Shown here: in pieces, positions 1 to 64,000 of the stretch | Numbering within the stretch: the stretch's first letter is position 1 | Layout: each line of letters opens with the position of its first letter | Origin: Maribellus sediminis | GTDB taxonomy: Bacteria; Bacteroidota; Bacteroidia; Bacteroidales; Prolixibacteraceae | Assembly: GCF_011799805.1 (NCBI RefSeq) | Contig: NZ_WXUB01000002.1 | Coordinates: 1,240,001-1,304,000, forward strand | Length of the DNA stretch: 64,000 nt | Reading direction: 5' to 3' | The notes under the pieces: generated by a model | The model's database searches: none | Seen by the model: only the letters and a program-made list of their open reading frames with translations | Told to the model about the DNA's origin: nothing | Position numbers and translations under genes: made by a program

Positions 1-675
1 CACATCAGGAGAAATCGACACTTTTTTTACCTCGGCCAGAAAATTCTTATCCATTTCCTCGCCCATGATCTCGATCAACTCATCCGGTCCGTCGAATTTA
101 ATATCCTCGGGTTTGATTTTGGCGACCTCGTTCACAATATTTACATCGTGCGGAGCTACAATCTGTGATCCATCGTCCCAGTAGGCTTTATAACCGTTGT
201 ATTCTTTTGGGTTGTGCGAAGCAGTCAGGATAATTCCACTTTGGCACCCCAACTCGCGAATAGCGTAAGAAAGCTCCGGAGTTGGACGCAAGTCGTCAAA
301 TAAATAGGCTTTAATGCCATTGGCTGCAAAAATCTTTGCGCTGGTTTCGGCAAACAGGCGGCTGTTGTTGCGACAATCGTGACCAATGGCCACTTTAATC
401 TCATCAAGATCGGCAAAATTCACTTTCAAATAATTGCTCAAACCCTGAGTAGCCGCACCAACGGTATAAATATTCATGCGGTTGGTTCCAACGCCCATAA
501 TGCCACGAAGTCCGCCGGTTCCGAACTCAAGGCTTCGGTAAAACGAATCGATCAATTCGCTTGGGTCCTCAGCATCGAGCAAAGCCTGCACCTGTGCACG
601 GGTTTCAGCATCGTATGTATCCGAAAGCCATTCCTGCGCTTTCGCTCTTACTTCCATTAATTCCTGGTTATCCAT
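1..675 (-). CDS. phosphoglucomutase/phosphomannomutase, N-terminal part (cut by window edge)
   Basis: Interconverts sugar 1- and 6-phosphates in the cytoplasm, likely feeding glucose-1-phosphate to the rfb genes upstream. The first 225 codons are visible, read from the ATG at 675-673; the C-terminus lies outside the window. The serine-containing active-site loop TASHNPKEYNGYK is present, preceded by the EFGTGGLRG segment typical of this phosphohexomutase branch. The frame runs open to base 1, so this is a window truncation and not a broken gene. Whether it prefers glucose or mannose cannot be told from the sequence. The family call is firm. Confidence 0.93.
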   Translation of the reverse strand, partial: MDNQELMEVRAKAQEWLSDTYDAETRAQVQALLDAEDPSELIDSFYRSLEFGTGGLRGIMGVGTNRMNIYTVGAATQGLSNYLKVNFADLDEIKVAIGHDCRNNSRLFAETSAKIFAANGIKAYLFDDLRPTPELSYAIRELGCQSGIILTASHNPKEYNGYKAYWDDGSQIVAPHDVNIVNEVAKIKPEDIKFDGPDELIEIMGEEMDKNFLAEVKKVSISPDV

Positions 676-688
676 TATTATGCTTTTA

Positions 689-988
689 TTATTTGATTTC
701 TCTTCTTGTCAGGTCTCTGGCAGAATGATGAATTGTAAGTATATCAATTCTTTTTTCTGATACCAGTTTGTATATAATTCTGTAATTTCAATAAATCAGT
801 TCACGAATCTGCGGCTCATCAATCTCGTCAACAACTATTCCAATAGTGGGATGTGTTTTTAAAACTTCCTTAAGCTTTCTGATCTTCATAACGTGAATAC
901 GGGCATAATTCGCTGAATCCTTAGCTATGAACTCAAAAATATTTTTCAAATCATTTTTCGCCTGTATAGTCCAGTTTATTTGAACCAT
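689..988 (-). pseudogene. RelE/ParE-family toxin, broken by an in-frame TGA
   Basis: The ORF from ATG 988 stops after 66 codons at a TGA (788-790), but the same frame continues without another stop to 689, giving 99 residues, the usual length of RelE/ParE toxins. The part after the stop reads NYRIIYKLVSEKR, the conserved core of the fold, and the codon replaced sits where family members commonly have Gly (ELI-x-GNYRI), so a GGA to TGA change is the simplest explanation. The start overlaps the end of the antitoxin gene by 13 bp, the usual TA arrangement. The 66-residue product would lack the C-terminal strands that carry catalytic or gyrase-binding residues, so it is probably inactive. A sequencing error is the alternative. 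Confidence 0.82.
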
Positions 989-1158
989 TTTTTAATCTCG
1001 TAATCGATTTCTGCTTCCGAAACAATTTGATTATTCTCTGACTGCTGGATTCCCGTTTCAATCTTTTCAATCAGAATCAGTCGTTCAACCAATTCGTCGA
1101 TCGAAAATTCATCAGGGAATTTTTCCAGTTCTGCCAGTATTTTTGTTTTTGTCAACAT
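976..1158 (-). CDS. antitoxin partner of the broken RelE/ParE toxin
   Basis: A 60-residue acidic protein beginning MLTKTKILAELEKFPDEF, with a helical segment and a C-terminal tail (EIDYEIKKWFK) that looks like the toxin-wrapping helix of small antitoxins paired with ParE-like toxins. The frame stays open upstream into rfbD, but the first good ATG is 1158-1156, and earlier starts would overlap rfbD. It is 41 bp downstream of rfbD, on the same strand, and may be cotranscribed. With the toxin interrupted, it is now an orphan antitoxin. The exact antitoxin family is not recognised; the call rests mainly on size and position. Confidence 0.72.
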   Translation of the reverse strand: MLTKTKILAELEKFPDEFSIDELVERLILIEKIETGIQQSENNQIVSEAEIDYEIKKWFK

Positions 1159-1199
1159 CTCAACATTTTTAGAGAAAAACGATCCTACAAAATAAAAAA

Positions 1200-2069
1200 T
1201 TATTCCATCAATTTCTTCAAACAAACCTGTAAACTGTCCTTCCAGTAGGGTATTTCAATATCAAAATTATTCTTAATTTTCAACTTATTCAACACACTGA
1301 AATGAGGACGTTTGGTTGGCGTAGGAAACTGATCGCTCAGCACCGGATTCACTTTTATCTTGATGCCTGAAAATTCGAAAATAGCTAAAGCAAAATCGAA
1401 CCAGCTGGCTACTCCTTCATTCGAATAGTGGTAAATTCCGGGAATAAAATCCGAGTTCTTTATTTCGTACTTTTTTACGATGTGAAGAATGGCTGCTGCC
1501 AAATCGGCTGCATAAGTTGGTGTTCCCACCTGGTCGAATACAACGCCGAGCTGCTCCTTCTCTTTTCCGAGACGAAGCATCGTTTTTACGAAATTGTTTC
1601 CAAACGAAGAGTACAACCACGAAGTACGAATAATAACTGCCTCCGGATTTTCAGCCAAAACGAAATTTTCGCCATCGAGTTTTGTAAGGCCGTAGGCACC
1701 TTGAGGATCGGTTTTATCCGTTTCAGAGTAGGGAGTACACGCGTCGCCGGCAAACACATAATCGGTTGAAACATGAATTAGTTTTGCACCCGCCTCCTGG
1801 CATTTTTTAGCCAGGATTTTTGGAGCAATTGCATTTACAAGATGTGCCGTTTCCTGATCTGATTCAGCTTTGTCGACCGCAGTGTAGGCAGCACAGTTTA
1901 CCACAACATCAACCTTGTTTGTCGAAAGGTAATTTTCAACAGCCGCTTCACTGGTAATGTCCAGCGAATCGACATCGGTAAATAAGAATTTCCAATCCGG
2001 ATAATTACTCACCAGCTCGTTAATCTCGCTTCCAAGCTGTCCGTATGCACCAGTAACTAATATCTGCAT
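1200..2069 (-). CDS. rfbD: dTDP-4-dehydrorhamnose reductase
   Basis: Last step of dTDP-L-rhamnose synthesis: NAD(P)H reduction of dTDP-4-keto-L-rhamnose, in the cytoplasm, for surface polysaccharide. 289 residues, normal for the family. The N-terminal Rossmann motif is MQILVTGAYGQLGSEI, followed by NCAAYTAVDKAE and STDYVFAG, and the SDR catalytic Tyr/Lys pair is in YGLTKLDGE. It starts 1 bp after rfbC, with which it forms the rfbA-rfbC-rfbD operon on the minus strand. rfbB (dTDP-glucose dehydratase) is not in the window. Confidence 0.96.
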   Translation of the reverse strand: MQILVTGAYGQLGSEINELVSNYPDWKFLFTDVDSLDITSEAAVENYLSTNKVDVVVNCAAYTAVDKAESDQETAHLVNAIAPKILAKKCQEAGAKLIHVSTDYVFAGDACTPYSETDKTDPQGAYGLTKLDGENFVLAENPEAVIIRTSWLYSSFGNNFVKTMLRLGKEKEQLGVVFDQVGTPTYAADLAAAILHIVKKYEIKNSDFIPGIYHYSNEGVASWFDFALAIFEFSGIKIKVNPVLSDQFPTPTKRPHFSVLNKLKIKNNFDIEIPYWKDSLQVCLKKLME

Positions 2070-2070
2070 C

Positions 2071-2625
2071 TTAAAAGTTGAAATTCATTTCTGCCTCATC
2101 AAACGAGGGTGCGATCATATCTTTTTCTGAAACAATAGTCTGGCTTTTATCAATCATCCAGTCGATTGCTAATTGCGAATCGAAAGGATTAATCGAACGC
2201 TCAGCGCTTTTGTCGTAGGCATTATCGCATTTGTAGGTAAAAATAGCTGTTTCGCTCAATACCGAGAATCCGTGAGCAAATCCGCGGGGAACAAATAACT
2301 GTTTCTTATTATTCTCACTCAGCTCAAGGCCAAACCATTTTCCAAAAGTCGGCGATCCTTTTCTTAGATCAACCGCAACATCGAAAACACTGCCCTGCAC
2401 CACGCGTACAAGTTTTGCCTGCGCAGCTTCACCCAGTTGATAATGCAGTCCACGAACGACTCCTTTCACCGATTTCGACTCATTGTCCTGAATAAAAATG
2501 GTATTGATATCCGCTTCAGTATATCGTTGCAACTGATACGTTTCAAAAAAATAGCCCCTGTCATCTTCAAAAACCCTTGGTTCAATTACCACCAAACCTG
2601 GAAGGCCCGTTTCAATAATCTTCAT
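2071..2625 (-). CDS. rfbC: dTDP-4-dehydrorhamnose 3,5-epimerase
   Basis: Cupin-fold epimerase that inverts C3 and C5 of dTDP-4-keto-6-deoxyglucose. 184 residues, full length. Family signatures are visible: EPRVFEDDRGYFFETY near the N-terminus, VVRGLHYQ with the catalytic-base His, FDVAVDLRKGSPTFGKW, and FVPRGFAHGF. It lies 4 bp after rfbA and 1 bp before rfbD, so the three are read as one transcript. Confidence 0.97.
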   Translation of the reverse strand: MKIIETGLPGLVVIEPRVFEDDRGYFFETYQLQRYTEADINTIFIQDNESKSVKGVVRGLHYQLGEAAQAKLVRVVQGSVFDVAVDLRKGSPTFGKWFGLELSENNKKQLFVPRGFAHGFSVLSETAIFTYKCDNAYDKSAERSINPFDSQLAIDWMIDKSQTIVSEKDMIAPSFDEAEMNFNF

Positions 2626-2629
2626 CTAC

Positions 2630-3511
2630 TTAAAAAGAAAATATTTGTTTTTCAGCCAACTTCAACAAGTATTGGCCATATTGATTTTTACTTAGCGGTT
2701 GTGCCAGTTCTATTAACTGTTCTTTCGAAATAAATCCTTTTTTAAAGGCAATTTCCTCGATGCACGAAACTTTTAATCCCTGACGTTGTTCGATGGTTGC
2801 CACATAATTCGAAGCCTGCAATAAACTATCGTGTGTACCGGTATCGAGCCAGGCGAAACCACGTCCCAATAGTTTTACATTCAACCTTTCTTCTTCCAGA
2901 TACAAACGGTTGAGGTCGGTAATTTCCAGCTCACCACGTTTTGATGGCTTCAGGTTTTTGGCTTTTTGCACCACATCGTTCGAATAAAAATACAACCCGG
3001 TAACGGCATAATTTGATTTTGGTTGTTCCGGTTTTTCTTCAATACTGATCACCTTCCCGGTTTCATCAAACTCAACTACTCCGTAACGATCCGGATCGTT
3101 CACGTAGTAACCGAAAACGATTGCTCCGTCTTCCAGGTTGGCTGCATCTTCAAGCACTCCCCTGAAATTATAGCCGTAGAAAATATTATCGCCAAGGATC
3201 ATGCAAACGCTATCGTCGCCAATAAATTCTTCGCCTAAAATAAAAGCCTGCGCCAATCCATCGGGCGAAGGTTGAACCACATACGAAAGTTTCAGTCCCA
3301 ATTGTGAGCCGTCGCCAAATAAATTTTCATACAAACCTATATCAGTTGGTGTCGAGATGATCAGGATCTCACGAATCCCGGCCAGCATTAAAACCGACAA
3401 AGGATAATAGATCATCGGTTTGTCGTACACCGGAATAATTTGTTTTGAAATTGATCGGGTTATCGGGTAAAGCCGTGTGCCTGAACCACCTGCGAGAATG
3501 ATGCCTTTCAT
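2630..3511 (-). CDS. rfbA: glucose-1-phosphate thymidylyltransferase
   Basis: First committed step of dTDP-rhamnose synthesis (glucose-1-phosphate + dTTP to dTDP-glucose + PPi). 293 residues. The nucleotide-binding motif [16 protein letters not shown] is at residues 3-18, with [16 protein letters not shown] and [18 protein letters not shown] further on. It is the first gene of the minus-strand rfbACD operon, with a Bacteroidetes-type -7 box at 3586-3593. ATG at 3511-3509 precedes the motif directly, so the start is clear. Confidence 0.97.
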
Positions 3512-3585
3512 ATTGTATATTTTAGCTGTTCTATCTGATTTTGTTCTTTTTGGATTAACTCAACATTTAAGCTGAAAGTCACAGA

Positions 3586-3593
3586 CAAATGTA
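3586..3593 (-). promoter_or_regulatory. -7 box of the rfbACD promoter
   Basis: Minus strand reads TACATTTG, a match to the Bacteroidetes -7 consensus TAnnTTTG, 75 bp before the rfbA start. No clear -33 TTG is seen at the right distance, so this is a moderate call. Confidence 0.5.
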
Positions 3594-3706
3594 CTATTTT
3601 TGCTTAACCTAGAAGCCCCAAATTAAGTTTCCTAGCCAGAGAATCCGGATTCATAACAAGAATTTGGTAACATTTTCGCTCAAAATCAATAAAATAGAGT
3701 AAATCC

Positions 3707-3737
3707 TTTGTGAATACTGAATTAAGTTCTATTTTTG
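3707..3737 (+). promoter_or_regulatory. rpsA promoter (-33 TTTG, -7 TATTTTTG)
   Basis: TTTG at 3707-3710 and TATTTTTG at 3730-3737 are separated by 19 bp, fitting the Bacteroidetes primary sigma consensus (-33 TTTG, -7 TAnnTTTG). Transcription would start about 3742-3745, giving a leader of roughly 45 nt. The leader has no GA-rich Shine-Dalgarno, as is common in this phylum. Confidence 0.7.
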
Positions 3738-3790
3738 CGCGCGATTTAAAAACAATATAATGTCTAACTCATTAATTTATTAAGAATTAC

Positions 3791-5773
3791 ATGACTGAAG
3801 AAAAAAAAGAAAATCTTGAGCAGGAAGTACAAGAAACTCCGGTTCAGGAAGAAATCAAAGCTGCGGAAGCAGTAAAAGAAGAAACTCCTGCTGCTGAAGA
3901 GGTAGTAGAAGAAGCTCCGGTTGCAGAAGCTGCCGAAGTTGAAACAGAAAAACCAGCAGCTAAAAAAGAAGCTCCAAAAGCTAAAAAAGAAGCTGCAAAA
4001 GCTGAAGAAGAATTTGACTGGGCCAGCCTTGAAAGCGGAACAGAAACTTATTCTGAAAAAGAAAGAGGCGACCTGGAAAATCTGTACAACAACACACTGA
4101 ACACCGTTTCAGAAAAAGAAGTACTTGAAGGAAAAGTTATTTCACTAAACAAACGCGAAGTAGTTGTTGACATAGGTTACAAATCAGACGGTATCGTTAG
4201 TTTGAACGAATTCCGTTACAATCCTGAGCTGAAAGTAGGTGACACAGTAGATGTTTACATCGAAAGTCTCGAAGATAAAAAAGGCCAGATGATCCTGTCG
4301 CACAAAAAAGCGCGTGCAACCCGTTCTTGGGAGCGTGTTAACGAATCGCTTGAAAACGACGAAATCATCAAAGGTTACATCAAATGCCGCACAAAAGGTG
4401 GTATGATCGTAGATGTATTCGGTATTGAAGCCTTCTTACCGGGTTCACAGATTGATGTTAAGCCTATCCGCGATTACGATGTATACGTTGGTAAAACCAT
4501 GGAATTCAAAGTGGTTAAAATCAATCACGAATACCGTAACGTTGTTGTTTCACACAAAGCGCTTATCGAAGCCGAACTGGAACAACAGAAGAAAGAAATT
4601 ATTGCTAAACTTGAAAAAGGACAGGTACTTGAAGGAGTTGTTAAAAACGTTACATCATACGGTGTATTCATGGACCTTGGTGGTGTTGACGGTTTAATCC
4701 ACATTACCGACCTTTCATGGGGACGCATTTCTCACCCAAGTGAAATCGTTGAACTGGATCAGAAACTGAACGTGGTGATCCTTGATTTCGATGATGACAA
4801 AAAACGTATCGCACTTGGTCTGAAACAACTGACTCCTCACCCATGGGATAACCTGGATGAGAAACTGAAAGTTGGCGACAAAGTAAAAGGTAAAGTTGTT
4901 GTAATTGCCGACTACGGTGCATTTGTTGAAATTGCTCCTGGAGTTGAAGGTCTGATCCACGTTTCTGAGATGAGCTGGAGCCAGCACCTGCGCAGTGCAC
5001 AAGACTTCCTGAGCGTAGGCGACGAAGTAGAAGCTTCAATCCTTACTCTCGACCGCGAAGAGCGTAAAATGTCACTGGGTATCAAACAACTGAAAGAAGA
5101 TCCATGGTCGAATATCGATACTGAATACGGAGTAGGTTCAAAACACACTGCAAAAGTTCGCAACTTCACCAACTTTGGTGTATTTGTTGAAATTACAGAA
5201 GGTGTTGACGGATTGATCCACATTTCAGACTTGAGCTGGACTAAAAAGATCAAGCATCCATCTGAATTTACTGCAATCGGTGAAGACATCGAAGTAGTTG
5301 TTCTGGATATCGATAAAGAAAACCGTCGTTTGAGCTTAGGCCACAAACAACTGGAAGAAAACCCATGGGACGTTTTCGAAACCATTTTCACTACCGATTC
5401 TATCCACGAAGGAACTGTGGTTGAGTTGATGGACAAAGGTGCTGTAATTGCATTGCCTTACGGTGTTGAAGGTTTTGCTACTCCACGTCACCTGGTTAAA
5501 GAAGACGGAACTTCGGTTAAACAAGACGAAAAACTCGATTTCAAAGTTATCGAATTCAACAAATCAGCTAAACGAATCATCGTTTCGCACTCAAGGATTT
5601 ACGAAGATGTTAAACGTGCAGAAGAAGGCGAACAGCGTAAAGCTCAGAAGAGTACTACAAAACGCGCTATGAAATCTGTTAGCGATAACATCGAAAAAAC
5701 TACCCTTGGAGATATCAGCGAATTAGCTGCTTTGAAGAAGGAGATGGAAAAATCGGAGAAAAAAGACAAATAA
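3791..5773 (+). CDS. rpsA: 30S ribosomal protein S1
   Basis: RNA-binding ribosomal protein that helps mRNAs dock on the 30S subunit, of special weight in Bacteroidota where Shine-Dalgarno pairing is little used. 660 residues with six S1 (OB-fold) repeats, recognisable from about residue 113 on; repeats 3-5 carry the classic GVFMDLGG / GLIHITDLSW pattern. Unusual is an N-terminal extension of about 75 residues, very rich in Glu, Ala, Lys and Val, before the first conserved block, and a short Lys/Glu-rich C-terminus. The ATG at 3791 opens this extension; no later ATG lies before the S1 domains. It is followed 39 bp later by a STAS gene. Confidence 0.97.
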   Translation: MTEEKKENLEQEVQETPVQEEIKAAEAVKEETPAAEEVVEEAPVAEAAEVETEKPAAKKEAPKAKKEAAKAEEEFDWASLESGTETYSEKERGDLENLYNNTLNTVSEKEVLEGKVISLNKREVVVDIGYKSDGIVSLNEFRYNPELKVGDTVDVYIESLEDKKGQMILSHKKARATRSWERVNESLENDEIIKGYIKCRTKGGMIVDVFGIEAFLPGSQIDVKPIRDYDVYVGKTMEFKVVKINHEYRNVVVSHKALIEAELEQQKKEIIAKLEKGQVLEGVVKNVTSYGVFMDLGGVDGLIHITDLSWGRISHPSEIVELDQKLNVVILDFDDDKKRIALGLKQLTPHPWDNLDEKLKVGDKVKGKVVVIADYGAFVEIAPGVEGLIHVSEMSWSQHLRSAQDFLSVGDEVEASILTLDREERKMSLGIKQLKEDPWSNIDTEYGVGSKHTAKVRNFTNFGVFVEITEGVDGLIHISDLSWTKKIKHPSEFTAIGEDIEVVVLDIDKENRRLSLGHKQLEENPWDVFETIFTTDSIHEGTVVELMDKGAVIALPYGVEGFATPRHLVKEDGTSVKQDEKLDFKVIEFNKSAKRIIVSHSRIYEDVKRAEEGEQRKAQKSTTKRAMKSVSDNIEKTTLGDISELAALKKEMEKSEKKDK

Positions 5774-5812
5774 GCAGTTGGTGTATTTAAACTGATTTTC
5801 GTAAATTGAAGC

Positions 5813-6166
5813 ATGGCATTCGAAATTCGAAAAAACGGCAAGTATACTTTAGTTAAAGTAAACGCCGATAGATTAGATACTAACAACGCACCCGATCTGA
5901 AGTCAGAACTGCTTTTTGTTAATACTGATGGCGAAAAAAACATAGTTCTCGATTTGAGTGAAGTTGCTTATTGCGACTCCTCGGGATTAAGAGCAGTTTT
6001 GGTCGCGAATCGGCTCTGCGAAGACGCAATTGGAACTTTTATCCTCTGCGGTTTGCAGCCCGATGTGGAAAACCTGATAAAGATTTCGATGCTTCACACG
6101 GTTCTGTTAATTACCGATACCGTTGAAGAAGCAGAGGAATTACTGGTAAAGAAAGAAAATCTGTAA
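5813..6166 (+). CDS. STAS-domain protein (anti-sigma factor antagonist type)
   Basis: 117-residue single STAS domain. The phosphorylatable-Ser motif is present in LDLSEVAYCDSSGLRAVL (DSSGL), as in SpoIIAA/RsbV proteins that release partner anti-sigma kinases when unphosphorylated. No kinase or phosphatase partner is encoded nearby; the next gene, 8 bp downstream, is RNase Z, a pairing I know from other Bacteroidota. Cytoplasmic; target unknown. The family call is firm, but a role in sigma control is an inference from the family. Confidence 0.88.
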   Translation: MAFEIRKNGKYTLVKVNADRLDTNNAPDLKSELLFVNTDGEKNIVLDLSEVAYCDSSGLRAVLVANRLCEDAIGTFILCGLQPDVENLIKISMLHTVLLITDTVEEAEELLVKKENL

Positions 6167-6174
6167 CAACAGGA

Positions 6175-7086
6175 ATGTCTTTCGAACTGACCATATTGGG
6201 AAGTAACTCAGCATTACCAACTTCAAACAGATATCCAACCGCCCAGGTACTTGAAGTACCTGGGCGTTGTTTTTTAATCGACTGTGGTGAAGGAACGCAA
6301 ATTCAGCTTCGCCGTAATAAGATTAATTTCAGCAAAATCCAGCACATTTTTATTTCCCACCTTCATGGCGACCACTTTTACGGACTGATTGGTTTAATCT
6401 CGACCATGAACCTGATGGGTATAAAAACCGACCTCCACATTTATTCGCATTCCGAATTAAAAAACCTCATTCAGCCACAACTCGATTTTATTAATGCTGA
6501 AATGACGGTTAAACCTGTTTTTCACCCCTTGAACTTCAAAAAGCCACAAACCATTCTCGACACAAAAAAAATAGAGGTGATCTCGTTCCCGGTAAAACAC
6601 AGCATCCCGACCTGTGGGTTTTTGTTCCGGGAGAAGCCAAAACCGGCAAATATCAAAAAGGAGTTGATTGAAGCATACAATATACCGATAGCCGAAATCA
6701 GGCAAATAAAAGGTGGCGCCAATTTTATCACCGAAGACGGGCAAATCATCCCAAACGAACAATTAACCATTCCGCCACCAAAACCAAAATCGTACGCATT
6801 TTGCACCGATACGGCTTTTCATCCGCCGCTTGCCGAGATCATTAATGGTGTTGATCTGCTTTACCACGAGGCCACTTTCCTGGAAAAGTTAAAAGCTCTT
6901 GCTGAAAAAACACTGCACTCTACGGCCAAACAAGCCGCTGAAATGGCTAAACTATCAAACGTTGATAAATTGTTGATCGGTCATTTTTCAGCCCGGTTTA
7001 AAAAGGTGGAACAGTTTGAAGAAGAGGCCCGTGAAGTATTTGAAAATACTGAAGCTGTTGTTGAAGGAAACAAATACATTATTTAA
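6175..7086 (+). CDS. rnz: ribonuclease Z (tRNA 3'-endonuclease)
   Basis: Metallo-beta-lactamase-fold endonuclease that trims tRNA precursors. 303 residues, typical for the short form. The zinc motif SHLHGDH (His62, His64, Asp66, His67) follows the FLIDCGEGTQ segment, and later His and Asp ligands lie in FPVKHSIPTCGFLF and CTDTAFHPP, with GHFSARF near the end. It sits 8 bp after the STAS gene in the same operon and ends exactly where the convergent helicase gene ends, with no intergenic base between the stop codons. Confidence 0.96.
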   Translation: MSFELTILGSNSALPTSNRYPTAQVLEVPGRCFLIDCGEGTQIQLRRNKINFSKIQHIFISHLHGDHFYGLIGLISTMNLMGIKTDLHIYSHSELKNLIQPQLDFINAEMTVKPVFHPLNFKKPQTILDTKKIEVISFPVKHSIPTCGFLFREKPKPANIKKELIEAYNIPIAEIRQIKGGANFITEDGQIIPNEQLTIPPPKPKSYAFCTDTAFHPPLAEIINGVDLLYHEATFLEKLKALAEKTLHSTAKQAAEMAKLSNVDKLLIGHFSARFKKVEQFEEEAREVFENTEAVVEGNKYII

Positions 7087-8520
7087 TCAATCTTCTGCGC
7101 CCTCAAAAAATCCTTTATCGAAATTCACCAGGTAGAGTTTTTCGGTTGGCCGGGTAAATGCCGTGTACAGCCAACGGTAATATTCTTTATCGAGCATATC
7201 CTCGGTTAAATACCCGTGATCTACAAAAACCGCCTTCCATTGTCCACCCTGTGCTTTATGGCAGGTTAATGCGTAGGCGTATTTCACCTGCAGGGCATTG
7301 AAATACGGATTCTCCTTTATTTTTTTCCAGCGTTCGCGCTTATTTCGCACATCGAGGTAGTCTTCGGAAACAGCGTCGAAAAGCTGCCTGTTTTGCTCGC
7401 TGCTGAACGAGGCACTTTCCAAACTCAGTGTATCGAGAAAGATTTTACAATCGAGTTCTACATTTTTATAATCCAAAAAACGCAGGCTAACATTGGCAAA
7501 ACGAAATCCATAAAGTTCCTCGTAGCCATTTATGGTAATTATTTCGGCAATATCGCCATTAGCAATAAAATCGATTTCGGTATCGTCATTAGCCCAAAAA
7601 TAATTGTTCTTTACCACCATCAGCAAATCGCCACGTTCAATTTCGCTTTCTTTGTATAAAATCGAGCCCCGAATTCCTTTGTTAAAAATATTTGCCCGTT
7701 TGTTTGAGCGGGTCACCACAGTAGTATCAAACAAGCCGTATCTATCGTAGCAAGTTGAAATCGTCTCAATCAAGTCAGCACCCGAAATTCGGATGATGTC
7801 GTCATAAGGTAGAAGTTCGATGGGAAAAAACCCTGGTTCCTGTTCTTCTGCTCCAATTCGGGTTCTGAGGTCGGTGGCATTGCTAAGAATTCCCGATCCC
7901 TCTGCCTGACGAACAACATCGGTAAGTTCCATCTCTGAAACACCAAAACCATAGCTTTCCAATACAAAGGCCTCCAGTGCCGGACTAATGTCGAGCCCGA
8001 CAGGCGGTAATTGCGCCGTGTCGCCAACAAGAATCAGGCGGCAATTCTCGCCCGAATACACATATTCCAACAAATCGTCGAGCACACGACCGCTGCCAAA
8101 AACCGAACCTTCGTACGATTCATTCGAAATCATAGAAGCTTCATCAACAATAAAATAGGTATTCTTATACAGGTTCTTATTCAAAACAAATCGGCCCATT
8201 CCATCGCTCGACGATTGTTGCCTGTAAATACTTTTATGAATGGTAAAAGCGGCTTTCCCCGAATAATCAGCCATCACCTTTGCTGCCCTTCCGGTTGGAG
8301 CCATCAGTATAGAACGGATTTTTAACAGATCGAGCACCTGTGTTAAGGTAAAAATCATAGTTGTTTTTCCGGTTCCTGCATACCCTTTTATCAGCATAAT
8401 CCGGTCGGGCTCATCGGAAGCGATATAGCTGGCCATCATATCAATTAAAAGATCTTGACTTTTGGTAGGCGGAAAGGCCAGTTTTTCAGTTAATATCCTT
8501 ATCAGGTGATTTTTGATCAT
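7087..8520 (-). CDS. RecD/UvrD-like superfamily 1 ATP-dependent helicase
   Basis: 477-residue SF1 helicase of the short RecD2-like type. Walker A is GYAGTGKTT near the N-terminus, motif II is VDEASMIS, motif III is VGDTAQLPPVG, and the C-terminal UvrD_C_2 block reads YALTCHKAQGGQW followed by YTAFTRPTEKLYLV. The long N-terminal domain of RecD2 is absent, and no RecB or RecC is nearby, so it likely acts alone in DNA metabolism. The ATG at 8520 precedes the conserved helicase region. It is convergent with rnz, with abutting stop codons. Confidence 0.92.
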   Translation of the reverse strand: MIKNHLIRILTEKLAFPPTKSQDLLIDMMASYIASDEPDRIMLIKGYAGTGKTTMIFTLTQVLDLLKIRSILMAPTGRAAKVMADYSGKAAFTIHKSIYRQQSSSDGMGRFVLNKNLYKNTYFIVDEASMISNESYEGSVFGSGRVLDDLLEYVYSGENCRLILVGDTAQLPPVGLDISPALEAFVLESYGFGVSEMELTDVVRQAEGSGILSNATDLRTRIGAEEQEPGFFPIELLPYDDIIRISGADLIETISTCYDRYGLFDTTVVTRSNKRANIFNKGIRGSILYKESEIERGDLLMVVKNNYFWANDDTEIDFIANGDIAEIITINGYEELYGFRFANVSLRFLDYKNVELDCKIFLDTLSLESASFSSEQNRQLFDAVSEDYLDVRNKRERWKKIKENPYFNALQVKYAYALTCHKAQGGQWKAVFVDHGYLTEDMLDKEYYRWLYTAFTRPTEKLYLVNFDKGFFEGAED

Positions 8521-8568
8521 ACGGCCTAAAATAACATTAAGTAAGGGAAGCTAATTTATTTTTTTTTA

Positions 8569-8576
8569 TAAATTTG
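8569..8576 (+). promoter_or_regulatory. -7 box upstream of the 8613 gene
   Basis: TAAATTTG matches TAnnTTTG and lies 37 bp before the ATG at 8613, behind a run of T. No good -33 element is seen. Confidence 0.5.
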
Positions 8577-8612
8577 CATGCAAACGAAAAATGAACCTAT
8601 AAAAAATTAAGA

Positions 8613-9245
8613 ATGAGAACCGTATTTCAGATTTTACTAGTCGTTGCTGCAGTTGTGCTTACTTTCTTTATTTACAAGAGCATCCAGCGCCCGATCCAAT
8701 TCGAAAAAGCTAAAGATGCACGTTACGAAGCTACAGTTGCAAAGTTAAAAGATATTCGTAAAGCTGAGTTAGCATATAAAGATGTTTACGGCCAGTTTAC
8801 CGGAAGCTTTGATACCCTGATCAATTTCGTAATTAACGATTCGGTTAGAAACGTAAGAGCAATCGGCGAATTAACCGACAGTATGATCGAAGCAAAAATT
8901 ACCGAAAAGAAGGCTATTGAAATGGGACTTATCATTCGTGATACTATTAGAGTTTCTGTTTTGGAATCGCTTTTTGGAAAATCATATGATGCAAAAAGTT
9001 TGCGTTACGTTCCTGTTCCTGGTGAACCAACAGAATTTCACCTGGCACAAACAGTTATCACTACAGGCTCAGGAATTCAGGTTCCTATTTTTGAAGCTAA
9101 AGCTCATAACAATGTTATCTTAAGAGGTCTTGATGAGCAATTAATCATTAACCTTAACGATCAACGCAGAACCAATGAAAAATACCCTGGATTGAAGGTA
9201 GGTTCGTTAGTTGAAGCCAATAACAACGCAGGAAACTGGGAATAA
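8613..9245 (+). CDS. conserved membrane-anchored protein of unknown function
   Basis: 210 residues with one N-terminal membrane segment at about 5-22 (ILLVVAAVVLTFFIYK), then a helical, charged region and a beta-rich C-terminus; the bulk is probably periplasmic with an uncleaved anchor. I recognise no catalytic motif. It begins the operon 8613-10593, followed 5 bp later by a DUF3822 gene and then rsmD; this order is familiar from other Bacteroidota, but no function follows from it. Confidence 0.85.
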   Translation: MRTVFQILLVVAAVVLTFFIYKSIQRPIQFEKAKDARYEATVAKLKDIRKAELAYKDVYGQFTGSFDTLINFVINDSVRNVRAIGELTDSMIEAKITEKKAIEMGLIIRDTIRVSVLESLFGKSYDAKSLRYVPVPGEPTEFHLAQTVITTGSGIQVPIFEAKAHNNVILRGLDEQLIINLNDQRRTNEKYPGLKVGSLVEANNNAGNWE

Positions 9246-9250
9246 TACTC

Positions 9251-10054
9251 ATGTATGATTTTATAGACGATTCATTTAGTCGCAAAAATTCACACGAATA
9301 TATTTTATCCATTCAGGTTAGCCTGAATGGATTTTCTTTTTGTATCCGGGAATTGTCGGGGCGAATACTGTGCTTCAAACACATCGATTTGAAGATCAGT
9401 AGCGAGCAGTTTATTTCGAGGCGTTTTGCTGACTGGTGCAACGAAGAGGAATTGTTGCAGCTTACATACAACCAAAAGCAGCTGGTTTACACCGGTACGC
9501 GTTTTACTTTGTTGCCTCAGCAGATGGAAAGCGAAGAACTTAAAAGCGATCTGCGCGAACTGCTGCTTCAAACCAGCGATGAAGAAGAATATGCCGAAAA
9601 CTGGATTAAAGAGGTACAGGCAAAATTACTATTTGTTTTGCCCCCGGAATTTAACGGCACGGTGAAGGAAAAACTCGGAGAAGTAAGAATTTGTCATATT
9701 GTTCAGAAATTAATCAACTGGCAGAATTTGCAAACCGATGAATCTGGTCTGCTGTTATTCTTCGACCATAAAGATTTATTCCTTGTAGTAAAACAGAACA
9801 AGCAACTGACTCTGGCAAACGCGTTTAAAGTGAACCACGCCAACGATGTAATTTATTATGCACTGTCTGTGACCAAACAGTTAAAAGTCGATTTAAAAGG
9901 CTGTAAAGTAACAACAGGCGGACAATCCGTATTGAGAAATTCACTGAACGAACAACTGCAACAACATTTTGGCACGGTTGAAAGCCTGGCTGCCGGAACT
10001 ACCAACTCTGAAAAGGGTGAAATTACTATGAATGATATTATTTGTTTGATTTAA
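9251..10054 (+). CDS. DUF3822 family protein
   Basis: 267 residues, matching the Bacteroidota-specific DUF3822 group, which resembles a divergent actin/ASKHA-type fold and is usually encoded just before rsmD, as here. The N-terminal beta-hairpin pattern (EYILSIQVSLNGFSFCIREL) and a central LLLFFDHKDLFLVV segment are visible. No nucleotide-binding motif stands out. It begins 5 bp after the previous gene and ends 2 bp before the preferred rsmD start, so the genes are probably translated from one mRNA. Function unknown. Confidence 0.82.
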   Translation: MYDFIDDSFSRKNSHEYILSIQVSLNGFSFCIRELSGRILCFKHIDLKISSEQFISRRFADWCNEEELLQLTYNQKQLVYTGTRFTLLPQQMESEELKSDLRELLLQTSDEEEYAENWIKEVQAKLLFVLPPEFNGTVKEKLGEVRICHIVQKLINWQNLQTDESGLLLFFDHKDLFLVVKQNKQLTLANAFKVNHANDVIYYALSVTKQLKVDLKGCKVTTGGQSVLRNSLNEQLQQHFGTVESLAAGTTNSEKGEITMNDIICLI

Positions 10055-10056
10055 GT

Positions 10057-10593
10057 ATGCGAATTGTTGGAGGAAAATATGGTGGCAGGATGTTTCATCC
10101 GGGCAAAAAATTTAAGGCACGCCCCACTACCGATGTTGCCAAAGAAGGGCTTTTCAATATCCTGGAAAACCGTTACGATTTCTCTACCAAAAAGGTTCTC
10201 GATCTGTTCTCGGGAACGGGTAGTGTAGCCTACGAATTTATTAGCCGCGGCTGCGAACATGCCACGATGGTTGAAAACAACTTCAATCACTACAAGTTTA
10301 TATTGGAAGTGATCGATACCCTGAAAATAGAAAATGCAAAGGTTTTTAAAGCTGATGTGTTTAAGTTTCTGAATAAGTCTCCCGAGTTATTCAACATTAT
10401 TTTTGCCGACCCACCATTCGACCTACCGAAATTTGAGAGCGTAGCTGATGCCGTTCTTGAAAGCGAATTACTGGCTCCTGAAGGTGTATTTATACTTGAA
10501 CATCCCAAAGAATACGATTTTTCGCAACATCAGTATTTTAAAGAGCTCAGAAAATACGGCAAGGTCAATTTTAGTTTTTTTGAAAAAGACTAA
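10057..10593 (+). CDS. rsmD: 16S rRNA (guanine(966)-N2)-methyltransferase
   Basis: SAM-dependent methyltransferase acting on 16S rRNA G966 (E. coli numbering) during 30S assembly. The start MRIVGGKYGGR at 10057 matches the family start; a TTG at 10042 would add five residues and overlap DUF3822. The SAM motif is VLDLFSGTGSVAYEF and the catalytic motif is FADPPFDLP (DPPF). About 178 residues, full length. Last gene of the 8613-10593 operon. Confidence 0.95.
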   Translation: MRIVGGKYGGRMFHPGKKFKARPTTDVAKEGLFNILENRYDFSTKKVLDLFSGTGSVAYEFISRGCEHATMVENNFNHYKFILEVIDTLKIENAKVFKADVFKFLNKSPELFNIIFADPPFDLPKFESVADAVLESELLAPEGVFILEHPKEYDFSQHQYFKELRKYGKVNFSFFEKD

Positions 10594-10611
10594 CTTCTTC
10601 TTTTTAACCAC

Positions 10612-10639
10612 AAAAAAAGCTTCCACACGAGAGGAAGCT
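10612..10639 (-). terminator. rho-independent terminator for the thioredoxin-like gene
   Basis: On the minus strand a 7-bp stem AGCTTCC/GGAAGCT with an 8-nt loop is followed by seven T (10618 down to 10612). It lies 36 bp beyond the stop of the minus-strand gene at 10675. In the plus direction the T run is weak, so it serves rsmD poorly. Confidence 0.72.
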
Positions 10640-10674
10640 CTTCAACTAAATAAATATCAAAAATCTAAATTGTA

Positions 10675-11283
10675 TTAATCTAACTTTCGTTTAATGCTGC
10701 AGCCAACAGGCTTAGTTTCATTTATAGCAACTGTTTTTCCACTTCCCAGGCTTACTAAAGCTTCTTGCAGATATTCTTTAGAAACCTTTTCAGCACTGCC
10801 ATTACCATCATCTATTGCTCCTTTGTAGGCGAGGTCGTAATTGCTATCGAAAAGAAAAACGTGAGGTGTTGTTTGCCCGCCAAAAGAGTTAGCAATCCGG
10901 CTTTCTTTATCCACTACATAATGAAAGTTATAGCCCTGCTTCTTCGCTTTTTCCTGCATGGCTTCCATCGAATCAGATCCTGTTCGGTTCTGATAATTTG
11001 AATTCAAAACAATCATCCCAACATTGTTATTGTCGGCCCACTTTTTAATTTCATTGTAACGGCTCTCCCATTTCAAAACAAACGGGCAGGTATTGCAAGA
11101 GAAAAGTACCAAAACACCATTTTCCTTTTTAACATCGGCAATTGAAACACTCTTCCCCGAAACATCAGTCATTTTCACATCGGTTAAAACCGCTTTATCT
11201 CCAATCTCCAGCTTTCCTGCATTCTTGGTAGCAAGTACCGGTATTGCAGTTAAAATTAGTAGTACAATCAAAAGGTTTTTCAT
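10675..11283 (-). CDS. secreted thioredoxin-like / AhpC-TSA family protein
   Basis: 202 residues with an N-terminal signal peptide (LLIVLLILTAIPVLA) and a redoxin fold. A CxxC-type active site CNTCPFVLKW is present, and TTPHVFLFD carries the cis-Pro, as in periplasmic thiol:disulfide proteins of the TlpA/AhpC-TSA superfamily, so a periplasmic redox role is likely, substrate unknown. It is monocistronic with its own terminator downstream. The C-terminus ends in a basic GCSIKRKLD, with one extra Cys. Confidence 0.88.
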   Translation of the reverse strand: MKNLLIVLLILTAIPVLATKNAGKLEIGDKAVLTDVKMTDVSGKSVSIADVKKENGVLVLFSCNTCPFVLKWESRYNEIKKWADNNNVGMIVLNSNYQNRTGSDSMEAMQEKAKKQGYNFHYVVDKESRIANSFGGQTTPHVFLFDSNYDLAYKGAIDDGNGSAEKVSKEYLQEALVSLGSGKTVAINETKPVGCSIKRKLD

Positions 11284-11405
11284 GGTTATAAAATTTAATA
11301 TTAAACACTAATTAGTATTTTATTGAAAAACAACGGCGCGAAAATAAAGTTCAGAAACTAAACAAAAACCGTGGTATCGGGTTATTTGGGTGAATACTTT
11401 TAGAG

Positions 11406-12041
11406 ATGAAACTTGAATCGATACGACGCGAATATACGCGAGCAGAACTTAGTAAGAAAAATGCCGACAAACATCCCATGCACCTGTTTCAACGCTGGAT
11501 GAAAGAGGTACTAAATTTGAATAAAATTGATGCCACTTCAATGTCGATTGTGACCAACGGAGCCGATGGATTTCCCGATTCCAGAATTGTTTTGCTCAAA
11601 AGCTATAACAACGAAGGCTTTGTCTTTTTCACCAACTACAACAGTCAAAAAGGACAAGCGATAGCAGAAAATCCAAAAGTAAGTTTACATTTTTTCTGGC
11701 CCGAACTTGAACGGCAGGTCCGCATTTCGGGAATTGCTGAAAAAACCAGCATTGAAGAATCGGAAGCTTATTTTCATTCTCGCCCGTTTGAAAGCCAGGT
11801 TGCAGCTGCAGTATCCGATCAAAGTGCGGAAGTTCCATCGCGCGTTTATCTGGAAGAAAAATTCGATGCCCTGAAAAAAGAACTCAACGGTACGAATCCG
11901 GAACGCCCTAAGAATTGGGGCGGATATTTAGTTCGCCCGGTAAAATTCGAATTCTGGCAGGGCCGCGAAAACCGGCTGCACGACCGTATTGTTTACGAAC
12001 TGAAAGATGAAGACTGGATTATAAAACGTTTGGCTCCTTAG
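11406..12041 (+). CDS. pdxH: pyridoxamine 5'-phosphate oxidase
   Basis: FMN enzyme that oxidises pyridoxamine- or pyridoxine-5'-phosphate to pyridoxal phosphate. 211 residues. Motifs: the N-terminal REYTRAELSKK, the substrate region PDSRIVLLKSYNNEGFVFFTNYNSQKG split across FMN contacts, WPELERQVRISG, and the C-terminal signature EFWQGRENRLHDR. The last codons overlap those of dnaX on the other strand: stop TAG at 12039-12041 against the dnaX stop at 12038-12040. Confidence 0.96.
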   Translation: MKLESIRREYTRAELSKKNADKHPMHLFQRWMKEVLNLNKIDATSMSIVTNGADGFPDSRIVLLKSYNNEGFVFFTNYNSQKGQAIAENPKVSLHFFWPELERQVRISGIAEKTSIEESEAYFHSRPFESQVAAAVSDQSAEVPSRVYLEEKFDALKKELNGTNPERPKNWGGYLVRPVKFEFWQGRENRLHDRIVYELKDEDWIIKRLAP

Positions 12042-13777
12042 AAATCGAGGTTGAGTGTTTGTTTCAGGTAAGCTAAATTCGGATTCTTTACGGCCAATGC
12101 CTGGTAACGCTCGATATCGGAATAAATTACCTTTTCGCGCACTACCTCCGTAATCAAGGTTTTCAGATTGATTTTCGAATTCCGGAGTTCTTTGCGCAAA
12201 AACGACACCAGCTCGGGCCGGATATTCGCAATCAATTCATCCTGAATACGGTTGTCAATTTCCAGCAACAAAGAAAAATTCTCTTCAATTTTAGGCACAT
12301 TCGCGAGTGTTACCTTCATATTCGAACCGTCTTCAAGGCGCGTAAGAAACAAATCCCATTTTTCTTTCAGTTGATCAGAAGTGAACGGTTCTACCTCGCC
12401 TTCCTTCGAATAAAGTTCGTGCTGTTCTTTGGCCGAAAGCTGAGTGTTATCTTCAAACTCTCCCCTCATGGCACGTTTGATTGAAGGTGTGCCCATGCTC
12501 TGCGAACCGCGTTTTAAAACCCGACGTTGTGGTTTGGGCTTAGCCACTTCCGGCTCTTGCACTACTGCTTTTTGAACAACCGGTTTAGCTACCGCAGGCT
12601 TTTGTGCTATTTTTTCTTCAGGAATATCTTGCCCGGTGAAAATGGGCTCGAGGATGTCATCCTCGGTGTCAGCTATTTTTTTTTTTAAGGTCAGCTGTGC
12701 TATCCGTATCAAAGCCAGTTCAATCAACAGGCGTTTGTTCTGACTCGTTTTGTAGTTCAGATCGCAATCGTTGGCAATTTGCATGGCATCGAGCAGGAAA
12801 TCGCTGTTACACGCAGCAGCCTGTGTTTTGTAGCGTTCTTTAATATCGCCGCCAACTTCAAGCAACTGAACAGTTACCGCATCTTTACACACCAGAATAT
12901 CGCGCAAGTGGCTGCTTAATCCGGTAATAAAATGATGACCATCGAAACCATGGTTCAGAATGTCATTAAAAATGATCAGTACTTCGGTAACATTGTTTTT
13001 CAGGAATTCATCCACCAGACGGAAATGATAGTCGTAATCCAACACATTCAGGTTGGTAATTACATCCTGGTATGTAATCTTCTTGCCCGAGAAACTCACG
13101 ATCTGGTCGAAGATCGACAAAGCATCGCGCATGGCACCGTCGGCTTTCTGTGCAATTACATTCAATCCTTCCGGTTCCGCTTCAACATCTTCGCTTTTTG
13201 CAACGTAAGTAAGGTGATTTGAAATATCGCTTACACCTATTCTGTTGAAATCGAAGATCTGACAACGTGATAAAATCGTTGGGATAATTTTGTGCTTTTC
13301 AGTAGTCGCCAAAATAAAAATGGCATGCTTCGGCGGTTCTTCCAGCGTTTTCAAAAACGCGTTAAACGCCTGCGACGACAACATGTGAACCTCATCGATA
13401 ATGTACACGCTGTATTTTCCCATTTGCGGAGGAACGCGCACCTGGTCCGTCAGGTTCCGGATATCGTCAACCGAATTGTTCGAGGCAGCATCGAGTTCAT
13501 GAATATTGAACGAACGACTCGTATTGAAAGACTTGCACGATTCGCACTCGTTACAGGCTTCGGTATCGGCAGTTAAATTTGTACAGTTTATCGTTTTAGC
13601 GAAAATACGTGCACAGGTAGTTTTCCCCACTCCACGCGGGCCGCAAAACAAATAAGCATGTGCCAACTGTTTGCTTTTAATGGCATTCTTCAGCGTTCCG
13701 GTAATGGACGCCTGTGCCACAACTGTTTCAAATGAATCGGGCCTGTATTTTCGTGCTGATACAATAAAGTTCTCCAT
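12038..13777 (-). CDS. dnaX: DNA polymerase III subunits gamma and tau
   Basis: Clamp-loader ATPase of the replisome. Start chosen at the ATG at 13777 (MENFIVSARKYRPDSF), because the promoter -7 box lies at 13805-13812 and a TTG at 13807 would fall inside it; 579 residues result. Walker A GPRGVGKTT is at 46-54, the four zinc Cys are at 65, 75, 78 and 81, the DEVHMLS Walker B follows, and the SRC motif is in TILSRCQIFDF. Clamp-loader domains I-III end near residue 365; a proline/lysine-rich linker and the tau-specific region follow. Precisely at the junction (L364-K365-K366-K367-I368) the gene has a run of 11 A, a possible slippage site giving a short gamma-like product. Confidence 0.96.
   Translation of the reverse strand: MENFIVSARKYRPDSFETVVAQASITGTLKNAIKSKQLAHAYLFCGPRGVGKTTCARIFAKTINCTNLTADTEACNECESCKSFNTSRSFNIHELDAASNNSVDDIRNLTDQVRVPPQMGKYSVYIIDEVHMLSSQAFNAFLKTLEEPPKHAIFILATTEKHKIIPTILSRCQIFDFNRIGVSDISNHLTYVAKSEDVEAEPEGLNVIAQKADGAMRDALSIFDQIVSFSGKKITYQDVITNLNVLDYDYHFRLVDEFLKNNVTEVLIIFNDILNHGFDGHHFITGLSSHLRDILVCKDAVTVQLLEVGGDIKERYKTQAAACNSDFLLDAMQIANDCDLNYKTSQNKRLLIELALIRIAQLTLKKKIADTEDDILEPIFTGQDIPEEKIAQKPAVAKPVVQKAVVQEPEVAKPKPQRRVLKRGSQSMGTPSIKRAMRGEFEDNTQLSAKEQHELYSKEGEVEPFTSDQLKEKWDLFLTRLEDGSNMKVTLANVPKIEENFSLLLEIDNRIQDELIANIRPELVSFLRKELRNSKINLKTLITEVVREKVIYSDIERYQALAVKNPNLAYLKQTLNLDF
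12676..12686 (-). promoter_or_regulatory. A11 slippery tract in dnaX (candidate programmed slippage site)
   Basis: The coding strand reads TTA AAA AAA AAA ATA at codons 364-368. Adding one A gives K-K-K-N-S and TGA; losing one A gives TAG right after the third Lys. Both slipped frames therefore stop within three codons, giving proteins of about 367 or 369 residues that contain just the clamp-loader core. Similar A-run slippage makes gamma in Thermus thermophilus (known); its use here is inferred. Confidence 0.55.
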
Positions 13778-13804
13778 AAAATCTTTCCTGCCTTTGCGGA
13801 TGAC

Positions 13805-13812
13805 CAAAGATA
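13805..13812 (-). promoter_or_regulatory. -7 box of the dnaX promoter
   Basis: Minus strand TATCTTTG matches TAnnTTTG and lies 28 bp before the dnaX ATG at 13777. It helps decide the start codon. Confidence 0.6.
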
Positions 13813-13885
13813 ATTAAAACTGGCTTTTATAGGGAGTTTTTTTATTAACACAATATTGGTAACTTTCGAAGAAACTGATTGCGAA

Positions 13886-14446
13886 ATGATTACCAAAAGA
13901 AAAAGATCCACGGCCTGTTTGATCCTGGTTTTGACAGCTATTTTCGCGCTCGAATCATCGGCGCAGGAAAAGACTTTTTACGATTTTTCCGGAAGAACGA
14001 TAGATGGCGAACTGATCAGTTTCGAGATTTTCAAAGGGAAAAAAGTGCTGGTGGTGAATACAGCTTCTGAATGCATGCTGACACCTCAATACGAAAAATT
14101 ACAGGAACTATACGAGGAGTACGGTGGCGACGATTTTGAAATTGTTGCTTTTCCGTGCAATGATTTTGGGCACCAGGAACCGGGATCAAACCAGGAGATT
14201 AAAGAGTTCTGTAAACAGTATGAAGTGAGTTTCACTTTAATGGAAAAGATCTCGTTAAAAGACGATGACATGCCACCACTTTACCGCTGGCTCACCAACA
14301 GCGAAGAAAACGGTACGCTTGACGCCAAGGTCCGCTGGAATTTTCAGAAATTTATGATTGATAAAACCGGCCACGTGGTTGATTTTGTTGGTCCGGCCGG
14401 CAGCCCGCTTAGTAAAACAATCATCGAGTGGTTAAACAGCGATTAA
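13886..14446 (+). CDS. glutathione peroxidase-family thiol peroxidase, secreted
   Basis: Reduces hydroperoxides; bacterial Cys-type members usually take electrons from thioredoxin. The ATG at 13886 starts a signal peptide (ACLILVLTAIFALESSAQ), so the product is probably periplasmic; a TTG at 13856 would add ten residues before it. Peroxidatic Cys63 is in NTASECMLTPQY, the Gln and a likely resolving Cys are in FPCNDFGHQEPGSNQ, and the Trp-Asn pair is in VRWNFQKFMID, so the catalytic tetrad is complete. About 186 residues. The stop TAA (14444-14446) overlaps the stop of the convergent small membrane-protein gene. Confidence 0.92.
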   Translation: MITKRKRSTACLILVLTAIFALESSAQEKTFYDFSGRTIDGELISFEIFKGKKVLVVNTASECMLTPQYEKLQELYEEYGGDDFEIVAFPCNDFGHQEPGSNQEIKEFCKQYEVSFTLMEKISLKDDDMPPLYRWLTNSEENGTLDAKVRWNFQKFMIDKTGHVVDFVGPAGSPLSKTIIEWLNSD

Positions 14447-14757
14447 TCGTTGTACAAGTTTCCCGGCTTTTTGGTCTGATGCGGAACTTTCCCGTGGATA
14501 TTTCCTCCATGCCATTCAGTACGGCCGCTCTTTCGTTTAAAATGTACCTTTTTCTTATCGTCCTTCTTAAATTCCTGCCTGAAATACTCGATGGCGTAGA
14601 AAGGCAAAAACACAATAAAAAACACGAGCAAGCCGCCAAGCATCCAGGCTTTTGTATTGGCTGAAGTAAAAAGATGCATAAAAAGCGCAACTATCACAAC
14701 CAGCAAAGCTCCGGGTCCGGCAATCAACAATATCGTTTTCTTTAGTTTGTCGCTCAT
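14443..14757 (-). CDS. small membrane protein of unknown function
   Basis: 104 residues from the ATG at 14757 (MSDKLKKTILL); an in-frame TTG at 14769 would reach almost to the upstream gene. Two membrane segments are visible (ILLIAGPGALLVVIVALFMHLF and WMLGGLLVFFIVFLPFYAI when read in pieces), then a basic, Lys/Arg/His-rich C-terminal tail of about 45 residues (KKDDKKKVHFKRKSGRTEW). It lies 13 bp after the GOLPH3-like gene, on the same strand, so the two are likely cotranscribed; a joint role at the membrane is possible but not shown. Confidence 0.75.
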   Translation of the reverse strand: MSDKLKKTILLIAGPGALLVVIVALFMHLFTSANTKAWMLGGLLVFFIVFLPFYAIEYFRQEFKKDDKKKVHFKRKSGRTEWHGGNIHGKVPHQTKKPGNLYND

Positions 14758-14770
14758 TCTTTTTTTCAAA

Positions 14771-15442
14771 TTAAGCCGATGTGGATGCAGCAGCAGCCGA
14801 AATAGCTACCGATGCAGCAACAGCCTGCGATGCAGAAATAGCATCGGCAACTGCGGTTGAAACGCGATTGCCCACCATCATTTCCTTTAAACGCGCACGT
14901 GCCTTTTTTCGCTCTTGTCTGTCGGGGAACAAGCGGGGCAACAAACCGGCCGGCTGAATAAACGACAGCAGAATCAACGACTCTTCATCCGATGTTCCCC
15001 GCATGATACTTTCTTTAACTTCATCAACCAGTTTATACAATACCTGCTTATTGGTAGCGAACGGTTTCTTCCATTTAAAAATCAGGAAACGCTTGTCTTC
15101 AATTTTTATCAGCCGTTTCGAAACCAGGCCGTCGCGCACTTCACCACGAATGTAATTCAGTGAATAATAAAATTTATTGATCCAGCTTGAAATCCGGCGC
15201 GGACCTTTGGCCTTACTCATTTTTTGCAACATAAACCGATGAGCCTCATTATCCGATTTGTCGGAAAGCAAAACGATTCTTTTATTATCAAACTTAATAT
15301 TCTTATTCAGGTACATTTCCATCAGCAGTCCTCCAACAATTACGTAATCCATAGCAGTACCCGACTGATACACGATCCCTCCTTTTTCAGGATGAATACC
15401 CAGCAAATATAATTTTTGAGCCAACGGAATTAAAGTTTCCAT
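14771..15442 (-). CDS. GOLPH3/VPS74 (GPP34) family protein
   Basis: 223 residues. The pattern of the GPP34 fold, a mostly helical family named after the eukaryotic Golgi phosphoprotein GOLPH3 that binds phosphatidylinositol-4-phosphate, is recognisable: LIPLAQKLYLLGIHPEKG at the start, AMDYVIVGGLLMEMYLNKNI (helix plus strand), and FLIFKWKKP with later basic helices. Bacterial members are known but their function is not. The last 30 residues are an unusual low-complexity Ala/Ser/Val stretch (ASVAISAAAASTSA), beyond the usual domain end. It starts an operon with the small basic membrane protein downstream. Family assignment is from pattern recognition only. Confidence 0.72.
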   Translation of the reverse strand: METLIPLAQKLYLLGIHPEKGGIVYQSGTAMDYVIVGGLLMEMYLNKNIKFDNKRIVLLSDKSDNEAHRFMLQKMSKAKGPRRISSWINKFYYSLNYIRGEVRDGLVSKRLIKIEDKRFLIFKWKKPFATNKQVLYKLVDEVKESIMRGTSDEESLILLSFIQPAGLLPRLFPDRQERKKARARLKEMMVGNRVSTAVADAISASQAVAASVAISAAAASTSA

Positions 15443-15557
15443 TTTTGATTGATTTTGATTTTTTCTTAGTTAATTCGTCTTGAATTAACAGCCAAAAGGT
15501 ACAAATAAACCGCATTTATTCAAACTTTACGAATCGTACAACAGCAAGAGAATTATT

Positions 15558-16586
15558 ATGAAAAAAGGATTTGCAAGCGATAACAATTCCGGAGTTCACC
15601 CGGCAATTTTTAAGGCGATGGAAGCCGCTAATCAGGGACATGTTGTTGGCTATGGCAACGACCCGTTCACGCAAAATGCAATCGATATTTTTAAGCAACG
15701 ATTTGGGCGCGAAACCGAAGTGTTTTTTGTGTTTAACGGAACAGGCGCCAATGTTTTGGGGCTTTCAACACTCACACACAGTTTTAACTCGATAATTTGT
15801 GCCGAAACCGCGCATATCCAGGAAGACGAATGCGGGGCGCCCGAGAAATTTACAGGTTGTAAACTGATTCCGGTAGAACCGGTTAACGGAAAAGTAACGC
15901 CCGAAGCAGTGCTGCCACATTTGAAAGGATTTGAATTCGAGCACCATTCGCAGCCCGGAGTGATATCCATTTCTCAGGTTACCGAAATGGGTACGGTGTA
16001 TCAACCCAAAGAAATTATCGCACTGGCCGATCTGGCTCATAAACACAATATGTTCTTGCACATGGATGGTGCCCGGATTGCCAATGCCGCTGTTTCGCTC
16101 AACCTCGAATTTAAAACATTTACCAAAGATTGCGGTGTGGATGTATTGTCGTTTGGAGGCACAAAAAACGGTATGATGTTGGGTGAAGCGGTGCTGTTTT
16201 TTAATCCTGAACTAACCAAACTTACCAAATACATTCGGAAACAAAGCATGCAACTATATTCGAAAATGCGCTTCGTCGGGGCACAGTTCCAGGCATATTT
16301 CGAAAACGACCTTTGGCGTGAAACAGCTTCTCATTCAAATAAAATGGCTAAACTGCTTGAAAAGGAAGTAAGCCGGATACCCGAAATTAAAATTACGCAA
16401 CCGGTTGAAGCCAACGGTATATTTGCCATTGTTCCGCCCGAAATTATTGAACCACTAAAAGAACAGTTTTTCTTTTACATGTGGGATGAAATAAAATCGG
16501 AAGTTCGCTGGATGTGTTCGTTTGATACAACAGAACAGGAAATTCTCGATTTTGTAAAGCTGATCAGGAAATTACTGGCCAAGTAA
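15558..16586 (+). CDS. ltaE: low-specificity L-threonine aldolase
   Basis: PLP enzyme cleaving L-threonine or L-allo-threonine to glycine and acetaldehyde. 342 residues, normal length. FASDNNSGVHPAIF begins the fold; HMDGARIANAA holds the PLP-ring Asp region and Lys203 in LSFGGTKNGMMLGEA is the Schiff-base lysine. Stereospecificity cannot be read from the sequence. Monocistronic, 115 bp after the divergent GOLPH3-like gene. Confidence 0.93.
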   Translation: MKKGFASDNNSGVHPAIFKAMEAANQGHVVGYGNDPFTQNAIDIFKQRFGRETEVFFVFNGTGANVLGLSTLTHSFNSIICAETAHIQEDECGAPEKFTGCKLIPVEPVNGKVTPEAVLPHLKGFEFEHHSQPGVISISQVTEMGTVYQPKEIIALADLAHKHNMFLHMDGARIANAAVSLNLEFKTFTKDCGVDVLSFGGTKNGMMLGEAVLFFNPELTKLTKYIRKQSMQLYSKMRFVGAQFQAYFENDLWRETASHSNKMAKLLEKEVSRIPEIKITQPVEANGIFAIVPPEIIEPLKEQFFFYMWDEIKSEVRWMCSFDTTEQEILDFVKLIRKLLAK

Positions 16587-16595
16587 ATCAATCTT

Positions 16596-16725
16596 TTGCA
16601 CCGGGTTTTAACCCGGTGATTCCAGGTAGATGCAAGTCTGGCTTTAGCCGTTAATATTCAAAATCTTAATGGCTGGGGCCATATTTTTATGCACTTTATT
16701 CACCGGGCTAAAGCCACGGTACAAA
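16596..16725. repeat. palindromic intergenic repeat (REP/MITE-like)
   Basis: Two nested structures: a perfect 9-bp hairpin CACCGGGTT-TT-AACCCGGTG (16599-16618), and an 11-bp inverted repeat TGGCTTTAGCC (16639-16649) with GGCTAAAGCCA (16706-16716). The outer ends are also loosely inverted. Looks like a dispersed palindromic element, not a gene; no U run follows, so it is a weak terminator candidate for the aldolase gene. Confidence 0.6.
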
Positions 16726-16882
16726 AATCATCAATCCTCAGAATTTCATACTTAAAAGATATTCAAATTAATAACTAAACTTTATTTAAAATTTTTGGTA
16801 GTAACAGAAATGCTTAACTTTCAGCTTCAGTAAAAAAGCAGGCGGCTAATATCGCTTGCATAAACCGACAAGAGAAAAGCAA

Positions 16883-17698
16883 ATGCCCTTATTTCGTTAT
16901 TATCCAAGCAATCCCAAAAAACTGGATCCTGAGATCGAGAAGAAAATTTTCTATCACAGCCTCCTGTTTCCGGCAATTTTTGTATTGCTGATGTGGATCG
17001 TAAAGATACTGGAACTCACTTCCGGATACAGTTTAGTTGAGTTCGGCATATTCCCTTTACGACTCGACGGCTTACAGGGCGTACTCTTCTCCCCTTTTAT
17101 CCATGCCGATTTTAGTCACCTCTTCTCCAACTCGCTCCCCTTATTCATTTTGGGTTTTATGCTCATTTATTTCTACCGGCGTATTTCGTACCGCATTTTC
17201 TTTTTACTGTATTTTTTGTCAGGGATCAGTACCTGGCTGATGGGGCGCGAGGCCTGGCACATTGGCGCAAGTGGAGTTGTTTATGCCCTCGCTGCATTTC
17301 ATTTTGTGAGCGGAATCATCCGTTCTGATGTGCGTTTACTCACACTCTCAGTGGTGGTTGTGTTTTTATACGGAGGTTTGGTTTGGGGCCTGCTTCCCAT
17401 CCGTCCCGAAATTTCATGGGAAGGTCATTTGTCGGGAACAATTTCAGGTGTGGTTTTGGCTTTCTATTATCGAAAATATATTATTCGCCGCGAAAAATAC
17501 GATTGGGAGTTGGAAGAAGAAGATGAGGATGAGGAAGAAAAGGCAAAGGCGGAGGAACAGGAACAGGTGGAGGTGGAAGACGAAACGGGGAGAAAGATTC
17601 CGATTGAGGGTGATCAGGCTGGGTTTACGAAGCAGAAAAAAACAGTAAAAGAAAAGGACAAACTTCCCGGAAATATCAGTCACACAGGGCAGTTTTAA
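16883..17698 (+). CDS. rhomboid-family intramembrane serine protease with acidic tail
   Basis: Membrane protease cleaving within or near transmembrane helices. ATG at 16883 (MPLFRYYPSNPKKLD); an upstream TTG at 16856 is less likely. Six hydrophobic segments. Catalytic Ser130 is in HIGASGVVYAL and His182 in WEGHLSGTISG, so the dyad is intact. After the last membrane segment (about residue 200) comes a cytoplasmic tail of about 65 residues, strikingly rich in Glu/Asp (ELEEEDEDEEEKAKAEEQ), ending in a basic patch. Substrate unknown. Confidence 0.92.
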   Translation: MPLFRYYPSNPKKLDPEIEKKIFYHSLLFPAIFVLLMWIVKILELTSGYSLVEFGIFPLRLDGLQGVLFSPFIHADFSHLFSNSLPLFILGFMLIYFYRRISYRIFFLLYFLSGISTWLMGREAWHIGASGVVYALAAFHFVSGIIRSDVRLLTLSVVVVFLYGGLVWGLLPIRPEISWEGHLSGTISGVVLAFYYRKYIIRREKYDWELEEEDEDEEEKAKAEEQEQVEVEDETGRKIPIEGDQAGFTKQKKTVKEKDKLPGNISHTGQF

Positions 17699-17782
17699 TT
17701 CACCGGGTGCTTTGTCTTTTCACTCAGAATTAAGGTTCTGTTCATTTGTGATGCAACTCTCAACAAGATTAAAAAAAAGGTG

Positions 17783-17790
17783 TAATTTTG
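17783..17790 (+). promoter_or_regulatory. -7 box of the nusB-DUF1573-yajC operon
   Basis: TAATTTTG matches TAnnTTTG, 30 bp before the nusB ATG. A TTTG at 17755-17758 lies 24 bp upstream, slightly farther than usual for a -33 element. Confidence 0.5.
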
Positions 17791-17820
17791 CGCCATATTT
17801 TATTACGAAGTTCATTTAAA

Positions 17821-18768
17821 ATGATTAGCAGAAGGATTATCCGTACCAAGGTGTTGCAAGTGTTGTACGCCTATTATTCATCAGAAGAAAAGTCGATTAA
17901 CAACACTGAAAAAGAACTCTTTTTCTGCATCCAAAAAGCCTACGATCTGTACCATTACCTCTTCGATCTGGTAATTGAAATAGCAGATTATGCCGAAAAC
18001 AGGATCGAGATAAAAAAGAATAAACACCAGCCATCGTACGAAGATCTTAACCCGAATACAAAATTCATCACCAACCAGGTTATCGACCAACTGCGTACAA
18101 ACCGACAGCTGTTTAGTTACCTCGAGCAGAAAAAACTTTCGTGGAAAGACAATCCTGAATTGATCAAGGAATTGTACCTGATGATGATTGAATCGGAGAT
18201 GTACGAAACTTACATGAACGACAAAACCCGTTCGTACCTCGACGACCGCAAATTTATCGAAAGGCTGTTCAACAAAATTATTTTGGTGTCGGAAGACCTT
18301 TACCAGGTGCTCGAAGAAAAAAGCATTTACTGGAACGATGACGTTGATTTTGTGATCTCGATGATCATTAAAACCCTGAAACGTTTTAACGAACTGTCGA
18401 ATTCGGACCAACGTTTAATGCCGATGTACAAGGACCAGGAAGACCGCGATTTTACTAAAGACCTGCTGCGTAAATCAATCATCAATCACGACGAACTGCG
18501 TGAATTGATTAAAGAACACTCGAAAAACTGGGATGTGGAACGTATTGCCTTTATGGACATCCTGATCATGCAACTCGCAATAGCCGAATTCCTTTATTTC
18601 CCAAGTATTCCAACAAAAGTCACACTGAACGAATACATCGAACTGAGTAAGTTTTACAGCACCGAGAAAAGCAGGAACTTTATCAACGGCATCCTCGACA
18701 AAACGCTGAAAGACCTGAAAAAGTCGGAAAAAGTCAACAAGGCCGGCAGAGGATTGATTGGCGAATAA
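17821..18768 (+). CDS. nusB: transcription antitermination factor NusB (long Bacteroidota form)
   Basis: RNA-binding antitermination protein for rRNA transcription. ATG at 17821 (MISRRIIRTKVLQVLYAYY) matches the family start; a TTG at 17788 falls in the promoter. The product is 315 residues, about twice E. coli NusB: the N-terminal RIIRTKVLQ signature and the C-terminal NusB helices (ERIAFMDILIMQLAIAEFL, PTKVTLNEYIELSKFY) are split by a long insert, which I associate with Bacteroidota NusB proteins in general. The TAA overlaps by one base with the ATG of the next gene (TAATG), suggesting coupled translation. Confidence 0.93.
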   Translation: MISRRIIRTKVLQVLYAYYSSEEKSINNTEKELFFCIQKAYDLYHYLFDLVIEIADYAENRIEIKKNKHQPSYEDLNPNTKFITNQVIDQLRTNRQLFSYLEQKKLSWKDNPELIKELYLMMIESEMYETYMNDKTRSYLDDRKFIERLFNKIILVSEDLYQVLEEKSIYWNDDVDFVISMIIKTLKRFNELSNSDQRLMPMYKDQEDRDFTKDLLRKSIINHDELRELIKEHSKNWDVERIAFMDILIMQLAIAEFLYFPSIPTKVTLNEYIELSKFYSTEKSRNFINGILDKTLKDLKKSEKVNKAGRGLIGE

Positions 18769-19199
18769 TGAACCGTGTATTTGTTTCGATACTGCTTTTT
18801 TTAACGGTGGCCTGCACGGGTAAATCGCCGCAGGAAAAGTCTGCACAAAAAGTTGAAACTCCGCTTCAAAATACAAGCATTGAATTTACCGAACTATCGC
18901 ATGGTTTTGGCGAACTGAAGGCCGGCGAAATCGTACTGCACACCTTCGAATTTGAGAATACCGGAAGCCACGATTTTGTAATCGAATCGATTGAAACCGA
19001 CTGTGGCTGTGTGCATACAAACTATATTGAGGAGCGCGTAAAACCCGGCGAAAAAGGATGGATAGAAGTTGAACTGGATACTTCCGGTTTGGTTGGAAGA
19101 GAATACAAGACAATTGAAATTCATGGAAATAGCAAGGAATTAAAACATTTAGCTATTTTTGCTACGGTTAAAAACGAATTATTGGAAATTAAATATTAA
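18768..19199 (+). CDS. DUF1573 lipoprotein
   Basis: 143 residues. The lipobox LTVAC at about residues 12-16 predicts a lipoprotein. The rest is one Ig-like DUF1573 domain: FTELSHGFGELKAGEIV, HTFEFENTGSHDFVI, TDCGCVHTNY, and a G-x-I-x-V strand with KPGEKGWIEVELDTSG. DUF1573 proteins are abundant in Bacteroidota; function unknown, presumably periplasmic. Translationally coupled to nusB and followed by yajC 11 bp later, an order seen in related genomes. Confidence 0.88.
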   Translation: MNRVFVSILLFLTVACTGKSPQEKSAQKVETPLQNTSIEFTELSHGFGELKAGEIVLHTFEFENTGSHDFVIESIETDCGCVHTNYIEERVKPGEKGWIEVELDTSGLVGREYKTIEIHGNSKELKHLAIFATVKNELLEIKY

Positions 19200-19210
19200 A
19201 AATTACAGAC

Positions 19211-19534
19211 ATGTTGAATAGTATTTTGTTAATGATGCAACCCGCCGAAGGTACAGAAGCCAACCCACTGATGAGCTTTTTGCCATTGTTGCTGATCATT
19301 GTAGTGTTCTACTTTTTTATGATTCGTCCGCAGATGAAACGTCAGAAAGAAACACGTAAATTTCGTGAAGCATTAGCTAAAGGCGATAAAGTAGTAACTA
19401 CCGGAGGTATTTACGGAAAAATTTCAGAAGTAAAAGAAACATACATCATGCTTGAAGTAGCTAAAGATGTACTGATTAAAGTTGATAAAAACGGTATTGT
19501 AAAAGACATGAGCGACGTTCAACCACAGCGCTAA
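19211..19534 (+). CDS. yajC: preprotein translocase subunit YajC
   Basis: Small inner-membrane partner of SecDF. 107 residues: one membrane segment (LLLIIVVFYFFMIRPQMKR, about 26-44) with the family signature FFMIRPQMKRQKE, then GDKVVTTGGIYGKI. Last gene of the nusB operon; a strong terminator follows 17 bp later. Confidence 0.95.
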   Translation: MLNSILLMMQPAEGTEANPLMSFLPLLLIIVVFYFFMIRPQMKRQKETRKFREALAKGDKVVTTGGIYGKISEVKETYIMLEVAKDVLIKVDKNGIVKDMSDVQPQR

Positions 19535-19551
19535 ACCGTTTTGCTAAAATG

Positions 19552-19589
19552 AAAAAGGGTTGGTCTTTTAAAGGCCAACCCTTTTTTTT
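19552..19589 (+). terminator. rho-independent terminator after yajC
   Basis: A 12-bp stem AAAAAGGGTTGG (19552-19563) pairs with CCAACCCTTTTT (19575-19586), and eight T run from 19582 to 19589. It ends the nusB-DUF1573-yajC operon. Confidence 0.9.
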
Positions 19590-19642
19590 CTGAAAGTCTC
19601 GTAGTGCAATAATTGGTATTCAGAGTAGAATCAATTATTATT

Positions 19643-19710
19643 AACTCACCCTGATTGTGCCTACGACACAATCGTCCCTCTCTGCGCGCAGAGAGGGAAT
19701 GAGGGAGAGT
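19643..19710. repeat. 68-bp nested palindrome (REP-like element)
   Basis: Near-perfect terminal inverted repeats ACTCACCCT (19644-19652) and AGGGAGAGT (19702-19710) enclose two hairpins: GATTGTG/CACAATC (19653-19659 with 19667-19673) and a perfect 22-bp palindrome CCCTCTCTGCG/CGCAGAGAGGG (19676-19697). It has the form of REP/MITE elements moved by RAYT transposases; no such transposase is in the window. Confidence 0.68.
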
Positions 19711-19792
19711 CTGCATAAAATTGTATGGCTTTCATTCCTGTTTGTGATTCCCAGGAATCATAATTGTTTTATTGCGATAAACACGAGTTTCT

Positions 19793-21430
19793 TTAGTTTA
19801 CATGAAATTTAACTTCATTTGGTTTTCCGGCATTGATTACAACCAGGTATTTCTGCCCGGCAACTTCAGAAAGTTTTCCGGAAGCCTTCATTTTCAACTG
19901 AATCTGTTCGTAGGGTTTTAAAACTGGCACAGTAGATCGACCAATTTCGACTTGCTTTTCTCCTTCAATTTGAAACACTTGTATTGTTGCTTTCTCCGAC
20001 TTCACCTGGCCAAAGTTTTCTACCTCAACTGAAATTGTATTCGCGGCTAAATCAATCCCGGGCTTGCGGGCCGATAATTCTGCTTCTATGTATTGAACTC
20101 CCGGCAAGCGTGAATAGCCAAAAAGTAATTTTCCGTTTTTATCTTTCCCTAAGAGTTTGGCAGCAAAGTTATCGTCATCAATGCCGTTTCCTTCTCCGTA
20201 AAAAGTAAGGATGGCATTTTTACCATCAGCCTGAATGTTTTTAAGCTTGCAACCTCTGCCAAAGTTTACTTCTTCCGGTGCTCCAAAACGTAATGATTCA
20301 AGATCGATATCTGTATTTGGATCAAAACCTTCTTCTGCCTGCACCTGCACTCGAATTTCCATAGTATTTTTGTCGATCGGCTTTTTATTCAACACCGTCA
20401 GCAGCCTGCCAACGGTAAGCGGAATCGTTATGTTCTTTGAGCTGTGATTATCGTTGGCATGATCTTCCCATTTTATGGTGTCGATCACGGCAAAATTGGC
20501 CTGAACTGCCCGACCGTACTCGTCCTGCAAAACTTTTATTCGCTCATATTTAAACCAATCTTCAACAACACCGTTTTCGTGTCGGGCAATTCCGGGCATG
20601 TAGGCTTCACCCGGCTCTACTTTCCAGTGCACACCGTCTTTCGAGCGCAGGTACCAGGCAATTCGTCCCAGCCAGTCATTTACAATCAAATGATACTGAA
20701 TGTTGGTTTTCCAAATCAGCGGATCTTCAAAACGTCCGTCAACCGGAGGATAAACACGTGAGTCGGAGATCTGATTCCAGGTAGAAAGTCCGTCTTTGCT
20801 GATCCAGACTCCGCCTCCACGACAGATCATCAGGTACGAACCGTCTTCACGTTCGGCAAAAGTAAGGTTTGAAAGACCTTCGATAATTTTGCGGTCACCT
20901 GGATCGAATTCAAACTTTTTATATTCCCATGGTCCGTTAATGTTGTCGGCCAGGTAATATCCTTCGATTACATAAATCACAAATTTTCCGTCTTTGGTGA
21001 TGTACCACTCGGGATTGTGCCCCTTTCCAATTTCAGATACAACTTTATACGGGCCGGCCGGATTTTCAGCAACAGTATGAACCACATTTGAATTCCCCCA
21101 CTCCATGTGTCCTTTCGGAGAATTTTCAGCCCAGCAGCATACAAACAAATGGTATTTCCCATCGTCCATTAAACGAATGTTACCGCCCCAGTACGACCAA
21201 AGCGGATCTTCGATGCCATTATTCACATCGCGCGGAATCACATTCTTCGCCCCCCAGGTATTAGAAGTCTTCCCACCAAGATCGGGCATGGGTAAAAAAC
21301 GATCCATAAATCGACCGCCAAAAACCAGTTTATTCCATTCTGCCGGTCGTTCACGTTCGGTTATCTGGGCGTTTGAAAACGCAAAAATGAATCCAAGAAT
21401 TAGAGTAAAAAACAGCTTCGCATTAGTCAT
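19793..21430 (-). CDS. secreted beta-propeller glycoside hydrolase-like protein
   Basis: 545 residues with a signal peptide (LFFTLILGFIFAFSNAQ). The pattern of acidic and aromatic blocks (NGIEDPLWSYWGGNIRLM, GHNPEWYITKDGKFVIYV, GRFEDPLIWKTNIQYHLI) resembles the five-bladed propellers of the GH43/GH117-like superfamily, where an Asp in ED-P and later Asp/Glu/His line the active site. A beta-sandwich C-terminal region of about 200 residues follows. It may act outside the cytoplasm on algal or sulfated glycans, in keeping with the two sulfatases 4.5 kb away, but no SusC/SusD pair is near. Enzyme activity and family number are not proven from the sequence. Confidence 0.55.
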   Translation of the reverse strand: MTNAKLFFTLILGFIFAFSNAQITERERPAEWNKLVFGGRFMDRFLPMPDLGGKTSNTWGAKNVIPRDVNNGIEDPLWSYWGGNIRLMDDGKYHLFVCCWAENSPKGHMEWGNSNVVHTVAENPAGPYKVVSEIGKGHNPEWYITKDGKFVIYVIEGYYLADNINGPWEYKKFEFDPGDRKIIEGLSNLTFAEREDGSYLMICRGGGVWISKDGLSTWNQISDSRVYPPVDGRFEDPLIWKTNIQYHLIVNDWLGRIAWYLRSKDGVHWKVEPGEAYMPGIARHENGVVEDWFKYERIKVLQDEYGRAVQANFAVIDTIKWEDHANDNHSSKNITIPLTVGRLLTVLNKKPIDKNTMEIRVQVQAEEGFDPNTDIDLESLRFGAPEEVNFGRGCKLKNIQADGKNAILTFYGEGNGIDDDNFAAKLLGKDKNGKLLFGYSRLPGVQYIEAELSARKPGIDLAANTISVEVENFGQVKSEKATIQVFQIEGEKQVEIGRSTVPVLKPYEQIQLKMKASGKLSEVAGQKYLVVINAGKPNEVKFHVN

Positions 21431-21466
21431 AAGAAAATAGGTTTATATTTAGTTGGTACATTTTCC

Positions 21467-21474
21467 CAAATATA
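21467..21474 (-). promoter_or_regulatory. -7 box before the propeller-protein gene
   Basis: Minus strand TATATTTG matches TAnnTTTG, 37 bp before the ATG at 21430. Confidence 0.55.
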
Positions 21475-21515
21475 AACATATTCAGTTTGGGGTAAGAAAT
21501 TAAGAATGGTTTTTA

Positions 21516-21605
21516 ACAGAAAACACCAAGGCACAAAGACTCTAAGAAATCTTTCTATTTGAAAACTTTAGCTTTGTGACTTAGTGTTCTTAGTGGTAGT
21601 GGTGC
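21516..21605. repeat. degenerate repeat of the CACTAAG/CACAAAG type
   Basis: CACCAAGGCACAAAGACTC (from about 21521) and, about 40 bp later on the opposite strand, CACTAAGAACACTAAGTCAC share a roughly 10-bp period (CAC-AAG words) and face each other as imperfect inverted repeats. No coding potential. It occupies much of the 276-bp gap between the propeller gene and ychF. Confidence 0.45.
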
Positions 21606-21706
21606 TATTTCCATGTGGATACTGAAGCGACTTCAATATCGTGAAAAGATTTACTTCCAACCTACCCGGAAGTATTATAGCTTACCTGTAATTAAATTTA
21701 CCAGGC

Positions 21707-22807
21707 TTATACATTAAAACGGAAATGCATAATGTCTCCGTCCTGAACCACGTATTCTTTTCCTTCGATCGCCATTTTTCCGGCTTCCTTGCAGGCAAGC
21801 TCCGAACCAAGAGTTACAAAGTCGTTGTACTTGATCACTTCGGCACGAATAAATCCTTTTTCGAAATCGGAGTGGATAACACCGGCAGCTTGTGGTGCCT
21901 TGCTACCTTTGTGGTAAGTCCATGCACGAACTTCTTTCACACCGGCAGTAAAATAAGTTTCGAGCTGCAACAGTTTGTAGGCCGATTTAATCAGTTTACT
22001 AACTCCAGCTTCTTCTAAACCAAGGTCATCTAAAAACATCTGGCGTTCTTCAAAATCTTCCAGCTCTGCAATATCGGCTTCTGTGGCAGCTGCGATCATC
22101 AGCATTTCAGCATTTTCGTCTTTTATTGCTTCCTTAACCGCCTCAACGTATTTATTTCCTTTTAAAACAGCGGGCTCGTCTACATTGCATACATAAAGAA
22201 TAGGCTTATTTGTCAACAATTGCAAACCTTTTACAGTGGCAAGATCAGCGGGATCAACTTCAACTGTACGTGCTGATTTTCCCTGCACCAACACTTCTTT
22301 ATAGGTTGAAAGAATGCGATACAAGCGCTTTGCTTCCGGATCGTTTCCGGTACGTGCCTGTTTTTCAACTTTTACAATCCGGCTTTCAACAGTTTCAAGG
22401 TCCTTTAACTGTAATTCAATATCAATAGTTTCCTTATCACGAACCGGATCAATGGTTGTATCAACGTGGGTAATGTTGTCGTTTTCGAAACAGCGCAAAA
22501 CGTGGATAATAGCATCGGTTTCACGAATATTTCCAAGGAACTTGTTTCCCAGTCCTTCACCTTTGCTTGCACCTTTCACCAGGCCGGCAATATCAACAAT
22601 TTCAACGGTGGTAGGAACCACACGCTGAGGTTTTACCAGTTCTTCGAGTTTATTCAATCGTTCATCGGGAACGGTAATTACCCCTAAATTGGGTTCAATA
22701 GTACAAAAAGGAAAATTAGCCGACTGTGCTTTCGCACTCGACAAACAGTTGAAAAGTGTTGATTTTCCCACATTTGGCAAACCAACAATACCACATTTTA
22801 AAGCCAT
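21707..22807 (-). CDS. ychF: redox-regulated ribosome-binding ATPase YchF
   Basis: Obg-related OLA1/YchF P-loop protein that prefers ATP. 366 residues. Walker A GLPNVGKSTLFN is near the N-terminus, with the switch region VDIAGLVKGASKGEGLGN, a deviating G4 motif (NVDE in LYVCNVDEPA, where GTPases have NKxD), and the C-terminal TGS domain ending YVVQDGDIMHFRFNV. Full length, single gene with its own promoter. Confidence 0.97.
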   Translation of the reverse strand: MALKCGIVGLPNVGKSTLFNCLSSAKAQSANFPFCTIEPNLGVITVPDERLNKLEELVKPQRVVPTTVEIVDIAGLVKGASKGEGLGNKFLGNIRETDAIIHVLRCFENDNITHVDTTIDPVRDKETIDIELQLKDLETVESRIVKVEKQARTGNDPEAKRLYRILSTYKEVLVQGKSARTVEVDPADLATVKGLQLLTNKPILYVCNVDEPAVLKGNKYVEAVKEAIKDENAEMLMIAAATEADIAELEDFEERQMFLDDLGLEEAGVSKLIKSAYKLLQLETYFTAGVKEVRAWTYHKGSKAPQAAGVIHSDFEKGFIRAEVIKYNDFVTLGSELACKEAGKMAIEGKEYVVQDGDIMHFRFNV

Positions 22808-22830
22808 TTTACTTGATTAAATTTGCGCTG

Positions 22831-22838
22831 CAAAGGTA
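22831..22838 (-). promoter_or_regulatory. -7 box of the ychF promoter
   Basis: Minus strand TACCTTTG, 24 bp before the ychF ATG, fits TAnnTTTG. Confidence 0.6.
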
Positions 22839-23083
22839 ATTTTTTTTTGAAATTTACTCTAACCCTATTATGATCTATTCCAATGATTTAAATTCAGTGG
22901 ATCAACCCTTTACAAAAACTTTAATCTACTGTTTTTCAGAGCAATAAAACGTTTGATTTCGAAAGATCAAAACTGATTGCAACAACTTACCCTGAATATT
23001 CAAATTTTTCACTAAAATTGAAGTGACAAAAAAGTGAAAGTAAAAACTCTGAATTATCAAGCTGGACGGCAGCCACAAAGCTT

Positions 23084-23100
23084 ATTGTGTTTCGCACAAT
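23084..23100. promoter_or_regulatory. inverted repeat, possible operator of the Nudix-type regulator
   Basis: ATTGTG-TTTCG-CACAAT, a 6-bp inverted repeat with 5-bp spacer (8 bp with one mismatch), 37 bp upstream of the -7 box of the regulator gene. Could be an autoregulatory site; unsupported by any second copy in the window. Confidence 0.35.
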
Positions 23101-23136
23101 TAAAAAGAAAAATATGGTTTTAATGGCTGCATTCCT

Positions 23137-23144
23137 TACATTTG
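23137..23144 (+). promoter_or_regulatory. -7 box before the Nudix-type regulator
   Basis: TACATTTG matches TAnnTTTG, 17 bp before the ATG at 23161, implying a very short leader. Confidence 0.6.
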
Positions 23145-23160
23145 TTAAAACTTTAAACTT

Positions 23161-23907
23161 ATGATACTTAAAAATCTGTCGATCGACTGTGTTATTTTCG
23201 GTTTTAAAGACAACAAACTCAATGTTTTGTTATGGCAGGCCGAACCCGCACTTCTCGAGAATTTTCTCACGACCGAAGAAGAATATCAGCAAACCAAGGA
23301 AATATTTGAAAAAAACCCTGCACTGGCCTCCGACCAATACTGGGGACTTATTGGTACCCACCTTCCCATTGAAGAGGATTTGGATGTTTATGCAAAAAAA
23401 ATTCTTGAGGTTGCAACAGGTTTAAAAAACATTTACCTGAAACAATTCAAAACATTTGGCGACTCGAAGCGCATTCCGCATATGCGTGTTCTAACTGTGG
23501 CTTACTATGCTCTTATTAACCCTGAATATCACGATCTGGAATTATCATCGATTGCCAAGGCTGTTAAATGGTTCGAAATTGATAAACTTCCTAAAGTGAT
23601 TTTCGACTCTGAAGCCATTATCGACAGTGCGCTCAGAACTCTGCGTGAGGAAGTAAAATATCACCCGGTTGGTTTCCATTTGTTGCCCGAAAACTTTACT
23701 TTAACCGAATTGCAGACCTTGTATGAAGTTATTCTGGATAAAAAACTCGACACCCGAAATTTCAGGAAAAAAATACAAAAAATGGGATTGTTGGTCGACA
23801 CGCAGAAAAAACAAACCAATGTGGCACACCGCGCAGCTAAACTTTATGCTTTCGATATGAAAATTTACCAGCAACTTACCGAAGAAGGTCTGAATTTTAG
23901 TATCTAA
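23161..23907 (+). CDS. Nudix-related transcriptional regulator (NrtR/AraR-like)
   Basis: 248 residues: an N-terminal Nudix-type domain and a C-terminal winged helix (about 160-245, FTLTELQTLYEVILDKKLD with RNFRKKIQKMGLL). The Nudix box at about 62-88 is degenerate: where catalytic proteins have REL-x-EE-x-G it reads KKILEVATGL, so hydrolysis is unlikely and the domain should instead bind a ligand. In Bacteroides such proteins control sugar use (AraR) and in other bacteria NAD synthesis (NrtR). No sugar operon adjoins; target genes unknown. Promoter and a possible operator lie just upstream. Confidence 0.85.
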   Translation: MILKNLSIDCVIFGFKDNKLNVLLWQAEPALLENFLTTEEEYQQTKEIFEKNPALASDQYWGLIGTHLPIEEDLDVYAKKILEVATGLKNIYLKQFKTFGDSKRIPHMRVLTVAYYALINPEYHDLELSSIAKAVKWFEIDKLPKVIFDSEAIIDSALRTLREEVKYHPVGFHLLPENFTLTELQTLYEVILDKKLDTRNFRKKIQKMGLLVDTQKKQTNVAHRAAKLYAFDMKIYQQLTEEGLNFSI

Positions 23908-23958
23908 AATTGGCATTAAACCTTTACCGGCAAAACGTGTCATACTGAGGAACTATTT

Positions 23959-24507
23959 ATGCCGGATTCAGAACAACATATTATCGCCGATCTTAGGGAC
24001 GAAAACAAGAGAGATCTTGCTTTCCACGTTCTGGTAAAAACATACCAGGAACGCTTGTACTGGCACATCCGGAAAATTGTAATGAACCACGACGATGCCG
24101 ACGACATCCTGCAGAATACCTTTATGAAGGTTTGGCGCAGCATCGACAAATTCAGGGAAGAATCGAGCCTTTACACCTGGTTGTACAGAATTGCCACCAA
24201 CGAATCGATTACTTTTTTAAATTCAAAGAAAAAGAAAAGCCTGATGGCACTGGGAGAGGAAAATGAATACCTTGTTGACAACCTGATGTCGGATCCGTAT
24301 TTTGACGGCGATGAGATTCAGCTAAAATTACAGGAGGCTATTTTAAAATTACCCGAAAAACAAAGGCTGGTTTTTAACATGAAATATTTTGATGAAATGA
24401 AATACGACGACATGGCGCAAATTCTCGACACCTCGGTTGGAGCGCTAAAAGCATCGTATCATCATGCTACCAAAAAGATTGAAGAATTTTTGAAAAATAC
24501 GGATTAG
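23959..24507 (+). CDS. ECF-type RNA polymerase sigma factor
   Basis: 182 residues. Region 2 is in the first half (HDDADDILQNTFMKVWRSI, FREESSLYTWLYRIATNES) and region 4 in the second (LPEKQRLVFNMKYFDEMKY, then DTSVGALKASYHHATKKI as the recognition helix). It starts an operon with a putative anti-sigma gene (48 bp later) and a Spy/CpxP-like periplasmic protein, so it likely answers to envelope signals. Confidence 0.93.
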   Translation: MPDSEQHIIADLRDENKRDLAFHVLVKTYQERLYWHIRKIVMNHDDADDILQNTFMKVWRSIDKFREESSLYTWLYRIATNESITFLNSKKKKSLMALGEENEYLVDNLMSDPYFDGDEIQLKLQEAILKLPEKQRLVFNMKYFDEMKYDDMAQILDTSVGALKASYHHATKKIEEFLKNTD

Positions 24508-24554
24508 CAAGATTTAAACCTTTTATAAGAATTAGAGTCAATAATAATATTAAA

Positions 24555-25022
24555 ATGGGAAAAATGAATGAGTTGAAAAATAACGCACCCGAATTATCGA
24601 AACTGAAGAAGGAGCATCCGTTCAGGACTCCGGACAATTATTTCGATGATTTTTCTGCCCGTCTTCAAATGAAGCTGGAAGCCGAGAAAAGTGCAGCCGT
24701 TCCCAGGAAAATCAAGTTTATTCAAATACTTAAACCGGCACTGGGACTGGCAGCAAGCTTTGCTTTGATCTTTATGCTGGTATACGTGCCTTTAAAAACA
24801 TTTATACCCGAGCGGGTAACAGACTTAGCCCAAAACACTGAGGAAACTGATGCAGATTGGGGTATTTTAAATTACATAGAAAGTATCGACGAGTCGTCTT
24901 TCGTTGCATTGTTAAACGAATCGGAAAATAACGATGATTTTACAGATGATGAATTGACTTTATATGTAAGCGCCAATTTTAGTGATTACGAACTTTACGA
25001 AAATTTGAAAAATAACCAATAA
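24555..25022 (+). CDS. single-pass membrane protein, putative anti-sigma factor
   Basis: 155 residues: a cytoplasmic part of about 50 residues with an HPFRTPDNYFDDFSARL motif (common in Bacteroidota proteins encoded after ECF sigma genes), one membrane segment at about 60-78 (ALGLAASFALIFMLVYVPL), and an acidic outer part. It has no zinc-binding HxxxCxxC motif. The role as anti-sigma factor is inferred from position alone: between the sigma gene and a periplasmic-sensor-like gene. Confidence 0.72.
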   Translation: MGKMNELKNNAPELSKLKKEHPFRTPDNYFDDFSARLQMKLEAEKSAAVPRKIKFIQILKPALGLAASFALIFMLVYVPLKTFIPERVTDLAQNTEETDADWGILNYIESIDESSFVALLNESENNDDFTDDELTLYVSANFSDYELYENLKNNQ

Positions 25023-25026
25023 GATT

Positions 25027-25497
25027 ATGAAACGGATTTTTGCAATCATATTTATCAGCCTTTTTCTTGTAAGTCAGGGTTTTTCCCAGGAAAAGAACAG
25101 GGATGGGAATCAGGACCGGTGGGAAAAATACAGGTCTGAAAAAGTAGCATTTCTTACCAATAAACTGGATTTGACACCTCAGGAAGCTGAAAAATTCTGG
25201 CCGGTTTATAATGCAATGGAAAAGGAACGATCGGAAGTACAGAAAAGTAGACGCGATTTGGAGAAACAAGTTCGTGAAGCAACCGAACAGTCATCCGATC
25301 ACGAAATAATAAAACTGACACGGGAATTTGCGAGCAACCTCGAAAAAGAAGGCATGCTGGCTACCGAATATAACGAGAAATTCCTGAAGATTCTTCCACC
25401 ACAAAAAGTACTTAAGATGTACAAGGCCGAAGGAGAATTCAGAATGTACATGTTCCGAAAGTTTAGGGAACATCGAGACGATTCACCCGATGAATAA
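25027..25497 (+). CDS. secreted helical protein, Spy/CpxP-like
   Basis: 156 residues with a signal peptide (IFAIIFISLFLVSQGFSQ) and a helical body. KVAFLTNKLDLTPQEAEKF followed by WPVYNAMEKERSEV resembles the LTxxQ repeats of Spy/CpxP-type periplasmic chaperones; an LTPQE is clear. Four bases after the putative anti-sigma gene. It may be an envelope stress chaperone or sensor of this sigma system; inference from similarity of pattern and context. The operon ends at the terminator just downstream. Confidence 0.75.
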   Translation: MKRIFAIIFISLFLVSQGFSQEKNRDGNQDRWEKYRSEKVAFLTNKLDLTPQEAEKFWPVYNAMEKERSEVQKSRRDLEKQVREATEQSSDHEIIKLTREFASNLEKEGMLATEYNEKFLKILPPQKVLKMYKAEGEFRMYMFRKFREHRDDSPDE

Positions 25498-25504
25498 AAT
25501 AAAA

Positions 25505-25532
25505 AAAAGACAGGCCAAAGCCTGTCTTTTTT
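25505..25532. terminator. terminator, probably bidirectional
   Basis: 11-bp stem AAAAGACAGGC (25505-25515) / GCCTGTCTTTT (25520-25530) with a 4-nt loop, T run on the plus side and the A run before it gives a T run on the minus side. It separates the sigma operon from the convergent gene at 25551. Confidence 0.88.
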
Positions 25533-25550
25533 CGTTTATCGTTTTTACAA

Positions 25551-25841
25551 TTATAATGCCTTAAACCAATCCTGAAATAATTTACCAACCCAGGGAATTT
25601 CTTTCATTTCGCCGTTTACCGCACCAATAAGACTAATAATCCAGAATACCAGAGTTATTATCCATCCAACAATGTTTAGAACAGGAATGAAAGTAATTAC
25701 AAGCGAGAACAGCCAGAGTCCCAACATCTGGCGAATGTAGAAGCTGGCCAGTTCATCTTTTTCATTTGAATTAATGATCAAGGCAATTACCCAACCTATC
25801 CAGGTAATATGTGCAACAATTGCTTTTGTTTTTCCATCCAT
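25551..25841 (-). CDS. small DUF4870-like membrane protein
   Basis: 96 residues from the ATG at 25841 (MDGKTKAIVAHITWIGWVI); an upstream ATG at 25907 would add a basic segment without clear homology. Three or four hydrophobic segments, with HITWIGWVIALI, FYIRQMLGLWLF and VGWIITLVFWIISLIGAV in the order of the DUF4870 family. Function unknown. It shares the terminator with the convergent sigma operon. Confidence 0.8.
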   Translation of the reverse strand: MDGKTKAIVAHITWIGWVIALIINSNEKDELASFYIRQMLGLWLFSLVITFIPVLNIVGWIITLVFWIISLIGAVNGEMKEIPWVGKLFQDWFKAL

Positions 25842-25954
25842 TTCATTTCGAGTTTTAAATTTCTTTAAAAGTAAGGATTTATGCTCTTTCCGCTTCAACA
25901 AAAGCATAAAAAAGTCGCTTTATGTTTACCAAATGTATAGAAACACTATGCGCA

Positions 25955-27529
25955 TCAGTCGTTCCAGTGTGTTGAAATAAGATCCTGCATCACCGGGTAA
26001 TCCTTGTCTGTATCTCCGTTTTCGTTACGTAATCGTATCAACTCTGTTTTCATCTCTGCTATGATAGCAGCATATTCAGCCTCGCCATAAGCATTGTGCA
26101 GCTCTTTCGGATCTTTTTGCAGGTCGTAGAATTCCCAGGCCGGCTCGGTTGTTTCCTTTTGGGTACCTTCTTTTTCAAGCGGCTGTCCATAAAAGAAAGC
26201 CAGTTTATATCGCTGATTTCTGATGCCGAAATGAGCAGGACGATCAACTAAATGCAACCAATAACGATAATACATTGAGTGGCGCCAGTTGTCGGGTGTT
26301 TCACCTTTCAGGTTTGCTCTGAAACTGTTCCCTTCAACAAAATCAGGTTTCTTAACGCCTGCAAAATCGGCCAGTAAAGCTGCAAAATCAATGTTCAGAA
26401 TAATGTCGTTGATACGTTTACCCCCATTAAATTCTTTGGGATAACGAATAACAAAAGGCATTCGGAGTGACTCTTCGTAAATCAGTCGCTTATCGAAGAA
26501 ACCGTGTTCGCCTAAAAAGTAGCCTTGATCGGCAGTATAAATCACCACGGTATTGTCTGCAATGCCTTCAGCTTCCAGAAAGTCGAGCAATTTGCCAATA
26601 TTGTCATCTATGGCTGCCCCGCTTCGGATAAAATCCTTAACGAGTTTGTGGTAAGTTTTTCTGCGTTGTTCTTTGGCATCCAGACCGTCAACCGAAAACG
26701 GTAGCTCGGGATATTGTGCCCAGTAGGTCGAATCGCGGGTATTTGCAAGGAAGCGATCACGCAGATTTTCCAACACCTGCCCCTTAAAAGTACGGCCTGT
26801 TGTTTCGGGGCCTGCATCGAACAGACTGGCCGGCTCAGGAATTTCAACACTATCCAATAGATGCTTAAAGCGATCGGGAAAATCATAAGGTTCGTGTGTC
26901 GCCTTAAAATGACACATCATCATAAAAGGCTTTGTCTTGTCGCGGTTTTTCATCCAGTCGATACTCAAATCGGCAATCACATCGGTTGAAAAACCTTCGT
27001 ATTCTTTTCCTCCGCCATAACCGTCTTCCCAGTTCTCTTTGGTTTTCAGGATCGGATTCCAGTAACGTCCCTGCCCGGGCAATACATTAAAATAATCGAA
27101 ACCTGCAGGTTGCTTTTTTAAGTGCCATTTTCCTACAATGGCGGTTTGGTAGCCATTTTCGTGCAGTACTTTGGCTATGTTCATGCTATCGGGATACAAG
27201 GCATCGGCCAGGGTATATACCCCGTTGTGGTGGCTGTACTGACCGGTTAAAATAGTGGCACGACTCGGCGTACAAATTGAGTTTGTGCAAAAGCAATTAT
27301 CCAGCACCACTCCTTCTTCGGCCAGCCGGCTGATATTTGGTGTATGTACTACATCTTTAAGAATTCCGCCATAGATACCCCAGGCTTGCGATGTATGGTC
27401 ATCACTAAGAATAAAGAGGATATTTGGTTGCTCCTTCGGTTCCTCTTTTGTATTGCAAGCTGAAAAAAGCAAAATCGTGGCACAAACAAACAGTGCAGAT
27501 TTGAGTGCTTCTATAAGTTTAGTATTCAT
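25955..27529 (-). CDS. secreted lipoprotein sulfatase (S1 family)
   Basis: 524 residues; lipobox at LLFSAC (Cys25). The formylglycine motif C86-T-P-S-R at 86-90 is followed by ATILTGQYSHHNG; metal ligands lie in ILSDDHTSQAW (Asp-Asp) and YTADQGYFLGEHGFFDK. The body has the heparan/iduronate-like S1 pattern (FDYFNVLPGQGRY, WHLKKQPAGFDYF split), but the substrate cannot be told. Activation would need an anaerobic sulfatase-maturating enzyme, not in the window. It starts 20 bp after the other sulfatase on the same strand, so both are one operon. Confidence 0.93.
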   Translation of the reverse strand: MNTKLIEALKSALFVCATILLFSACNTKEEPKEQPNILFILSDDHTSQAWGIYGGILKDVVHTPNISRLAEEGVVLDNCFCTNSICTPSRATILTGQYSHHNGVYTLADALYPDSMNIAKVLHENGYQTAIVGKWHLKKQPAGFDYFNVLPGQGRYWNPILKTKENWEDGYGGGKEYEGFSTDVIADLSIDWMKNRDKTKPFMMMCHFKATHEPYDFPDRFKHLLDSVEIPEPASLFDAGPETTGRTFKGQVLENLRDRFLANTRDSTYWAQYPELPFSVDGLDAKEQRRKTYHKLVKDFIRSGAAIDDNIGKLLDFLEAEGIADNTVVIYTADQGYFLGEHGFFDKRLIYEESLRMPFVIRYPKEFNGGKRINDIILNIDFAALLADFAGVKKPDFVEGNSFRANLKGETPDNWRHSMYYRYWLHLVDRPAHFGIRNQRYKLAFFYGQPLEKEGTQKETTEPAWEFYDLQKDPKELHNAYGEAEYAAIIAEMKTELIRLRNENGDTDKDYPVMQDLISTHWND

Positions 27530-27548
27530 ATCGCTTAACTTATTAGTT

Positions 27549-29105
27549 TTAATTCGCTAAATCGTCGACTCCTTTATACAACTCACGCCAATCTTTAAGC
27601 CGCTCTGAATCTGTTCGTATATCTTCAGGATAATTGGGACTGTAAACCATGTTTTCGGTTCGTAACACCAGTCTTCCATCTTTTACAAAACCTTCTCCCC
27701 TTTCGCTCAGATGATCCACCATGTGCTGGCGCCACTTTTCCAGTTCTTTTTTGTTGGTCTCCGAGAGGTCTGTTATCTCACCCGGATCATTTTTCAGGTT
27801 GAATAACTGCTCCTTTCCAGTACTAAAAAACCAGATATACTTCCAGGTACCGTCGGTAAGGGCACTCCAGTAATTATCCTTACTGTAGGTTGTTGAATGT
27901 TCCATATCGATGTAAGGCCGCCATTCCGATTTTGGATTGCGAACCAGGTTAAGCATCGACAAGCCATCCAGCTCTTCAGGAATTTCGGCTCCGGCAGCAT
28001 CAAGGAAGGTAGGCAAAAAGTCGCGTAATTCAGTCGTATTTTCAAGTGTTGCGCCACGCTGCAATTTCCCTTCAAAATTCTTTGGCCATTTCAAAATAAA
28101 AGGCACATTCGATGAACCTTCGTAGGCATAGGTTTTTCGCCAGTGGTAATGATCTCCCATCATATCGCCATGATCAGAAGTAAAACAGATCAGCGCATTG
28201 TCGTACATTCCCTTTTCTTTTAAGGTTTTTATGATCTCACCAACCATTTCGTCGATAAAGGTAATGTTGGCATAATAATGACGTCGGCTTTCAACCGCAT
28301 AGTCGACTCCGTAATCGCCGAATGCAGCATCCGGACCACCATCGTAGCCCTGCCATTCTGCGTCCCAATCACCCAGATAAGGCTCCGGAATTTTAGCGTC
28401 TTTGTACATGTCGAGCACTCGTTGGGGCGGATCGTACGGACTGTGCGGACGGGCAAACGAAACTTTCAGGTAAAGTGGTTGATCCAGATTGTAATTTTTT
28501 ATCAATTCAATGGCCGTTTCTCCGGTCCAGTAGGTAGGATGCAGTTTTTCGTCGAGTTGATAAACTCCATAGCGGTGTTCATTCCAGCCGATTCCTGTTT
28601 TGTCCGGATCTTCGCCCGGCGCCTGCAGTTTAAACCAATCGCGGTAATCGCTGATGTAACCGTCCTGTTCCACACGTCCACTTTCGTCAACCAATGTTCC
28701 GTTGAAACCGTGCAAAGCCTTTTGCGGAAACCAGTGCATTTTACCAATTCCGAACGTATAATAACCGGCTTCGCGAAGCAATTCAGGCATTTCGTATTTA
28801 TACTTACGTGCTATTTTTCCATACCCCAGCATTCCGTGGTGCCATGGCGAAAGTCCGGTAAGCAATCCTGCGCGGGCCGGAGTGCAACTTGGTGTTGCTG
28901 AATAGCCGTTTTCGAATATCACTCCTTCTTCAGCTAACTTGTCGATGTTGGGAGAAATCACGGCTTCGTTGCCCATGCAACCCAATGCATCAGCACGTTG
29001 CTGATCGGTCATGATAAAAATGATGTGAGGTGGTTTGGAGTGGTCCTGCGCGGAAATCTTAAACGTAGTTAAGAATAACAGAACTACAAACAAAACGTTT
29101 TTCAT
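27549..29105 (-). CDS. secreted sulfatase (S1 family)
   Basis: 518 residues with a cleavable signal peptide (VVLLFLTTFKISAQ). Formylglycine motif C74-T-P-A-R78, the CxPxR form with Ala in place of the common Ser, followed by AGLLTGLSPWHHG; metal-binding Asp pair in IIFIMTDQQRADALG and CFTSDHGDMMGDH. Periplasmic or surface-exposed. First gene of the two-sulfatase operon, with a promoter at 29126-29159. Together they suggest desulfation of two different sugar positions, an inference. Confidence 0.93.
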   Translation of the reverse strand: MKNVLFVVLLFLTTFKISAQDHSKPPHIIFIMTDQQRADALGCMGNEAVISPNIDKLAEEGVIFENGYSATPSCTPARAGLLTGLSPWHHGMLGYGKIARKYKYEMPELLREAGYYTFGIGKMHWFPQKALHGFNGTLVDESGRVEQDGYISDYRDWFKLQAPGEDPDKTGIGWNEHRYGVYQLDEKLHPTYWTGETAIELIKNYNLDQPLYLKVSFARPHSPYDPPQRVLDMYKDAKIPEPYLGDWDAEWQGYDGGPDAAFGDYGVDYAVESRRHYYANITFIDEMVGEIIKTLKEKGMYDNALICFTSDHGDMMGDHYHWRKTYAYEGSSNVPFILKWPKNFEGKLQRGATLENTTELRDFLPTFLDAAGAEIPEELDGLSMLNLVRNPKSEWRPYIDMEHSTTYSKDNYWSALTDGTWKYIWFFSTGKEQLFNLKNDPGEITDLSETNKKELEKWRQHMVDHLSERGEGFVKDGRLVLRTENMVYSPNYPEDIRTDSERLKDWRELYKGVDDLAN

Positions 29106-29125
29106 GGTCTTAATTTTTAGATCTA

Positions 29126-29159
29126 CAAATCTAGGTATTCTCTAAAAAAATAAGACAAA
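29126..29159 (-). promoter_or_regulatory. promoter of the sulfatase operon
   Basis: Minus strand TTTG (29159-29156) and TAGATTTG (29133-29126) are 22 bp apart, near the Bacteroidetes consensus spacing. The -7 box is 21 bp before the ATG. Confidence 0.6.
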
Positions 29160-29190
29160 TTCGCCCGTAATTATAAAAATTTTAAAAAGA

Positions 29191-30417
29191 TTAAATGTCG
29201 TAGTTAAAACCTTTCAGGTGATGTCCCATCCTGTCGCGCTTGGTTTTCATGTACCGTTGATTGTGTTCGTTCGGCGGAATTTCCACCGGTACAATCTCGG
29301 TTACCTCAAGGCCATAACCTTCCAAACCAACACGCTTTACCGGATTGTTCGTCATCAGGCGCATTTTGGTAACTCCCAGGTTACGCAGAATTTGGGCGCC
29401 GACACCATAATCGCGTTCATCGGCTTTAAAACCGAGATGTATATTGGCTTCAACGGTATCCAGTCCCTGGTCCTGAAGTTTGTAGGCAGCAATTTTATTC
29501 AGCAATCCAATACCGCGACCTTCCTGCATCATGTAAACAATTACACCTTTTCCTTCACGGTCGATCATTTCCATGGCTTCGTGCAGCTGGTCGCCACATT
29601 CGCAACGCATCGAACCAAAAATATCTCCGGTCATGCACGATGAATGCACACGCGTAAGAATGGGCTCATTCGCTTCCCAATCGCCTTTTATCAGTGCCAC
29701 ATGCTCGGCTCCATTTGATTTCTGACGAAAAGGAACGATTCTGAAATCGCCGTATTGAGTTGGCAAATGAACTTCTTCTCCTCTTTCTATCAGGCTTTCA
29801 CTCTGAAAAAGAAATGAGATCAGGTCTTTAATAGTAACAATCTTCAGGTTATGCTTTTGGCCAAACTCGTAAAGTTCGGGTAAACGGGCCATGGTACCGT
29901 CTTCGTTCATGATCTCTACTAATACCCCTGAAGGTTTCAGTCCTGCCAAGCGGGTCAGGTCGACTGCGGCTTCAGTGTGGCCACTGCGGCGGAGGACACC
30001 GCGGTTTTTTGCTTTTAAAGGGAAGATATGCCCTGGACGTCCCAGTTGTTCGGGCCGCGTAGAATCTTCCACCAACATTTTTATGGTGATGGCACGGTCA
30101 GACGCCGAGATTCCGGTAGTCACTTCCGGATGAATAGCATCAACTGAAACGGTGAAGTTTGTTTCGTTCGACGATGTATTCTTGCCAACCATCAAATCAA
30201 GCTTCAACTCTGTACAACGCTCTTCAGTCAGCGCAACACAAATCAACCCCCTGGCATGCAAAGCCATAAAATTTACAATTTCAGGAGTGATCAGTTCCGA
30301 AGCTACAATCAGGTCACCTTCATTCTCTCTGTCCTCGTCGTCAACAACGATCACCATCTCCCCTCTTTGGATGGCTGCAATAGCCTCAGGAATAGTATTT
30401 AACTTGATATCTGTCAT
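29191..30417 (-). CDS. ribBA: bifunctional DHBP synthase / GTP cyclohydrolase II
   Basis: Makes two riboflavin precursors: DHBP from ribulose-5-phosphate (N-terminal half) and the diaminopyrimidine from GTP (C-terminal half). 408 residues from the ATG at 30417 ([13 protein letters not shown]); the longer frame from 30462 covers the promoter. The acidic metal site [11 protein letters not shown] marks RibB; Zn-binding Cys of RibA are in [12 protein letters not shown] and RCECGDQL. Both halves look intact. Riboflavin supply fits the flavin-rich Rnf operon, though the genes are not linked. Confidence 0.97.
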
Positions 30418-30440
30418 AACTGCCCTAAAAAAATCAGGGG

Positions 30441-30448
30441 CAAAATTA
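30441..30448 (-). promoter_or_regulatory. -7 box of the ribBA promoter
   Basis: Minus strand TAATTTTG, 24 bp before the ribBA ATG. The leader is too short for an FMN riboswitch. Confidence 0.55.
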
Positions 30449-30538
30449 CAAACTTTTACCAAACCAACTCATGATTTATATTATATGCCTGATAAGTTTG
30501 GGTTAAAGTAACACAGCATCCTGTTGTTCGAAGTTGAT

Positions 30539-32899
30539 TCATTGGTTAACAACCAGGAACTTTTTTGTAATCGAATTGCCCAGATTATCTGTTACTGTTA
30601 TGCTGTGCCAGCCCGCTTCAGGGCGAAGTTCAAACTGATGGACATTTTTTGTTGTACCAATAAAACTATCATCCAAATACCAGTAAACAATAACATTTCC
30701 GGATCGGTGTGCGAGGTCGAAAATAATTTTTCCGGGTGTTCCATCCAGGTCAACCGGAATAAAAAGCCGGTTCCATTCACGTGGATATATAAATTCCATT
30801 TGCTGCTCGGTTTCTGAACAACCGGGCATCAAAGGTGGCAAAGTTGCATACAGCACATTCTGTCGTTTGAAATAGTACTCCAGTGCCGGTGGCAGAACAA
30901 ACCAGTTTTGGTGCTGCATTTCAGAAACCGGGTAACAATTAGCATTTACACGATAAGTTTTTTCGTTATTAAAATGAATCCGCTCGTGCCACGGACACAC
31001 ACCTACTTTATTTCCCTGCGGAACCTGCACTTCTATGCGCTTTTCGCAAAATTCGCCGGGACGGTATCCACTTTCTGCGCAAACGTCAATGGTTTGCATT
31101 TCATCATCAGGTACCTGAAACCATTCAGAAAAAGGTAAGGCCTCACAAACATCGAACATTACCGGAGCTGCAGCAGTAATACCTGTTAATCCTGCACGGC
31201 CTTCGCCATCGGCGTTGCCACACCAAACTGCAACGACATACCGTGAAGTGACACCAACCGCCCAGGCATCCCTAAAACCAAAGCTGGTTCCGGTTTTCCA
31301 GGCAATCTTTCGCGAATGGGCAAAATGTTCCCAGCCAGTTTCACTTTCCGGGCGTTTCACTTTCAACAAAGCATCGAGTGTAGAATACACCGAAGCAGCA
31401 CGTACAAATGGTTGGGTACGTTGTTCTTCCAAAACAGGAATTTCTTCGTCCCAAATTAAAGGGGAAAAAGGTTTCGAAGAATAAAATCCATCCTCATTTT
31501 CATAGCGTTTCAGGATAGTGCCCAGCGAAGCATACATTCCGGCCAAATCCCATAATTCAATTTCGGCCCCTCCAAGAATCAGAGATAAACCATAGTGCCC
31601 GGGCTGTTCTTTTAAAGTACTCATTCCTGTTTTTCGCAAAAAGGAATACAAAGGGCCTACACCAAAATCGCGCAACAAATGCACAGCCGGAATATTTAAT
31701 GACCTCGCCAAAGCTTCTTCTGCAGGAACTGCACCGTTATATTCCCGATCGAAATTCATGGGTGTAAAACCGCCAAAACGAATCGGGATATCCGGCACCA
31801 GCATGGTTGGAAGCAGCAATCCTTCATCAAGCATTTTACAGTACAGAAAAGGTTTTAGAATACTTCCGGTACTGCGTGGCGATTGCACAATATCCACCTG
31901 ATTTCCGTGTGCAATACTATCCGAACTGTTCGTATTTCCGACATAGGCCAGCACTTTTTTCGATGGAATTTCTACTACAAGCACAGCCATATTATTTATC
32001 AGGTTCGATTTTAAACGCTGATGATGTCGGGCCACTATCTCGTTTACCCTATTCTGAAGTCCATATTGGATAGTTGAATGAATGCGCTGCCCGCGTTTTT
32101 CAGCATTGGCTTTTTCAGTTAAATGAAAAGCAATGTCGGGTAAAGCATTTACTTTTCCGGGCAAAGGTTCTGAAATGGCCAATTGGTAGGTAATACTGTC
32201 CATCTCGTTTTCAACAAGCAACTGATTCAATAATTTGTCTCGTTTTTGTTTTAGTCGCTGATCGAGCCGACCGGGATAAATCAGCGACGGCGCGTTGGGT
32301 AAAACTGCCAGAGTTGCCGACTCTGCCCAGGACAACTGCCCCGGATCGCGACCAAAATACCGCCAGGCAGCCGCATCCAGTCCAACAACATTTCCACCAA
32401 ATGGGGCATGCGAGGCATACAGCTCCAGAATTTCCGACTTCGAATAGCGCAATTCAACATGCAAAGCCCAGAAAATCTCAATCAGCTTATTCCATACTGA
32501 TCTTTCTTTTTGTCCACGCGCTAATCTGCAGAGCTGCATGGTAATTGTACTTCCACCGCTTACAATTCTTCGCGCTTTCACGTTTAGAAAAAATGCCCGG
32601 GCTAGAGAAAACAAATTAACTCCGGGATGCGCATAAAAATACTTATCCTCGAAACTAAGCACACATTTTCCGTATTTATCAGGAATGGAATCCACGGGTG
32701 GAAAACGCCATTGTTCATCGCCGGAAATGCGTGCGCCCAGCAATTCGCCTTCGCTGCTTTCTACAACCGTAGAATACGAAGTATTGAAAAGCGGACGTGG
32801 CACAAACAAGCCTCCGATGAAAAACAACACCAACAATAAAAGCAGGAAGGTCAACACTAATCTTCCTGCTCTCGTTTTATGAATTCTCCTTCCGGTCAC
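30539..32899 (-). CDS. pbpC: penicillin-binding protein 1C
   Basis: Bifunctional peptidoglycan synthase anchored by one N-terminal membrane segment (about 13-33). 786 residues from a GTG at 32899, the only start near the A2M stop (13 bp before). Glycosyltransferase: catalytic Glu84 in FEDKYFYAHPG and GGSTITMQL at 115-123. Transpeptidase: S346-I-L-K349, S400-L-N402 and K535-T-G537 are all present, so both activities look intact. A C-terminal BiPBP_C domain (about 700-786) completes it. It is cotranscribed with the alpha-2-macroglobulin gene, the classic pbpC/yfhM pair thought to link wall repair to protease defence. Confidence 0.96.
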   Translation of the reverse strand: MTGRRIHKTRAGRLVLTFLLLLLVLFFIGGLFVPRPLFNTSYSTVVESSEGELLGARISGDEQWRFPPVDSIPDKYGKCVLSFEDKYFYAHPGVNLFSLARAFFLNVKARRIVSGGSTITMQLCRLARGQKERSVWNKLIEIFWALHVELRYSKSEILELYASHAPFGGNVVGLDAAAWRYFGRDPGQLSWAESATLAVLPNAPSLIYPGRLDQRLKQKRDKLLNQLLVENEMDSITYQLAISEPLPGKVNALPDIAFHLTEKANAEKRGQRIHSTIQYGLQNRVNEIVARHHQRLKSNLINNMAVLVVEIPSKKVLAYVGNTNSSDSIAHGNQVDIVQSPRSTGSILKPFLYCKMLDEGLLLPTMLVPDIPIRFGGFTPMNFDREYNGAVPAEEALARSLNIPAVHLLRDFGVGPLYSFLRKTGMSTLKEQPGHYGLSLILGGAEIELWDLAGMYASLGTILKRYENEDGFYSSKPFSPLIWDEEIPVLEEQRTQPFVRAASVYSTLDALLKVKRPESETGWEHFAHSRKIAWKTGTSFGFRDAWAVGVTSRYVVAVWCGNADGEGRAGLTGITAAAPVMFDVCEALPFSEWFQVPDDEMQTIDVCAESGYRPGEFCEKRIEVQVPQGNKVGVCPWHERIHFNNEKTYRVNANCYPVSEMQHQNWFVLPPALEYYFKRQNVLYATLPPLMPGCSETEQQMEFIYPREWNRLFIPVDLDGTPGKIIFDLAHRSGNVIVYWYLDDSFIGTTKNVHQFELRPEAGWHSITVTDNLGNSITKKFLVVNQ

Positions 32900-32912
32900 A
32901 GCAATAAAATTG

Positions 32913-35900
32913 CTAATTCACACTTACCATTTCACCTCCACGGCGCGCATTCACGCTGTTGTCGTACATCGCCTCGCAACTTACCGGCGGCAGGTAAAAC
33001 TCACCTTTATATGCAGCATTCAGGTAAAAAGTAAACGTTTTTTGTTTGCCCATTTCCAAATCGAAATAGGTATAAATCCGGTCGTCGCGAATATCCTGAT
33101 ACTCAAAATTTGCATCACTCTGAGGAGCATCGCCCAATCGTTTATTCAGAATTTCCCAGCCTGAAGGAATCAATGCAGAAAGCACCATTTCTTCGTAATC
33201 TACCTTTTTGCCGGGATGCGTTACCGTAACCTGCATCCTAAAATCAGTTCCCTGCGAAATGGAGGCCGGATCGATGGATTTACCGGCGGCATCGAGGTAT
33301 TTCACTTCCAATCCAAGATTACTGGCACCTGAAGTTGAATCGACACCCGAAGGTATTCCTTTGGCGACCAGGAGCACAAAAGTGGCGTTTGCCCCGGTGT
33401 TCCTGTAATCTAAAGCAAGCTTTTTGGTTTTGCCGTTCTGAACAGGAATTTTAATTACCGGAATCTTTGTGCGAGCATCAGACTTTTCATTGTTAACGCT
33501 TAACTCATACCCGGTTTCGCTTCCGTTTTTATAAAATTTTTCCGAGAACTGAGCGGCTGCATATAAACTCCAGGCAGCGGTTTGCGTACTCAGCCAACTC
33601 CGGCTATTAATGTCGTCCGAAACATTTTGCAACATCGCAAAAGCATTCTCCTGCTCATCCAACAAAACAAGCGATTCCAGAATCATTGCCTTGTCGCGTA
33701 ACGACGAGCCAAATGTCCCGCCTAACTCGTTGTATTCTTTCACTTCAGTAGATAAATTGGCAACCAGCTGCTGCGCAATTTCTTTTTTACCTGCCAGAAC
33801 ATATGCCGATGCGAGCCGCCACAACACATCCGACGATTTGGAATTTTTTTCACGTAGCCGGTTCATCGCACCCAAATCAGGATTTCCGGCCAATGCGAGA
33901 GTATACAAACGATAAGCCTGATTCAGGTCGTAATTCCTGTAGTGGTAAAAATCGGAGTTGCCTTGCGTTGTGCGCCAGTTACGTGCTGCTGATTTCTGAT
34001 AACGCAGCCACTTGTCTTTCATACCATAAGGTAGTGAATAACCGGCCTTTTCGGCACAAATCAGAAAATGACCCGCGTAGTTCGTTCCCCATTCGTTGAC
34101 ATACGACGAACCGGGCCAGTAACTAAATCCGCCGCTTCCAAGCTGATAAGCCTGTAATTTTATAAGTGCGTGACGAATATTGTTTTCGATCTTCAGTTTC
34201 TGATCGGCATCAATTTCGGTAAGATTTCCAAGGTACAATTGAGGGAATACCGAAGACGTTACCTGCTCCACACATCCGTGCGGATACCGTATAAGGTAAT
34301 CTAAATGTTTGTTCAGGTTTAAGGGAGGAAATCCGGATATTTCAACCCAGGCTTCATTACTTTCCGGTTCACCCGGATTTTGCAACTCCGTTTTCCAGCT
34401 CTCACCGCCTTTAACCAGTTTCGATTGCTGCACGGTCAAAGCCTGATTTGGATTTCGCACCTTAACTTCCACTTCGTAGCTGGCCGTTTCTTTACCCGAT
34501 TTGGCTTCCACCACAATTTTTCCAACACCGGTCTGAGCTTTTACTTTCAATTTGAAATAGCTCATTTTCTCACCAATTTCGGTAAACTGAAGTTTATTCT
34601 CCTTACTTCCAGCAAGTTCAAACAAATCGTTAGCTTTTACCGAAATAGAAACATCTTTTACGTTTTCTTTCATTGCAAAAACATTCACCGGCAAATCAAA
34701 AGTTTCCAGCGGAGCCAGCATTCGCGGAACAGTAGCCAGCAACATCAAACCTTTTCGCACCGGAACCGAAACTTCTTCGGCACCATAAGCTCCCTGATTT
34801 CCGGCAACCACCATCATTCGAACGGCACCAACATAATTCGGCATTTTGAATGTGTGTTTTTGCTTTTTCCCGGCTTCGAGCGTAAACGGCCCAGCAAACT
34901 GAACAACAGGTTTAAAACGATTGGCTTCTTTCTTTTCAGCTCCGCTCATTTCGCCGTCGCCACCAACCGCAAACGCTTTTTCGAGCCGTGCACCATAAGC
35001 ACCGGCAACATAATCGTATAAATCCCAGGTTTTCACTCCAAGTGCTTCGCGCTGATAAAAAGTAGCATGCGGATTTGGCGTGGTATAATTGGTGATTCCC
35101 AGCAAACCCTCATCAACAATTGCCAGGGTGTACGTCATTTTCTGTTTGTTGGCTTCGGAAACTTCAACTGTGTAGTTCGTTTCCGGTTCAATTTCATCAG
35201 GAGCACTGATCACCGGTTTCAGAATGGTTTCCGGATTTTCTACTTCCACCGGAATAACGCCGTAAAGCCGCAGTGGTGCATCGTTTTCAGTACTTCCAAA
35301 AGGCTGAATCAAACTCACATGAACATAAAAGTTTGGTGCCATTTCGGGTTCTGCTTTTAAGGTAAAACGGGTTTGTTTGTCGTTCGTTTCCACCCAAAAC
35401 ATATCCAGCACTTTTGTCCCGTTTTCGAGACTTACCAGCGCTTTACCCGTTTTCGACGAAGGAATAGTAACTTCTATCTCTTCTCCTACTTTATAATTCT
35501 GTTTTGCAGTTCGAATACTTAACATGGTAGCACCTTCAGCCATTCCGTCCGAACGCCAGCCTCCCCATCTCGACATGTAAAAAGTAATTCCGGTTGAATG
35601 TCCCGAAGTATTGTCTTTCACCCACAGGAAATAGCGGCCATTGTCTTCCCAACTGTTGTATCTTACATTCAGGTTGAATTGTGATTTGTGTTCGGCATCT
35701 TGAATTTGCCACGAGTTAACTGGCTGATAGTAACTTCCGGAAACATAGTGCGCCAGATTTTCGGAACCGGACTCCCACCACCAGCGCCAGTTTACTTTAT
35801 ACAAGCGGACTTCAAGGTCATCGCCAGTAACCGCTTTCCCGTTTTTATCGACCACAACAATTTCGGGCTGATAATCAGTATCGGTTTTGTACCAGTTGTC

Positions 35901-38432
35901 TTCCGATTCGGGCATACGCACCCCCACGTATGCCGAATATGGCGAGTATCGCGCTTTGGTAACCGATGTGCTAAAATCGCCGCCGGTTTCGAAAACACGC
36001 GAAGTAAACCAGGCATTCAGCATTCCGGGTGCGTTATCCAAACCTTCCAATTTTAACGGAATAGTTCCCTTACCGGCCTCATCGAGTTGTGCTTCGTAAA
36101 TGGTTTCTTCTTTGCTCGAAAAGCGGGTGGCCGGATCGGTAAAGGTGTAGTTCTGAAAATCGGAAAACTGTGTTGAGCTTTTTGTGAACAACACCTCAAC
36201 TTTAGCCTTCAACGACTTCGCCGGACTTCCATGCAACCAGGAAGCGTTTATCGGCAAACTTTTATCGTCGCTTCCGAGCAACTTGTCACCTGGTAATCCC
36301 AATTCAATTTTCAGCCGGTTAGGTTTTATGGTTTCTATTTTCACACGTTTGGAAAATATGCTGTTGCCAACCTGCACTTCGGCGCGCCAGTTTCCGGTTG
36401 GAGCATCTTTTTTAGTTTTAGAAGTCAAAAGGTAGAAGCCATTTTCGTTGTTGCTGACCACACGCCGTTCAACCACTTGTTGTTTTGGATTGATCAGGCT
36501 GAAAATTACAGGATGATTTTCGGGATCGTGTGCAGCTGTTTCCAGAATAAAATTCAGGAACAAAGTATCTCCGGGACGCCACACATCGCGTTCGCCGTAA
36601 ATAAAGCCTTTTAATCCTTCCGTTATTTCCTGCCCCGCTACGTTAAAGTTGCTTACCGAAAGCGAAGTACCATCATCCAGGCGCAGATAACCGTATTGAT
36701 TACCTTTTTGAGCTACCAATAGAAATGGTTTCTTTTTCAGGTTAACTTCAGCCATACCCTCTGCATCGGTTTTTATAGTTTCAATCAGCTGGTTCTGGAA
36801 ATTATACAAACGCAGATCTACGTTCGATTCAGGGTCGGTTGTAACAAGGTTCGAAACCGCAAATAGCATACGATGATCGCGCCCTTCTTTTGCCACAATC
36901 CCCAGTTCTGAAGCCATGATATTCCGGCTTACAAATCGATCGGAATTATAATACGAAACATGGCACGGATTATCGCGTTCCTGCCAGTTGTAACCTCTCG
37001 GATAGTAATAACTGTCGTACCAGCCCGGCGAATCCCACTCGGTTTCATACTCTTCACCGCTTGCCAAATCAATTTCAGGCACCATTTCTTTGGTCGAATC
37101 TTCGGAACACACATAAAGTGAATAATCTTTACGAAAACGAAGTTCAACTTCGTAAATCGCTCCCGGTTCGATCTTCACCAATTTTGCCAAATCTACTTTG
37201 AAGGTGTTCCATTCGTTATAATTCACCGGATTTTCTGAAATCAGATCTACTTTACCCTCATAAACCAGACGGCCAACTTGTCTCAGATCGGAGCTTCCGG
37301 TTAAACGGTTCTCCTGCAAAAACTGCAGAATATTGTTTTTGTAGATCTCTACCAAACGCACATCCACTGCATTCAGACTTATAGCTTCGAAAGGAAATTC
37401 AAGTCGATCGGTTTGCGGAACAATCACCCCTTTTCCGATCAGGCGCACCGCCGGTTCAGCATTGGTAAATTTTAAAACGAATGTTTCCCGTTTTTTTAAT
37501 CGCGCATAATTTGCGCTTTTAATTCCTTCGTAAACGTTCATGGTTCTTACCCCTGAAACACGTTTACCCGGCCAAACTTTTAACGAATTCCCATCTATTT
37601 CAAAACGCAGGTTAGTGGTATTATCCATTTCAATCAATCCTTCCAAATCCATCGTTTTTAACAAGGGATCGGAAAATTGAACGTTTACATACTGCTCAGG
37701 CTGCTGAACAACCGTTGCGTCCAATATTTTAAAGGTATTCAATGCCGGAATTTCCAGTTCCTTGGTCCCCGAAACATCCGTATTCAATGATCCTCCATCC
37801 CATTTTACAACTACCTTTCTAGCCTCGTCCTGCATACGAGAAATACTGTCGACGGTGAAAAAATGTTTACGGCGACTACTATCGTGATTCCATAAAACCG
37901 GCATTTCTTTTCCATCTGCAGTAACCTTTACAATATTTTCAAATGATTCTGCGTCAGCCACATCGGCAGACAACAAATAACCTGTAAGTTGCATTTGGTT
38001 GGAATTCAATCCTTCGTAATTTTTCAAGCCCTCAACTGTTACCGAAAAAGTTTGTTGAACAGTTGAAAACTCGAACGGCATTTTTTGGTATTTGCTATCT
38101 ACCTTAAATACTTTGCCTAACTCAAATTCGGCTTTATAATTCGTCCCTGATTTTAATGGCTCCGAAGGCCTGAACTCAAAAATACGCCCTCCCACTAATA
38201 CGGTTTCTCCTTTTATTCCTGGTTTAAAATGAAACAAGTTCTGAATATTTACAGCACTGTCAACCGCCTGGCTCATATGTACAGAAATGGCTGATTTGCT
38301 GGAAATAATACCGCTTGTAAATGCCTGGACATATCGGCTAAAAGCGATGTCGGTTGGCACAGATTTCTTTTCGGTTTTTGAACACGAAGCAAGAAGTAGA
38401 ATAAGGATAAATGGGAGAATTAGTTTTTTCAT
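32913..38432 (-). CDS. bacterial alpha-2-macroglobulin family lipoprotein
   Basis: 1839 residues, a protease-trapping lipoprotein. Lipobox LLLASC with Cys17. A series of MG beta-sandwich domains fills the N-terminal two thirds, followed by the thiol-ester domain with H-G-C-V-E-Q at about 1385-1390: Cys1387 and Gln1390 form the thioester, so this is the thioester-bearing type and not the inactive variant. Helical toroid sequences follow (YLIRYPHGCVEQVTSSVF in pieces, SGGFSYWPGSSYVNEWG). It forms an operon with pbpC 13 bp downstream, as in Escherichia coli yfhM-pbpC. No other large genes adjoin. Confidence 0.95.
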   Translation of the reverse strand: MKKLILPFILILLLASCSKTEKKSVPTDIAFSRYVQAFTSGIISSKSAISVHMSQAVDSAVNIQNLFHFKPGIKGETVLVGGRIFEFRPSEPLKSGTNYKAEFELGKVFKVDSKYQKMPFEFSTVQQTFSVTVEGLKNYEGLNSNQMQLTGYLLSADVADAESFENIVKVTADGKEMPVLWNHDSSRRKHFFTVDSISRMQDEARKVVVKWDGGSLNTDVSGTKELEIPALNTFKILDATVVQQPEQYVNVQFSDPLLKTMDLEGLIEMDNTTNLRFEIDGNSLKVWPGKRVSGVRTMNVYEGIKSANYARLKKRETFVLKFTNAEPAVRLIGKGVIVPQTDRLEFPFEAISLNAVDVRLVEIYKNNILQFLQENRLTGSSDLRQVGRLVYEGKVDLISENPVNYNEWNTFKVDLAKLVKIEPGAIYEVELRFRKDYSLYVCSEDSTKEMVPEIDLASGEEYETEWDSPGWYDSYYYPRGYNWQERDNPCHVSYYNSDRFVSRNIMASELGIVAKEGRDHRMLFAVSNLVTTDPESNVDLRLYNFQNQLIETIKTDAEGMAEVNLKKKPFLLVAQKGNQYGYLRLDDGTSLSVSNFNVAGQEITEGLKGFIYGERDVWRPGDTLFLNFILETAAHDPENHPVIFSLINPKQQVVERRVVSNNENGFYLLTSKTKKDAPTGNWRAEVQVGNSIFSKRVKIETIKPNRLKIELGLPGDKLLGSDDKSLPINASWLHGSPAKSLKAKVEVLFTKSSTQFSDFQNYTFTDPATRFSSKEETIYEAQLDEAGKGTIPLKLEGLDNAPGMLNAWFTSRVFETGGDFSTSVTKARYSPYSAYVGVRMPESEDNWYKTDTDYQPEIVVVDKNGKAVTGDDLEVRLYKVNWRWWWESGSENLAHYVSGSYYQPVNSWQIQDAEHKSQFNLNVRYNSWEDNGRYFLWVKDNTSGHSTGITFYMSRWGGWRSDGMAEGATMLSIRTAKQNYKVGEEIEVTIPSSKTGKALVSLENGTKVLDMFWVETNDKQTRFTLKAEPEMAPNFYVHVSLIQPFGSTENDAPLRLYGVIPVEVENPETILKPVISAPDEIEPETNYTVEVSEANKQKMTYTLAIVDEGLLGITNYTTPNPHATFYQREALGVKTWDLYDYVAGAYGARLEKAFAVGGDGEMSGAEKKEANRFKPVVQFAGPFTLEAGKKQKHTFKMPNYVGAVRMMVVAGNQGAYGAEEVSVPVRKGLMLLATVPRMLAPLETFDLPVNVFAMKENVKDVSISVKANDLFELAGSKENKLQFTEIGEKMSYFKLKVKAQTGVGKIVVEAKSGKETASYEVEVKVRNPNQALTVQQSKLVKGGESWKTELQNPGEPESNEAWVEISGFPPLNLNKHLDYLIRYPHGCVEQVTSSVFPQLYLGNLTEIDADQKLKIENNIRHALIKLQAYQLGSGGFSYWPGSSYVNEWGTNYAGHFLICAEKAGYSLPYGMKDKWLRYQKSAARNWRTTQGNSDFYHYRNYDLNQAYRLYTLALAGNPDLGAMNRLREKNSKSSDVLWRLASAYVLAGKKEIAQQLVANLSTEVKEYNELGGTFGSSLRDKAMILESLVLLDEQENAFAMLQNVSDDINSRSWLSTQTAAWSLYAAAQFSEKFYKNGSETGYELSVNNEKSDARTKIPVIKIPVQNGKTKKLALDYRNTGANATFVLLVAKGIPSGVDSTSGASNLGLEVKYLDAAGKSIDPASISQGTDFRMQVTVTHPGKKVDYEEMVLSALIPSGWEILNKRLGDAPQSDANFEYQDIRDDRIYTYFDLEMGKQKTFTFYLNAAYKGEFYLPPVSCEAMYDNSVNARRGGEMVSVN

Positions 38433-38714
38433 TTTAGCGTATGTATAGTTCTTAATTGGCTAATCTATTCCTGTTTCATTACCGGATATAGGGGTTTTGC
38501 CTGCTCTATTTTTGGTTCCTAAAAGTAACCAAAGTTTGATTGACAAGCATTCTTCCTTACAACATTATTATGTTATTAATTCAATTTATTTATGCAGGGA
38601 CACTAAAATACTTTTCGGCTTTTTGGAGATTGCTATTGATGGCTCTTTCAAAAATAACTATTTTACCATTCTCTATTAATCCAACGTACAAATAGCATAA
38701 ATCTGTTACTATTC

Positions 38715-39311
38715 ATGAAAAAAATACTAATAATTTTTGCTCATCCGGCTTTTCAGAAATCAGTGATCAATAAAACACTAATTGATGCGGTAAAGAATAT
38801 GGAAGGAGTTACCGTAAACGATTTGTACGAAACCTACCCCGACTTTTTTATCGATATTGAAAAAGAACAGCGGTTATTGCTGGAAAACGATGTGATCATT
38901 TGGCACCACCCGTTTTATTGGTACAATGCGCCGGCACTGTTTAAAGAATGGATGGACCTGGTGCTGCAACATGGATTTGCGTACGGAACAACAGGCCGGG
39001 CATTGGAAGGCAAATGGGTGATGTCGGCAATTTCCACCGGCGGACAACAGGAAGTATATTCAAAAACCGGTAGTAACCGTTACACGGTGAACGAGTTTCT
39101 GGCCCCCTTCAACCGCTCTGTCACGCTTTGCCGAATGGTTTATCTTCCTCCTTTTGTAACTTATGGTTCGCATACCATTTCAGCCGAAAAATTGACACAA
39201 CAGGCTGATGCTTACCGCGAAATACTCACGTTGTTGCGCGACGATAAAATTAATCCCCAGGAATTGAATGATTTGGAATACATGAATAACTTAATCGCTA
39301 AGCATGCATAA
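38715..39311 (+). CDS. NAD(P)H oxidoreductase, KefF-like flavodoxin fold
   Basis: 198 residues. Flavodoxin-fold quinone oxidoreductase: IIFAHPAFQKSVINKTL at the FMN site, WHHPFYWYNAPALFKEW and GKWVMSAISTGG typical of KefF/MdaB proteins. Its stop overlaps the start of the next gene by 8 bp. KefF is the cytoplasmic activator of the KefC potassium channel, and this gene order matches kefF-kefC, so an ancillary role is likely. Confidence 0.92.
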   Translation: MKKILIIFAHPAFQKSVINKTLIDAVKNMEGVTVNDLYETYPDFFIDIEKEQRLLLENDVIIWHHPFYWYNAPALFKEWMDLVLQHGFAYGTTGRALEGKWVMSAISTGGQQEVYSKTGSNRYTVNEFLAPFNRSVTLCRMVYLPPFVTYGSHTISAEKLTQQADAYREILTLLRDDKINPQELNDLEYMNNLIAKHA

Positions 39312-41208
39312 TCAGGACTTCTTTTTACAGGCATTAATATATTTGGGAGCAGCAGTTGTTACTGTGCCGCTGGCTAAAAAACTCGGGCTCGGTTCGGTAC
39401 TGGGCTACCTGATGGCCGGCATTATAATTGGTCCCTTTGTTTTAGGATTGGTGGGTCAGGCTGACGAGGTGATGCATTTTGCTGAATTTGGCGTAGTACT
39501 CATGCTTTTTTTAATTGGTCTCGAACTTGAACCGTCTTTGCTTTGGCGAATGCGCCGCTCGATATTCGGACTTGGCGGTTTGCAGGTGCTGATTACAGCC
39601 CTTGTAATAACTTTTATTGCGCTCGCCATGAATTTCCAGGTAAACCGGGCTTTGGCCATCGGGCTTATTCTGGCACTTTCATCCACTGCAATTGTGCTGC
39701 AAACTTTAAGCGAAAAAGGACTGATGCGAAATACGGCAGGACGATCGGCGTTTTCGGTGCTGCTTTTCCAGGATATGGCAGTGATCCCCATCCTGGCCTT
39801 ACTGCCGCTTATTGCCAAACTCGGGCAGCCGGCCGATTTGTCGGAAACCGCACTCGCAAAAGTGGGTAATGTTGCCAGCATGCCGGGATGGTTGCAGCTT
39901 ATTATTATTATCGGGGCCATTGCAACAATTGTTTTTATCGGACGTTTTGCTGCTCGGCACATTTTCAGGTTGATTGCAGAAACCGGCCTCCACGAAGTAT
40001 TTGTGGCGCTGGCACTATTATTAGTTATAGGAATAGCCCTGGCCATGGATCAGATCGGTCTGTCGCCTGCATTGGGGACATTTATAGCCGGCGTGGTGTT
40101 AGCCGACAGCGAATACCGACATGAACTGGAAACTACCATAGATCCGTTTAAAGGCCTGTTACTTGGCTTGTTTTTTATTTCGGTGGGCGCAAGTATCAAT
40201 TTCAACTTATTTATCGAAAATCCGCTATTGGTCATTGCTTTGGTAGGACTGCTAATAGCAGTAAAATTCATAATTCTGTTGATTCTCGGAAGAATATTCC
40301 GGCTAAAGAAAGGCTACGAGTTTTTGTTTGCTTTTTTACTGGCGCAGTCCAGCGAATTCAGTTTTGTACTGATCTCGTTTTCCAAGCAAAATCAACTATT
40401 CGACGATAAAACTGCGGCTATGCTCTTGTTGGTAGTCACTTTATCGATGGCGATTTCTCCGTTGCTGCTCATATTTAACGACAAAGCAGTAAGTCCGATC
40501 CTGGCACGCTGGCAAAACAAGCTGGAATACGACGAAGTGGAAGAGCAGGAAAATCCGGTAATACTGGCAGGATTTGGACGTTTTGGGCTGGTGGTTGGCC
40601 GTATTTTGCTGGCCAATAATATAAAAGTTACCATTCTCGACAACAACCCGTCGAATGTGGAAATTCTGCGCAAATACGGTTTCAAACTGTATTTTGGCGA
40701 TGTTACCCGGCCTCAACTGCTCGAAACTGCCGGTATAAAAAATGCGCGGATGCTTATTCTTAGCATGGCCGAACACGACGAAGCACTAAAAATTGCCGCC
40801 TATGTTCGCGAGAAATACCCGCACGTAAAGATCCTTGCCCGTGCAAAAGACATCTTCCACGTGTTCGAATTTTTTAAACTGGATGTACGAACCGTGCAAC
40901 GCGAAATGTTTGAGTCGGCTGCCGAACTGGGTGCAAAAGCATTAAATGAATTAGGCTACACAAAATACGAAGCTTACCGTGCCACCCGTACTTTTAAGCA
41001 CCACGAAGACAGCGTGACTGATGAACTCTACCGACACTGGATGGAGGACCACAATGAATTTATACGCGAAACCAGGCGTTTTGCAGAACAGGTCTCGGAA
41101 ACGCTGCAGACTGAAAAAAACTTTTCAATTCACGATTCCGATTGTGCCTGGGATGTGGATACATTGAAAGATGAGGCACAAAAGAACATTCCTAAAAAAC
41201 AACAATAA
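39304..41208 (+). CDS. KefB/KefC-type potassium/proton antiporter (CPA2)
   Basis: 634 residues: an Na+/H+-exchanger membrane domain of about 12 helices (1-390), then a TrkA-N/RCK domain with NAD-binding ILAGFGRFGLVVGRIL from about residue 420. Electrophile- or glutathione-gated potassium efflux systems have this layout. It overlaps the KefF-like gene by 8 bp. The C-terminal extension of about 60 residues is acidic and helical. Family is certain; glutathione control is inferred from the KefF partner. Confidence 0.93.
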   Translation: MHNQDFFLQALIYLGAAVVTVPLAKKLGLGSVLGYLMAGIIIGPFVLGLVGQADEVMHFAEFGVVLMLFLIGLELEPSLLWRMRRSIFGLGGLQVLITALVITFIALAMNFQVNRALAIGLILALSSTAIVLQTLSEKGLMRNTAGRSAFSVLLFQDMAVIPILALLPLIAKLGQPADLSETALAKVGNVASMPGWLQLIIIIGAIATIVFIGRFAARHIFRLIAETGLHEVFVALALLLVIGIALAMDQIGLSPALGTFIAGVVLADSEYRHELETTIDPFKGLLLGLFFISVGASINFNLFIENPLLVIALVGLLIAVKFIILLILGRIFRLKKGYEFLFAFLLAQSSEFSFVLISFSKQNQLFDDKTAAMLLLVVTLSMAISPLLLIFNDKAVSPILARWQNKLEYDEVEEQENPVILAGFGRFGLVVGRILLANNIKVTILDNNPSNVEILRKYGFKLYFGDVTRPQLLETAGIKNARMLILSMAEHDEALKIAAYVREKYPHVKILARAKDIFHVFEFFKLDVRTVQREMFESAAELGAKALNELGYTKYEAYRATRTFKHHEDSVTDELYRHWMEDHNEFIRETRRFAEQVSETLQTEKNFSIHDSDCAWDVDTLKDEAQKNIPKKQQ

Positions 41209-41346
41209 TACTCCTGAAAAACAGCCTCTTAACCTAAATAAAAAAAAATGAAGAACTTTGTTTTTAACAATTATGTTATTTAGCTTTAACTGATAAACCC
41301 GTTCTTCAACAATACTAATAAGCTCCACCAAAAACAATCAACCACC

Positions 41347-42237
41347 GTGAAAAAACTAATATTATTACTGATTACATTAATCCCGCTGTTATCTTTTTCT
41401 CAAAACTGGGCAGACTACAATTCCGTGTGGCATTATAGTCAAATAAATTTTGCCACTCCCCCTGATCTTTCGTACATCAAATTTGAAGCTATCGGAGATA
41501 CCGTAATTAATGGTGATACTGTAAAAATTATTTTAGAAGAAGATCTTTCGCGAACAGACACAATTTCATCAAAAATATTTATGAAATCAGACAGTGGAAA
41601 AGTCTATTTGTTTATTCCTGAAATTAGTTCCTATCAGCTTATTTACGATTTTGTTGCAAATACAGGTGACACAATAGAGGTTTATTGCCGCCAAACACCG
41701 ATATCGATGGATTCAACAATAACTATTCGTGTTGATTCGGTATCTAATATTGATGTTAATGGGAATAACTTAAAAGTTCAATATGTAAGTCAGATTTATT
41801 CAGAAGGAGATGAATATTACATGGAAGGCGAGATTATTGAAAACATAGGATGGACAGGTTTTATGTTTCCCTTACATGCCTGGGCCGATCCTCCGTACGG
41901 CGGACCATTAAGATGTTTTCAGAATGATAAAACAGGACTTTTAAAATTAACAGAAATAGATTGCGATTACCTCACATCGAATACTATCATCGAAAAGCAA
42001 AATCAAATTAAAATCTACCCTAATCCCGCAAAAAATAACATCCTGTTCAATTTTGGGAACCGGCAAATAGAACGAATTCAAATAATGGATTGCAATGGCC
42101 GGGTGTCTGGGAATTTTGTTGTTCAACTGCTACAGGAATTCAATTTATCTGTCGAAAAATATAAACCTGGTTTTTACTTTTATAAAACAACCGATAATAG
42201 TGGACTGATTCAAACCGGGAAGTTTGTTGTGCAGTAA
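41347..42237 (+). CDS. T9SS cargo protein with type A sorting domain
   Basis: 296 residues from a GTG at 41347. Signal peptide (LILLLITLIPLLSFSQ), a beta-rich body without a recognised domain, and a C-terminal type A sorting domain of about 75 residues (IKIYPNPAKNNILF ... GFYFYKTTDNSG). It is secreted by the type IX system and its C-terminus is cut off. The region from here to 44.6 kb is more AT-rich than its neighbours by eye. Related proteins of the same build follow as pseudogenes. Confidence 0.87.
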   Translation: MKKLILLLITLIPLLSFSQNWADYNSVWHYSQINFATPPDLSYIKFEAIGDTVINGDTVKIILEEDLSRTDTISSKIFMKSDSGKVYLFIPEISSYQLIYDFVANTGDTIEVYCRQTPISMDSTITIRVDSVSNIDVNGNNLKVQYVSQIYSEGDEYYMEGEIIENIGWTGFMFPLHAWADPPYGGPLRCFQNDKTGLLKLTEIDCDYLTSNTIIEKQNQIKIYPNPAKNNILFNFGNRQIERIQIMDCNGRVSGNFVVQLLQEFNLSVEKYKPGFYFYKTTDNSGLIQTGKFVVQ

Positions 42238-42267
42238 AATTTTTTTAACCCTTAAAACTAAACTATT

Positions 42268-42553
42268 ATGATCAGAAAAATTATATGTTGTCCTGTGTTA
42301 TTTCTATGCTATAGCACGGTAGTTTTTCATAAACAAATCAATCAACAGGTTTTTGATACCACAGGACACAAACAGCACTCAAATACATATTTGTAATATG
42401 ACCGGGATCCTGTTGAAAACCTTTGAAGTTAGCCAAAGTGGAAATGGTAGCGAAGTAATTAATGGGAACGAATTTACTCCCGGGATGTATTTGTAAAGCT
42501 TGGTATGCGATGGTAAAATTGTGGATACGTAGCAGATGTTGTTAACTGAATAA
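42268..42553 (+). pseudogene. remnant of a T9SS protein (type A sorting domain with stops)
   Basis: A 42-codon ORF from the ATG at 42268 (MIRKIICCPVLFL) ends in TAA 42394-42396. Just upstream of its end another frame takes over, reading NMTGILLKTFEVSQSGNG (ATG at 42398) and then FTPGMYL, stop (TAA), SLVCDGKIVDT, stop (TAG), QMLLTE to 42553. That is a recognisable sorting-domain tail with one frameshift and two nonsense codons, where Tyr (TAC to TAA) and Lys (AAG to TAG) are expected. The 286-bp length implies that most of the gene is already deleted. Confidence 0.75.
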
Positions 42554-42574
42554 TTTATTAATAAAATCATCACA

Positions 42575-43497
42575 ATGAAACTAAAATTAGTTCTATTATT
42601 CCTCTTATTCTATGGAGTAGCGAATTCACAAACGGAATGGGCTCCGGTTGGCGCCAAATGGCACTTTTCGAGAATTGAAGGAACAATGCCTCCTAATGAA
42701 GGAACGTTCTGTATGAGTCGATAAAAGACACTATAATTAAGGAAAAAACAGTACGGATTATCCACAAAACATATTACCATGCAAACGGTATTGATACAAC
42801 AGCTCTCGAAAACGAATACATGTACAAAGAGAACAATAAAGTATTTTATTTAAAAAATGATAAATTTTATACACTATACGACTTCAATGCCCAAGCAGGA
42901 GATAAATGGACAATTTACGGTGATGATAACATCGGAGATTTTTGCAATTATGATCCTGTGGGCGAAGTTATAGTCGATTCGGTAAAAACTATGACAATCA
43001 ATGGACAAGAATTAAAAGCTCTTTATACATCACCTGCCAGTTCATCTTATTGGGGTTTTAATGGAGTAATCATTGAGCAGATCGGTTGCATCACACATAT
43101 GTTACCACAAGCTTTGGATTGCTCAGTTGACGTACCACACGAAATTGGTCCTTTGCGGTGTTATGAGGACAGCACTATTGGAAGTTACAAATCCACTTAC
43201 TGGGATAAACCAGAATACGACTGTGAAGTGCTGTGGAATTATAACCCGGTTGATGATAAAAATAAGTCACAAATTGAATATTTCCCAAATCCGGCAGAAG
43301 AATACTTAAGTATCCGATTTTTAGATGATCAATTTAATAAATATATTCATTTTGAGATCTGGAACATGAACGGACAATTAGTCAAAACAAAACAAAATTC
43401 GAAAAAACTTTTTGTAGGAAACCTACCTCCCGGGGTTTATTATGCTCTGGTTTCTACTTCAAGAGATGTTTTTTCATTCAAATTTCTTAAAAAATAG
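42575..43497 (+). pseudogene. T9SS cargo protein, frameshifted
   Basis: From the ATG at 42575 the frame gives a signal peptide (KLVLLFLLFYGVANSQ) and AKWHFSRIEGTMPPNEG, then ends at TAA 42722-42724. From 42706 the next frame gives VLYESIKDTIIKEKTV and stays open to 43497, ending in a type A sorting domain (IEYFPNPAEEYLSIRF ... GVYYALVSTS). Restoring one lost base near 42704 (NEG-Y-VLYES) joins both parts into a protein of about 307 residues, similar in build to the 41347 product. A single-base deletion is thus the only lesion seen; a sequencing error or recent mutation are both possible. Confidence 0.8.
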
Positions 43498-43501
43498 ACT
43501 T

Positions 43502-44596
43502 ATGAAATATTTACTACTTACATTAATAAGCTTTAGTTGCGCAATTTCAAGCTTCTCCCAAAATTGTTTCATTGAAGATACAACAGTAGTGCCTGATCTT
43601 AAAAGCGGAACAAATTATTTCGTTCCAGGAAGTCCTTTAAAATGTATAAGAGTCATTGTTCACTTCATACAAAAAGATGACGGAACGGGCAACTTTAACG
43701 AGAATGATGACGGGTTAACACCTTCAAATAACTTCAGTGGATATGACTTTGCGAAATACATTTTAAATTATGCAAATAATTTGCTAGATAACAATCAAGA
43801 AATGAGATTACAACCCTTCGGGCTTGTTCCGGTTTATGATCCTGGATACCGATATAAGCTATCTGGTGTATTTTTTTGGAGAAACACCACCTTATATAAT
43901 GATTATGGGGCATTAAACTGTCTACAAGCGAGTTATGGACAAAGTACAAACGATACCATAAACATATTTATTACAAGTCTTCATGGAAATACAGGGGGCT
44001 ATGTAAGGTACATTGGAGATAACGCAGTTCTTCTATTTAAACCATATACAAATTACATTGCAAGCGTTAACAACAACAACAATTGGTATAACAGAGCATC
44101 TGCCATAGTCATAAATCATGAGGTAGGACATTGTCTAAACCTATATCATACCTTAATGACTAATAGTGGAACATGTAAAGCCAGTTGGGATGATTTCTGT
44201 GATGACACACCAAGTATACAACAAATGCTGGACATTAATGAACCAAGTCCATGCTGTTGGAATGACGTACATTGCTCAAATAATTTAATGGACTATAACG
44301 CTGATCAACAAAGCATTACACCTGATCAACTCGAACATATTCATTCAGCACTCAACATCGAAAAGTTAAATTTTTGTGAATGTAATTATTATACAACAAC
44401 ACTAAATATTAATAGTTTTAACAATAGCTCTGGAACGTATGTCGCAAAAAACATCATAGTTTCTGGTTCATCAGCAGTTGTGAAAACCGGAAAAACAGTT
44501 TATCTTGAATCTGACGGAATAACTTTCAACACCGGTTTTGAAGTTCAAGCAGGAGGCAAACTGAATGTTCTCGTAAATTCTGATTGTAATCAATAA
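43502..44596 (+). CDS. secreted M43-like zinc metalloprotease with 3-coathanger stack
   Basis: 364 residues from the ATG at 43502 (MKYLLLTLISFSC), signal peptide to about residue 20. The metzincin zinc motif is H206-E-V-G-H210 with the third ligand H216, and a Met-turn at M263 (NNLMDYNADQQSITPDQL), the pattern of pappalysin-like M43 proteases. The C-terminal ~65 residues form the Bacteroidota 3-coathanger stack pattern (YVAKNIIVSGSSAVVKTGK ... GFEVQAGGKLN). No T9SS sorting domain is present, unlike its two pseudogene neighbours. It lies 4 bp after the frameshifted gene, on the same strand. Confidence 0.85.
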   Translation: MKYLLLTLISFSCAISSFSQNCFIEDTTVVPDLKSGTNYFVPGSPLKCIRVIVHFIQKDDGTGNFNENDDGLTPSNNFSGYDFAKYILNYANNLLDNNQEMRLQPFGLVPVYDPGYRYKLSGVFFWRNTTLYNDYGALNCLQASYGQSTNDTINIFITSLHGNTGGYVRYIGDNAVLLFKPYTNYIASVNNNNNWYNRASAIVINHEVGHCLNLYHTLMTNSGTCKASWDDFCDDTPSIQQMLDINEPSPCCWNDVHCSNNLMDYNADQQSITPDQLEHIHSALNIEKLNFCECNYYTTTLNINSFNNSSGTYVAKNIIVSGSSAVVKTGKTVYLESDGITFNTGFEVQAGGKLNVLVNSDCNQ

Positions 44597-44626
44597 AACT
44601 ATTTAACAAGATTTATGTTCAGGCCA

Positions 44627-44681
44627 AGGCCTTGAAGCTTTTTCACATGGCAATCCCTTCAGGAGAAAACCTTCAAGGCCT
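44627..44681 (+). terminator. long inverted repeat after the metalloprotease gene
   Basis: AGGCCTTGAAG (44627-44637) and CTTCAAGGCCT (44671-44681) form a perfect 11-bp stem with a 33-nt loop. No T run follows, so it is a weak terminator candidate; it may be a folded RNA or a palindromic repeat. Confidence 0.4.
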
Positions 44682-44803
44682 ATTAATAGATTCAAATTCG
44701 AACACAAAAGCTACAGATTCGAAGAACTAAATTAGACTGACTATAAATTACCCTGATTTCAGTATTTTTAGTTTTCTGTCATTTCCAGATTTAATTTAAT
44801 ATA

Positions 44804-44811
44804 TAAATTTG
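44804..44811 (+). promoter_or_regulatory. -7 box of the rseC-like/rnf operon
   Basis: TAAATTTG matches TAnnTTTG. It lies only 28 bp before the preferred (non-standard) start of the rseC-like gene, so the leader is very short. Confidence 0.55.
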
Positions 44812-44839
44812 CCATCTCTAAATAGCAAAATTTACAGTT

Positions 44840-45256
44840 ACGGAATCAGAAATCAGACATAGGGGATTTGTAAAAGCGGTTAGCGACGACAAACTGATCG
44901 TTACAATCATCAGTCAATCAGCATGTTCATCGTGCCATGCACAGGGAGCCTGCTCCGTTTCCGATTTTCAGGACAAGGAAATCGAAATCAGCGAGTTTAA
45001 AGGGATCTATAAAGCAGGTCAGGAAGTAACCGTAATCTTCCGCGAATCGAAAGGATTTACAGCCTTGTTCTGGGGCTATATTCTTCCCTTTCTTATTGTA
45101 TTAATAACTCTGATCGTCACACTCGAAATCTCCGGGAACGAATTAAAGGCCGGACTGCTGTCGCTGGGAGTGCTTATACCATACTATACAACATTATATT
45201 TTTTACGGCATCATTTAAAAAAAATATTCAAATTCGAAGTTGAAGAAACTATTTAA
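44840..45256 (+). CDS. RseC/MucC (SoxR-reducing) family protein, no usual start codon
   Basis: The frame is open from 44822 (after TAA 44819-44821) to 45256. It encodes the RseC pattern: GFVKAVSDDKLIVTI, the Cys cluster CSSCHAQGAC, KAGQEVTVIFRESKG, and two membrane segments (FWGYILPFLIVLITLIVTL; LLSLGVLIPYYTTLYFL). No ATG, GTG or TTG lies before the Cys cluster; the first is a TTG at 45065, which would lose it. I place the start at an ACG (44840), where ATG to ACG would be a one-base change, giving 138 residues; ATA 44822 or ATC 44852 are alternatives. RseC-like genes commonly head rnf operons, as here. Confidence 0.65.
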   Translation, partial: TESEIRHRGFVKAVSDDKLIVTIISQSACSSCHAQGACSVSDFQDKEIEISEFKGIYKAGQEVTVIFRESKGFTALFWGYILPFLIVLITLIVTLEISGNELKAGLLSLGVLIPYYTTLYFLRHHLKKIFKFEVEETI

Positions 45257-45259
45257 CCA

Positions 45260-46123
45260 ATGAGTATTACCGTTATATATACCATTGTCACGCTGGTAGT
45301 AATTGGAGCAGCAGCAGCTGTAATCCTTTACTTTGTGGCACAGAAATTCAAAGTATATGAGGATCCGCGTATCGACGAGGTTGAAGGAGCACTTCCGGGT
45401 GCCAACTGCGGAGGATGCGGATTTGCCGGCTGCCGCGCATTTGCCGAAGCTTGCGTAGGTGCCAGCGAACTAAACGATTTAAACTGCCCGGTAGGCGGAA
45501 ACGACACCATGAGCGGTGTTGCGTCTATTTTAGGACTGGAAGCTGTTCAACAGGATCCGCGTATGGCCTTTATTCGCTGTAACGGAACCTGCGATCACCG
45601 GCCAAAAACCAGCTCTTTCGACGGAGCAGGAACCTGCGCTATTGCATCGTCTGTTTACAGTGGAGAATCGGATTGCCAGTATGGCTGTTTGGGTTACGGC
45701 GATTGTTTCGATGCCTGCGACTTCGACGCCATTGTAATGCATCCCGAAACAGGAATTCCGGAAATTATCGACGACAAATGTGTGGCTTGCGGCGCCTGTG
45801 TCGAGGCCTGTCCGAAAGACCTGATCGAGCTGCGCAAGAAAATGCCAAAGAACCGCAAAGTGGTGGTTGCTTGCCGCAATATGGATAAAGGCGGTGTGGC
45901 CAAAAAAGCCTGCGAAGTGGCCTGTATCGGTTGCAGCAAATGTTTCAAAGAATGTCCGTTTGATGCCATTACTATGGAAAACAACCTGGCTTACATCGAT
46001 TCGGACAAATGTAAACTGTGCCGCAAATGTGTGCCTGTTTGTCCGACAAACGCTATTCAGGAATTAAACTTCCCACCGCGTAAAGTAAAGCCGGCAGAAA
46101 AAGAAGAATGTACCACAACTTAA
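45260..46123 (+). CDS. rnfB: Rnf electron transport complex subunit B
   Basis: Iron-sulfur subunit that takes electrons from ferredoxin. 287 residues: an N-terminal membrane helix (about 6-26), the 4Fe4S domain with [17 protein letters not shown], and several ferredoxin-type motifs ([36 protein letters not shown]). It starts 3 bp after the rseC-like gene. With RnfCDGEA it makes a membrane ion pump coupling ferredoxin oxidation to NAD+ reduction. Confidence 0.96.
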
Positions 46124-46133
46124 ATAAATAAGG

Positions 46134-47465
46134 ATGTTGAAGACGTTTAAAATAGGCGGAGTACATCCTCCCGAAAATAAACTCTCGAAAGACAAAGCCA
46201 TCGAGGTGCTTCCCTTGCCACAAAAGGTATTTATTCCGGTGGCACAGCACATTGGTGCACCGGCTACTCCCGTTGTAAAACGTGGCGATGTAGTAAAAGT
46301 GGGCCAGGTAATTGCTAAAAGCCGCAGCTTTGTTTCTACCAATATTCACTCCTCTGTTTCAGGGAAAGTGACGAAAGTTGATTTCTCGGCCGACAGCTCA
46401 GGATATCCAAAGCATGGTATTTTTATCGATGTTGAAGGCGACGAATGGGAGGAAACAATCGACCGCACAGAAACGCTGGTAAAAGACATTACCATCGACG
46501 GCCCGGCGATTATACAGAAAATTCAGGATGCCGGAATCGTTGGTTTGGGTGGCGCAACCTTCCCTACCCACGTTAAACTTGTTCCGCCACAAGGCATGAA
46601 AGCTGAAGTGTTGCTGATCAACGGTGTGGAATGCGAGCCTTACCTGACATCGGACCACCGTTTGATGCTGGAAAAAGCCGACGAGATCATGGTGGGTATT
46701 CAGCTACTTATGAAAGCCATGAATGTTGAAAAGGCTGTAATCGGGATTGAAAACAACAAACCTGATGCGATAAAACTGCTTTCGGAAAAGTGTAAAGAAT
46801 ACAAGGGACTTAGTGTTGTTGCTTTAAAAGTTCAATATCCGCAGGGTGGTGAAAAACAACTGATCAATGCCGTTACCGGGAAAGAAGTTCCTTCTGGTGC
46901 ACTTCCAATCGCAGTTGGTGCTGTGGTTAGCAACGTGGGTACTGCATTTGCGGTTTACGAAGCCATTCAGAAAAACAAACCGCTGTTTGAGCGCGTGGTT
47001 ACTATAACCGGAAAAGGTGTTTCAAAACCAGCGAATTTTAAAGTGAGAGTAGGAACCGCTACCAGCGAACTTGTTGAAGCTGCAGGCGGTTTACCAGAAG
47101 ATACAGGAAAGATCATCAGTGGTGGACCGATGATGGGACGCGCTATTAGCTCGCTCGACATTCCGGTGACAAAAGGTACTTCCGGAATTCTGCTGATGCA
47201 GGAGAAGGAATCGTCACGTCAGGAGGTGCTGAACTGCATCCGGTGCTCGCGTTGTACCAACGTTTGCCCAATGGGTCTGGAGCCTTATCTTTTAATGACT
47301 TTAGGAGAAAAACAAATTTTTGACCGTGCCGAAAAAGAACGGGTTATGGATTGTATCGAATGTGGTTCTTGCAGCTACACTTGTCCGTCAAGCCGTCCTT
47401 TGCTCGACTACATCCGCTTTGGAAAAGGCAAGGTTGGTCAAATCATTCGTTCACGAAAAAAATAA
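46134..47465 (+). CDS. rnfC: Rnf electron transport complex subunit C
   Basis: NADH/FMN-binding peripheral subunit. 443 residues: N-terminal barrel-like domain with GGVHPPENKLSK, the nucleotide-binding GLGGATFPTHVKL, and two 4Fe4S motifs near the C-terminus (CIRCSRCTNVCP, CIECGSCSYTCP). Ten bases after rnfB in the same operon. Confidence 0.96.
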   Translation: MLKTFKIGGVHPPENKLSKDKAIEVLPLPQKVFIPVAQHIGAPATPVVKRGDVVKVGQVIAKSRSFVSTNIHSSVSGKVTKVDFSADSSGYPKHGIFIDVEGDEWEETIDRTETLVKDITIDGPAIIQKIQDAGIVGLGGATFPTHVKLVPPQGMKAEVLLINGVECEPYLTSDHRLMLEKADEIMVGIQLLMKAMNVEKAVIGIENNKPDAIKLLSEKCKEYKGLSVVALKVQYPQGGEKQLINAVTGKEVPSGALPIAVGAVVSNVGTAFAVYEAIQKNKPLFERVVTITGKGVSKPANFKVRVGTATSELVEAAGGLPEDTGKIISGGPMMGRAISSLDIPVTKGTSGILLMQEKESSRQEVLNCIRCSRCTNVCPMGLEPYLLMTLGEKQIFDRAEKERVMDCIECGSCSYTCPSSRPLLDYIRFGKGKVGQIIRSRKK

Positions 47466-47480
47466 ATCAAAAACTGCATA

Positions 47481-48458
47481 ATGAGTAAGTTGTTAACAGT
47501 TTCGCCTTCGCCACACGTTCATTCGAGCGATTCGACCCAAAAGATCATGTACCGGGTTGTTTACGCGATGATCCCGGCGTTGATTTGGTCGGTATTCGTT
47601 TTTGGCCTCGATGCACTTCGCGTAACCTTGATTGCCGTGGTGGCCTGTCTGGCTTTTGAATACCTGATTCAAAAATATTTAATGAAAGTAAAGCCATCCG
47701 TAACCGATGGTTCGGCATTGATAACAGGAATTTTGCTGGCCTTTAATGTGCCTGCCAACCTGCCCTGGTGGATCATCATTATTGGTGCGCTGGCCGCTAT
47801 GGGAATCGGTAAACTTTCATTCGGTGGTTTAGGAAATAACATTTTTAATCCGGCATTGGTGGGGCGTGTTTTCCTGCTGATTTCGTTCCCGGTGCAAATG
47901 ACATCGTGGCCTGTAAACAAACAGGCAGGAATTGATGCAGTTACCGCAGCCACCCCTCTTGGCTTGTTAAAAGAAGGCGTTAAAAACGGAACACCGATTG
48001 CTGATATCGCAGGTCTTCCGCATCTAAACGATATTATGTTGGGTAACATCGGCGGTTCATTGGGCGAGATTTCAGCCGTTCTTCTTGTGCTTGGCGGAAT
48101 TTACATGCTTTGGAAAAAAGTGATTACCTGGCACATCCCGGTTTCAATACTTTTAACAGTAGCAGCTATTTCCGGCATATTCTGGATGATCGATCCTGCA
48201 GTGTATGTAAATCCGGGCTACCACCTGTTAACCGGTGGTTTGATGCTGGGCGCAGTATTTATGGCTACCGACATGGTAACATCGCCAATGACTGCAAAAG
48301 GACAGATCATATACGGAATCGGAATTGGAGTGATCACCATCAGTATTCGTATGTTTGGTGCGTATCCCGAAGGTATTTCTTTCGCTATTCTGATCATGAA
48401 TGCGGTGACGCCACTGCTGAACTACTACATTAAACCTAAACGATTCGGAGGACAATAA
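47481..48458 (+). CDS. rnfD: Rnf electron transport complex subunit D
   Basis: Membrane subunit with covalent FMN. 325 residues, about nine membrane segments. The flavinylation site is DAVTAATPLGLLKEG (Thr of the [S/T]-x-ATP motif). The start MSKLLTVSPSPHVHS is typical. Confidence 0.96.
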   Translation: MSKLLTVSPSPHVHSSDSTQKIMYRVVYAMIPALIWSVFVFGLDALRVTLIAVVACLAFEYLIQKYLMKVKPSVTDGSALITGILLAFNVPANLPWWIIIIGALAAMGIGKLSFGGLGNNIFNPALVGRVFLLISFPVQMTSWPVNKQAGIDAVTAATPLGLLKEGVKNGTPIADIAGLPHLNDIMLGNIGGSLGEISAVLLVLGGIYMLWKKVITWHIPVSILLTVAAISGIFWMIDPAVYVNPGYHLLTGGLMLGAVFMATDMVTSPMTAKGQIIYGIGIGVITISIRMFGAYPEGISFAILIMNAVTPLLNYYIKPKRFGGQ

Positions 48459-48459
48459 G

Positions 48460-49062
48460 ATGGCAAAGAGAGAATCGACATTTGGAAACATGGTGGTAAC
48501 ACTGGTTTTGGTAACCGGAATTGCCGCAGCTGCATTAGGTTTTGTATACGACTTCACCAAAGCACCTATCGAAGCTGCCAAGCTGAAAGCGCAAACAGAA
48601 GCAATCACCCAGGTTCTTCCTGAATTTGACACATTGGGGAACAGCTTTAAAGTACTGGCAGACGCAGGTGGCGACAGCCTTGAAGTATTCCCGGCATATA
48701 AAGGAGGAGAACTGGTTGGAACTGCTATTAAAACATACACTAAAGAAGGTTTTAGCGGATTGATTTCGGTTATGGCCGGGATTGATAAAGACGGCAACTT
48801 TTCAGGGTATTCAATACTTGAACATGCCGAAACACCCGGACTGGGATCGAAAATGGATCCGTGGTTTAAAACTGACAAAGGAAATCAAAGTGTGATAGGC
48901 AAAAATCCTGAAACAACAGATTTTCATGTGGCGAAAGATGGAGGACAGATTGACGCGATCACAGCCTCAACAATATCATCGCGTGCCTTTCTCGACGCAA
49001 TGAGAAGAGCTTACGTTGCATACGAAAAAGAAGATAAAACCACCGGGGATTCCGGACAATAA
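48460..49062 (+). CDS. rnfG: Rnf electron transport complex subunit G
   Basis: Subunit with covalent FMN on the outer face. 200 residues: one N-terminal membrane segment (TLVLVTGIAAAALGFVYDF) and an FMN-binding domain. The flavinylation motif reads DAITASTISSRAF where many proteins have SGATxT, so Gly and Ala are replaced but the acceptor Thr is kept. One base after rnfD. Confidence 0.95.
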   Translation: MAKRESTFGNMVVTLVLVTGIAAAALGFVYDFTKAPIEAAKLKAQTEAITQVLPEFDTLGNSFKVLADAGGDSLEVFPAYKGGELVGTAIKTYTKEGFSGLISVMAGIDKDGNFSGYSILEHAETPGLGSKMDPWFKTDKGNQSVIGKNPETTDFHVAKDGGQIDAITASTISSRAFLDAMRRAYVAYEKEDKTTGDSGQ

Positions 49063-49071
49063 AGACATGTT

Positions 49072-49656
49072 ATGAATCAGTGGAAAAATTTTACCAAAGG
49101 ATTTATTAAAGAAAACCCGGTTTTTGTGTTGCTGCTGGGAATGTGCCCTACCCTGGGTGTGACCTCGTCAGCTATTAATGGTTTGGGTATGGGACTGGCC
49201 ACCACTTTTGTGCTGGTGATGTCGAATATTGTAGTGTCGCTGGTAAAAAAAGGTATCCCCGACAAAGTGCGAATTCCTGCATTTATCGTAATCATTGCAG
49301 CTTTTGTAACTGTGGTACAACTTCTGATGCAGGCCTATGTTCCTGCACTCTTCAAAAGTCTCGGGCTTTTCATTCCGCTTATCGTGGTAAACTGTATTGT
49401 GCTGGGCCGTGCAGAAGCTTTTGCTTCAAAAAACAAAGTAGGCTCTTCAGCCATTGATGGACTCGGAATCGGGCTTGGATTTACTTTTGCCCTTGTGCTT
49501 CTTGGTAGCATTCGCGAAATACTGGGTAGCGGAAAGCTATTCAACATTACGCTTTACTCTGAGAATTACGTGACCCTGTTATTTGTACTGGCACCCGGAG
49601 CCTTCATCGTATTGGGTTACCTGATTGCCATTATTAACCGCATCAAAAAGAATTAG
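49072..49656 (+). CDS. rnfE: Rnf electron transport complex subunit E
   Basis: Integral membrane subunit, 194 residues, six membrane segments. The pattern [21 protein letters not shown] at the start (read in parts) with the conserved Cys in LGMCPTLGV, and [18 protein letters not shown], mark the RnfA/RnfE pair, which share a 2Fe2S cluster between them in the known structure of the complex. Confidence 0.95.
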
Positions 49657-49667
49657 GAGGATAGAAA

Positions 49668-50240
49668 ATGAGTTATTTTGTAATTGTACTCGGCGCCATA
49701 CTCGTAAACAATATTGTTTTAATGCAGTTTTTGGGAATCTGCCCTTTCCTGGGCGTTTCCAAACGAATTTCTACTGCAGTAGGTATGGCCGGAGCTGTAG
49801 CCTTTGTTATGACTTTGGCGACTATAGTAACTTACCTTATTCAGTATTATATTCTTGAAAAATTCGGCCTTGCTTTCCTGCAAACCATTGCCTTTATTCT
49901 GGTAATTGCTTCGCTGGTACAGCTGGTTGAAATTATCTTGAAAAAAGTAAGTCCTCCATTGTATCAGGCACTCGGAATTTTCCTGCCTTTGATTACAACA
50001 AATTGTGCCATTCTTGGGGTAGCCATTCTTACCGTTCAAAAAGAGTTTAACCTGCTCGAAGGAGTGGTTTACGCGATCTCGAATGCCATTGGTTTTGGAC
50101 TTGCACTGACTATTTTTGCCGGTATCCGCGAACACCTCGATCTGCAGGATGTACCAAAAGGTCTGAAAGGAACTCCTATCGCGCTGATTACCGCAGGAAT
50201 ACTGGCTATGGCATTTATGGGATTCTCGGGCTTAGTGTAA
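49668..50240 (+). CDS. rnfA: Rnf electron transport complex subunit A
   Basis: Integral membrane partner of RnfE, 190 residues, six membrane segments, with NNIVLMQFLGICPFLG and FLPLITTNCAILGVAI holding the conserved Cys. Last gene of the rnf operon. No clear terminator was found in the 76 bp before the next promoter. Confidence 0.95.
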   Translation: MSYFVIVLGAILVNNIVLMQFLGICPFLGVSKRISTAVGMAGAVAFVMTLATIVTYLIQYYILEKFGLAFLQTIAFILVIASLVQLVEIILKKVSPPLYQALGIFLPLITTNCAILGVAILTVQKEFNLLEGVVYAISNAIGFGLALTIFAGIREHLDLQDVPKGLKGTPIALITAGILAMAFMGFSGLV

Positions 50241-50316
50241 GGTTAAGCCTACATTAATGAATGATAAAATACAAATATTACAGCAAATATAAGGATACCC
50301 AAATAGCAAAAAATCG

Positions 50317-50324
50317 TAAATTTG
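50317..50324 (+). promoter_or_regulatory. -7 box before the ATPase gene
   Basis: TAAATTTG matches TAnnTTTG, 48 bp before the TTG start at 50372. Confidence 0.5.
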
Positions 50325-50371
50325 CTAAGTAGACTTAGCAATTTGATTCAGCACATTTTAAATTATCAACC

Positions 50372-51553
50372 TTGGATTTCTTTCAACAAGTACATAGATC
50401 GCTTTTAGACAGCCCAAAAGAAACCATTAGCCGTGAGTTGATGGACAGCATCGATTGGGAAGATAAACTCATTTGTATCAAAGGATTCAGGGGAGTTGGG
50501 AAAACCACTTTTTTGCTCGATTACATCAAAAAATATCATCGCGATAATAACGATGTCCTGTACATCAACCTGAACAATTTTTATTTCACAAAAAGAAAGA
50601 TCAGTTCGTTCGCCGATGAGTTTGCCAAACGCGGTGGTAAAACCCTGATTCTCGACCAGATTCAGAAATACCCAGAGTGGTCGGAAGACTTGCGTAAATG
50701 TGTCGACGAGATCCCGGAACTTCAGATTATCTTCACCTCATCGCCTGTGTTGCGAATTACTGAAGGAAATCCTGACCTGGAAGGGATTGCAAAGATTTAT
50801 CACCTCGAAGGATTGTCGTTCAGGGAATACCTGAACCACCAGGCTGGTACTTCTTTCAGAACCTATTCGTTGGAAGAAATTCTGAAAGACCATATAAAAA
50901 TTGCACAACAGGTGGTAAACGAGGTTCGACCTTTGGCGTATTTCGATGATTATATGAAAAACGGGTATTTCCCTTATTTTATGGATGCCCCGAATTTTTA
51001 TACCAACAAATTGCTTAAAAATGTCAATCTGGCTTTGGAAATTGATGTTCCGTATATTAACCAGATTGAATTTAAATACCTGCCAAAGCTGCGGAAACTG
51101 TTGCACATTATTGCTTCGGAAACTCCGTTTACACCCAATGTAAGCAAACTGGCAGCTTCGGTTGAAACATCACGCGCAACCGTTATGAATTACCTGCGTT
51201 ACCTGAAGAATGCACGACTGATCAACCTGCTGTATTCAAATGGAAACGGAGATGACGATCAAATGAAAAAGCCTGATCAGGTGTACATGCACGATACGAA
51301 TTTATTGCATGCAATTGCGCCGAACAACAACGATAACCTTACCATGCGTAGAACATTCTTCTACAACCAGGTGGGTTATAAACACCAGTTGGCATCGTCG
51401 CCCGCTGCCGATTTTTGCATCGATGGAAAATATAAATTCAACGTTGGCGGACGAAAGCTTACCTCTGAAGGCGATGTTTATGCCGCTTCCGATGTGATTG
51501 AGGTCGGTGAAGGAAGTAAGATTCCACTCTGGTTATTCGGATTCCTTTACTAG
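50372..51553 (+). CDS. AAA-family ATPase (ATP-binding, DUF4143-like) with altered Walker B
   Basis: 393 residues from a TTG at 50372 (MDFFQQVHRSLL); an ATG at 50441 would be inside the conserved region. Walker A G38-FRGVG-K44-T. Walker B reads LILDQIQKYPEW at 92-103, where the family has DE-I-H-K: the catalytic Glu is Gln96 and the His is Gln98. A winged helix (SKLAASVETSRATVMNYLRYL) and a C-terminal nuclease-like domain ending IPLWLFGFLY follow. The family is large in Bacteroidota and of unknown function; with Gln in Walker B, ATP binding without fast hydrolysis is plausible. Confidence 0.88.
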   Translation: MDFFQQVHRSLLDSPKETISRELMDSIDWEDKLICIKGFRGVGKTTFLLDYIKKYHRDNNDVLYINLNNFYFTKRKISSFADEFAKRGGKTLILDQIQKYPEWSEDLRKCVDEIPELQIIFTSSPVLRITEGNPDLEGIAKIYHLEGLSFREYLNHQAGTSFRTYSLEEILKDHIKIAQQVVNEVRPLAYFDDYMKNGYFPYFMDAPNFYTNKLLKNVNLALEIDVPYINQIEFKYLPKLRKLLHIIASETPFTPNVSKLAASVETSRATVMNYLRYLKNARLINLLYSNGNGDDDQMKKPDQVYMHDTNLLHAIAPNNNDNLTMRRTFFYNQVGYKHQLASSPAADFCIDGKYKFNVGGRKLTSEGDVYAASDVIEVGEGSKIPLWLFGFLY

Positions 51554-51590
51554 ATACTTGATATTTGATGCTGGATGCCGGATGTGGATG
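51554..51590. repeat. heptamer tandem repeat upstream of the four-helix-bundle gene
   Basis: Directly after the ATPase stop come ATACTTG, ATATTTG, ATGCTGG, ATGCCGG and a shortened ATGTGG: about five units of period 7. On the other strand the units read CAAGTAT-like. Confidence 0.65.
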
Positions 51591-51616
51591 AAAAATAAGA
51601 TTATATAGAAAAATAA

Positions 51617-52015
51617 ATGTCTTATAAGAACCTGGAAATATGGAAGATTGCAAATGAACTGGTCATTAAAATTCATAAAATGACTCTAGAAGAACTTCCT
51701 TCCTTTGAAATGTATGAGGAAGGGAGTCAGATCCGACGTTCATCAAAATCATCTAAATCTCAGATTGTTGAAGGTTATGGCAGACGAAAGTACAAATTAG
51801 ATTTCTTACGTTTTTTAAGCTATTCAATTGCTTCAAATGATGAAACCATAGATCACCTCGAAAATCTTTTTAATACCGGGTCTCTAAAAAATGAAGAACT
51901 ATTTAATGAATTATTGAAACTTGCCGATCTTTTAGGTAGAAAGTTAAATCGTTTTATAGCTTCGGTAGAAAAGCAACACAACACATTGGCCGAACCAGAG
52001 GAAGAATATAAATAA
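51617..52015 (+). CDS. four-helix-bundle protein (S23 / 23S rRNA intervening-sequence family)
   Basis: 132 residues, all helical: [19 protein letters not shown], then [19 protein letters not shown] (the family's most conserved block), [20 protein letters not shown] and a fourth helix. Members are encoded within 23S rRNA intervening sequences in some bacteria and as free-standing genes in Bacteroidota; the protein forms a ring-like oligomer and its function is unclear. Here it stands between the ATPase and nifJ genes, bracketed by period-7 repeats. No reverse transcriptase is nearby, so it is not part of a diversity-generating element here. Confidence 0.9.
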
Positions 52016-52049
52016 TTGAGAATCAGAAATAAATAAGAAAAATATAGAG

Positions 52050-52105
52050 GATCGAGAATCCACAATCAAGAATCAAGAATCAAAAATCTAGAAACGAGAA
52101 TCAAG
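52050..52105. repeat. heptamer tandem repeat downstream of the four-helix-bundle gene
   Basis: About eight units of period 7 run from 52050 to 52105: GATCGAG, AATCCAC, AATCAAG (52064), AATCAAG, AATCAAA, AATCTAG, AAACGAG, AATCAAG. The last unit is 24 bp before nifJ, so it sits in the nifJ leader. Confidence 0.75.
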
Positions 52106-52128
52106 TAACTAAATTAAAAATCAATAAG

Positions 52129-55100
52129 ATGGCAAAACAAAAAAAAATGGTAACATGTGACGGTAATTACGCTGCCGCGTATATGAGTTACATGTTCAGC
52201 GAGGTAGCTTGTATCTACCCCATTACACCGTCCTCTACCATGGCGGAGTACGTTGATGAGTGGGCCGCTTTTGGCAAGAAAAACATGTTCGGCCGCCCGG
52301 TACGTTTAGCCGAAATGCAAAGTGAAGCCGGTGCTGCAGGTGCCGTTCACGGTGCTTTGCAATCGGGTGCATTAACTTCTACCTACACTGCATCGCAGGG
52401 TCTGTTGTTAATGATTCCTAACATGTACAAAATTGCAGGAGAGCTGCTTCCAACTGTATTCCACGTAAGTGCCCGTGCTTTGGCCGGTCATGCACTTTCA
52501 ATTTTTGGCGACCACAGCGACGTTTACGCTGCACGCCAAACCGGATTCGCAATGTTGGCAGCCGGTTCAGTTCAGGAAGAAATGGACCTGGCCGGTGTTG
52601 CTCACCTGGCTACACTGAAATCACGTGTTCCTTTCCTTGCTTTCTTCGATGGTTTCCGTACTTCGCACGAAGTTCAGAAAATTGAAGCGATTGAAATGGA
52701 AGACATGATTCCGTTGGTTGATCAGGATGCTATTCAGGCGTTCCGCGACAGAGCTCTGAATCCGGAGAATCCTGTTACCCGTGGTACCGCTCAAAACCCT
52801 GATATTTTCTTCCAGGCTAAAGAATCGGCTAATAAATTCTACGATGCCGTTCCGGATATCGTGGCCGACTACATGGATGAGATCAGCAAACTGACTGGTA
52901 GAAAATACCGTCCGTTTGATTACTATGGTGCTCCCGATGCTGAAAACATCATCATCGCTATGGGATCTGTTACAGAAACCATCAAGGAAACCATTGATTA
53001 CCTGGCTTCTCAAGGTAAAAAAGTAGGTTTGATTTCGGTTCACCTGTTCCGTCCATTCTCTGCAAAACATTTTGTTGAAGCACTTCCTGCAACCGTAAAA
53101 CGCATTGCCGTTCTCGACCGTGCAAAAGAACCGGGAGCCGGCGGTGAGCCATTGTTCCTTGATATCCGTTCACATTTCTACGGAACTGAGAATGCGCCAA
53201 TTATCGTTGGTGGTCGTTACGGCTTAGGTTCGAAAGACACTACTCCGTCTCAAATTCTTTCGGTTTACGAAAACCTGGAAATGAATGAGCCTAAAAATGC
53301 CTTCACAGTTGGTATTGTTGATGACGTTACCTTTACTTCACTTCCTTTGAAGGAAGAAATCGACATCACTCCAAAAGGAACTTACCAGGCTAAATTTTAT
53401 GGGTTAGGATCGGACGGTACTGTTGGTGCCAACAAAAACTCGATTAAAATTATTGGTGACTCAACCGACAAATCTTGTCAAGGTTACTTCCAGTACGACT
53501 CGAAAAAATCGGGTGGTTTCACTTGTTCGCACCTGCGTTTTGGTGATGCTCCTATTCGCTCGACGTACCTGGTAACTACACCGGACTTTGTTGCTTGTCA
53601 CGTTCCGGCATATTTACATTTATACGATGTACTAAAAGGATTGAAAAAAGGAGGTTCGTTCCTGCTGAACTCAATCTGGGATGAAGAAGAAACCAAAAAT
53701 CAACTGCCGGACCACATGAAAAAGTACCTGGCTGATAACGAGATCAACTTCTACATCATTAACGGTACTAAACTGGGTGAAGAAATTGGTTTGGGAACAC
53801 GAACCAACACCATCATGCAGTCGGCTTTCTTTAAAATTACCGGTGTAATTCCTTACGAAATGGCCGTTGAGCAAATGAAAGCAGCCATTGTAAAATCGTA
53901 CGGTAAAAAAGGTGAGCACATCGTTAATATGAACTTTGCTGCGGTTGAAGCAGGAGGTTTGAACGTTGTGAAAGTTGATGTACCTGCTGAATGGAAATCG
54001 ATTGTTGTTGGCGAAACTGAAGAAGCAACTGATCGTCCGGCATACATTGCAAAAGTGGTTGACGTGATCAACGCTCAAAAAGGTGACGATCTTCCTGTAT
54101 CAACTTTTGCCGGTTCAGAAGATGGACAGTTCCCACTTGGAACAGCTGCCTTCGAAAAACGCGGTATTGCAGTAAACGTGCCTGAATGGCAGGCCGACAA
54201 CTGTATCCAGTGTAACCAGTGTTCTTATGTTTGTCCTCACGCTGCTATTCGTCCGTTCTTAATGACTGAAGAAGAAGTGGATGCCGCACCTGCTGGAACA
54301 GAAGTAAGAACTGCCACTCCATCGAAAATGTTTGGTGGCCTGAATTTCCGTATCCAGGTTTCGCCACTCGACTGTACCGGTTGTGGAAACTGTGCCGATG
54401 TTTGTCCTTCGAAAGAAAAATCGTTGATTATGAAACCGCTTGCAACTCAGGAAGCTGAAGTTGAACGCTGGAACTACATGGACAAAAAAGTTACGGTTAA
54501 AGAGAAAGTGGTTGACAAAACCAAATCGGTTAAAAACTCGCAGTTCGCTCAGCCATTGTTCGAGTTCTCGGGAGCTTGTGCAGGTTGTGGTGAAACGCCA
54601 TACATTAAATTAATTACGCAGCTTTACGGCGAAAGAATGATGGTTGCCAACGCTACAGGTTGTTCGTCAATCTATGGTGGTTCAGCGCCTTCAACTCCAT
54701 ACTGTAAACACAAAGAATCGGGTCACGGTCCTGCATGGGCAAACTCACTTTTCGAAGACAACGCCGAATACGGTTTTGGTTTTGCTGAAGGTGTTTCTGC
54801 ACAGCGTAACCGTATTGCCGACATCATGTCTACTGCCCTTTCAAATGGTGCTTCTGACGCTGAAAAAGAAGCATTTGCTGAATGGCTGCAGAATAAAGAC
54901 AATGCTGATGGTTCTGTTATTGCCACCAACAAAGTGTTGGATGTAATTAAAAGCAGCGATAGCAACTACGCCAAAGAGATCATGTCGTTGAAACAATACC
55001 TGGTTAAAAAATCAATTTGGGTATTCGGTGGCGACGGTTGGGCATACGATATCGGTTACGGTGGTCTCGACCACGTAATGGCCAGTGGCGAAGATGTAAA

Positions 55101-55692
55101 CGTTCTGGTAATGGATACCGAGGTTTACTCAAACACCGGAGGTCAGGCTTCAAAATCTACACCTGTTGGTGCTGTTGCCAAATTCGCAGCTTCGGGTAAA
55201 AAGATCCGTAAAAAAGACCTTGGTGCCATGATGATGAGCTATGGTTATGTTTATGTTGCTCAAGTAGCAATGGGAGCTAACCAGTCGCAGTACTTCAAAG
55301 CGCTGAAAGAAGCTGAAGCTTACCCGGGTCCATCACTTATTATTGCTTATTCTCCTTGTATCAACCACGGTTTACGTGCCAGCATGGGTCGTACTCAGGA
55401 AGAAGAGAAGAAAGCAGTTGAAGCAGGATACTGGCAGTTGTACCGTTACAACCCGCTATTGGAAACAGAAGGTAAAAACCCATTCCAATTGGATTCAAAA
55501 GAACCGGATTGGAGTAAATTCCAGGGCTTCCTGAATGGCGAGGTTCGTTATACTTCACTGAAGAAATCGTTCCCTGCTCAGGCTGATGAACTATTCACTG
55601 CAGCTGAAGACAATGCAAAATGGCGCTACCAGTCGTATGTACGCATGGCTGCCATGGACTACTCGACTCCAGAAGTAAAGGTTGAAGAATAA
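52129..55692 (+). CDS. nifJ: pyruvate:ferredoxin (flavodoxin) oxidoreductase, single chain
   Basis: Oxygen-sensitive TPP/4Fe4S enzyme: pyruvate + CoA + oxidised ferredoxin to acetyl-CoA + CO2 + reduced ferredoxin. 1187 residues, full length. Order: alpha-like domain (CDGNYAAAYMSYMFSEVA), CoA-binding region, gamma domain, two ferredoxin motifs (CIQCNQCSYVCP and CTGCGNCADVCP), and the TPP domain with CAGCGETPY, GDGWAYDIGYGGLDH and NTGGQ. Reduced ferredoxin can be used by the Rnf complex encoded 2 kb upstream. A strong terminator follows. Confidence 0.97.
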   Translation: MAKQKKMVTCDGNYAAAYMSYMFSEVACIYPITPSSTMAEYVDEWAAFGKKNMFGRPVRLAEMQSEAGAAGAVHGALQSGALTSTYTASQGLLLMIPNMYKIAGELLPTVFHVSARALAGHALSIFGDHSDVYAARQTGFAMLAAGSVQEEMDLAGVAHLATLKSRVPFLAFFDGFRTSHEVQKIEAIEMEDMIPLVDQDAIQAFRDRALNPENPVTRGTAQNPDIFFQAKESANKFYDAVPDIVADYMDEISKLTGRKYRPFDYYGAPDAENIIIAMGSVTETIKETIDYLASQGKKVGLISVHLFRPFSAKHFVEALPATVKRIAVLDRAKEPGAGGEPLFLDIRSHFYGTENAPIIVGGRYGLGSKDTTPSQILSVYENLEMNEPKNAFTVGIVDDVTFTSLPLKEEIDITPKGTYQAKFYGLGSDGTVGANKNSIKIIGDSTDKSCQGYFQYDSKKSGGFTCSHLRFGDAPIRSTYLVTTPDFVACHVPAYLHLYDVLKGLKKGGSFLLNSIWDEEETKNQLPDHMKKYLADNEINFYIINGTKLGEEIGLGTRTNTIMQSAFFKITGVIPYEMAVEQMKAAIVKSYGKKGEHIVNMNFAAVEAGGLNVVKVDVPAEWKSIVVGETEEATDRPAYIAKVVDVINAQKGDDLPVSTFAGSEDGQFPLGTAAFEKRGIAVNVPEWQADNCIQCNQCSYVCPHAAIRPFLMTEEEVDAAPAGTEVRTATPSKMFGGLNFRIQVSPLDCTGCGNCADVCPSKEKSLIMKPLATQEAEVERWNYMDKKVTVKEKVVDKTKSVKNSQFAQPLFEFSGACAGCGETPYIKLITQLYGERMMVANATGCSSIYGGSAPSTPYCKHKESGHGPAWANSLFEDNAEYGFGFAEGVSAQRNRIADIMSTALSNGASDAEKEAFAEWLQNKDNADGSVIATNKVLDVIKSSDSNYAKEIMSLKQYLVKKSIWVFGGDGWAYDIGYGGLDHVMASGEDVNVLVMDTEVYSNTGGQASKSTPVGAVAKFAASGKKIRKKDLGAMMMSYGYVYVAQVAMGANQSQYFKALKEAEAYPGPSLIIAYSPCINHGLRASMGRTQEEEKKAVEAGYWQLYRYNPLLETEGKNPFQLDSKEPDWSKFQGFLNGEVRYTSLKKSFPAQADELFTAAEDNAKWRYQSYVRMAAMDYSTPEVKVEE

Positions 55693-55751
55693 AAAAAAGA
55701 CCTTATTATAGTACAAAGCCGCTGGCCTCAATTGAAGCCAGCGGCTTTTTT
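55684..55751. repeat. direct repeat, copy 1 (nifJ 3' end plus terminator)
   Basis: 68 bp from the last nifJ codons (GAAGAATAA) through the terminator. It is nearly the same as 56301-56365, 617 bp downstream; differences are a few indels and substitutions in the spacer and one C/T in the loop. Between the copies lies the toxin-antitoxin module. Confidence 0.85.
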
Positions 55752-55752
55752 T
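55715..55752 (+). terminator. nifJ terminator
   Basis: 12-bp stem AAAGCCGCTGGC / GCCAGCGGCTTT with a 10-nt loop, followed by T to 55752. Confidence 0.92.
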
Positions 55753-55780
55753 GTTTCTGTATTTTTATAAAATAGATTTG
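55750..55780 (+). promoter_or_regulatory. promoter of the toxin-antitoxin module
   Basis: TTTG (55750-55753), the end of the terminator T run, is 19 bp before TAGATTTG (55773-55780). A second -7-like TAACTTTG starts at 55781. The promoter thus begins inside the nifJ terminator. Confidence 0.62.
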
Positions 55781-55810
55781 TAACTTTGTGATTATCAATT
55801 TTACTTGAGA

Positions 55811-56014
55811 ATGGGAGCACTACGCGAACAATACATTGAAGACGATCAAGGACGAAGGGTTGCAGTTATATTGCCAATTGCTGAATACGAGATGATGCTT
55901 GAAAAGTTGGAAGAACTGGAAGATATAAGGCTTTACGACAAGGCAAAATCCAAAAACGAAGTTGCTGAATCTTTCGAAGAGTACGTGGCAAAGCGTAGGA
56001 AAAGGAATGGCTAA
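55811..56014 (+). CDS. antitoxin, Phd/YefM-like
   Basis: 67 residues from the ATG at 55811 (MGALREQYIEDDQGRRVAV). The pattern DDQGRRVAVILPIAEYEMML and the acidic/helical C-terminus (LEELEDIRLYDKAK) fit the short antitoxins paired with RelE/ParE toxins in Bacteroidota. An upstream TTG at 55805 would add two residues. It overlaps the toxin start by 8 bp (ATGGCTAA). The N-terminal part should bind its own promoter. Confidence 0.88.
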   Translation: MGALREQYIEDDQGRRVAVILPIAEYEMMLEKLEELEDIRLYDKAKSKNEVAESFEEYVAKRRKRNG

Positions 56015-56267
56015 GTATTCAATAAAAATCACACAAACTGCACAAAAGCAACTGGATAAATTACCCCAACAGGTTGCTGATTCATTAATTGAGGTTATCC
56101 TGAGTCTTGCTCTGAATCCCCGTCCCGTTGGATATATAAAATTGAAAGGCCGAAATGCCTACCGGGTTCGTAAAAATAACTATCGTATTATTTATGAAAT
56201 CATGGACAATGTGCTGATTGTAACAATCATAACTATTGGACACAGAAAAGAGATTTACAGGAAATAA
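56007..56267 (+). CDS. RelE/ParE-family toxin
   Basis: 86 residues from the ATG at 56007 (MAKYSIKITQTAQKQLDKLP). Family pattern complete: KQLDKLPQQV, LKGRNAYRVRKNNYRIIYEI and TIITIGHRKEIYRK with the C-terminal His/Arg/Tyr residues that serve mRNA cleavage in RelE. Unlike the module at 689-1158, it is intact. Cotranslated with the antitoxin. Confidence 0.92.
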   Translation: MAKYSIKITQTAQKQLDKLPQQVADSLIEVILSLALNPRPVGYIKLKGRNAYRVRKNNYRIIYEIMDNVLIVTIITIGHRKEIYRK

Positions 56268-56300
56268 CCCACATTGGATTATTCAATTTCGATAGTAAAA

Positions 56301-56365
56301 GAAGAATAAAAAAACCTGCATTATATTCAAAGCCGCTGGCCTTAATTGAAGCCAGCGGCTTTTTT
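56301..56365. repeat. direct repeat, copy 2 of the nifJ 3' end
   Basis: 65 bp beginning GAAGAATAA, near-identical to 55684-55751. The nifJ-like codons before the TAA are not in any ORF here. It includes the second terminator (56329-56365). Confidence 0.85.
56329..56365 (+). terminator. terminator of the toxin-antitoxin module (copy of the nifJ terminator)
   Basis: Same 12-bp stem AAAGCCGCTGGC / GCCAGCGGCTTT, loop differing by one base from copy 1, followed by six T. Confidence 0.9.
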
Positions 56366-56405
56366 ATGCGTTGAATACCAAATTGATTTAACAAAACTAT
56401 TCTGT

Positions 56406-57230
56406 TTAAACCGAGGCCAGCACATCAATTAGGTGCTTGCAACCACCATTTTGAATATATTCTGAGTGTTCTTCCACAGTAGAAAACTTTCTTCCACACA
56501 GTTCACTGCATTTTACTTTCCCATCAGTTTCGTGCAGGAATCGTTTTAATACATCCTGCCCTTCCGGAATTTTAAAAGTAGTATCGTTCGGATGTTTTTT
56601 AAACCATTCTTCGGAACGAAGGTAAACTGCTGCTCCCAAAGCGCCACAGGCATTCCCGCTCAAACCAATGCCTCCGGCAAAACCTGCCAGCATCATCGCT
56701 TTTTCTTTGCTTGCTCCCATTTTTTCGGCCAACACCGAAGCACAGCTCACAACATTACCTTCCTCTGTGCCATTTTCAACAAGACCTTTCTCAGCCGCTG
56801 CAACAGCTTCGGGTGCCCATTTACCGATCAAACGCGCACAACCCAGAGGTTTCCCTGTAATAAAATACTTTACCATTCCCCACACCGAAGTTTGGTTGCA
56901 TTTTGTAATCACCCTGCAATCGACACTTACACTTCGCTGTTCAAAAGATTGAATCAGTTCGGCAGATGACTTAATCGCAAGTTCTGTTGCCCGGTTGGTA
57001 TTTTCAGTTCTTCTCCATGCTACGGAACCAACAGCCATTGCTGCTCCCCAAAGCATGCCGCACTGATGTCCTTCCTGCATAATTCCACCGCAAAGCGGGC
57101 CACTGGCTTTTTCTACTACTACATCAGGCTGCCCTAGATGCTGATTAACCACTGCATTTAATGCCCCGGTACAGCCAAGTTTAAACAGAAGTTTCCGTGC
57201 TTCTTTTCTGATTGTGAGTGTGTTTTCCAT
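56406..57230 (-). CDS. C_GCAxxG_C_C family protein
   Basis: 274 residues. Two copies of the Cys-rich pattern: CTGALNAV then GPLCGGIMQEGHQCGMLWG, and later GIGLSGNACGALGAA, with further Cys (CRVITKCNQ, CASVLAEK, CSELCGRKF). Members are predicted redox or metal-binding proteins; no activity is established. It is the last gene of a minus-strand operon after an XRE regulator and a membrane protein. Confidence 0.85.
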   Translation of the reverse strand: MENTLTIRKEARKLLFKLGCTGALNAVVNQHLGQPDVVVEKASGPLCGGIMQEGHQCGMLWGAAMAVGSVAWRRTENTNRATELAIKSSAELIQSFEQRSVSVDCRVITKCNQTSVWGMVKYFITGKPLGCARLIGKWAPEAVAAAEKGLVENGTEEGNVVSCASVLAEKMGASKEKAMMLAGFAGGIGLSGNACGALGAAVYLRSEEWFKKHPNDTTFKIPEGQDVLKRFLHETDGKVKCSELCGRKFSTVEEHSEYIQNGGCKHLIDVLASV

Positions 57231-57233
57231 TAT

Positions 57234-57455
57234 TTAAATGCTTTCGGGTTCGTAGCTAAAAACTTCACCAATCTCTTTCCCAAAAACATAGGCGATTTTA
57301 AACGCCAGTTCCAGCGAGGGCGAATACTTGTTCTTTTCGATGGCTACAATAGTCTGTCGTGAAGCACCCACTTTGTCCGCCAGTTCCTGTTGTGTCATCT
57401 CACCGGCATCGAAACGAAGCCGCCTGATATTGTTTTGAATGGCTTTCTTCTTCAT
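57234..57455 (-). CDS. XRE-family transcriptional regulator
   Basis: 73 residues, a lone helix-turn-helix (MTQQELADKVGASRQTIVAI, then ALELAF-like helix) of the small repressor type common next to DUF2178-like membrane proteins. Three bases after the membrane-protein gene and 3 bp before the C_GCAxxG_C_C gene, so it should be translated with both. Likely autoregulates via the palindrome at 57972-57983. Confidence 0.92.
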   Translation of the reverse strand: MKKKAIQNNIRRLRFDAGEMTQQELADKVGASRQTIVAIEKNKYSPSLELAFKIAYVFGKEIGEVFSYEPESI

Positions 57456-57457
57456 GT

Positions 57458-57904
57458 TTACAGGCCCCTTCTGTGAAGAAACAACTGTGTTCCGTTATCG
57501 ACAATTTCCGACAGCAAACCACTTACAACAAAGATGATAAAAAGGAGGTACACCGGGTATCCTATCGCGAGACCGATGATTCCTAGAACAAAACCGCCTG
57601 AAAAAACATAATGAGAATTGCGTGTCCCGATCAGTTTGATCATTTTGGCGCGTTCATCTTCCACCGGAGCTTTTGTTTCGCGCGTTGCAATCGCGTTGAT
57701 GATGTGAAACACAATGTAAATGATAATTCGAGCCACGATTGTAACTACCACAAATACGAGAAATATTTTTCCCCATTCGTTAAGATCCTGTGTCAGATCA
57801 TACACACCCGCCAGGTGCTTTTGATAAACAATCCAGCTGTAAACAAGTGTGATTATTAAACCACTGAAGATGTTTACCACGTTTTCTTTTTCCTGATAAG
57901 ACAT
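57458..57904 (-). CDS. four-pass membrane protein (DUF2178-like)
   Basis: 148 residues; four membrane segments (about 11-28, 47-68, 104-122, 122-140). A DERAKMIKLIGTRN loop between helices 2 and 3 recalls the DERD motif of DUF2178-type proteins. These are often paired with small XRE regulators, as here; the function is unknown. Confidence 0.8.
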   Translation of the reverse strand: MSYQEKENVVNIFSGLIITLVYSWIVYQKHLAGVYDLTQDLNEWGKIFLVFVVVTIVARIIIYIVFHIINAIATRETKAPVEDERAKMIKLIGTRNSHYVFSGGFVLGIIGLAIGYPVYLLFIIFVVSGLLSEIVDNGTQLFLHRRGL

Positions 57905-57951
57905 TGTTTAATTGTTTAAAATGTTAGACTCTGTGTTAATTATTTTCGACT

Positions 57952-57983
57952 CAAAGTTATTTATTTCTTACATTGTGTACAAT
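57952..57983 (-). promoter_or_regulatory. promoter and candidate operator of the XRE operon
   Basis: Minus strand TAACTTTG (57959-57952) is the -7 box. A TTG about 20 bp upstream is the -33 box and lies within ATTGTGTACAAT (57972-57983), an inverted repeat ATTGT-GT-ACAAT. An operator over the -33 box fits repression by the XRE protein. Confidence 0.5.
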
Positions 57984-58081
57984 ATTTTTTACATGTATTT
58001 GTTAAAAATTTTTGACACAACAAATCACAAAGCTGATTTTAAGCAACTTACATTTCAGAATCTTTCTGTAAGAAAAAGCTT

Positions 58082-59611
58082 CTACTGATTTCGAGAGGAA
58101 TAGACAATCAAATCGTTAAGATCGACATGATAGTGCTGAGTCGGATTCTTTAAGGTAATTCTTACTTTATGATCTCCTTCCGGCAGCCGGTATTTCCAGC
58201 TTACTTCGTGACGCCGTTTCGAAAAAGCAGTGGGCATGGTAAATTGTTCAGGTTCTCCCCCGTCGACACTCATTTCAAGCTCGAGAATCTTATTTTCCAA
58301 CTCTTCTTCTTTCTGCGCCACTCCCGTTAATACAAAACCATTCCCGTTGAATTCTACCACTACTTCAGTATTTTCAGCATCTAACTGCTTGCCTATTACA
58401 GTTCTTTCTTTCGGAAAATGTCCTTCGAAAGCTACTTCCAAAACAACGGCCTGAACTTCCTGGGTTGGCAATGCGATTGTTTCACCCCCGATCTTTCCTC
58501 CATTTCTTGAAATCACTTCCAGTGCATGTTTCAGCCCGATTTCATACACATCCTTTAACGACATTGTGGTGTATTTAAAATCAAGATCTTCCACCGGTAG
58601 AAGTGGCTTTTTCCATTCTTCCGGGATATTGGAATAACCGATCATGGTTCCCAGAATACCCGCAGCACTTGCCGGATTGCAATCCGAATCCTGTCCGCAA
58701 CGTGTTGAAACATCAATCGTTTTGGAGTAATCACCTTCACCGTACAACAAGCCCGTAACAATGTAAGCTGCATTGATCTTTGCATCAATATCAAACTCTT
58801 TATAAACACCGTCGGGACAACCAATATCGTGCGACCATTTATTCTGAATTTCGGCCCAGGTTTGTTGCCAGTCGTTTGGATACTTTTTGTGCCAGGCAAT
58901 CACATCGCTAATGCACCTGTAAAACTCCGATTCTACAGGAATCGCCTTCAACGCTTCGTTCACTACAAATTCGATATCTTCCGAAACAAAAGCAAGCGAA
59001 TACATGACAGCCACATACACACCGCCATACCAGCCGTCGCCGTAATTCATAATGTGTCCGATCTTTTCACAGATCTCAGTAGCAGTGTTCACCATTCCCG
59101 GCGACATCAGTCCGGCAAAATCGGCTTCAATCTGAAAATCAATATCATCGGCATGCGGATTGTTGATCCAGTGTCCCGATTCAGGTGGCATAATCCCGTT
59201 CAAAATATTGTAACGAGCTGCCTGGTTGGCGTGCCACAACATGTATTCGGCATTGGCAAAAGCCAACGCATGCGAACGTGCCGGCGCATCGATTCCTTCT
59301 TTTTCAAAAACATCGACAAACGTGAGATCCATGTAAACATCGTCGTACAAACCGGGGGCATTTTTGTAGTACCAGAGACAACGGTTTTCATCCCAGGGAA
59401 TTAGAACCGAGTCGTCCACCATTCTCCCGAGATAACGAAATTCGGTAGGTCCGCCGTAAGTGCAACCAATTACCTGGCCGGCCCAGCCACCATTTATTTT
59501 ATCCTGAAGTTCGGCTTTGGTAAGTGACGTTTTGATAACAGCTTCGCTGCTTTGTTGCTGGGTGCAGGAAACAAAAATTACAAGAAGACTAAGAAGGCTT
59601 AAACGTCTCAT
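58082..59611 (-). CDS. secreted ADP-ribosylglycohydrolase-family lipoprotein
   Basis: 509 residues. Lipobox at SLLVIFVSC predicts an outer lipoprotein. The ADP-ribosylglycohydrolase fold follows: GGWAGQVIGCTYGGPTEF, DDVYMDLTFVDVF (metal Asp pair), the segment HADDIDFQIEADFAGLM, and CGQDSDCNPASAAGI with the metal-binding D-S-D. A C-terminal beta-sandwich of about 120 residues (EFNGNGFVLTGVAQKEEEL) could bind carbohydrate. The family is usually cytosolic; a secreted form suggests another substrate, perhaps a glycan. Monocistronic. Confidence 0.88.
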   Translation of the reverse strand: MRRLSLLSLLVIFVSCTQQQSSEAVIKTSLTKAELQDKINGGWAGQVIGCTYGGPTEFRYLGRMVDDSVLIPWDENRCLWYYKNAPGLYDDVYMDLTFVDVFEKEGIDAPARSHALAFANAEYMLWHANQAARYNILNGIMPPESGHWINNPHADDIDFQIEADFAGLMSPGMVNTATEICEKIGHIMNYGDGWYGGVYVAVMYSLAFVSEDIEFVVNEALKAIPVESEFYRCISDVIAWHKKYPNDWQQTWAEIQNKWSHDIGCPDGVYKEFDIDAKINAAYIVTGLLYGEGDYSKTIDVSTRCGQDSDCNPASAAGILGTMIGYSNIPEEWKKPLLPVEDLDFKYTTMSLKDVYEIGLKHALEVISRNGGKIGGETIALPTQEVQAVVLEVAFEGHFPKERTVIGKQLDAENTEVVVEFNGNGFVLTGVAQKEEELENKILELEMSVDGGEPEQFTMPTAFSKRRHEVSWKYRLPEGDHKVRITLKNPTQHYHVDLNDLIVYSSRNQ

Positions 59612-59702
59612 GTTTACAGGTATTATTGGTTTAAGTACAACTAAAATTAATTGCTAATATACCTGAAAACAGAAATAATTTCACCAGAAAACCGAATTAA
59701 CT

Positions 59703-60125
59703 TCAGGCGATACTTTCTGCGTAATTTTTAAAATTATTCAGAATGGCCTGCCAGCCATCACGCTGGGCTTCTGAAGGATGTACATTTTCGGGATCGAAAG
59801 TTTCCGACACCCGGGTTTCATCACCGGTTTGTACAAACTCGATGTTCACCATTCGTTCATCTTCAATGCGGTAAACGATACTTTCGTGCTCCTCCACAAC
59901 CAAATAACGGCCCTTAAAATTAAAGCCAACGCTACCGTCGTGTGCCTCCATGCGGTAATTGAATTTTCCGCCGGGACGAAGGTCATTATTGGCTTCGGGG
60001 CACTTCCAGTCGGAAGAAGCAAAGTTCCATTTTGTAATGTGCTGTGGATCGGTAAAACATTCCCAGGCTTTTTCGACGGGGACTTTCATGGTGATCTCCA
60101 CCTTGATCTTTTCTCTGGTTTCCAT
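59703..60125 (-). CDS. SRPBCC (AHSA1-like) domain protein
   Basis: 140 residues, one START-like SRPBCC fold with KVEITMKVPVEKAWECFTDP and ITKWNFASSDWKCPEA, ending in GWQAILNNFKNY, the helix that closes the cavity. Members bind hydrophobic ligands. No partner gene. Confidence 0.88.
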   Translation of the reverse strand: METREKIKVEITMKVPVEKAWECFTDPQHITKWNFASSDWKCPEANNDLRPGGKFNYRMEAHDGSVGFNFKGRYLVVEEHESIVYRIEDERMVNIEFVQTGDETRVSETFDPENVHPSEAQRDGWQAILNNFKNYAESIA

Positions 60126-60319
60126 AACCTAATTGGATTATTTAACTTGAATACCTGTGGCATTCAAAAAAGTTAATACAAAATTCTGCGGGGTTTGGTT
60201 TTGGAAATGGAATAAAGCGAGACGTACGAAGAACGCCGGGGCTTGATACAAGAAATTGTACTCAGCTTTAAATTCCTTCTAAAGTTAAGTTCTTTTCAAA
60301 CTTAAATCAAGCCGAAAGC

Positions 60320-60994
60320 TCAATTAAGCTGTTTTTGGCGACTCACCATTTCGTTTATCCAGATTGGAGCAAAGGGCGAAGTACAACCTTTCGATACCGG
60401 ATAATCGCGGTACATGCCCAGTTTTTCACCTATTGAAATGGCTCTTTCACGGAGTTCAGGAAAATGAATTCCGATTCCGGCAAGTGTGAAATTCATGGTC
60501 CACTGAACTTCTGAAGCAGCATCTTCCGCCTCCGATTCGATTCGGTTTAAAAGCGAAGGAATGTCCAGTCCTTCGTTATTCTTAATTACCCGTTCGTTGG
60601 TAAGGCTCCAGCCACAACGCGCGGCCATCGGTACTTCCGATTCGAGCCATATAAGGCGAAGTTCTTCTTTATTCGGATGATGATTAATGACGTATGAATT
60701 GAGCCAGTCGGCTACTCGTACAAACTTCATTGAATGCACCAACTTATCCAGCTCATCGGCTGAAAGCGCCTTGACGTCCATAATAAGAATGGCCAGAAAA
60801 CGTGCGTCAACGTTTCCTGTTTCCCAGAGTTCCATGGCTAGTTGATGATCCTTTTTAATGCTTTTTGCAATTTTCCTCAGATCGCCCAGCTTTACACCGT
60901 ATTGATTATCAGGTGCGCCCTGCTTTGTGTTTTGTTTTCGCGTCTTCTCATCGCCCAACATTTCCAGTTGAGCCAGTGTTTCTTTTAGTGTCAT
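60320..60994 (-). CDS. DNA alkylation repair protein (AlkD-like)
   Basis: 224 residues of HEAT-like helical repeats. The family pattern DNQYGVKLGDLRKIAKSIKK, LWETGNVDARFLAILIMD and ADWLNSYVINHH is visible. AlkD glycosylases remove bulky positively charged alkyl bases; this branch is less studied. The gene lies alone on the minus strand. Confidence 0.85.
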   Translation of the reverse strand: MTLKETLAQLEMLGDEKTRKQNTKQGAPDNQYGVKLGDLRKIAKSIKKDHQLAMELWETGNVDARFLAILIMDVKALSADELDKLVHSMKFVRVADWLNSYVINHHPNKEELRLIWLESEVPMAARCGWSLTNERVIKNNEGLDIPSLLNRIESEAEDAASEVQWTMNFTLAGIGIHFPELRERAISIGEKLGMYRDYPVSKGCTSPFAPIWINEMVSRQKQLN

Positions 60995-61151
60995 TCAATT
61001 TAATATTGGAAAATATAAACAGAGCTAATATATAAAAAGTTGACAAAGAGAAACAGAAGTGATCAGCAGCTGAACCTCGCCAATAAACACCAACAAACAG
61101 ACATTTAGAAAGATGGAGAAAAAAATTTGTAATTGAATTTGCTGAAAATGC

Positions 61152-61877
61152 TTATCCCTCGATTGAGATCAGATCAACGTATTCGCTACTCCCCTCAACT
61201 TCTTCTTTAACCACACCAACATTTGGGGCATAGTATTTATATTCTGTTGGTTCATCAGGTTCAAGGGCATTCCAGTCGGCAGTCTTCAAACAATGTTCAA
61301 AGGTCCCGTAAGTTGTTGTTACTGTAACATCGAAAGCGATAACTTTTCCCCAATCTTCCGCATTATTGAAATAATACTCCTGACGATATGGCATCTCCAA
61401 AATTGGATTGGCCATCATAATTATTCCGGGTTTGGCCCCATCAACACCGGCTTCAAATGAACCTTCCTTATCTTCAAATACACCATCTTCGTAATTACTT
61501 ACATCTTCTCCCATGTACCATACGTTCCCTGCTTTATCCTGAGCAAACCAGTCGTAAGTTTCTTCTATGGCTTCCCCCTCAAGACTCACCACATCAAGAA
61601 CTACCGTACATTTTATTCCCAAAATCATTTTGGTTTCTGAAAGTACGGTAACAACATCCGTCTCCAAACCATCCTCAGTGGGCGACTGGTAAGTATATAC
61701 CATTCCGGGTCTCAACGGGAAATATACATTTGTAACACTATCGACAAAATTATCGGGATCAATTACGGGATTATAATTTTCATCAAACTGACTGTCTGCA
61801 CAGTCGTCTTTTGAACAGGAGCCGAAGGCAACCAGAAAAGCCACCAGCATAAATACCAAAACATTTTTCAAAATCAT
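61152..61877 (-). CDS. lipoprotein of unknown function
   Basis: 241 residues. Lipobox LVAFGSC at about residues 15-21. A beta-rich body (YFPLRPGMVYTYQSPTEDG, YDWFAQDKAGNVWYMGEDV, EYKYYAPNVGVVKEEV) resembles other Bacteroidota lipoproteins of the same pattern, which I cannot name. No catalytic residues recognised. AT-rich gene of its own, not part of an operon. Confidence 0.82.
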   Translation of the reverse strand: MILKNVLVFMLVAFLVAFGSCSKDDCADSQFDENYNPVIDPDNFVDSVTNVYFPLRPGMVYTYQSPTEDGLETDVVTVLSETKMILGIKCTVVLDVVSLEGEAIEETYDWFAQDKAGNVWYMGEDVSNYEDGVFEDKEGSFEAGVDGAKPGIIMMANPILEMPYRQEYYFNNAEDWGKVIAFDVTVTTTYGTFEHCLKTADWNALEPDEPTEYKYYAPNVGVVKEEVEGSSEYVDLISIEG

Positions 61878-62127
61878 TTTTCACAGCTTATAGAATAATA
61901 CATTTCTTTAACACTCACACGTTTAGACTACGCATTACATTCAATAAAGTTCCTTTGCCAAAAATCAGGAGAAACAACAACAATAGATCCTAAAAAACAC
62001 TCAAAATATCGTTAACATTGGCTTAACCTGTTCAAATTTTTAATCATTCAAAATAGGAATCATAACCCATTGTTTTAATGCATTTTACAGAATTATTCTT
62101 TACTAATAATTCCATTTTTCGTTGCGT

Positions 62128-62141
62128 CGTTAACGTTAACG
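62128..62141. promoter_or_regulatory. LacI-type operator before uxaB
   Basis: CGTTAACGTTAACG is a perfect 14-bp palindrome with the central CG of LacI/GalR-family operators. It overlaps the expected -33 position of the uxaB promoter, where repressor binding would block transcription. The regulator gene is not in the window. Confidence 0.62.
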
Positions 62142-62157
62142 GAACTTATTTTACATC

Positions 62158-62165
62158 TATATTTG
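62158..62165 (+). promoter_or_regulatory. -7 box of the uxaBA operon
   Basis: TATATTTG matches TAnnTTTG, 65 bp before the uxaB ATG and 16 bp after the palindrome. Confidence 0.6.
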
Positions 62166-62229
62166 CCGCTCGAAAAGTAATCGATAACCGAATTGAAGAA
62201 TTAGAAACAACAAGTAAAAGATTAGAACA

Positions 62230-63750
62230 ATGAAGAAATTAAATCGTGCTAATGCAACTGAAACTGCAAAGTACCCAACACGAATACTCCAGTTTGGAGA
62301 AGGAAACTTTTTACGTGCTTTCACCGATTGGATCGTTAATAAAATGAACAAAGAAATCGGGTTTAACGCCGGTATCGACGTGGTGCAGCCACTTCCCAAC
62401 GGAATGGTTAACATGCTAAATGACCAGGACGGTCTATTTCATGTTTACCTAAAAGGCATTAAAGACGGCAAGCCTGTGACCGAGTTTACGCTGATTGATT
62501 GTATCAACAACGGAATTAATCCATACAGTGAATTCGAAGCTTATGAAGAAAGCATTCTTAATCCTGATCTTCGTTTTGTAATTTCGAACACTACAGAAGC
62601 AGGAATCAGCTGGGACGAAAGTGACACGCTGGATTTGCAACCTCAGAATTCTTTCCCCGCCAAGGTTGCTGCGATGTTGTATTCGCGCTACAAAAAATTT
62701 AACGGCGACAACTCGAAAGGACTTATCTTTTTTGCCTGTGAATTGATTGACCGAAACGGCGATATGCTGAAAAAATATGTACTGAAACATGCTGAAAATT
62801 GGAAACTGGAACAAGGATTCATAGACTGGGTGAACGAAGCCAACTGTTTTTGCAGCACACTGGTCGACCGTATTGTTCCGGGATTCCCACGCGACGAAAT
62901 CAAAGAAATTCAGGAAGAACTGGGATACGAAGATAACCTGGTTGTTGTTGGCGAATATTTCCACCTGTGGGTAATTGAAGCACCGGAATGGGTACAAAAC
63001 GAATTTCCTGCTGCAAAAGCCGGTTTGGAAGTTCAGTTTGTGAAGGATATGAAGCGTTTCCGTGAGCAAAAAGTACAGGTACTCAACGGTTGCCACACCG
63101 GAAGTTATGCAGTTTCTTACCTCAGTGGAATTGAAACTGTTCGCGAGGCGTACGAAAACCTCGAAGTTGGTAATTTCATGAAAGAACTGGTTTATGACGA
63201 AGTACTGCCTGTTCTGGACGGAACCGAAAAAGAGCTGAAGAAATTTGCCAACAAAATCCTTGAGCGTTTTGCCAATCCTTTTATCCGTCACCAATGGCAA
63301 AGCATCGCTCTGAATGCCATGTCGAAATGGGAAACACGTAACCTGCCTTCGTTGATCAACTTCGAACAAAAACACGGCATGTTGCCACAAAAATTGGTTT
63401 TCTCGCTGGCAGCAATGATCGCTTATTTTAAAGGCGAAGCCAACGGTGAATCGTATAACGTTCAGGACGATGAATGGATCGTTGATTTCTACAAGGAAGC
63501 CTGGGCAGCATGCGACGGTCGTCCGATCTCGATCTACAAGCTTTGCGAAAAAGTATTGAGCCTCGATAAAGTCTGGAAACAAAACCTGAATGATATTCCG
63601 AACCTCACCATTACGGTTAGTCACTACCTGTTTCTGATCACTCAGGTAGGCATGAAAAAAGCAGTGAAAGCAGTGTTGAGCGAAGACAATCCGCTGATGC
63701 AGATCACCATTGAAAAGATGAACAAAACCGAAGAAACAGTTACAGCATAA
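62230..63750 (+). CDS. uxaB: tagaturonate reductase
   Basis: Mannitol-dehydrogenase family enzyme reducing tagaturonate to altronate with NADH, in galacturonate breakdown. 506 residues. N-terminal nucleotide site with RILQFGEGNFLRAFTDWIV, then RFVISNTTEAGISW, and the catalytic helix VQVLNGCHTGSYAVSYLSG (Lys before and Asn/His in it). It starts an operon with altronate dehydratase, 8 bp downstream. Confidence 0.94.
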   Translation: MKKLNRANATETAKYPTRILQFGEGNFLRAFTDWIVNKMNKEIGFNAGIDVVQPLPNGMVNMLNDQDGLFHVYLKGIKDGKPVTEFTLIDCINNGINPYSEFEAYEESILNPDLRFVISNTTEAGISWDESDTLDLQPQNSFPAKVAAMLYSRYKKFNGDNSKGLIFFACELIDRNGDMLKKYVLKHAENWKLEQGFIDWVNEANCFCSTLVDRIVPGFPRDEIKEIQEELGYEDNLVVVGEYFHLWVIEAPEWVQNEFPAAKAGLEVQFVKDMKRFREQKVQVLNGCHTGSYAVSYLSGIETVREAYENLEVGNFMKELVYDEVLPVLDGTEKELKKFANKILERFANPFIRHQWQSIALNAMSKWETRNLPSLINFEQKHGMLPQKLVFSLAAMIAYFKGEANGESYNVQDDEWIVDFYKEAWAACDGRPISIYKLCEKVLSLDKVWKQNLNDIPNLTITVSHYLFLITQVGMKKAVKAVLSEDNPLMQITIEKMNKTEETVTA

Positions 63751-63757
63751 AAGAACA

Positions 63758-64000
63758 ATGGCAGATTTCATTAAAATCAATCCTGTTGACAATGTGGTTA
63801 TCGCTTTGAAAGATTTTTCAGCGGGCGATAAAATAGTTGTCGACAGTCAGGAATTGGAGATCAAAAACGAAATTCCGAAAGGGCATAAAATTGCAGTGCT
63901 TGCAATTGGCGAGAATGAAGACATCATCAAGTATGGTGCGCCAATTGGCCATGCAACGCAAAATATTGCAGCAGGAGAACACATTCATGTGCAGAACCTG
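63758..64000 (+). CDS. uxaA: altronate dehydratase, N-terminal part (cut by window edge)
   Basis: The first 81 codons are visible from the ATG at 63758 (MADFIKINPVDNVVIAL). This is the SAF-type N-terminal domain, including KGHKIAVLAIGENEDIIKYG and IGHATQNIAAGEHIHVQNL, which pairs with the larger iron-dependent catalytic domain beyond the window. Converts altronate to 2-keto-3-deoxygluconate, the step after UxaB. Confidence 0.93.
   Translation, partial: MADFIKINPVDNVVIALKDFSAGDKIVVDSQELEIKNEIPKGHKIAVLAIGENEDIIKYGAPIGHATQNIAAGEHIHVQNL

Follow-up and report, generated by a model that had tools for sequence, protein, structure and literature searches.

A conserved ACG codon seems to start rseC, the head gene of the Rnf operon, in the Draconibacterium group of marine Bacteroidota

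The rseC locus

The window (the whole stretch of 64,000 nucleotides analysed here, from a genome of 5.6 Mb) carries an rseC gene at the head of an energy-conserving rnf operon; all features of this locus lie on the forward strand. The rseC reading frame is delimited by the stop codons TAA at 44819-44821 and TAA at 45254-45256 and is open from 44822 to 45253. As stated in a first-pass annotation of this DNA, it contains no ATG, GTG or TTG before the TTG at 45065-45067, from which 63 aa are left, and mechanical ORF calling delivers this 63-aa ORF and nothing longer. If the frame is read from the ACG triplet at 44840-44842, the start codon that we propose, it encodes a protein of 138 aa (44840-45256, stop included).

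The 138-aa RseC matches the RseC_MucC profile PF04246 with an E value of 7.1e-25 and 87.9 bits (cut-off 24.4), residues 11-134 aligning to positions 1-126 of the 130 in the profile. The RseC/MucC family is characterised by two transmembrane helices and cytoplasmic termini, and the translated sequence shows two hydrophobic stretches. The CX2CX5C motif known for RseC (PMC11729352) is found as CSSCHAQGAC at 44924-44953, upstream of the TTG as the annotation had it, and the cysteine columns 29, 32 and 38 are kept in at least 33 of 34 loci of the genus. The 63-aa version reaches 31.2 bits with PF04246 and is without the cysteines of the cluster.

Three nucleotides after the rseC stop codon, the ATG of rnfB opens a frame (45260-46123) recognised by TIGR01944 (124.8 bits versus 68.7) and NF005504 (448.3 versus 437), and the frames that follow look like rnfC, D, G, E and A. 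In the 32 loci for which the rnfB start was checked (L001-L030, L055 and L056, out of 132), it is ATG in every case and lies 1-13 nt past the rseC stop. Upstream of rseC, TAAATTTG at 44804-44811 matches TAnnTTTG, the -7 promoter consensus of Bacteroidota. The box ends 28 nt before the ACG; the very short leader noted earlier occupies 44812-44839 and contains AAATAGCAAAA. Should transcription begin a few nucleotides after the box, about 22-25 nt of leader would be transcribed.

Start codons of rseC in relatives

An rseC homologue is present in 35 of 37 genomes of the same genus (g1, Draconibacterium; the window's own genome included); among the 127 genomes of the family that are at least 80 % complete, 92 have one. 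The start region was compared in 132 loci, 95 from the family and 37 from outside it, the latter picked by hand, for the most part as top matches, from the 318 outside-family genomes that gave a match. The start column was defined as the codon six codons before a conserved His (44858-44860 in the window). One genus locus with 37-38 % identity, its own ATG and a very long branch (L095) was excluded from the genus, leader and Fitch counts.

In the 34 genus loci, this column holds ACG in 31, TTG in two (L029 and L063), ACT in one (L059, with an ATG of its own two codons before the column) and ATG in none. This comparison of the codon in relatives, which the first-pass annotation had suggested as a check, favours the ACG at 44840. 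Three further genera each contribute one locus with ACG: the single loci of g22 and g10, and one of the four of g16. Over the 40 loci of g1, g10, g16 and g22 the column thus reads ACG in 34, TTG in two, and ACT, GCC, GTT and AAC in one each, counts that overstate the number of evolutionary events since the taxa are related and not independent. Where ACG is missing, TTG takes its place (two loci) or ATG or GTG stands one or two codons upstream (four loci); these codons would have replaced an earlier ACG if the changes ran in that direction. In g16, GTG stands one codon ahead of the column in each of the four loci (L055, L056, L066 and L068), the column itself being ACG in L055 and GCC, GTT and AAC in the other three.

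Outside this group ACG does not occur in the column (0 of the other 92 loci, L095 counted), and ATG does in 27 of the 92, comprising every locus of g2, g6, g7, g12, g15 and g21 and two of the four of g11. A standard start is lacking all the way from the upstream in-frame stop to the His in 27 of the 132 loci, and the column is ACG in all 27. When the search is confined to 4-12 codons before the His, 32 of 132 loci are without a standard start; 30 of them carry ACG, the exceptions being the outside-family loci L132 and L144, whose nearest ATG lies 16 and 27 codons before the His. The conservation of ACG in this column within the genus, with its presence in three further genera, is more than chance would give. 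Four of the 34 ACG taxa have their first standard start, a GTG or TTG, one to three codons ahead of an ACG that is kept all the same; in these, the ACG may no longer serve as the start.

The most prosaic explanation is that the true codon is ATG, misread or misassembled, or else that rseC is a broken gene in decay. A single C/T difference would indeed convert ACG to ATG, the codon of the six genera g2, g6, g7, g12, g15 and g21. However, relatives share the ACG (31 of 34 genus loci, complete genomes included, with no ATG among the 34), which makes the sequencing error that the annotation had put forward as an alternative untenable, and the conserved, full-length RseC protein speaks against decay. 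The chances of this explanation are close to nil.

Another possibility is that translation starts downstream, at TTG 45065 here and at an internal GTG or ATG in relatives, the frame before it being untranslated. A standard start does occur between the ACG and the third cysteine in 25 of the 34 ACG taxa, 18 of which have GTG at codon 14 or 21 as the first such codon, and in five taxa, the window among them, the first standard start lies past the third cysteine. The expected truncation by gene callers to 63 residues, with loss of the cysteines, therefore holds here, while elsewhere its extent depends on the species. Against a downstream start, Gly9 and Val11 are conserved ahead of these codons through four synonymous codons each, as expected of translated sequence, and at codon 21 the GTG gives way to GTA or GTT in 17 of 34. 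The TTG 45065 column varies too (among the 34 genus loci CTT 14, CTG 6, GTA 4, TTG 3 and further codons) and is thus not conserved as a start, so that we judge this TTG to be an internal Leu codon. Moreover, relatives with ATG nearly all start 5-10 codons before the His, and none of the compared relatives was seen to start after the cysteine cluster, the finding that the annotation had named as able to overturn its claim. A downstream start is extremely improbable.

Leader and initiation context

In all 40 loci of g1, g10, g16 and g22, a TAnnTTTG box precedes the start column by 25-30 nt, and the distances between box and column cover all three remainders modulo 3. Since they fall in all three frames, the leader is not coding. 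Counted from the ACG, A is found at -13, -12 and -11 in 33, 34 and 34 of the 34 ACG taxa, -3 is a purine in all 34 (G in 23, A in 11), and -6 is A in 24. In Flavobacterium johnsoniae, initiation is promoted by A-3, A-6, A-12 and A-13, as described in PMC6847099 and PMC8710568, and the conserved A positions and the -3 purine of rseC lie near these determinants. Nevertheless, with G commoner than A at -3 and A-6 in 24 of 34 taxa, the rseC context is not optimal. The rseC leader contains no GGAGGA-like sequence, and a stretch of 85 nt spanning the start has no better fold than its shuffles (z 0.66), the region being without strong structure. A search with Rfam at a lax threshold (44500-45400) returned one match, PYLIS_3 at 44733-44811, which with 22.8 bits, below the gathering score of 38, was taken as chance.

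These data bear on the proposal that translation begins within the leader, at ATA 44822 or a different near-start codon, the mRNA perhaps being almost leaderless. NCBI table 11 admits ATA as a start, infC begins with it in this genome, and ATA stands at the corresponding codon in 16 of the 34 ACG taxa. However, leader length varies by 1-2 nt from species to species, and an in-frame TAG occupies this place in several relatives; with the frame shifting in this way, ATA 44822 is no shared start. Before the His, ACG alone is a near-start codon in all 34 ACG taxa, the next best being ATT/ATC two codons before the His (near-start in 32 of 34), and L096 has TAA two codons before its ACG. We regard initiation within the leader as very unlikely, and the start of rseC is very probably the ACG at 44840 itself.

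Conservation of the ACG bases

Over the 34 ACG taxa, the ACG is free of Fitch changes at all its three bases, whereas 15 four-fold sites of rseC in the same taxa changed 7-16 times each (mean 10.6, on the gene's own tree). Changes confined to C/T amount to 4, 2 and 6 at three four-fold rseC columns over these taxa. Elsewhere in rseC, ACG accounts for 27 of 314 Thr codons (34 genus loci). In a Thr residue the third base would be free to drift and in a start codon it would not, which argues that the ACG is read as a start. With the A of ACG as 0, the positions -12, -11, +7, +13 and +17 are also invariant in the 34 ACG taxa, the last three being the second base of codon 3, the second base of codon 5 and the third base of codon 6; constraint at the level of single bases is thus not unique to the ACG. 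In the rseC protein tree, which was built on few columns and has many open forks, one clade (99/91) unites the ACG taxa with g11, with three of the five loci of g23 and with the remaining g16 loci.

The ACG start might be real and nevertheless be kept by chance or near-neutral drift, its weak initiation being of no value. Part of the conservation within the genus certainly reflects shared ancestry, and TTG in the column in two genus loci, with GTG, TTG or ATG nearby in others, indicates that some of these taxa tolerate stronger starts. On the other hand, ATG appears in the column in none of the 40 loci although other rseC sites have changed many times; if ATG were better or equally good, the single C-to-T transition should have occurred. 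Drift therefore seems unlikely to us. A genuine ACG start, retained by selection because initiation there is weak, is the likely explanation, and a start kept in this way suggests deliberately weak or regulated translation. The weakness of ACG in rseC is itself extrapolated from other bacteria.

Other genes and the initiator tRNA

How common such genes are was assessed by comparing 400 kb each of the host genome and of the complete, related genome G007, a scan covering the genes shared by both stretches and about 7 % of the genome. A first pass flagged 168 of 351 pairs and was swamped by shadow ORFs; once overlapping and shadowed frames had been removed, 144 orthologous pairs were left, and in four of these 12 or more conserved codons precede the first standard start. 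With 81 such codons, rseC is the sole convincing start-less gene among the 144 pairs, so that ACG starts are not common within the 7 % or so that was compared. Two other flagged genes were dismissed, as they have their own ATG with homology extending 13-15 codons into the leader, the partner's standard start lying at or within two codons of the stretch. The fourth flagged frame was set aside too, since about half of its aligned stretch runs antisense to the Bacteroidales small SRP RNA, which lies on the minus strand at L173:5074-5181 and whose antisense overlaps this seemingly start-less frame.

The pattern GGGYTCRTAACCC, the motif of the initiator-tRNA anticodon stem, occurs at one site of the genome, GGGCTCATAACCC, a stem-loop of initiator type with the anticodon CAU. 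An initiator tRNA altered to fit ACG was considered and rejected, since this single site carries CAU and there is no CGU version in the genome. We propose instead that the ordinary initiator tRNA (fMet, anticodon CAU) would read ACG 44840 through a mismatch at the middle base.

Another explanation is that the mRNA is edited from C to U, which would turn ACG into AUG. Plant organelle genes with ACG starts undergo such editing, and the process would explain a conserved ACG. However, bacteria are not known to have an established C-to-U mRNA editing system, and the feature is seen in rseC alone among the 144 gene pairs; editing has a minute probability.

Non-standard starts in other bacteria

As a start codon, ACG is exceedingly rare in bacteria. 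Very few non-standard start codons have been characterised in bacteria so far (PMC5472188). Among the matches listed in our search of the open-licence literature, the ACG starts are organelle, virus and yeast cases, and we found no bacterial gene that naturally begins with ACG. In a reconstruction of switches from 61,358 ancestral AUG starts, GUG was reached 363 times, UUG 113 times, CUG twice and AUU once, and the main text on these switches does not mention ACG (PMC5622118). PMC6397469 contains nothing on ACG. Initiation at CUG in E. coli is put at 0.86 % of that at AUG (as quoted in PMC11497404), and we found no comparable figure for ACG; an in vitro study of initiation factor 3 (IF3) did use acg model mRNAs (PMC8266586). 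The conserved ACG of rseC would lengthen this list, point to selection for a weak start, and offer a natural test system for start-codon discrimination in bacteria mostly devoid of Shine-Dalgarno sequences. It also matters for annotation: gene callers assume ATG, GTG or TTG, and correcting RseC would restore its cysteine cluster.

The closest parallel is sigR of Streptomyces coelicolor, which starts with GTC and is repressed by IF3; when it is given a standard start, SigR is overproduced relative to its partner (PMC5472188). Like sigR, which is co-transcribed with its neighbour, rseC is redox-linked and the first of a gene pair with a non-standard start; in sigR this start holds the product low relative to that of the neighbour. 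However, the GTC was shown by experiment while the ACG of rseC is known from comparison, and SigR is a sigma factor whereas RseC is a membrane protein. A second parallel is infC, whose start is ATT in E. coli and ATC in Streptomyces (PMC5472188), and which in the host genome starts with ATA behind GGAGGA. This is a second conserved non-standard chromosomal start, in the gene of the very factor that rejects such starts, and in E. coli the non-standard start of infC provides autoregulation of IF3; GGAGGA precedes infC here, but nothing of the kind precedes rseC. The sigR precedent and the ATA of infC make an IF3-sensitive, deliberately weak translation of rseC plausible, and as a working hypothesis rseC may be under IF3 control.

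Possible role of a weak rseC start

Weak initiation at the ACG would limit RseC relative to the product of the ATG-started rnfB behind it, and would probably place RseC under IF3, presumably to the benefit of the cell. The protein shares PF04246 and the CX2CX5C motif with RseC of Clostridium ljungdahlii and E. coli, and the linkage to rnf with the former; it differs in the ACG start, which among the 132 loci is confined to g1, g10, g16 and g22. In E. coli, the cysteines of the motif can hold an oxygen-sensitive Fe-S cluster, at least two of them are needed for the reduction of SoxR, and no interaction with the reducer proteins was seen for an RseC fragment that lacked the cysteine region (PMC11729352). 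According to the same source, extra RseC does no visible harm to E. coli, which weakens the idea that an excess would be toxic. In C. ljungdahlii, deletion of rseC abolished autotrophy and repressed the rnf genes (PMC9124969); with such a regulatory role, the dose of RseC would matter.

One may go further and suppose that the ACG has evolved into a control point at which the level of IF3 and the fidelity of initiation set the synthesis of RseC and, with it, the output of Rnf, either via the short junction to rnfB or because RseC has a regulatory function as in C. ljungdahlii. This extension is speculative and rather doubtful. If true, these bacteria would couple energy conservation to their translation capacity.

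The infC genes of the genus were inspected as well. ATA is present at the expected codon in 28 of the 30 loci examined (out of 36 matches in 35 genomes), with a standard start upstream in frame in none of the 30. In the host genome, infC is the locus L162 (G000:C6:520120-520626, minus strand). Across the genus its ATA stands behind GGAGGA, though the phylum is mostly without Shine-Dalgarno sequences. In L229 and L228 the automatic anchor was off by one or more codons, and an in-frame ATA is present there too.
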